From a virus: a stretch of 24,490 nt of DNA. Of the stretch, positions 1 to 24,490 are shown piece after piece. The position numbers were made by a program, and so were the translations under genes. The notes beneath the pieces were generated by a model. It was given only the letters and a program-made list of their open reading frames with translations. It searched no databases and was not told where the DNA came from. Positions within the stretch are counted from its first letter, which is position 1. Every line of letters begins with the position of its first letter. Where the stretch lies: IMG/VR virus record IMGVR_UViG_3300027896_000210, positions 1 to 24,490 of that record. One strand, 5' to 3'.

Positions 1-146
1 GTCAGTATGGTTATGGTGGTACATGTTTTCCTAAGGATGTAAAAGCACTTATTGGGTGTGATACAAACGAAAGAATGACAATCTTACGAGAAGTCGAACA
101 TGTTAATACACAAATTAGGTTGACAGGTGAAGGTAAGACAACGTAA
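1..146 (+). CDS. UDP-glucose/GDP-mannose dehydrogenase family, C-terminal fragment (cut by window edge)
   Basis: An open frame runs from base 3 to a TAA at 144-146; its start lies outside the window. The visible 47 residues open with QYGYGGTCFPKD, the active-site motif of UDP-glucose 6-dehydrogenase-type enzymes, in which the Cys forms the thiohemiacyl intermediate during two-step NAD-dependent oxidation of the sugar to a uronic acid. Family members normally continue for well over 100 residues after this Cys (dimerisation helix plus UDP-binding domain). Here only 39 residues follow, so the protein lacks the usual C-terminal domain. It is either a naturally short phage version or a decayed gene. 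Phages of this type often carry sugar-nucleotide enzymes, presumably to modify the host surface or glycans; that role is inference. The family call is firm from the motif; activity is uncertain. Confidence 0.75.
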   Translation, partial: QYGYGGTCFPKDVKALIGCDTNERMTILREVEHVNTQIRLTGEGKTT

Positions 147-149
147 AAT
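120..149 (+). promoter_or_regulatory. Possible sigma-70-type promoter before the cREC gene
   Basis: TTGACA (120-125), an 18-bp spacer and TAAAAT (144-149) form a good sigma-70 match inside the end of the dehydrogenase gene. The expected transcription start would fall at about 155-157, on the ATG of the next gene, which has no Shine-Dalgarno sequence. The match could be chance because the -35 box is coding sequence. Confidence 0.35.
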
Positions 150-154
150 ATATT

Positions 155-529
155 ATGAAATATCTATTCCTAGATGATGAAAGAATGCCCCGAGATGTTA
201 CATGGCTACTTATTGGCGGTGTCGGTTATTGGGGTGCAGATTGGCATATTGTCCGCTCCCTTCACGAAGCGATAGAGTGGGTTAGAAATAATGGATTTCC
301 GAATGTAATTAGTTTCGATCATGACCTCGGTGGCGAACATTATCGTGGTAATTATACGGATGGAAATACTGGATATGATTTCGCTAAATGGTTAATTGCA
401 CACGATTTGGATACCGGTGCAATGCCCGCAGATTTTAGTTTCACTGTGCATAGTCTGAATCCGATAGGTGTAATAAATATACAGACTATATTGGATAACT
501 ATATGAAATTTAAGGAGAGAGGAAAATGA
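155..529 (+). CDS. Cyclic-phosphate-processing receiver-like (cREC) domain protein
   Basis: 124 residues that fit a single small domain of the cREC family: N-terminal LFLDDERMP (D7, D8, E9, R10), SFDHDLGG (D55, H56, D57) after a second strand, and HSLNPIG (H99, N102) near the C-terminus. These acidic and His positions replace the phospho-acceptor arrangement of ordinary response-regulator receivers. The family is predicted, from comparative genomics, to act on cyclic phosphate ends of RNA or of ADP-ribose-type products. A role in RNA or NAD repair during infection is therefore inference. The ATG is 8 nt after the preceding stop and has no clear ribosome-binding site, but the family N-terminus starts here. 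The stop overlaps the next start (ATGA), so the two are translationally coupled. Confidence 0.7.
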   Translation: MKYLFLDDERMPRDVTWLLIGGVGYWGADWHIVRSLHEAIEWVRNNGFPNVISFDHDLGGEHYRGNYTDGNTGYDFAKWLIAHDLDTGAMPADFSFTVHSLNPIGVINIQTILDNYMKFKERGK

Positions 530-678
530 GCGCCGGCATATTAAGAAGTTGGTATCTATCAAAGATAGCAAAGTCTAAAAATCCTATGGAATATTTCTTT
601 GCAATGCAAGAGTTTATATTGTATGAAATGTCAATATCTAACTTTAATATTAGAAAGTATTTTCAACACTCTTTTTGA
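526..678 (+). CDS. Small 50-residue protein of unknown function
   Basis: This short frame begins in an ATGA overlap with the cREC gene and has a strong Shine-Dalgarno stretch (AAGGAGAGAGG, 512-522) 3-4 nt before its ATG. The product starts MSAGILRSWYLSKIAK and ends NIRKYFQHSF; it is basic, aromatic-rich and has no membrane segment. I do not recognise the family. The overlap and ribosome-binding site make it a credible gene despite its size. Its TGA lies inside the GATAAATA promoter-like octamer that follows. Confidence 0.6.
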   Translation: MSAGILRSWYLSKIAKSKNPMEYFFAMQEFILYEMSISNFNIRKYFQHSF

Positions 679-684
679 TAAATA
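677..684 (+). promoter_or_regulatory. Late-promoter-like octamer GATAAATA
   Basis: GATAAATA differs from the T4 late consensus TATAAATA at the first base only. It overlaps the stop codon of the 50-residue gene and precedes the structured leader and the gene at 779. It is one of eight intergenic or gene-end copies in the structural half of the window. Confidence 0.6.
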
Positions 685-763
685 AGTATAACAACTACCT
701 AAAGGACCGTTGTTACGCCGAACAGGCGTCGTGTAGGGGTGATTCGCTACCATCCCTATACTT
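684..763 (+). ncRNA. Cloverleaf-like structured RNA or structured 5' leader
   Basis: By eye this 80-nt gap folds into a four-way junction. The closing stem is AAGTATA (684-690) with TATACTT (757-763), 7 pairs. Arm 1 is ACAAC (691-695) with GTTGT (709-713). Arm 2 is ACGCC (715-719), loop GAACA, with GGCGT (725-729). Arm 3 is GGGGTG (736-741) with CATCCC (751-756), including one G-U pair. It is not a canonical tRNA: no T at the pre-anticodon position, the wrong loop size in the middle arm, no standard T-loop. It could be an independent small RNA or a leader controlling the gene at 779. Transcripts starting about 6 nt after the 677-684 octamer would lack most of the 5' strand of the closing stem. 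Confidence 0.4.
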
Positions 764-778
764 TTATTCGGAGTTGAC

Positions 779-949
779 ATGAGATTATTTGAATTATTTG
801 AAGCAAAGCCTGCAAAGAAGACACTGAAATCACCTCCACCTCGTAATTTTGTAGCTAAGAATGCCCAACGTTCTGGTGCTGGCTCCCACACCCCTAAAAA
901 GTACGATAGAAACGTAGAAAAGCGTAGAAAAGACCTAGACGAAGAATAA
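779..949 (+). CDS. Small 56-residue basic protein with capsid-targeting-like N-terminus
   Basis: The ATG is preceded by CGGAG (769-773), a good ribosome-binding site, and the frame ends with TAA at 947-949. The product begins MRLFELFEAKPAKK and is followed by a Lys/Arg/Pro-rich tail ending KRRKDLDEE. MRLFELFE-A resembles the T4 capsid-targeting sequence of internal head proteins (MKTYQEFIAE-A), which the prohead protease removes after Glu. A small basic DNA-condensing internal protein would fit, but that is inference. It sits behind a late-type octamer and the cloverleaf RNA, so late expression is likely. Confidence 0.6.
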   Translation: MRLFELFEAKPAKKTLKSPPPRNFVAKNAQRSGAGSHTPKKYDRNVEKRRKDLDEE

Positions 950-962
950 TTCCTTCACTCCT

Positions 963-970
963 GCTAAATA
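963..970 (+). promoter_or_regulatory. Variant promoter-like octamer GCTAAATA
   Basis: GCTAAATACC (963-972) lies 83 nt before the ATG at 1054. The same decamer recurs only before uvsX (18602-18611). It differs from GATAAATA at one base and may be a weaker or alternative late promoter. Confidence 0.35.
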
Positions 971-977
971 CCTTCAG

Positions 978-1033
978 AATGCACTAAGCCAAGATTAGTT
1001 GCGTTCTTAGATTGAACCTAGCTAAAATAGCTA
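978..1033 (+). promoter_or_regulatory. Leader with two hairpins upstream of the 1054 gene
   Basis: AATGCACTAA (978-987) pairs with TTAGTTGCGTT (995-1005) with one bulged base and a 7-nt loop. TAGCT (1019-1023) pairs with AGCTA (1029-1033) around AAAAT. Neither is followed by a T-run, so they are more likely leader structure than terminators. Confidence 0.35.
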
Positions 1034-1053
1034 AGTATCAGAAGGATATTATA

Positions 1054-2223
1054 ATGGCAGGAAAGAAAAAGCCCAGTGGTGTGTATGTGTGTTGGCCTAA
1101 ACCAACCTTTGCCACAGTCGTAAAAACAAACAAACATTTCAGAACAAATTTTCATGCGGCAATGATGTATGCCCATTATGAAATGACTTCCAATGAGTTG
1201 AAAAAAGAGACGATGGTATATCTAAAGAAATTAGACCCTAAACATCCACTTCTTGATAGAATTAAAGATATGGATGAAAATAGATTTGCCACTGTCGGTA
1301 AGTATATGTATATTATGAATCATGGTGGCGATATTCCGGAAGATATGATGGTTAGTTTAATGCCTCATTTGGAGAAAACAATTTGTGAAGAAGAAGCCAA
1401 AACCGCTGCACAAATCAAAGAAGCGAGCTATACTAACACGAAAAATGAAATGGTTAAGATCGCCGGAGAAAACATTAAAAATTTTGTTCCGACTATACAA
1501 GATAGACTCAGAGATAAGGCCCGCGAAGTCGCGGGTGAGGTGGAAGGGTGGTTAGATGATTTTTCTATGGACAAGAAAATGCCAGCCAAGACTATAGAAG
1601 ACTTCACAAATCTGTTCAAAACATACGAACTTAAGGCACCGCATATGCGTCATATGCAGATGATTTTTGAACGTAGAGCGGCTGAAATTGCTGAAGCAGT
1701 TGAGGGCAAAGATAAAGATCTAGCTGAAGCATATTCTAACTTTACAAAGCCCGAATTAAAGAAGCTAGATCTGTTTCACAAGAACTTATTAAAAGCAGCT
1801 GATATGATGCAGGAAGTTGCTAAGGTCGAACGTGCTCCACGTAAAAAGAAGCCTGTATCACAAGAGAAACTTGTGTCTAAAATTAAGTATAAAAAGGAAG
1901 ATCCACAATTAGGAATTGTAAGTTTAAATCCAATTCAAATTGTTGGATCTAGGGAAGTTTGGGTGTATAATACAAAGACACGCAAGATCGCGCAGTACAA
2001 GGCATTAGACGAGCGAGGCCTTAGTGTTAAAGGCGCTAGTTTGCTCAATTATTCAACTGATTCTGCAGAAAAAACAGTCCGTAAACCTGTGGAGACGCTC
2101 GCTGACTTTAAGAAGGCAAGCAAAGTAAAGCTTCGCACTTTTATGAAGGAATTAACCACTGTTGATATTCCGTGCGGTGGCAAATTAAACGAACACCATG
2201 TTATTTTAAGAGTTGATAAATGA
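1054..2223 (+). CDS. Conserved phage protein of unknown function, 389 residues
   Basis: I place the start at ATG 1054 (MAGKKKPSGVYV) because GAAGGA (1041-1046) stands 7 nt before it. A TTG at 1012 would add 14 residues with no ribosome-binding site and would run through a leader hairpin. The first two-thirds is charged and helical (residues about 30-270, rich in Lys, Glu and Met). From about residue 285 a more beta-rich region follows, with IVGSREVWVYNTKTRK and a closing NEHHVILRVDK. I recall similar C-terminal regions in marine T4-like phages, always without known function. The stop overlaps the exonuclease start (ATGA). Position in the late half suggests a virion or assembly role, unproven. 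Confidence 0.8.
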   Translation: MAGKKKPSGVYVCWPKPTFATVVKTNKHFRTNFHAAMMYAHYEMTSNELKKETMVYLKKLDPKHPLLDRIKDMDENRFATVGKYMYIMNHGGDIPEDMMVSLMPHLEKTICEEEAKTAAQIKEASYTNTKNEMVKIAGENIKNFVPTIQDRLRDKAREVAGEVEGWLDDFSMDKKMPAKTIEDFTNLFKTYELKAPHMRHMQMIFERRAAEIAEAVEGKDKDLAEAYSNFTKPELKKLDLFHKNLLKAADMMQEVAKVERAPRKKKPVSQEKLVSKIKYKKEDPQLGIVSLNPIQIVGSREVWVYNTKTRKIAQYKALDERGLSVKGASLLNYSTDSAEKTVRKPVETLADFKKASKVKLRTFMKELTTVDIPCGGKLNEHHVILRVDK

Positions 2224-2696
2224 GATTATTTCTGGACACTGAATTTACAGATCTTATTCCAGGCAATAAGCTTATTAGCATTGCTCTAGTAGATGAGAAC
2301 GAAGAGTCCTTTTATGCAGAACTTACAGATACCTATGAATTGAAAGATTGTTCGGAATTCGTTAAGGCATTTGTTCTACCATTTTTGTTTGGTGATGCGC
2401 ATTGGCAGATGACTTCCTATGACTGCGCTCTAAAATTAGGTAACTGGATTGAAGATCGTGGACCCGATTGTATTCTTGCTTGCGATAATCCCGGATGGGA
2501 TATACCACATCTGAAGAAATTATTAGAATCTTGCTGGCCAGAAAATTTGCATAAGAATCAATATCATCCCGTATATGTTCCCGCGCATATTGAAGAAGAT
2601 ATTGTATTAGAAAACGATTACTGGATTCACAATGCATTGCATGATGCATTGGTAATGAAGAAGGCAACGGATTTACAAGCTAAATTGAAATATTGA
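2220..2696 (+). CDS. DEDDh-type 3'-5' exonuclease (Rv2179c/RNase T-like)
   Basis: 158 residues with the signature of the DnaQ-like DEDDh fold: DTEF at the N-terminus (D6, E8), a middle Asp in CDNPGWDI (D89 or D94), and H137-x4-D142 in HNALHDAL. The spacing resembles the small Rv2179c-type exoribonuclease group, in which two metal ions held by the acidic residues cleave the 3' phosphodiester. The substrate (RNA or DNA) cannot be told from the sequence. It starts by ATGA overlap with the upstream gene, so it depends on coupled translation. A role in RNA turnover or nucleotide scavenging during infection is inference. Confidence 0.7.
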   Translation: MRLFLDTEFTDLIPGNKLISIALVDENEESFYAELTDTYELKDCSEFVKAFVLPFLFGDAHWQMTSYDCALKLGNWIEDRGPDCILACDNPGWDIPHLKKLLESCWPENLHKNQYHPVYVPAHIEEDIVLENDYWIHNALHDALVMKKATDLQAKLKY

Positions 2697-2702
2697 TAAA
2701 TA
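2695..2702 (+). promoter_or_regulatory. Late-promoter-like octamer GATAAATA (leaderless arrangement)
   Basis: The octamer overlaps the TGA of the exonuclease gene and is followed after 4 nt by the ATG at 2707. If the start is about 6 nt downstream, as at T4 late promoters, the message would begin at or next to the AUG. Confidence 0.6.
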
Positions 2703-2706
2703 TTTC

Positions 2707-3150
2707 ATGAGATTAGATGAAATTGAATCTCAGCCTAGATCTGAACTAGATGCTGATGCTAAAACCTATATTGTCTACGATGAGAATGGAAAAGAATTCT
2801 CCAGGCATCCCTTTCAACATGTGTGGGATTCGAGCCCTGCTATGCGTGCAGCGAAAGCCGATGTATTAAAACTGCGTACAGAATTATATAAGGTTAGATC
2901 AGCAAAGGGTAAAGAAGAAGCAGAAGCTAAACCATTATCTAGGATTGAACAAGAATATGTAGATATATTGGGTAAATGGCAAAGGTATTACGATACCATG
3001 TTTTCGAAAGATCCCAATAAGCGCCTACAGAATATTGATGATGAAACTAAAAAAGTTTATATTGACCAGATGGATAAATGGATGAAGAGGCTAGAACAAC
3101 TGAATGGTTCAGTTAGAAAATCAGTTCAGATGGGAACTCGCAAAACCTGA
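2707..3150 (+). CDS. Unknown 147-residue late protein, possibly leaderless message
   Basis: The frame starts at ATG 2707 with no Shine-Dalgarno sequence; the next in-frame Met is far inside (about residue 46), so this start is strongly preferred. The product begins MRLDEIESQPRSELDADAK, a short Met-basic-hydrophobic-Glu opening that weakly resembles a capsid-targeting peptide. The rest is a charged, mostly helical protein, with likely coiled-coil stretches around residues 50-80 (KADVLKLRTELYKVRSAK) and 110-140. I do not recognise the family. The gene has its own GATAAATA octamer and is followed by another before the neck-like gene, so it may be a monocistronic late unit. Confidence 0.7.
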   Translation: MRLDEIESQPRSELDADAKTYIVYDENGKEFSRHPFQHVWDSSPAMRAAKADVLKLRTELYKVRSAKGKEEAEAKPLSRIEQEYVDILGKWQRYYDTMFSKDPNKRLQNIDDETKKVYIDQMDKWMKRLEQLNGSVRKSVQMGTRKT

Positions 3151-3157
3151 ACATAAA

Positions 3158-3165
3158 GATAAATA
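3158..3165 (+). promoter_or_regulatory. Late-promoter-like octamer GATAAATA
   Basis: It sits 24 nt before the ATG of the neck-like gene and is followed by a hairpin that carries the ribosome-binding site in its loop. Confidence 0.6.
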
Positions 3166-3167
3166 GT

Positions 3168-3186
3168 GTATCACTGGAGTTGATAC
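3168..3186 (+). promoter_or_regulatory. Hairpin presenting the ribosome-binding site in its loop
   Basis: GTATCA (3168-3173) pairs with TGATAC (3181-3186) around the loop CTGGAGT, which holds GGAG (3176-3179), 10 nt before ATG 3190. The string CACTGGAGTT is repeated in the equivalent hairpin at 11399-11423. Confidence 0.45.
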
Positions 3187-3189
3187 GTT

Positions 3190-3942
3190 ATGTCTGCACA
3201 AGTTACACCGAGAGTTTTGTTACAACAGCAAATTGAGCTATTGCTCGGTTCGCAAATGGTCGAAATTGAACTTGACGTCGATCACATAAATCTTGCAATT
3301 ACCGTTGGTATCGAAAAATTGCGTCAGCAATCTGATGGTGCCAATTTAGAGAAAGATATTTTCCTACACATCACACGTGACATAACAGAGTATACTCTTC
3401 CAGAAGAAGTGCAAGAGGTTAGACGTCTATACCGCCGTGGTGTTGGTGCATACACTAATGGAGGTATCAATTTTGACCCGGTAGATGCTGCATTTTATAA
3501 TATATATTTGTTACAACCTAATAGATCGGGTGGATTAGCAACCTGGGACTTTTATAATGAATTTCTTAAGACTACAGAGATTTTATTTGCAAGTCAGTAT
3601 AATTTTACGTGGGATGTCAATAGTCACAAACTAACAATTATTCGTAGGCCTATGGCAGATGAAGAAGTTGTTGTAAGAGTATATGCAAAAAAATCAGAAG
3701 ACGATATAATTAACGATCCTTATGCAGGTCCCTGGTTGCGTTCTTATGCAACATCTTATTCAAAATATATGTTGGGAGAAGCTAGAGATAAGTTCCCATC
3801 CGGTTTTCCGGGACCTAACGGTAACGTAATGTTAAATGGTACCACACTGAAACAAGAAGCACAGGCAGAAATGAATAAATTAGAAATACAACTTCTAAAT
3901 CAGGTAACAGCCGGAGAAGGTTACGCATTCCTTATTGGTTAA
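3190..3942 (+). CDS. Putative neck / head-tail connector protein (gp13-like)
   Basis: 250 residues. The N-terminal half has the pattern of phage connector-completion proteins: an acidic helix (DVDHINLAITVGIEKLRQQS, about residues 28-47), a short beta region with YTLPEEVQEVRRLYR, and a C-terminal helix pair with WLRSYATSYSKYMLGEARDKF and NGTTLKQEAQAEMNKLE. I recall the same succession in proteins annotated as neck or structural proteins of environmental T4-like phages. That would make it a ring component that closes the filled head and joins it to the tail. It has its own GATAAATA and is followed by an intrinsic terminator. The gp13 assignment is by general resemblance and gene context only; other connector proteins are possible. 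Confidence 0.5.
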   Translation: MSAQVTPRVLLQQQIELLLGSQMVEIELDVDHINLAITVGIEKLRQQSDGANLEKDIFLHITRDITEYTLPEEVQEVRRLYRRGVGAYTNGGINFDPVDAAFYNIYLLQPNRSGGLATWDFYNEFLKTTEILFASQYNFTWDVNSHKLTIIRRPMADEEVVVRVYAKKSEDDIINDPYAGPWLRSYATSYSKYMLGEARDKFPSGFPGPNGNVMLNGTTLKQEAQAEMNKLEIQLLNQVTAGEGYAFLIG

Positions 3943-3952
3943 CAAAAATAGC

Positions 3953-4005
3953 AAACCCCTAAGTCGGTCCATGCATAACTACATGAACTAGCTTAGGGGT
4001 TTTTT
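3953..4005 (+). terminator. Intrinsic terminator that also encloses the next gene's ribosome-binding site
   Basis: AAACCCCTAAG (3953-3963) pairs perfectly with CTTAGGGGTTT (3992-4002). The 28-nt loop contains CATG repeats (3970-3973 and 3982-3985) able to pair, and T's continue to 4005. The AGGGG of the 3' strand (3995-3999) is the only Shine-Dalgarno-like sequence for the ATG at 4006. Confidence 0.75.
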
Positions 4006-4638
4006 ATGATTGTAGGCCTAATTGGATTTATTAATAGTGGTAAAGGTACTGTTGCATCACAACTTGTAAATGAATATAATTTCAGACAAGATAGCTTTGC
4101 AGCAGGTTTAAAAGATGCTTGTGCGGTCATTTTTGATTGGCCTCGACATTTGCTCGAAGGTGATACAACAGAATCTCGCGAATGGCGAGAAGTTGTTGAT
4201 CCATGGTGGTCAGAAAAATTAAACATGCCGTCATTTAGCCCGCGCCTTGCATTACAGGTAGTCGGCACAGATTCCCTAAGAACACACTTCCATGAAGATC
4301 TCTGGTTTTTAACACTTCAGAATAGAATTAGAAAAAATCCAAATCAACACGTGGTTATTAGTGATGTTCGTTTCCCTAATGAAATTAAATTCATCCAAGA
4401 AACTGGTGGGACATTGATTAGAGTAAATCGTGGACCAACACCAGTCTGGTACGAAACCGCTATTATGGCGAATAAAGGTAATTCTATAGCCAAAGAAGTA
4501 ATGAAACAGACTTATTCTGCAGCACATTTAAGTGAATGGGCGTGGGTGGGGTCAAAAATTGACTATGAGCTAAATAACGATAGTACAATCGAATTTCTTC
4601 AAGGTCAGGTAAAGGAAGTCATAACCAAGATATTGTAA
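4006..4638 (+). CDS. 1: Deoxynucleoside monophosphate kinase (T4 gene 1-like)
   Basis: 210 residues resembling T4 gp1, which phosphorylates dNMPs (including modified ones in T4) to dNDPs for the phage nucleotide pool. The N-terminal GFINSGKGT (residues 7-15) is the P-loop with Lys13. Further pieces typical of the family are DSFAAGLKDACA, the lid-region basic residues around WREVVDPWW, LALQVVGTDSLR, and VVISDVRFPNE, which carries the Walker B-like Asp. The ATG follows a terminator directly. There is no promoter-like octamer of its own, so it should be expressed only by read-through, with its ribosome-binding site in the terminator stem. This is a metabolic gene placed among late structural genes. 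Confidence 0.85.
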   Translation: MIVGLIGFINSGKGTVASQLVNEYNFRQDSFAAGLKDACAVIFDWPRHLLEGDTTESREWREVVDPWWSEKLNMPSFSPRLALQVVGTDSLRTHFHEDLWFLTLQNRIRKNPNQHVVISDVRFPNEIKFIQETGGTLIRVNRGPTPVWYETAIMANKGNSIAKEVMKQTYSAAHLSEWAWVGSKIDYELNNDSTIEFLQGQVKEVITKIL

Positions 4639-4677
4639 GTCTGGTACTTGATTTGCCGTGTATTTAACGCCCTTCTT

Positions 4678-4685
4678 GATAAATA
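4678..4685 (+). promoter_or_regulatory. Late-promoter-like octamer GATAAATA before the tail sheath
   Basis: It stands 40 nt before the sheath ATG. It is followed by a small hairpin, AAGAA (4694-4698) with TTCTT (4704-4708), and a strong AAAGGAG (4710-4716). Confidence 0.65.
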
Positions 4686-4725
4686 CTACTAACAAGAAGC
4701 TAATTCTTTAAAGGAGTTAAATTAT

Positions 4726-7296
4726 ATGGCAGTTTTAGTCTCACCTGGCGTAAGCATTTCGGTTATTGATCAATCGATCAATGTCGGCGCAGGACCAGGA
4801 ACAGTACCCCTAATTTTTATTGCCACACAGCAAGATAAATTAGATCCAACAAGCTCGGGCGTCGTAGCACAAGGCACCACAAAGGCTAATGCCGGCAAGG
4901 TTTGGTCTATAACATCACAGAGGGATTTGGTTACCACATTTGGTGATCCAGTCTTCTATTCTGTAAGTGGAACATCGTTGAATGGTTACCCATTAAATGA
5001 ATATGGTTTGTTAGCAGCTTATTCGTATCTAGGTCTTTCGAATCTAGTAAGAGTTGTTCGTGCAGATATTGATACCTCACAATTACAACCTGATCCAGTT
5101 GAACCAACAAGTCCAGCAGCAGCAGGAACATATTGGTTTGATCAATCTTCGAATGGTTCTGCATATGGTTTGTTTACTCGCAGTGGTGTATTTCCAAATG
5201 AAGTTTGGGTAACAGTAACTCCAAAGTATGTATATGATTTCGCAACAGGTGTTGTAAATGTTCCAGTACCGGGCGATGGTGTAAACGGCGATTATGCGGT
5301 TGTATTCCAAACAGCAAATGGTACATTGTCGTATTGGACAAAGACTGGTGGTGTATGGGTTCAATTAGGAACTACAGTAGGTACACAGATGTTAATTCAA
5401 TCTGTATGGCCAGACTTAACGAATGTTCTAACAACTCAAACATATTGGGTTAAGACTACATCGGCAGCACAAGGTGCTAATATGGTTCTTCGTGAGATGA
5501 GTGCTACATTGGTGGCATTTGTTCAAGTTGAAGCTCCTATTTTAGCAAATGATGCAGCAGCAAATACTTATTACAGTACAAACGCCACAGGTTCTGCAGG
5601 ACAGGTTTATGTTGAACCAGTTATTACTGGTGTAGGTGCAACCGCAACAAATTCGTTAGAATTTAGATTGGGTGCTACCGCAACCACTTGGGCAACATTT
5701 ACAACTATCGTTGGATCTACTAGTGTTCCTACATCGGGACCAGCAAATGGTCAACTATGGTTTAATGCATTATTGGGTCTAAATAGTGCCGGCCAATCTA
5801 CAATTGATATTCTTGTCAATGATGGTGCCGATCACTGGCTGAATTGCAATTTGCCAGGATTCACACTTCCTGGTTCAACTGGTAATCCAACATTGTATCC
5901 ACAATCTGGTGATCCACGTGATAATGTTCCAGCACCTGTGTTGGTTGCTAATGATCTCTGGGTTCAAACAGATGTTCTTCCATATCCTGTTATTAAGTAT
6001 TGGAATGGTTCTGCTTGGGTACTGATTAGCAATAAAGATCAAACTTCTAACCACGGTATTATCTTCCAGGATGCACGTTCAAATCCACTTTACAAATTAG
6101 GTGGCATTGTCGGTACAGGTGCAAACAACGGTGGTGGTAATAATCCTGACTTAGACGCAGATGCTCCACAAGGTGCATTGTATCCAAAGGGATTCCTACT
6201 ATGGAACACACGTTATTCTACAAACAATGTTAAGGTTTGGGAATCACCATATGTATTTGATAGCATAACAGCATCACCAGATAATACAAACAATGGTTCA
6301 ACAGGACGTTGGGTTACAACATCGGGCAATAATGCGGGTGGTGTACCTTATATGGGTGCAGCAGCACAGAATATTGTTATTGTACAAGCAATTCAATCAA
6401 CGATTGTTTCTAATCAAGATATTCGCGCAGAAGATTTGTATTTCAATCTAATTGCTGCTCCGGGATATGTTGAAGCTATCGATGAAATGTTAGTCCTAAA
6501 TGATGATCGTAAGGATACAGCATTCGTTGTTGGTGATACACCGTTCACATTAAATGCAACAGGAACAGCATTGCAAAATTGGGCAACCGATGCAAGCGGT
6601 GCATTTGATAATAATGCTGATGGTTTGGTATCTGCAAGTAAGTATTTTGCTTGCTGGTATCCAAGTGGATTGAGTACAAATGTTGATGGAACTGATGTTG
6701 TTGTTCCGCCATCGCATATGGCTCTTCGTACCATTGCATACAATGACCAGGTTGCTTATCCATGGTTTGCACCAGCTGGTCTACAACGCGGTGTTGTTAA
6801 TAATGCTGCCGATGTTGGTTATGTTAATGCATCCGGACAATTTGTAACAGTTAAGTTGAATGAAGGTCAACGTGATATTCTATATCAGAATGGTGTTAAT
6901 CCTATTCGTGTAATGCCTGCAGGTGGTATTGTTGTATTCGGACAGAAGACACGTCAGCCATATTCAAGTGCAACAGATCGTATCAACGTAGTTCGCCTAG
7001 AAAACTACTTGCGCTACCAATTGAATAACCTTGCGCTACCATTCTTGTTTGAACCTAACGATACAACAACTCGTAAGGCAGTAACTGATGCATTCAATAG
7101 ATTCCTTTCAGAACTTATTACATTGCGCGGTTTGTATGACTTCTTAGTTGTTTGTGACTTGAGCAATAACACACCAGCTCGTATCGATAGAAATGAGTTG
7201 TGGATTGATATTGCAATTCAACCTGTTAAGGCAATTGAATTTATTTACATTCCTATCAGAATTAAGAATACAGGTGCAAGCCTAACTTCAGTATAA
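4726..7296 (+). CDS. 18: Tail sheath protein gp18
   Basis: Contractile sheath subunit that forms stacked rings around the tail tube and shortens on infection. The N-terminus (residues 1-117: VSPGVSISVIDQS, then YSYLGLSNLVRVVRADID) and the C-terminal part (about 550-856) match the conserved T4-type sheath core. The end, with DRINVVRLENYLRYQ, DFLVVCDLSNN, LWIDIAIQPVKAIEFIYIPI, is especially characteristic. At 856 residues it is longer than T4 gp18 (659). The extra length lies in residues about 118-540, which contain several Trp-centred beta-rich modules (see findings). The ATG has an ideal ribosome-binding site and a GATAAATA, consistent with high late expression. A strong terminator follows, so sheath is probably made from its own message. 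Confidence 0.92.
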   Translation: MAVLVSPGVSISVIDQSINVGAGPGTVPLIFIATQQDKLDPTSSGVVAQGTTKANAGKVWSITSQRDLVTTFGDPVFYSVSGTSLNGYPLNEYGLLAAYSYLGLSNLVRVVRADIDTSQLQPDPVEPTSPAAAGTYWFDQSSNGSAYGLFTRSGVFPNEVWVTVTPKYVYDFATGVVNVPVPGDGVNGDYAVVFQTANGTLSYWTKTGGVWVQLGTTVGTQMLIQSVWPDLTNVLTTQTYWVKTTSAAQGANMVLREMSATLVAFVQVEAPILANDAAANTYYSTNATGSAGQVYVEPVITGVGATATNSLEFRLGATATTWATFTTIVGSTSVPTSGPANGQLWFNALLGLNSAGQSTIDILVNDGADHWLNCNLPGFTLPGSTGNPTLYPQSGDPRDNVPAPVLVANDLWVQTDVLPYPVIKYWNGSAWVLISNKDQTSNHGIIFQDARSNPLYKLGGIVGTGANNGGGNNPDLDADAPQGALYPKGFLLWNTRYSTNNVKVWESPYVFDSITASPDNTNNGSTGRWVTTSGNNAGGVPYMGAAAQNIVIVQAIQSTIVSNQDIRAEDLYFNLIAAPGYVEAIDEMLVLNDDRKDTAFVVGDTPFTLNATGTALQNWATDASGAFDNNADGLVSASKYFACWYPSGLSTNVDGTDVVVPPSHMALRTIAYNDQVAYPWFAPAGLQRGVVNNAADVGYVNASGQFVTVKLNEGQRDILYQNGVNPIRVMPAGGIVVFGQKTRQPYSSATDRINVVRLENYLRYQLNNLALPFLFEPNDTTTRKAVTDAFNRFLSELITLRGLYDFLVVCDLSNNTPARIDRNELWIDIAIQPVKAIEFIYIPIRIKNTGASLTSV

Positions 7297-7312
7297 TCTG
7301 ATAATATTTACG

Positions 7313-7338
7313 ATGCCCGCTTCGGCGGGCATCTTTTT
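7313..7338 (+). terminator. Intrinsic terminator after the sheath gene
   Basis: ATGCCCGC (7313-7320), loop TTCG, GCGGGCAT (7325-7332), then CTTTTT. A perfect 8-bp GC-rich stem with a UUCG tetraloop and a T-run, 16 nt after the sheath stop. Confidence 0.9.
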
Positions 7339-7342
7339 GGCT

Positions 7343-7350
7343 GATAAATA
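7343..7350 (+). promoter_or_regulatory. Late-promoter-like octamer GATAAATA (leaderless arrangement)
   Basis: Directly after the terminator and exactly 4 nt before the ATG at 7355, as at 2695-2702/2707. The two sites share the string GATAAATATT. Confidence 0.6.
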
Positions 7351-7354
7351 TTCA

Positions 7355-8050
7355 ATGTTTCCGGAATCCCTATCTTTAAGAAGATTTATCAGAGTATTGC
7401 AATCCCAAGAGAATGCCGATTGTTGCACAGCTTCAGCATCATTGATTGCAGCGGAAATGATTATGTCATCTGTAGGGAAAAATATGAATTTTTCTAGATT
7501 ATATGTTTATTATATGACAAGAAAAATTCAAAATAGATTAAAACAGCGTGGTGCAGAATTAAAAGACACACTTAATGCTCTTACGATATATGGTGCATCT
7601 CCAGAAAATAATTGGCCATTTAGTATAAGCAGGATAGATAGAGAACCTAATATTCCTGCAATAGAAGCAGGAGTATATTATAGGGTACAATCTTATAAAG
7701 AAGTTTCATCAGAAGAGTTTAAGACTTATTTAATACGGAATATTCCGATAATTATCGGTATACGAACCGGGACAAAATTCTGGAAGCTCAATGGCCCACT
7801 TGAAGAACAAGCATATAAAGCCGTAAATATTACGGATAATCGTCCATCAACCGGTCATGCTATGACTGTTATAGGCTACGATGACAAAATAGGTGGTGGA
7901 TCTTGGATTGTGGCTAATTCTTTAGGTCCGCGCTGGGGATTTCAGGGATATGGAGCAATACCATATGAGTGTAATGTTGATATAGGTGAATCGTATGTTA
8001 TTACAAAGTTTGCTGGAATAGAGGCTGGTAAAAAAATTTCTGAGAATTGA
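7355..8050 (+). CDS. Papain-like (C1 family) cysteine peptidase
   Basis: 231 residues from ATG 7355. An upstream in-frame ATG at 7313 lies in the terminator stem and adds only residues encoded by it, so I reject that start. The papain active-site order is complete. Q18 with C24 in QENADCCTAS has exactly the Gln-x5-Cys spacing of papain Q19/C25. H168 is in STGHAMTVIGYDD. N188 is in WIVANSLGPRWGFQGYG, matching the family NSWG...WG..GY pattern. There is no signal peptide or prodomain, so it should be active in the cytoplasm or in the virion. It has its own octamer and no ribosome-binding site, and it sits between sheath and tube, where T4 has nothing. Targets are unknown: host proteins, phage structural proteins or cell-wall-linked proteins are all possible. 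Confidence 0.8.
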   Translation: MFPESLSLRRFIRVLQSQENADCCTASASLIAAEMIMSSVGKNMNFSRLYVYYMTRKIQNRLKQRGAELKDTLNALTIYGASPENNWPFSISRIDREPNIPAIEAGVYYRVQSYKEVSSEEFKTYLIRNIPIIIGIRTGTKFWKLNGPLEEQAYKAVNITDNRPSTGHAMTVIGYDDKIGGGSWIVANSLGPRWGFQGYGAIPYECNVDIGESYVITKFAGIEAGKKISEN

Positions 8051-8056
8051 TAAATA
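8049..8056 (+). promoter_or_regulatory. Late-promoter-like octamer GATAAATA before the tail tube
   Basis: It overlaps the peptidase stop and lies 27 nt before the tube ATG, which has GCAGGAGAT (8071-8079) as ribosome-binding site. Confidence 0.65.
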
Positions 8057-8083
8057 GTATTAGCTTTTAAGCAGGAGATAAAG

Positions 8084-8698
8084 ATGGCAAATTTAGCTAA
8101 ATTCGGTATTCCATTAGATGGAAACAAACTGGGTATCCTTCACCCAAAGCAGAAGTATCGTTTTAGAGTTGTCTGGCAGAATTTCGGCGAGAACAACGGT
8201 TTGCGCGAAATGACTGCTAACGTAATGACATGCACTCGTCCAAAGATTACATATGATGAAGTCAAACTAGACTCATACAACTCGGTTGCATGGATTCAAG
8301 GTAAGCATACTTTCGATCCAGTTGAAATTAAATTACGTGATGATATTACTAATTCGGTAATTTCTTCAGTTGGTGCACAAATTCAGAAACAGATGAATCA
8401 CTTTGAACAAACAAGTGCTGTCGCTGGTATTAATTACAAATTCGCAATGGAAATTCATTCGTTAGATGGTACTGACAACGAACAACTCGAATCGTGGGTC
8501 CTAGACGGATGCTGGATTCAAGCAGCAGCATATGGTGAAGGCGATTATGCAAGCGGTGATCCAAATGAAGTTACATTAACAATTCGTTTCGATAACGCAA
8601 CAAATGTTTCGGGTCCAAATACAAACAACGGAACAACAGTAGGTGGAAATCCATATCCAGATATTGCCAGCCCAACTGGCGGTACTACATTCGCATAA
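8084..8698 (+). CDS. 19: Tail tube protein gp19
   Basis: 204 residues of the T4 gp19 type, the subunit of the inner tube through which DNA passes. Recognisable parts are KYRFRVVWQNFG near residue 24, MTANVMTCTRPKITYDEVKLDSYNS (split here as MTANVMTCTR and the following PKITYDEVKLDSYNS), VEIKLRDDITNSV, and a late ESWVLDGCWIQAA followed by EVTLTIRFDNA. These belong to the tube fold shared with Hcp. T4 gp19 is 163 residues; the additional C-terminal 30 or so residues here are Gly/Pro/Asn-rich and probably flexible. It has its own promoter-like octamer and strong ribosome-binding site, fitting a protein needed in many copies. Confidence 0.88.
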   Translation: MANLAKFGIPLDGNKLGILHPKQKYRFRVVWQNFGENNGLREMTANVMTCTRPKITYDEVKLDSYNSVAWIQGKHTFDPVEIKLRDDITNSVISSVGAQIQKQMNHFEQTSAVAGINYKFAMEIHSLDGTDNEQLESWVLDGCWIQAAAYGEGDYASGDPNEVTLTIRFDNATNVSGPNTNNGTTVGGNPYPDIASPTGGTTFA

Positions 8699-8722
8699 TA
8701 GCGAGTTTTTGGAGGTGGCTTA

Positions 8723-9988
8723 GTGCCTAGCTTCTCAGGTCTATTCACGTCATTGACAGGTGCGGGCTTCTTTTATGAAAGGAGCACGCGCCATGCCACG
8801 TATAATTTCAATCAGGAAGCGCAATCTTTATATAGGAATCAACCGCGTTTCCCGTTTGAGTATTATATTGACATAAGACTCAATAATGTAGGTTCAGCAG
8901 CCTATTATATTCAACAATATTTCAATACACCACAATGGAGTCAAATTGCTCCTCTAGTGAAGACTATTGAAATGCCTTCTTATAAGATCGAAACCACTCC
9001 CCTTAATCAATACAATAGAAAACGACTTAGTCAAACTAAAATTGCCTTCGAACCTGTTAAGGTTGTTTTTCATGATGTAGCTGATGGTAAGACATTGAAA
9101 TTTTGGGATATGTATTATAGATACTATTTCAATGACGGAAATGAGCCTGGTAAGAATATAGCAAAACAGAGTCAGACAAAAAATGGAACAATGTCTACTG
9201 AAACTCTATTAAAGAATATTACTCCATCATTTAATCCTAATATTGCTGGTTTAGGATCAAGCATAAAAAATCTATTTCAGAGTAATTTGCCTACCGGGGC
9301 GGAACGTCCAACTGATACTGTTGGTAGTAAACAGGATACACAAAATATTGTTTCTGATGTATTAAATAATCACAACTTTGGTTTTAATTTACCTGTAGTG
9401 GCAAATGTTAGAAATTTAATTCAGACTATTGATATCTATCAGGTACACGGTGGACGATTTAATCAGGTAACACTTGTTAATCCTAGAATTTCTGCATTTA
9501 CTCACGACGTATTAAATTATGCCGCTGGTGATAAGACACTCGAATTAACCTTTACATTTGAATACGAGTATGCTTACTATACTATTCAAAATATGAAATT
9601 AGGTGGTGGAGAACCACAGAATGATTCAACTATAGATCAATTTTCGCATGGTGAATTCTTAGAATTACCAGCACTTGCATTTAATGCAACCTTGCTAGAC
9701 TTTATCGAATCTAATAATCCATTATTAAATTCTGACAATCCTATTCTACAAAGAATTGGAAAGAATACACAATCGGCATTAGGTGCGGTAACAGGTGCAT
9801 TTGCATCTGATAAGATAGTTAGACGGGTGAGTGCTAGTGCTCTTGATGGTTTAGCACATATTTCTCCTACACCGTATAATCCACAACCGAATCCAGTAAT
9901 ACAAACACGACCGTTTGCTTCAACCGCTCTTCCGACTACCCTGGCTTATAGGCCAGTAAATCTAACGGGAGGAAATCCGGGTGGCTAA
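8723..9988 (+). CDS. Putative baseplate tube-cap/initiator protein (gp48/gp54-like)
   Basis: 421 residues from GTG 8723, chosen because GGAGG (8711-8715) is 7 nt upstream. It has two stretches with the tube-like pattern: KTIEMPSYKIETTPLNQYNR plus KIAFEPVKVVFHDV near residues 80-120, and a partner region RISAFTHDVLNYAAGDKTL plus ELTFTFEYEYAYY near 250-285. In T4 the baseplate proteins gp48 and gp54 have this tube-related fold and nucleate tube polymerisation. A Gln/Asn/Ser-rich linker lies between the two halves, and the C-terminus is Pro/Asn-rich. Position immediately after the tube gene supports a tube-end role. Which of gp48 or gp54 it corresponds to cannot be decided here. Confidence 0.5.
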   Translation: MPSFSGLFTSLTGAGFFYERSTRHATYNFNQEAQSLYRNQPRFPFEYYIDIRLNNVGSAAYYIQQYFNTPQWSQIAPLVKTIEMPSYKIETTPLNQYNRKRLSQTKIAFEPVKVVFHDVADGKTLKFWDMYYRYYFNDGNEPGKNIAKQSQTKNGTMSTETLLKNITPSFNPNIAGLGSSIKNLFQSNLPTGAERPTDTVGSKQDTQNIVSDVLNNHNFGFNLPVVANVRNLIQTIDIYQVHGGRFNQVTLVNPRISAFTHDVLNYAAGDKTLELTFTFEYEYAYYTIQNMKLGGGEPQNDSTIDQFSHGEFLELPALAFNATLLDFIESNNPLLNSDNPILQRIGKNTQSALGAVTGAFASDKIVRRVSASALDGLAHISPTPYNPQPNPVIQTRPFASTALPTTLAYRPVNLTGGNPGG

Positions 9989-10454
9989 TTCGAATATAGC
10001 ATCAATTGGACGTTTCAGTTCTCAGATGTTGACATATCTAGGAACACAGAAAACTGTTCAGATCATAAATGGTGTCCCTACAAATACATTTAAGTATAAA
10101 CAAGGATATACCGTATATCCTAATGCAGGTTCAGTATCTCAGGCCGCCCTTGGAGGCGGAGTAGTAGGTAATTATTCAGCCGCATCTTATGATTCTACAA
10201 AATCCTATTTTCTATCAAGAGGGGTAGGATCACTATATGCTGATACTATGGCAGGATTAGCAATAGATATGGCAGCTCAAATAGGAATAACACCGCAGGC
10301 ATTACTTGAACAGGCAGAAGTTAGTGGCTTGCTTTATTTTTCAGAAAACGCATATAGATCTTTGAATAATTTAAGAGACCCCGGAAATCAAGTCGGTACT
10401 GTTACATCTGTTGATAATAGATATAGTATTCAGGCAAGTCAGATAAGATCTTAG
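9981..10454 (+). CDS. Unknown 157-residue protein, probably virion-associated
   Basis: The start is GTG 9981, overlapping the previous stop by 8 nt, with GGGAGG (9967-9972) 8 nt before it. The sequence is rich in Gly, Ser, Tyr and Ala (GGGVVGNYSAASYDSTKSY, about residues 59-77), followed by a helical ADTMAGLAIDMAAQIG segment and a C-terminal YSIQASQIRS. There is no signal peptide or catalytic motif. I do not recognise a family. Tight coupling to the tube-cap-like gene suggests it is made with, and may bind, the baseplate or tube end. Confidence 0.7.
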   Translation: MANSNIASIGRFSSQMLTYLGTQKTVQIINGVPTNTFKYKQGYTVYPNAGSVSQAALGGGVVGNYSAASYDSTKSYFLSRGVGSLYADTMAGLAIDMAAQIGITPQALLEQAEVSGLLYFSENAYRSLNNLRDPGNQVGTVTSVDNRYSIQASQIRS

Positions 10455-10455
10455 C

Positions 10456-10896
10456 ATGAGTAATTCTTTTTTAAAGGGTAAATATCAACCCACGAATCCA
10501 AATAAATATGTAGGGACTTATCCTATTATCTATAGATCTTCCTGGGAACTAACTGTAATGAGAATGTTTGATGATCATCCAAACATTACAGCCTGGGCAA
10601 GTGAATCCCTTAAAATCCCATACCAGAATCCGTTTACCGGTAAATACACCGTGTACGTGCCAGATTTTGTGGTTACTTATGTGGATGCTAAAGGTAGTCG
10701 TATAGTAGAGATTATCGAAGTAAAGCCAGCCAAAGAGACGTTCCTGGAACAGGCAAAAAGTCAAAGGGCTAAGGCAGCGGTTGCATTGAATACCTATAAA
10801 TGGGCAGCAGCACAAGCGTTTGCAAGTCAGCATGGCATGATATTTAGGGTTATGACAGAAAATAATATCTATAATAATCCGAAGGGGAAAGCTTAA
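10456..10896 (+). CDS. 4: Head completion protein gp4, nuclease-like
   Basis: 146 residues matching the T4 gp4 (also called gp50/65) head-completion family, which acts on the filled head before tail joining. It has the PD-(D/E)xK nuclease core: E31 in YRSSWELTVMRMFD, PD at 69-70 in VYVPDFVVTY, and E88-V-K90 in EIIEVKPAKE. The N-terminal SFLKGKYQPTNPNKYVGTYP is typical of the group. It probably trims or prepares the DNA end or portal region; that role is inferred from the family. Its stop overlaps the small-terminase start (TAATG), placing it in a packaging operon, unlike the T4 order. Confidence 0.85.
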   Translation: MSNSFLKGKYQPTNPNKYVGTYPIIYRSSWELTVMRMFDDHPNITAWASESLKIPYQNPFTGKYTVYVPDFVVTYVDAKGSRIVEIIEVKPAKETFLEQAKSQRAKAAVALNTYKWAAAQAFASQHGMIFRVMTENNIYNNPKGKA

Positions 10897-11402
10897 TGAC
10901 TAAGAAAATGGAAGATTTTTTTAATTTACCACCCGCTGATGGGCCGGAGGTCGAGGTAGCATTACCTACAAAATCTAAAGAACAACTGATGGTGGAAGCT
11001 AGAGAAATATATTCAGCACTAACAACTGCAGAAAAGGTAGATTATGCTCTGCCTACTGTAGTGGGTCTAGATGATCACGATAATGATATGGACGATATAG
11101 CCACAAAGGCTGTAAAGACATTCAATGATTTGATTGCATTAGGTGGCAATGTACCGGATATGCATGCCGGCAAGATATATGAAGTAGCAGGTATGATGCT
11201 AAAAACCGCACTTGAAGCCAAAAATGCCAAAGCAGAAAGAAAATTAAAAATGATTGATCTTCAACTTAAGAAAGTTCGTGCAGAACAGGTTGATATAGAT
11301 CAGGGGAATGGCGATCGTCGTAATTCCACAGGTGGCGAATTCGACCGTAACGAATTACTCAAATATATTGTATCCAGTAAAACTGAAAAGTCTGATAAAT
11401 AG
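10896..11402 (+). CDS. 16: Terminase small subunit gp16
   Basis: 168 residues. The region FNDLIALGGNVPDMHAGKIYEVAGMM followed by LKTALEAKNAKAERKLKMIDLQLKKVRAEQ (about residues 66-128, here joined from two parts) is the central helical oligomerisation part of T4-like gp16. An acidic N-terminus and a charged C-terminal tail flank it. gp16 forms a ring that recognises phage DNA and stimulates the ATPase and nuclease of gp17. TAATG coupling to gp4. The octamer GATAAATA overlaps its last codons and drives the following genes. Confidence 0.8.
   Translation: MTKKMEDFFNLPPADGPEVEVALPTKSKEQLMVEAREIYSALTTAEKVDYALPTVVGLDDHDNDMDDIATKAVKTFNDLIALGGNVPDMHAGKIYEVAGMMLKTALEAKNAKAERKLKMIDLQLKKVRAEQVDIDQGNGDRRNSTGGEFDRNELLKYIVSSKTEKSDK
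11394..11401 (+). promoter_or_regulatory. Late-promoter-like octamer GATAAATA
   Basis: Overlaps the end of gp16 and lies 22 nt before ATG 11424. It is followed by a hairpin with the ribosome-binding site in the loop. Confidence 0.6.
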
Positions 11403-11423
11403 TAATAGCACTGGAGTTACTAT
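11399..11423 (+). promoter_or_regulatory. Hairpin presenting the ribosome-binding site in its loop
   Basis: ATAGTAA (11399-11405) pairs with TTACTAT (11417-11423); the 11-nt loop ends in GGAG (11413-11416), 7 nt before the ATG. It shares CACTGGAGTT with the hairpin at 3168-3186. Confidence 0.45.
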
Positions 11424-12098
11424 ATGGCAGAAAAGAAATCATTTACAAATTACGTTGCAGAAGTTAAGACAGAATATAAGTATGTCTTAAAATTCGCCGT
11501 ACATGAGATGACTGATACAATGATTGATTGTCTTGAGTCATCGCTTAAGAAATATGACCTAAAGTCAGCATCCTCTTTTAGAAAAACCCCCATTCAAGAA
11601 AGTCCACTGGATTTTCCTAATGTAAAGAACACAGAAGTTTTTATTTGTGATATGGTATTGGGTTATCCTGCTTCTTTAGATTTTCTAAGAACATTTATTT
11701 GTAATAACGTTGGAATTTCTCCAGCATTGCTTGCTGTCTATTCCGAGAATGATCCACGCCAAATAGAAACAGATTTATATGTTGATAGAAATTCTCCAGA
11801 ATACAAGAAAGCATATAAGACACGTCTTGGTCATGATTATCAAGAAACAGACGATGTTGTTTTAGGAACAGATCCTGTTAAACATAATATCGAATTTCTT
11901 AAGCAATTAGAGCAGGTACGTAAAGAAAGAAATGTAACAACAGTAGAAAATCCTTTAAGTCCAGCAGCAACAACCGATCATTCTACATTGCCGAAGGGAT
12001 ATGATGAATTTAATGATCCTAAGAGTTTACATAAAGATGACGGTGGGCTTTTCGGTCGCGTTAAGAAGCCTAACTTAATGAAAGTGGGGGTTCTATAA
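11424..12098 (+). CDS. Unknown 224-residue protein with capsid-targeting-like N-terminus
   Basis: The product opens MAEKKSFTNYVAEVK; SFTNYVAE-V is close to the T4 targeting peptide TYQEFIAE-A. Next comes a compact domain (about residues 15-130: YKYVLKFAVHEMTDTMIDCLES, then VFICDMVLGYPASLDFLRTFI and LAVYSENDPRQIE), and then a low-complexity, charged tail ending GGLFGRVKKPNLMKVGVL. I do not recognise the fold. It is driven by its own octamer, coupled by TAATG to the 603-residue gene, and inserted between the two terminase subunits. A virion or assembly function is likely but unproven. Confidence 0.75.
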   Translation: MAEKKSFTNYVAEVKTEYKYVLKFAVHEMTDTMIDCLESSLKKYDLKSASSFRKTPIQESPLDFPNVKNTEVFICDMVLGYPASLDFLRTFICNNVGISPALLAVYSENDPRQIETDLYVDRNSPEYKKAYKTRLGHDYQETDDVVLGTDPVKHNIEFLKQLEQVRKERNVTTVENPLSPAATTDHSTLPKGYDEFNDPKSLHKDDGGLFGRVKKPNLMKVGVL

Positions 12099-13909
12099 TG
12101 AAAAGTATGAGACAACTAATTAACCTTATGGAAGGTGTATCGGCAGTGCCAGGTCTCGGTGAACATAAAGATTTAGATGCATATCGTGCTAGATTAAAAT
12201 CATTGAATCCACGTGGTCCTGAGTATAGTAAGGAATATTCGGCATTGTTAAAAGATATGCCCGATGCTCACAATGCTCATGTAAAGGCCCAGAATGCCGA
12301 AATGTGGGCAGGAAATAGATGGGAAACTGATCCAAAAAGTCATAGATCTGCTGTAGATGAACACAATATGAATAAAGCAGCAAATACCGTTGCTCGAGCA
12401 AAAGAAGAAATAGCTGTCGATGATCCAGGAACTATTGTTGAAAAATCAACTTCTGAAAAGCAAGCTCGTTTTATGGCAGCAGCAGCGCATGATCCTAAAT
12501 TCGCTAAGAAAGTCGGAATGGATCGGGGTGTGGCTAAAGAATTCAATAAGGCTGATACAGGAACAAAGCAACTCAGCAACGCTATGAAAAAGAAAGAAGA
12601 AAGCGTTGAAGAAGGATGTGCTATAGAAGAAAAGGCACCTCCCGGAATGGAAGATGTTGTTATGAAGTTAAAGAAAGAATATCCGGGTCATCCAGAAAAA
12701 GCTTTCGCAACAGCATGGTCTATTTACAATAAGAAACACGGTAAGACAGTAGAGACGGGACCAGGTATGGAAGAAAGTGTTCCGGCAGTATCTTCATGCC
12801 AACAAACAAACCCAGCAACAGCTGATAAGGCATGTGCAATGGAGGAAGGTGTGTCAGATTTAATATTTAATCAATCAATGGACAGATTAGCAGGTCTCAG
12901 TGACCAATACGTTCCATATGATGAGGCTATGAATGTATTGAAAAAAGAATTAGCAGATCAGGGTTTAGATATGGGTGAAATTCAAGATGTATTAACAAGA
13001 ATTGACCAGGAACTTAATGGTGATGATTTTGACCATAGTGCTCATGATATGATGAATCCCGATGATTCGATGGATGGTGATTTTGATTCTGCAATGGCAT
13101 CAGCTGGACATGGTTCGGATGAAGATTATGGATATTTTGGCGGCGAAGAATTTGAAGAGGGCAGTCTAGCAGAAGACTTTGATTTAAACAATGGTTATGA
13201 TGACGTGAATGTGGCACAAGGTTCGGATTATTTCCCAACAGGTGCTGATGGTCCGGTAACCAAGTCTGCTGGTCCATCCGGTGCCCGCCAAGGTGACAAT
13301 CCAGAACAGAAAAAAATGGAAGTTACTGAGGTCCATAAAGAACTTGTTTATGGGTATAGAAGTTTTCTAAAAGAATCAGCAGCGGCAGCGGCTCCAAAAA
13401 AAAAACTTAAAGAAAGCGCACAAGTCTCCGATATAAAGGTTAGTGAGTTTCACGAAAATGCATTTGCAGATAGTGATTCTATTACCTATGACGGAGCTAT
13501 CGGTATGTCAGCAACTGTTATGGATAGAAACGGAAAACCGGTTGAAGTCGGTTATGATGTTGATGTTAAGGCAGAAGCAAGCATAAATTGGGAATCAGAC
13601 GAAACTCCGACAGGATGGAATTACAAAACAGATAGTCCCACATATACCTCTCATGCATATGCCGAATGTGGCGATATTACAGTTACTAGTGTTCAATATA
13701 TACAGGGTTCTGATTATTATATCAATAATGAAGCAATGGAACTAGATGAATTTGTGCAACAAATTGATCCGACTGCTCTAAAGTTATTATTGACTCCTTC
13801 CATATATGCTAAGGCCCTTGGCTCACCATTTGATAAGGCTGCAGAAAATGCAGAACCTCCAGAACCAGATTATCACGAACCTGAGAGGGATTACGATAGT
13901 AGGTATTAA
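12098..13909 (+). CDS. Large acidic modular protein, possible internal head or scaffold-like protein
   Basis: 603 residues, starting by TAATG overlap. The N-terminus MKSMRQLINLMEG resembles a cleavable targeting peptide. Two short modules common in environmental myophages follow: one with QARFMAAAAHDPKFAKKVGM (about 122-141) continuing to KEFNKAD, and one with PPGMEDVVMKLKK to AFATAWSIYNKKHGK (181-216). A helical segment (about 250-308) precedes a very acidic Asp/Gly-rich stretch (310-365). A second peptide-like motif, YGYRSFLKESAAAAA, stands at 418-432, just before a run of ten A's in the DNA. The C-terminal 440-560 is a beta-rich domain of unknown type. Several L-x-E/M-E-G sites could be prohead-protease sites. 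No enzymatic motif seen. Confidence 0.7.
   Translation: MKSMRQLINLMEGVSAVPGLGEHKDLDAYRARLKSLNPRGPEYSKEYSALLKDMPDAHNAHVKAQNAEMWAGNRWETDPKSHRSAVDEHNMNKAANTVARAKEEIAVDDPGTIVEKSTSEKQARFMAAAAHDPKFAKKVGMDRGVAKEFNKADTGTKQLSNAMKKKEESVEEGCAIEEKAPPGMEDVVMKLKKEYPGHPEKAFATAWSIYNKKHGKTVETGPGMEESVPAVSSCQQTNPATADKACAMEEGVSDLIFNQSMDRLAGLSDQYVPYDEAMNVLKKELADQGLDMGEIQDVLTRIDQELNGDDFDHSAHDMMNPDDSMDGDFDSAMASAGHGSDEDYGYFGGEEFEEGSLAEDFDLNNGYDDVNVAQGSDYFPTGADGPVTKSAGPSGARQGDNPEQKKMEVTEVHKELVYGYRSFLKESAAAAAPKKKLKESAQVSDIKVSEFHENAFADSDSITYDGAIGMSATVMDRNGKPVEVGYDVDVKAEASINWESDETPTGWNYKTDSPTYTSHAYAECGDITVTSVQYIQGSDYYINNEAMELDEFVQQIDPTALKLLLTPSIYAKALGSPFDKAAENAEPPEPDYHEPERDYDSRY
13396..13405 (+). repeat. A10 homopolymer inside a coding sequence
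   Basis: Ten consecutive A's encode Lys-Lys-Lys (residues 434-436 of the 603-residue protein). It is a slippage-prone site: -1 slippage would stop at a TAA about ten codons later, +1 at an immediate TAA. It could also be a sequencing-sensitive point. Confidence 0.6.
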
Positions 13910-13912
13910 TAT

Positions 13913-15487
13913 ATGGCAATCTATCAAGACGATAAACTTGTAAAGCGTGCCTATACCAAGGTTTCCTATACAAAAGAACAAATAGATGAACTTAAGGCTT
14001 GTCTAGATCCGGTAACCGGCCCCGAATATTTCATATCTAATTTTATGTATATTCAACATGCTGTGGAAGGTAGGCAGAAATTAAAGTTATATCCGTTTCA
14101 ATTAGACCTAATTCACACATATCATACATATAGAAAATCTATCAATATGGTTAGTCGCCAGATGGGTAAGACTACCGTTGCAGCAGGTTATCTACTTTGG
14201 TATGCAATGTTTATGGAAGATTCTACAATCCTTATTGCTTCAAATAAGTATGAAGGTGCGCAGGAAATTATGCATAGAGTTCGTTATGCATATGAATCAA
14301 TTCCGGATCATATTAGAGCAGGCGTAAAAGAATATAATAAACGCTCAATGGCATTTGATAACGGATCTCGTATTATTGCAACAACTACCACAGAAAATAC
14401 CGGTCGTGGTACATCTCTATCCTTAGTTTATTTGGACGAATTTGCATTCGTTGAACCTAATATTGCGAAAGAGTTCTGGACTTCAATATCTCCCACATTG
14501 TCAACTGGTGGTAAGTGTATTATTACTTCTACTCCAAATACCGATGAAGATCAATTTGCTGATATTTGGTTTGGTGCTAATAGATTAGTTGATGATAACG
14601 GTAATGAAACAATAATTGGTAAGAACGGTTTCCGCCCTTATAAATCTACTTGGGAAGCTCACCCAGACCGTGATCAGGCTTGGGCTGATGCAGAATTTGC
14701 AGCACTTGGAGAAGATAGATTTTTACGTGAACATAAGTGTGAATTTATTACATTTGAAGAGACACTTATTAATCCTGTTAAGTTGTCACAACTTGAATCC
14801 ATGCAGCCTATTAGTAAGACAGGTCAGGTCCGTTGGTATGCACCGATTAGAGCAGATTTGACATACGTTGTTTCATTAGACCCATCAATGGGAACAGGCG
14901 GCGACAATGCAGCAATTCAGATATTAGAATTACCCACACTTGTTCAAGTCGGTGAATGGAGCAATAACAAGGCTCCAATTGAAGAACAGATTCGAACATT
15001 GAAGAAAGTTTTAGCAGAAATATATGAATCTGGCAAACCGGAAATTTATTGGTCAGTTGAGAGTAATTCACTAGGTGAAGCAGCATTGGTTGTTATTAGA
15101 GATACAGGAGAAGAAAATTTCCCCGGTACAATGTTGCATGATCCAAAGAATAAATTACAGGGTCGTGGAATGAGACGTGGCGGATTTGTTACAACTAATA
15201 AATCTAAACTAGAGGCTTGTGCTAAGTTGAAATTCCTAATTGAATCTAATAAGATGAAACTAAATTCTAAAGGCATTTTGTCAGAATTAAAGGTATTTGT
15301 TTCTAGAGCAAATACATTTGAAGCACGTATTGGACAAACAGATGACTTGATTATGGCAATGATACTTGCAATTCGTATGATAGATTATATTTCTACCTGG
15401 GATGATCAATCACAGGCAGCAATTAACAGTGATGTTTCTGAAGAGGGCGACTTAGGGTATGATCAACCTATGCCGATATTCATATGA
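13913..15487 (+). CDS. 17: Terminase large subunit gp17
   Basis: 524 residues of the T4 gp17 packaging motor. The ATPase domain has Walker A SRQMGKTT (81-88), Walker B LVYLDEF (171-177, catalytic Glu176) and coupling motif ITSTPNT (204-210). The C-terminal RNase H-like nuclease has D323 in VSLDPSMGTGGDN, an acidic residue in WSVESNSLGE, and DD in GQTDDLIMAM. The N-terminus is shorter than T4 gp17 (610 residues). The gene follows the 603-residue protein by 3 nt and overlaps the next gene's ATG, and it is separated from gp16 by two genes. Confidence 0.95.
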   Translation: MAIYQDDKLVKRAYTKVSYTKEQIDELKACLDPVTGPEYFISNFMYIQHAVEGRQKLKLYPFQLDLIHTYHTYRKSINMVSRQMGKTTVAAGYLLWYAMFMEDSTILIASNKYEGAQEIMHRVRYAYESIPDHIRAGVKEYNKRSMAFDNGSRIIATTTTENTGRGTSLSLVYLDEFAFVEPNIAKEFWTSISPTLSTGGKCIITSTPNTDEDQFADIWFGANRLVDDNGNETIIGKNGFRPYKSTWEAHPDRDQAWADAEFAALGEDRFLREHKCEFITFEETLINPVKLSQLESMQPISKTGQVRWYAPIRADLTYVVSLDPSMGTGGDNAAIQILELPTLVQVGEWSNNKAPIEEQIRTLKKVLAEIYESGKPEIYWSVESNSLGEAALVVIRDTGEENFPGTMLHDPKNKLQGRGMRRGGFVTTNKSKLEACAKLKFLIESNKMKLNSKGILSELKVFVSRANTFEARIGQTDDLIMAMILAIRMIDYISTWDDQSQAAINSDVSEEGDLGYDQPMPIFI

Positions 15488-15867
15488 GATCATACGAATT
15501 TATTCTTGAAGACATTGATCAAGCAGGCCTCAATCAAGTTGAGGCTTTTGTTGATAAGCTATGGGCAAAACTTGGTATTGATGTGGAATTTACTCGTCAC
15601 TTCATAGAACGCCTAAATAGTGAACGCAATGGCAAACCTATAAGTACAGCAGAATTGGTTAGATTGTTTAAGCGAGAATACGAAATGTATGGCGCTGCCA
15701 TTCGTAAATTAGATGACAGAGATGAAGCGGTATTGAAAGATTTAACCACACAATTAAATCTTCCATTTGTAATAAGAGATACAAATGATGGTAAGACATT
15801 AATAGCAAAAACTATTATGAGGAAACCTAACTTCAGATCACCGGATCCAGAGTTTGCAGTTAAATAG
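15484..15867 (+). CDS. Conserved small phage protein with HFxxR motif, function unknown
   Basis: 127 residues, start overlapping the gp17 stop (ATGA). MRSYEFILEDIDQAG again resembles a capsid-targeting peptide. The body contains FTRHFIERLNSERNGKPIST, LVRLFKREYEMYG, a strand-like LPFVIRDT and LIAKTIMRKPNFRSPDPEF. I recall close relatives in many marine phages, without known function. The H..R pattern followed by a helix and a paired beta region recalls small RelE/BrnT-like or DUF4258 nucleases, but this is a loose pattern match. Coupling to terminase and the N-terminal motif suggest that it may be packaged. Confidence 0.75.
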   Translation: MRSYEFILEDIDQAGLNQVEAFVDKLWAKLGIDVEFTRHFIERLNSERNGKPISTAELVRLFKREYEMYGAAIRKLDDRDEAVLKDLTTQLNLPFVIRDTNDGKTLIAKTIMRKPNFRSPDPEFAVK

Positions 15868-15874
15868 ATAAATA
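15867..15874 (+). promoter_or_regulatory. Late-promoter-like octamer GATAAATA
   Basis: Starts at the last base of the preceding stop codon and lies 19 nt before ATG 15894. Purine-rich GGGAACAGGGAA (15875-15886) follows. Confidence 0.6.
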
Positions 15875-15893
15875 AGGGAACAGGGAATTTATT

Positions 15894-17384
15894 ATGGTCG
15901 AGTTGGACGATTTAGCTGGTAAGGTATTCGCATTGCTGAAGGGCAATGGATTAAAGATTAAAATCTTTGATGAAGCCGGTGCCGAGACTACAGATCCAAA
16001 CACCGGACGTAGATTTTTTGTTATGAATCCTAATATCATGGTAACTCTTGATGAGGAAAATAATAAGATAGAATTTAGTAAGGGTGCAGAAACTGGTGAT
16101 GATGTTGTTGGAATACAAAAGAACATTCGTAAACTTGCTGATGAGTTTCTAATGAACTCTGACATTAAAGTATTTGGAAAACAGATTCAACCAAGAGATT
16201 ATGCATATCAGGCAAAGATGCAGAAGGGCGCAGCAATGATGGAAAATGAAATGAAACCTATTAATCATTTACTTGCAGGTCAAATTTTGAATAGTTTTAA
16301 ACATCAGGGAACTGCTTATGCAGAAACAATAGCAAATAATCTTGGGATTACCTTAGCTGAAGTTCAGCCAGTACTAAACAAACTTGTTTCAGATGGTAAG
16401 GTAAAAGCTCGAACAGGAAGAACAGGAACAGTTATGTACTCAATAGCAATAGATGAAGCAATTACAGAGAGCTTTAGTAGAATGTTTGGCTCATTAAAAA
16501 CATCGCAACAAACCCTTGAGAATGTACGAATTCTAGTCAAACACAAGACACCTGTAGATGAGAACGTCCGCGGCTCACGTTCGCGTCACATCAGTGCTAT
16601 TTTCTTAGAATGTAATGGTGAACGTTTCCGTTTTCCAAATACATATTTGCCGGGTGCGCGTGCAATGGCACAGCATATGGCCCATGGTGGATTAATGGGT
16701 GATAAGGTTGGCGCATATATTGCCGAAAGCACTAGTCAATTATTGAAACTTCAATCATTCAACCGCTATGTCACAACCAATAAGCTTATCAATGAAGATA
16801 GTTCTGGAATTGTCGAGACAGTAAAAGAAAATATCGAGACTTTAAGAACAGAATTGAAAAAGCTAACTGGATCTAAGACTTATGAAACAGTTAAGGCACG
16901 TATCGAAACATTTGAACGTGAACCCCTTTCTGAGGATGATACAAGTCAATTAAAGGAAATTTTTACTATTCGTCGCTTTGATGAAAAGTTTGAAGAGGTA
17001 CTTCCTATTATTAAACAACTCGTACAAGAGAAAGATACATTCTACAAGCGCATTGAAGAAGCTGCCGGAAATATTGTCTTGTTACGTCGTGAATCAATAA
17101 ATACTACTCCGATGTTCGAGTTTGCTAGTGAAAATGCTCGTTTAGGATTCAAACTTAGTGAATTTTCACTACGTATGGTCGAGAATGAAGAACTTGCTGG
17201 TTTTATTAATAAGATTGGAACAAAAATGTGCAAGGAAGGCATAGTTAATGATTTTGAACGTGCCGTGCTTACACAAGTATTAGAAAATGCCGCTGTAGAA
17301 GATAAGTCTTCTAAGGCAGTAGAAATCAAGGAATCTGCAGACCTGTCAGCTTTCTATGATAAATATAGCATGAACTTCTTTTAA
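15894..17384 (+). CDS. Unknown 496-residue late protein with internal winged-helix segment
   Basis: Residues 1-100 form an alpha/beta region. Residues about 124-184 read as a winged helix (LAGQILNSFKHQGTAYAETI, then NLGITLAEVQPVLNKLVSDG and a wing KARTGRTGTVMYSIA). A conserved phage segment follows, with RSRHISAIFLECNGERFRFP and YLPGARAMAQHMAHGG (about 228-266), then long helices to the end (YDKYSMNFF). I recall the middle segment in hypothetical proteins of environmental T4-like phages. The gene has its own octamer, so it is probably late. DNA binding is suggested by the winged helix but not shown. It could be a virion protein or a regulator. Confidence 0.75.
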   Translation: MVELDDLAGKVFALLKGNGLKIKIFDEAGAETTDPNTGRRFFVMNPNIMVTLDEENNKIEFSKGAETGDDVVGIQKNIRKLADEFLMNSDIKVFGKQIQPRDYAYQAKMQKGAAMMENEMKPINHLLAGQILNSFKHQGTAYAETIANNLGITLAEVQPVLNKLVSDGKVKARTGRTGTVMYSIAIDEAITESFSRMFGSLKTSQQTLENVRILVKHKTPVDENVRGSRSRHISAIFLECNGERFRFPNTYLPGARAMAQHMAHGGLMGDKVGAYIAESTSQLLKLQSFNRYVTTNKLINEDSSGIVETVKENIETLRTELKKLTGSKTYETVKARIETFEREPLSEDDTSQLKEIFTIRRFDEKFEEVLPIIKQLVQEKDTFYKRIEEAAGNIVLLRRESINTTPMFEFASENARLGFKLSEFSLRMVENEELAGFINKIGTKMCKEGIVNDFERAVLTQVLENAAVEDKSSKAVEIKESADLSAFYDKYSMNFF

Positions 17385-17391
17385 GGAGGGC

Positions 17392-17420
17392 TTGACAAAC
17401 ACATAAGAATTTCGTACATT
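17392..17420 (+). promoter_or_regulatory. Sigma-70-type promoter for gp32
   Basis: TTGACA (17392-17397), 17-bp spacer, TACATT (17415-17420), with expected start near 17427 and a 108-nt leader to the gp32 ATG. It is the best host-type promoter in the window and marks the switch from late to early/middle genes. Confidence 0.75.
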
Positions 17421-17435
17421 AGTTGTTGTACGAAA
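17410..17435 (+). promoter_or_regulatory. Perfect 8-bp dyad across the gp32 promoter start region
   Basis: TTTCGTAC (17410-17417) and GTACGAAA (17428-17435) flank a 10-nt spacer, covering half of the -10 box and the start site. It could be a repressor operator or, in read-through RNA, a hairpin. Confidence 0.5.
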
Positions 17436-17534
17436 CGTTACAGGTAAGACGTGAAAGGGCATAACGTGACCCAAGTAAGTCAACAACTCAAATAACAACG
17501 TTTAAATTTAACTAAAGCATAGGAAAAACAAATC
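17421..17534 (+). promoter_or_regulatory. gp32 mRNA leader with stems and A-rich single-stranded tract; possible autogenous operator
   Basis: AGTTGTTG (17421-17428) can pair with CAACAACT (17481-17488). Nested inside, ACGTTA (17435-17440) pairs with TAACGT (17462-17467), and GGG (17457-17459) in its loop can reach CCC (17470-17472), a pseudoknot-like arrangement. From 17489 to the ATG the RNA is A-rich and unpaired. T4 gp32 represses its own translation by binding just such a pseudoknot plus unstructured leader; the parallel here is inference. Confidence 0.45.
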
Positions 17535-18587
17535 ATGTCAAAAACATTAGACGAAATCCGTAAGAAATTACAAGCACTAGATACACGCAAAGGCCCAGCA
17601 GGGTCGGGATCAGGAGATAAGACAACTTACGCTCACTGGAATATCCCAGAAGGAACATCCGCAATCCTTCGTTTTGCACCTGACGCCAATGAAGATAACA
17701 CTTTCTTCTGGGCAGAGCGTCAAATGATTAAACTTCCATTCCCCGGTATTAAAGGTCAAGACGAAAGCAAGCCAGTTATCGTACAAGTTCCTTGTATTGA
17801 AATGTGGGATGGCAAAATGACTTGCCCAATTCTAAATGAAGTCCGCCCAATGTGGAAGGATAAGTCGTTAGAAGATACCGCACGTAAATATTGGGTTAAG
17901 CGTTCATTTTATATGCAGGGTTTTGTCAAACAAGATCCGATGGCTGAACAAGAAGTTCCAGAAAATCCAATCCGTAAATTCATTATGGGTCCACAAATCT
18001 TTGCAATTATTAAGGCTGCATTGATGGATCCAGATATGGAAAATAGTCCTGTTAATTATGTTAATGGTACTGACTTTATTGTCGCAAAGACAAGCAAGGG
18101 CGGATATGCCGATTATGGCACATCAAAGTGGGCCAGAAAAGAAACAAGCATTACAGAAGAAATGCAAGCAGCAATTGAACAATACGGTTTGGTTGATCTA
18201 GCTACATACTTGCCAAAGCGTCCAACCGCTGATCAATTGGCAATTATTTTTGATATGTTCCAGCATTCGTTAGATGGCGAAATGTATGATCCAGCACTTT
18301 GGAGTCAACATTACAAACCATTCGGGTTCGATTCATCGAATACAGATGATGCTGATGGTGGTGAAGGTAAGCGTGCTCGTGCAGCCGCTCAAACAGCTCG
18401 TACTCAGGTTCCTACCACACAACCTAAGGTTGTATTGCCGGTAGCCGAAGCTGAAGATGATACACCACCGTTTGATGTAGATCCTCCAAAGGAAGTAGTT
18501 AAGGAAGAAGTGAAGACAGAAACAGCAACAGCTGGTAAGTCCCCACAAGAAATCCTAGCCATGTTGCGTAATCGCAATAAAGCCTAA
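17535..18587 (+). CDS. 32: Single-stranded DNA-binding protein gp32
   Basis: 350 residues. gp32 coats single-stranded DNA during replication, recombination and repair, and contacts UvsX, UvsY and the replisome. The basic N-terminal part (DEIRKKLQALDTRKG) corresponds to the cooperativity region. The core shows WNIPEGTSAILRFAPD (35-50), FFWAERQMIKLPFPG and RKYWVKRSFYMQGFV. An acidic tail (EAEDDTPPFDVDPPKE) precedes SPQEILAMLRNRNKA. Of the four T4 zinc ligands only two Cys remain, C87 and C97, with the T4 x9 spacing. The last Cys position is Leu100 and the His position is Gly74, so zinc is probably not bound. It has the strong host-type promoter and leader described above. Confidence 0.92.
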   Translation: MSKTLDEIRKKLQALDTRKGPAGSGSGDKTTYAHWNIPEGTSAILRFAPDANEDNTFFWAERQMIKLPFPGIKGQDESKPVIVQVPCIEMWDGKMTCPILNEVRPMWKDKSLEDTARKYWVKRSFYMQGFVKQDPMAEQEVPENPIRKFIMGPQIFAIIKAALMDPDMENSPVNYVNGTDFIVAKTSKGGYADYGTSKWARKETSITEEMQAAIEQYGLVDLATYLPKRPTADQLAIIFDMFQHSLDGEMYDPALWSQHYKPFGFDSSNTDDADGGEGKRARAAAQTARTQVPTTQPKVVLPVAEAEDDTPPFDVDPPKEVVKEEVKTETATAGKSPQEILAMLRNRNKA

Positions 18588-18594
18588 CTAAGAC

Positions 18595-18617
18595 GGGGAT
18601 GGCTAAATACCATCCCC
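18595..18617 (+). promoter_or_regulatory. Perfect hairpin with promoter-like motif in its loop, before uvsX
   Basis: GGGGATGG (18595-18602), loop CTAAATA, CCATCCCC (18610-18617). No T-run follows, so it is not a standard terminator. The loop plus flanks read GCTAAATACC, the variant octamer also seen at 963-972. ATG 18640 follows with AAGGAG (18629-18634). Confidence 0.55.
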
Positions 18618-18639
18618 TACTAACTTCTAAGGAGAATCT

Positions 18640-19734
18640 ATGGGAAAACCATTTGACATTTCAAAGTTCAGAAAATCTCTGACTAAAAACATTACAGGTA
18701 TTTCTACAGGCTTTAATGATCCAGACACATGGATCAGCACAGGTTCCTATGGACTTAACTTCCTTATCAGTGGAGACTTCTATCGTGGAGTCCCAATGGG
18801 TAAGGTAACGGTATTTGCAGGAGAATCCGGCTCGGGCAAATCATTTATTGTTTCCGGTAATATTACAAAAGCCGCACAAGAACAAGGTATTTTCGTTGTT
18901 ATGATTGACACTGAAAATGCACTTGATGAAAAATGGCTGAAGGCACTCGATGTAGATACAAGTGAAGAAAAAATGCTTCGTATTAGTGCATCGATGATTG
19001 ACGAAGTGGCAAAGATCGTTCATGATTTTGTCAGCGAATATAAAGCAAATTATTTAGATCTACCAAGGGAACAACGTCCTAAGATCTTGTTTGTTATTGA
19101 TTCATTAGGTATGCTATTAACACCAACTGAAGTAAATCAATTTCAGGCAGGTGATATGAAGGGCGATATGGGTCGTAAGGCAAAGCAATTGAAGGCTTTT
19201 GTTTCGAACTGTGTAAATATGTTCGGCGATTTGAATATCGGTATGGTTGTAACAAATCACACATATGCAAGTCAGGATATGTTTGATCCAGATGATAAAA
19301 TTTCTGGTGGATCAGGATTTATGTTTGCCTCTAGTATTATTGTTGCTATGAAGAAATGGAAACTTAAGGAAGACGATGAAGGAAATAAGGTAGCAGAAGT
19401 ACGAGGAATTCGCGCAACCTGTAAGGTTGTAAAGACTAGGTATTCTAAGCCTTTTGAATCCATCAAGATAGATATTCCTTGGGAATCGGGTATGAATCCA
19501 CTTTCAGGATTGTTTGATTTATTTTTAAAATCTGGTGCTTTGGTTAAGGAAGGTAACAGTTATGTGTTCACTTCTAAGAAGACAGGCGAAAAGATCAAGC
19601 AGTTTAAAAAGGCCTGGAATACAGATGAAGAAAGTATGAAGAAGATTATGGATGAGTTCACACAGGATGATTTGAATGTAGTAATATCGGATACTCCTGA
19701 AGAACAAGTTGTATTGGTAAAAGAAGGAGAATAA
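18640..19734 (+). CDS. uvsX: UvsX recombinase (RecA-like)
   Basis: 364 residues. UvsX forms ATP-dependent filaments on single-stranded DNA and drives strand exchange for recombination-dependent replication and repair. Walker A is GESGSGKS (61-68); VVMIDTENALDEKWL is the RecA-type glutamate region; Walker B is KILFVIDSLGML (148-159, Asp154); VVTNHTYASQDMF and KISGGSGF form the DNA-binding loop region. It is slightly shorter than T4 UvsX (391 residues). It is followed after 4 nt by the next small gene, with AAGGAG shared at its end, in one recombination operon reaching uvsW. Confidence 0.93.
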   Translation: MGKPFDISKFRKSLTKNITGISTGFNDPDTWISTGSYGLNFLISGDFYRGVPMGKVTVFAGESGSGKSFIVSGNITKAAQEQGIFVVMIDTENALDEKWLKALDVDTSEEKMLRISASMIDEVAKIVHDFVSEYKANYLDLPREQRPKILFVIDSLGMLLTPTEVNQFQAGDMKGDMGRKAKQLKAFVSNCVNMFGDLNIGMVVTNHTYASQDMFDPDDKISGGSGFMFASSIIVAMKKWKLKEDDEGNKVAEVRGIRATCKVVKTRYSKPFESIKIDIPWESGMNPLSGLFDLFLKSGALVKEGNSYVFTSKKTGEKIKQFKKAWNTDEESMKKIMDEFTQDDLNVVISDTPEEQVVLVKEGE

Positions 19735-19738
19735 TATT

Positions 19739-19978
19739 ATGGTTAATGATAATCATGAATTAATTTTAGAGTTGTGGGCAAGAATTAAATCTCATATTGC
19801 TCCTAAGGAGAGATTAGAGGTTGCGGATATTCTTGTGGTTGTATTTGATGAATTCGGCCTGGTAGATGACGAATTGATGGATGAAGATCTTGATAAGGAA
19901 ATGCGTGCCGCAGTCAGAAGTCACCTAGTGGAGCCGGATGACTTTGATGAAGAGGGCGATGATGAACACAGCTATTGA
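19739..19978 (+). CDS. Small acidic conserved protein (79 residues)
   Basis: The product MVNDNHELILELWARIKSHI is followed by KERLEVADILVVVFDEFG and an Asp/Glu-rich C-terminus (DDFDEEGDDEHSY). The same layout (short helix with LW.RIK, then a hydrophobic helix, then an acidic tail) occurs next to replication genes in T4-like cyanophages as far as I recall, with no known function. AAGGAG stands 10 nt before the ATG. Its 3' end overlaps the start of the next gene. It may act as a small partner of UvsX or the primosome; that is a guess from position. Confidence 0.75.
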   Translation: MVNDNHELILELWARIKSHIAPKERLEVADILVVVFDEFGLVDDELMDEDLDKEMRAAVRSHLVEPDDFDEEGDDEHSY

Positions 19979-20267
19979 ATCCGGCGAGTTATTACTCGAA
20001 ACAATCAAAAGCAAGGATGCTCTGAAATCCATGACGCAAGTCCAGCAGTTTAGAGAAAGCATGAGAGATACAACTGTGGGTGCCGACTACGTCGCTTGGA
20101 TTTCCGAACCAGTAAACCTGACCAGAGTACATAAGGCTTTGGCAGAAGACCTAGATGTCCCTCCGCGTGCTATGGCGATTAAAAGAGTATTAATGTCGAG
20201 AACTCAACGAGCAATGTTATTAACACAGGCAATGGAACTAGCCATTAAAAGAGTGCATCAATTGTGA
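19962..20267 (+). CDS. Unknown 101-residue protein in the recombination operon
   Basis: Several Met codons are possible (19938, 19959, 19962). I choose 19962 (MNTAIESGELL) because AGAGGG (19951-19956) is 5 nt upstream, and a start at 19938 would be inside the acidic tail of the previous gene with no ribosome-binding site. The protein is helical and basic toward the end (VPPRAMAIKRVLMSRTQRAM, AIKRVHQL). It carries no recognised motif. The stop overlaps the GTG of the next gene (GTGA), so translation is coupled. Function unknown; the basic C-terminus could bind nucleic acid. Confidence 0.65.
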   Translation: MNTAIESGELLLETIKSKDALKSMTQVQQFRESMRDTTVGADYVAWISEPVNLTRVHKALAEDLDVPPRAMAIKRVLMSRTQRAMLLTQAMELAIKRVHQL

Positions 20268-20725
20268 GTAGTTGGTATTATAAGGTTACTGCTGACCTTT
20301 CTGAGATCACAAATTTTATTAACTATTATGAAGGGGAGTTAGAGACAGCAAGAAGAGAATTATCCCTAAAGGGTAAATCTCTAGAAAAACATGCTGCAGA
20401 ACTTCCCGGACTGGTAGAACAACGATTTGCGCAATTACAGGAAATAGAGGCAATCCTTGAATACCTAAATATTAAATTAAAGCAGGAAAGATCTGTTGAA
20501 TTTAAAAGATTTCTAGAAGCATATGCTAAAACATTAAGTTCTAGAGACGCAGAAAAATATGTAGACGGTGTGCAAGGCATCGTCGATACAACAATGTTGG
20601 TTAATGAAGTCGCTCTGTTGCGAAACAAATTCTTAGGAATAAGTAAGGGTTTCGAAGCAAAGAACTTCATGACGGGCCACATTATTAAACTTCGGGTCGC
20701 AGGACTTGACGACGCGAGTATGTAA
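20264..20725 (+). CDS. uvsY: UvsY-like recombination mediator
   Basis: 153 residues from GTG 20264 (GTGA overlap). The N-terminal half is a long helix with ELETARRELSLKGKSLEKHA and LVEQRFAQLQEIEAILEYLN. The C-terminal part has FLEAYAKTLSSRDAEKYVDG and LLRNKFLGISKGFEAKNFM, then IIKLRVAGLDDASM. The helix ending in a short basic K/R-G-F-x-x-K motif is like the C-terminus of T4 UvsY (137 residues), which loads UvsX onto gp32-covered DNA. The gene lies between uvsX and uvsW, as expected. Similarity is by pattern memory, so the call is moderate; an unrelated helical partner of UvsW is the alternative. Confidence 0.55.
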   Translation: MSSWYYKVTADLSEITNFINYYEGELETARRELSLKGKSLEKHAAELPGLVEQRFAQLQEIEAILEYLNIKLKQERSVEFKRFLEAYAKTLSSRDAEKYVDGVQGIVDTTMLVNEVALLRNKFLGISKGFEAKNFMTGHIIKLRVAGLDDASM

Positions 20726-22185
20726 TGACAACAACCAAATTAGTTATTCAAGATGAAGTAAATATTCGATTCCTTGATTTGGATGTCGTTACACGCCGTA
20801 AGATGGTCAAATCATTAGAATTCATTCTTCCATATGCACGTCATACTCCAGCTTTTAAACTGGGTCGCTGGGACGGAAAAATGTCATTCTGTGATATCGG
20901 TGGAAGATCGTATCTAAATCTTTTGGATATTCTTTTACCTATTGTTCAGGAACAGGGATATGAAGTTGAGATTGAGGATTTACGAGATTCAACGCATACT
21001 TTTGAATTTGAAGAAGTAGATGAAAATAGTTATGCACATCTGACTTGGCCGAAAGGACATACAAAGGCCGGCCAACCTATTACATTGCGTGATCATCAAA
21101 CCGAAGTAATTAATTCTTATCTTAACAACATCACAGGTATAAATATAGCCCCGACCGGTGCGGGAAAGACTATTATTACAGCAATTTTAAGCCATAAGGT
21201 AGAGCCATATGGTCGTAGCATCGTAATTGTACCCACCAAGGATTTAGTAACACAAACTGAAGAAGATTACATTAATTTGGGATTAGATGTGGGTGTATTC
21301 TTCGGTGATAGAAAAGAGTATTTGAAAACCCACACAATATGCACATGGCAAAGTCTGGAAAGCCTAGCAAAGCGTTCAAAAGAAATAGATTTAGAGATAG
21401 ATATAAATGCTTTCTTCGAGGGAGTGGTTTGCGTTATGGTGGACGAAGTTCACAAAGCAAAAGCCGATGTATTGAGAAAGCTATTGTCGACCTATTTAGC
21501 GAAGGCCCCCATTCGTTGGGGATTAACTGGAACAATGCCAGAAGAAGACGCAGATAAGATTGCAGTTGTTTCTACACTTGGTCCATTACTTGGTCAAATT
21601 AATACCAAGGAATTGCAAGATCTAGGTATACTTGCTCAACTGCATGTTAATGTTTGGCAGATGCAGGATTTAGGAGAAGCGGCATTTAGTAATTATCAAG
21701 CAGAATTAAAATGGTTGACAACAAGTCCACCACGTTTAAGATTTCTTGCTAAAGAGATTATTACCATGTCGGAATCTGGAAACACACTTATTCTGGTAGA
21801 TCGCGTTTCTACAGGGGAAATGCTACAATCACTTATACCGGACTCAATATTCGTATCAGGTAAAATGAAATCTAAAGACCGTAAGGAAGAATATAGAGAA
21901 GTTCAAGAAGTAGATGGGAAGGTTATTATAGCTACATACGGCGTAGCATCTACAGGCATTAATATTGTCCGTATTTTTAACCTAGTTCTTTTTGAAGCTG
22001 GTAAGAGTTTTACAAGAGTTATACAAAGTATAGGTAGAGGTATTAGAGTAGCTCCAGATAAGGATTTTGTGAACGTATATGATGTGTGTTCAAATTGTAA
22101 ATTCTCTAAACGACATCTGACAAAGCGTAAGAAATTCTATGCGGAAGCACAATATCCGTTCAGTATAAAGAAGGTAGATTATTAA
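20725..22185 (+). CDS. uvsW: UvsW helicase (superfamily 2)
   Basis: 486 residues. UvsW unwinds branched DNA and R-loops and reverses forks, moving T4-type phages from origin to recombination-dependent replication. An N-terminal double-stranded DNA-binding-like domain (1-110) with FKLGRWDGKMSF precedes the helicase core: Q-motif region LRDHQTEVI (121-129), Walker A PTGAGKT (143-149), Ia VPTKDLVTQT, motif II VDEVHKAKA (Asp240, Glu241), motif III LTGT, motif V ASTGINI, motif VI QSIGRGIR. The C-terminus ends with a Cys pair (VCSNCKFSKRHLTKR). It starts by TAATG overlap with the uvsY-like gene. Confidence 0.92.
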   Translation: MTTTKLVIQDEVNIRFLDLDVVTRRKMVKSLEFILPYARHTPAFKLGRWDGKMSFCDIGGRSYLNLLDILLPIVQEQGYEVEIEDLRDSTHTFEFEEVDENSYAHLTWPKGHTKAGQPITLRDHQTEVINSYLNNITGINIAPTGAGKTIITAILSHKVEPYGRSIVIVPTKDLVTQTEEDYINLGLDVGVFFGDRKEYLKTHTICTWQSLESLAKRSKEIDLEIDINAFFEGVVCVMVDEVHKAKADVLRKLLSTYLAKAPIRWGLTGTMPEEDADKIAVVSTLGPLLGQINTKELQDLGILAQLHVNVWQMQDLGEAAFSNYQAELKWLTTSPPRLRFLAKEIITMSESGNTLILVDRVSTGEMLQSLIPDSIFVSGKMKSKDRKEEYREVQEVDGKVIIATYGVASTGINIVRIFNLVLFEAGKSFTRVIQSIGRGIRVAPDKDFVNVYDVCSNCKFSKRHLTKRKKFYAEAQYPFSIKKVDY

Positions 22186-22545
22186 ATGATAGTAGAGACA
22201 GATTTATCAAATGCTCATCTTGAATTAGTAAGAATTTTCTTCACCGCTAATGAATTAGATCGTGTCTATGTCAATGAATATCAAAAAAATATTCGTGGTA
22301 TGACACATGTCATGTTACAATTGTCGTGGGACGATAATGATGAAGAAACTGCTAGTAAGATTACATATATGGCAATTGTTCATTTAGGTATTAATAATAT
22401 GCTAGATGATTATTTAATGAAGTGTGGAGTTGATGTATGGCATCTACCTCCTGCATCTATAAAAGCTCAAGAACGCAAAGAACAGCAAGAACAAAAAGAT
22501 AAGGAATTCAATGAATATTTTAACCAACGAAAACAAAGCATATAA
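22186..22545 (+). CDS. Unknown 119-residue conserved protein
   Basis: It begins immediately after the uvsW stop. MIVETDLSNAHLELVRIFF is followed by a compact helical region (ETASKITYMAIVHLGINNML) and a highly charged coiled-coil-like tail (KAQERKEQQEQKDKEFNEYF). There is no catalytic motif. Its last 35 nt overlap the next gene in another frame, with the next gene's ribosome-binding site inside it. I do not recognise a named family; position suggests replication or recombination. Confidence 0.7.
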   Translation: MIVETDLSNAHLELVRIFFTANELDRVYVNEYQKNIRGMTHVMLQLSWDDNDEETASKITYMAIVHLGINNMLDDYLMKCGVDVWHLPPASIKAQERKEQQEQKDKEFNEYFNQRKQSI

Positions 22546-23014
22546 TCTTGATAAGATTCCGAATGAGATTGAGGACATAAGATATTGTGTGCTTGATTAT
22601 TCGGATCCGAAGAATCCGGATTATTTTTTTATTCCACTTATCTTCTTAGAGAGTTTTTATGCACCAGCGGTAGTATTAAATATTGGAAAATATACAGTTC
22701 AAATGCCATTAGATTGGTCAATACTTGTATGTGATGAAGATTATAGTGATTTGGAGGTTATGCCACTCACAAGTTTAAATGATAGGGGATTCCATACAAT
22801 GGTATTTAATCCCTTAAGGCATATGGTACCCCGTCCACAACAAATCAATATTACAAATGTTTATGCAGAAGTTCGTTGGTATTTTCCAAAATTAAAGAAT
22901 GGAAATATTTTGGTTGTGCCAGTAGAAGACAAACCATATCCTGATTGTGTATTATTTGTTAAAGAAGTAAATAGATTACCCGATGTTATTGATATTGGAG
23001 CACTCTTTGAATAA
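22511..23014 (+). CDS. Conserved T4-like phage protein of unknown function (167 residues)
   Basis: AAGGAA (22501-22506) precedes ATG 22511. The protein is beta-rich with conserved-looking segments: DYFFIPLIFLESFYAPAVVL (37-56), YTVQMPLDWSILVCDEDYSD, VMPLTSLNDRGFHTMVFNPL, and VRWYFPKLKNGNILVVPVED. I recall relatives of this protein near replication genes in many marine T4-like phages, never with an assigned function. No membrane segment or enzyme motif. Its stop overlaps the TTG start of a small membrane protein gene. Confidence 0.75.
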   Translation: MNILTNENKAYNLDKIPNEIEDIRYCVLDYSDPKNPDYFFIPLIFLESFYAPAVVLNIGKYTVQMPLDWSILVCDEDYSDLEVMPLTSLNDRGFHTMVFNPLRHMVPRPQQINITNVYAEVRWYFPKLKNGNILVVPVEDKPYPDCVLFVKEVNRLPDVIDIGALFE

Positions 23015-23159
23015 AATTAAAAATATTTTACCAATAATTGGTATTGTTATTGTTGTATTGGCATTTATATTTCTTCTAGGTTATTATGAAATATCTATGT
23101 GGCAGGAATGCCGACAAACTAATTCATTTATGTATTGTATGAGAGTATTAAATAAATGA
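23007..23159 (+). CDS. Small single-span membrane protein (50 residues, TTG start)
   Basis: The frame starts with TTG at 23007, 6 nt after GGAG (22997-23000), overlapping the previous stop. The product (M)NKIKNILPIIGIVIVVLAF continues IFLLGYYEISMWQECRQTNS and ends FMYCMRVLNK. Two Lys precede a clear hydrophobic span (about residues 8-26), and a short tail with two Cys (WQECRQTNSFMYC) follows, which could form a disulfide if outside. An ATGA overlap links it to the gp62-like gene. I recall small phage membrane proteins with a similar tail, function unknown. Confidence 0.7.
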   Translation: MNKIKNILPIIGIVIVVLAFIFLLGYYEISMWQECRQTNSFMYCMRVLNK

Positions 23160-23713
23160 ATGATATTGGTGATTGGTTAGAAGGATTCTTTGAAATGAAT
23201 CCAGATGCGTTACCTGTTGAGGAAGAAGTAAAAGCAAAGAAAAAGGCTAGTACACTTACACTCGACATGGAATTACCGGCTATGGATTTTCGTAATATGA
23301 ATTTCTATAGGGATTTGAGTGACGAACATAAGAAAGAGATAGGTATGTGGCTTCTTATGAGATTTATGAGTTCTTCACAAAATCAGGCGGCACATCATTT
23401 AATGATGGTAAATGATATAGTCAATCATAATTTTAGTGCATTAACAAAGCATCCAGAATTGCAATGGAAATTACTTGCTTTATGTGGCACAGGCAAGAAA
23501 CAGTATCATCCTTGGATTGCCCCACCAAGGGGTATTAAGAAAAATAAATTAGAAGAAGAGCTTTTATCGCATTATCCATTGTTAAAAGATGATGAACTTG
23601 AACTTATCTTGTCACTAAATAGCGCAGAAGATTTGGCCGAATTTTTTAGAGAGAATGGCTATGATGACAAGACTATTAAGGAATTACTTAAAGGTGATGC
23701 TAAAGGAAAATAA
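23156..23713 (+). CDS. 62: Clamp-loader small subunit gp62-like
   Basis: 185 residues. The acidic N-terminus (MNDIGDWLEGFFEMNPDALP) is followed by FYRDLSDEHKKEIGMWLLMRF, then AAHHLMMVNDIVNHNFSAL and HPELQWKLLALCGTGKKQYHPWI, then a second helical part with KNKLEEELLSHYPLLKDDE and NGYDDKTIKELL. The middle stretch matches my memory of the gp62 clamp-loader proteins of environmental T4-like phages, which pair with gp44 ATPase subunits to load the gp45 clamp. gp44 and gp45 are not in the window. Starts by ATGA overlap. Confidence 0.6.
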   Translation: MNDIGDWLEGFFEMNPDALPVEEEVKAKKKASTLTLDMELPAMDFRNMNFYRDLSDEHKKEIGMWLLMRFMSSSQNQAAHHLMMVNDIVNHNFSALTKHPELQWKLLALCGTGKKQYHPWIAPPRGIKKNKLEEELLSHYPLLKDDELELILSLNSAEDLAEFFRENGYDDKTIKELLKGDAKGK

Positions 23714-23715
23714 TC

Positions 23716-24405
23716 TTGTTAGCAAAGAAGAAAACTATGCAATGCAAGTTCTGCGGATCAACATTTCGTAAAGAAACTACATTGTCTATGCATATGTGCG
23801 TTAAGAAACAACGCCATAAAGATGCCGATACGGCCGGTGCGCGATTTGGTCTAAGAACATTTCAAAAGTTCTATGAGATTACAATGAATAGCAAGAAGCC
23901 AAAAACTAGCCAAGAATTTATTGATAGTCCGTATTATATTGATTTCGTTAAATTTGGTAATCATCTAGCTACACTGAAACCTCTTTATCCAGAGCAATTT
24001 ATTGAATCTATTATACGAAACGGTGTTAATTTAAAAGATTGGACAAAGGATGCTACATATTATGCATATATCGATGATCTAATTAAAAAGGAACCTGCAG
24101 CATCTGCAACAGAAAGAACCATTACAAATATTATGGAATGGTGTGTTGATAACAATATACCCTTTAAAGACTTTTTCTTTAGTGTATCAGCTAATATAGG
24201 TGCATATATGATACAAACAGGAAGAATAAGTCCGTGGGTATTATATTTAAGTTCAACAGGTGAAGATCTTATGGGAAGATTTAATGAAGATCATTCTAAA
24301 ATGATCGGTAATATTATTGATCCCGGCTTCTGGATGAGGAAGTTTAAGAAGAATGATGAAGATGTTGAATATATTCGTAACCTATTAGATCAGGCCGGAA
24401 TATGA
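23716..24405 (+). CDS. Zinc-finger protein of unknown function, conserved in T4-like phages
   Basis: 229 residues from TTG 23716, with AAAGGA (23702-23707) 8 nt upstream. An in-frame ATG at 23737 would begin immediately before the finger. The N-terminal CKFCGSTFRKETTLSMHMC and a following H in KKQRH form a C2H2-like zinc finger. The remainder is helical, with YYIDFVKFGNHLATLKPLYP, WTKDATYYAYIDDLIKKE, a central EWCVDNN, and GRISPWVLYLSSTGEDLMGRF. I recall relatives in cyanophage-type genomes annotated as hypothetical. Its stop overlaps the next ATG. Nucleic-acid binding is likely; the role in replication or late transcription is unknown. Confidence 0.75.
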   Translation: MLAKKKTMQCKFCGSTFRKETTLSMHMCVKKQRHKDADTAGARFGLRTFQKFYEITMNSKKPKTSQEFIDSPYYIDFVKFGNHLATLKPLYPEQFIESIIRNGVNLKDWTKDATYYAYIDDLIKKEPAASATERTITNIMEWCVDNNIPFKDFFFSVSANIGAYMIQTGRISPWVLYLSSTGEDLMGRFNEDHSKMIGNIIDPGFWMRKFKKNDEDVEYIRNLLDQAGI

Positions 24406-24490
24406 TTATTAATATTCTCGACTGGGATTTAACCTACGATGAACTTGTAAATTGGGTTGCTGAGAATGATATTGTATTAAATGCAATAAA
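24402..24490 (+). CDS. Start of a further gene, cut by window edge
   Basis: An ATG overlapping the previous stop (ATGA) opens a frame that runs to the end of the window: MIINILDWDLTYDELVNWVAE and onwards, about 29 residues. Too little is visible to name it. The coupling indicates that the operon continues. Confidence 0.6.
   Translation, partial: MIINILDWDLTYDELVNWVAENDIVLNAI

Follow-up and report, generated by a model that had tools for sequence, protein, structure and literature searches.

The window, the whole 24,490-base stretch of viral DNA that was analyzed, carries a gene for a 231-residue cysteine peptidase in the interval between the genes for the tail sheath and the tail tube (Table 1). 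Its coding part runs from 7355 to 8047 on the plus strand and is closed by a stop codon at 8048–8050. The sheath is nearest to those of jumbo phages such as Paride and PA5oct (~52% identity) and Agrobacterium phage Atu_ph07. A first-pass annotation, made from the sequence alone, had placed a peptidase between sheath and tube, and the profile matches of both flanking genes bear out this placement. We know of no such gene between genes 18 and 19 of phage T4. Elsewhere in the window, a terminase-like ORF (13913–15487) lacks, by reading, an intein-like insert that is present in the corresponding ORF of locus L006 (13487–14845).

Table 1. Features at the sheath–tube junction; positions are those of the window.
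Feature	Position	Strand	Basis
Tail sheath protein, bordering the insertion site upstream	4726–7296	+	PHROG tail sheath, E 3.5e-229
Intrinsic terminator of the upstream sheath transcript (9-bp stem, TTCG loop, T5)	7312–7338	+	Folding; also at empty sites
T4-type late promoter box GATAAATA of the peptidase gene	7343–7350	+	Motif; ends 4 nt before ATG, no Shine-Dalgarno
C1A papain-fold (xylellain-type) cysteine peptidase gene, 231 aa, without propeptide	7355–8050	+	Profile, fold, and catalytic-residue comparison
GATAAATA box, late promoter of the tube gene	8049–8056	+	Motif; shares bases with TGA, the peptidase stop codon
Tail tube protein, bordering the insertion site downstream	8084–8698	+	PHROG tail tube, E 2.1e-54

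Fold, active site, and N-terminus of the peptidase

The gene product is almost certainly a C1A papain-fold enzyme. It matches the Pfam family Peptidase_C1 (PF00112) at E 1.2e-10 and 42.3 bits (cut-off 20.7), with residues 12–207 lying on profile positions 14–207 of 220. The AlphaFold model, built from a 34-row alignment, has a pLDDT of 95.6 and a pTM of 0.92 and is papain-like, so that profile search and structure prediction agree with the fold assigned in the first-pass annotation. Its top fold match is the bacterial peptidase xylellain (PDB: 3ois), with a Z of 26.8 and an rmsd of 1.6 over 211 residues, followed by a next match at Z 23.7. Foldseek likewise places xylellain first (E 2.5e-15) and, together with VIA-align, matches C1A enzymes across residues 1–223, that is, across the two-domain papain fold. 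When a profile of five relatives was compared with solved C1A enzymes, xylellain again ranked first (E 2.9e-20; next best 3.5e-09). Identity as an NlpC/P60 or C39 peptidase was rejected, the C39_2 match (E 1.9e-05) being far weaker than that to C1. PHROGs returned no family for the protein at E 0.01 and no more than a weak match of some of its relatives to a "peptidase" family, NCBIfam nothing usable, and the PADLOC models of anti-phage defense no match at E 0.1; a search of 12 related records for a chagasin-type inhibitor (PF09394) found none.

The catalytic set named in the first-pass annotation, Q18-x5-C24 with H168 and N188, is present in papain order and spacing. Across 45 distinct copies of the peptidase, H168 and N188 are invariant, C24 is cysteine in 42 and uncovered in 3, and Q18 is glutamine in 42, uncovered in 2, and lysine in a single partial copy at a contig edge. 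All 42 distinct relatives that cover the four positions carry the full set without exception. The neighboring C23 is serine in 5 of the distinct copies while C24 does not vary; C24 is therefore the nucleophile, and C23 was ruled out for this function. As read from the alignment of the model to C1A structures, the catalytic residues appear clustered. The active site is thereby shown, at the level of sequence, to be intact and under selection.

Residue 1 of the model aligns with residue 56 of xylellain and with residues 0–2 of mature cathepsins, and the N-terminus forms the first strand of the catalytic domain. Because the catalytic domain begins at residue 1, there is no propeptide, as had been noted at first pass. 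Relatives at the same site likewise begin at the mature domain. A longer start at 7313, which would give 245 residues, was not accepted, since it would run into the stem of the terminator and the start in relatives corresponds to 7355. The protein thus lacks the pro-region that is expected of the short bacterial C1A enzymes of xylellain type, and the clade at the tail site is accordingly a propeptide-less relative of this group rather than a typical member.

Occupancy and evolution of the sheath–tube junction

Scans of viral contigs for relatives of the peptidase returned 5 and then 47 loci, and a second scan, by the tube protein, sampled the site irrespective of the peptidase. A relative occupies the same sheath–tube position in more than 40 metagenomic phage contigs, and every relative of at least 44% identity whose flanks are on the contig is bordered by these same two genes, sheath and tube. 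A survey of sheath–tube neighborhoods in other phages, suggested by the first-pass annotation, covered 56 distinct contigs that include both flanks. The peptidase is present in 35 of them; in 15 the site is cleanly empty, with a sheath–tube gap under 260 bases, and in 6 it has other content. Paride has an annotated homing endonuclease at the site, and loci L078 and L098 have long ORFs there that were judged endonuclease-like from reading rather than from a profile. Close relatives with tubes 88–89% identical share the junction but lack the peptidase gene.

Gene remnants were looked for at the empty sites, and none were found. Several of these sites contain an A-rich stretch resembling the 3' end of the peptidase gene; its reading as a relic was not adopted, since it may be a promoter element. 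The stretch lies about 10–25 nt ahead of the late promoter of the tube gene and is conserved whether the site is filled or empty; the C-terminal GKKI tail of the peptidase may therefore be coded by a promoter-upstream element. Locus L065 (2494–5001) has an intact peptidase gene, then a long minus-strand endonuclease-like ORF, and then fragments matching the C-terminal part of the peptidase, an arrangement suggestive of a copy broken or duplicated by the insertion.

Most relatives are short contigs, in which absence speaks for the site and not for the rest of the genome. Two longer records of relatives, of 362 and 385 kb, which may be incomplete, contain no peptidase copy. In two further records the site lacks the gene but another kind of C1A copy is present elsewhere; a 369 kb record combines the two kinds of C1A peptidase. 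A pattern scan of genome contigs for bacterial relatives found none, which says little because its patterns came from a narrow alignment.

On a tree of the sheath C-terminus and the tube, the pattern of presence needs ~8 to 10 changes, at least 5 of them forced by well-supported branches. The peptidase is less identical than the tube in all 253 of 253 pairs (median identity 53% versus 79%), with a median dN/dS of 0.19 versus 0.09, ratios that are rough because in many pairs synonymous changes are almost saturated. It thus diverges at about twice the tube rate, under purifying selection. The correlation between peptidase distances and tube distances is weak (r 0.245), which suggests exchange of the peptidase between phages.

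These data bear on the proposal, raised in the first-pass annotation, that the enzyme processes structural proteins. A morphogenetic protease acting on the sheath, the tube, or another structural protein would be in keeping with the fixed position of the gene in every close relative with flanks on the contig. It would also accord with the one sheath residue that co-varies with the peptidase: at F839 (~7240–7242, near the insertion point), the choice of Phe or Tyr tracks peptidase presence or absence better than shuffled labels do. The association probably reflects linkage to the insertion site; shared ancestry could also explain it, as might an interaction with the sheath. In the tube and second tube proteins, by contrast, no column is tied to peptidase presence beyond shuffles. 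A structural component of the tail would be present wherever sheath and tube are, whereas 15 of the 56 junctions are cleanly empty and 6 are otherwise occupied. Given the empty sites in close relatives and the two long records without a copy, the gene is dispensable for tails, and its patchy presence and faster divergence disfavor its reading as a tail part. We therefore regard a morphogenetic role as very improbable, the close relatives with tubes 88–89% identical that lack the gene and the 385 kb relative weighing against it. The peptidase is very probably an accessory cassette instead, and the picture is of an insertion hotspot at the sheath–tube junction, where the gene would be exchanged or lost.

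Terminator, late promoters, and box-to-start spacing

The stem-loop at 7312–7333, followed by TTTTT, has a folding energy of −19.1 kcal/mol (z −4.8). The first-pass annotation had described it as the peptidase gene's own terminator upstream; the hairpin is real, but it lies directly after the sheath stop and is also found at empty sites, and so it belongs to the sheath. The promoter motif likewise ascribed to the peptidase gene holds up as a late-promoter box, GATAAATA. All 10 boxes of the form [GT]ATAAATA in positions 1–24490 are on the plus strand, with 0 on the minus strand, which is the direction of the genes. A search of the 24,490-base stretch with Rfam gave no match.

A box abutting the ATG without a Shine-Dalgarno sequence recurs in nearly all relatives, the exceptions being L030, L035, and L044. 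Over all loci of the clade, the distance from box to ATG is bimodal, at 4–9 nt (57) and 17–58 nt (178), with none at 10–16 nt. A Shine-Dalgarno sequence (4 or more) accompanies 1 of the 57 boxes at the short distance versus 167 of the 178 at the long one. In four large records, the close-set pattern occurs 23, 12, 21, and 16 times versus 0, 0, 3, and 0 times in a reversed control (72 versus 3). Late genes with the box 4–9 nt before the ATG and no Shine-Dalgarno sequence form a separate class; gene 2707 of the window (2695–3150) belongs to it, as does, in many relatives, a second tube-like protein (MPSFSS...).

The late promoter box of T4 spans −13 to −6 (PMC1524935). With the box so placed, the start codon would fall at −1 to +3, which predicts a leaderless or nearly leaderless late mRNA; under strict T4 spacing and a 4-nt gap, the A of the ATG is at −1, and the start must lie one base earlier. 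From this layout, we consider leaderless or nearly leaderless late expression of the peptidase probable, and the 4–9 nt class likely represents leaderless late mRNAs genome-wide.

Possible roles and comparison with known systems

Our proposed scheme starts from a cassette that, in a clade of T4-related jumbo phages, sits between the terminator of the sheath and the promoter of the tube, at a site otherwise empty or occupied by endonuclease genes. Its own late-promoter box would give a leaderless or nearly leaderless late mRNA and hence a ready-active protease only late in infection. The enzyme would not be needed to build the tail; it would act as an endopeptidase in the host cytoplasm, cutting host proteins involved in defense, stress, or metabolism, and a host-dependent benefit would explain both the patchy presence and the faster divergence. 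Among jumbo-phage peptidases, patchily distributed ones have been considered likely host-directed and conserved ones virion-processing (PMC7824862), and by the same logic the patchy distribution found here points to a host-directed role. The attack on host proteins envisaged at first pass would fit this distribution, whereas the late timing counts against it, being less natural for counter-defense than early timing would be. We put a host-directed target at slightly below an even chance. The same holds, just short of even, for the full statement of a propeptide-less C1A accessory cassette with late leaderless expression and a host-directed role.

Late expression would also suit a lysis or exit enzyme, a late cytoplasmic protease that passes through the holin and cleaves envelope or surface proteins or the peptides of wall cross-links, thereby aiding lysis and virion release. 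Related peptidases are linked to lysis in three unrelated phages: one adjoins lysin A and membrane proteins in Arthrobacter phage Mufasa8, one directly follows a GH25 lysin in THSA-485A, and one is part of a protein annotated as an endolysin in MMB025; the fold matches of the peptidase also include phage lysin domains. These lysis-linked relatives are, however, 28–32% identical to the canonical copy L119 and come from phages of Gram-positive hosts, while the copy in FLC9 is outside any annotated lysis module. The peptidase has no wall-binding domain, and its site is among tail genes, with no lysis genes identified beside it. On balance, this role seems unlikely, though it is the strongest of the competing ones. 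Alternatively, the enzyme could be made late, carried in the particle, and injected, so as to cut defense or regulatory proteins of the next host at once. Late expression beside structural genes and a patchy distribution of the host-directed type would accord with such an effector, but there is no obvious packaging signal, the N-terminus being part of the catalytic domain itself, and we judge it decidedly improbable.

We thus return to the host-directed cassette, in which the peptidase is probably no part of the tail but a weapon or helper. A wider version, in which this jumbo phage clade keeps a propeptide-less papain under purely transcriptional and translational control by way of leaderless late mRNA, as an effector that cuts host proteins, with leaderless late mRNAs as a regular second class of late genes, is speculative and on the whole rather doubtful. 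What had looked like a one-off curiosity becomes a defined phage papain family whose genomic address is fixed, whose active site is invariant, and for which phages with and without the gene form natural pairs; given a host, its role could be addressed by deletion and substrate profiling. In jumbo phages, the sheath–tube junction stands out as a site for cargo. The analysis also brings to light, in T4-related phages, a group of late genes that are likely leaderless, something that transcript mapping could confirm fast.

The enzyme class itself is already known in phages; the new details are the site, the missing propeptide, and the leaderless layout. A search of the open-access literature found no description of the propeptide-less clade, the fixed hotspot, or the leaderless late layout. 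Xylellain-type C1A peptidases in Myoviridae and Siphoviridae have been published (PMC10380794), and related ones are annotated in several phages, so that calling this the least expected enzyme of the window, as was done at first pass, was an overstatement.

With xylellain, the short C1A enzyme of Xylella fastidiosa, the phage peptidase shares the papain fold, the Q/C/H/N set, and the SRLF-YY-RK motif region, at ~26% identity; it differs in starting at the mature domain. The position of papain Trp177 is Leu in 24 of the 45 phage copies and Trp in 3. The related tailed-phage peptidases (FLC9 gp163, Mufasa8 gp26, and those of the 595 kb phage LR756511, the Lak phages, and THSA-485A) belong to the same subfamily, likewise acquired by phages, the nearest two being ~26% identical to the 231-residue protein. 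FLC9 gp163 has an N-terminal segment before the mature domain, unlike the sheath–tube peptidase, and in the neighborhoods read (FLC9, Mufasa8, THSA-485A, and MMB025) none of the relatives is at the sheath–tube junction. Within the same jumbo phage group, L119, L120, and L121 are second C1A copies; in L119 and L121 the mature domain is preceded by an N-terminal extension, and both are located elsewhere in the genome, away from tail genes. In the 369 kb record, this second peptidase (L121, 4151–6025) adjoins two ORFs with tails that are PEP-CTERM-like by eye, a hint that the host may have an exosortase system. With T4, finally, this phage has in common a TATAAATA-like box upstream of its late genes; it departs from the T4-type layout in that, for the peptidase and a set of other genes, the box abuts the start codon and no Shine-Dalgarno sequence intervenes.
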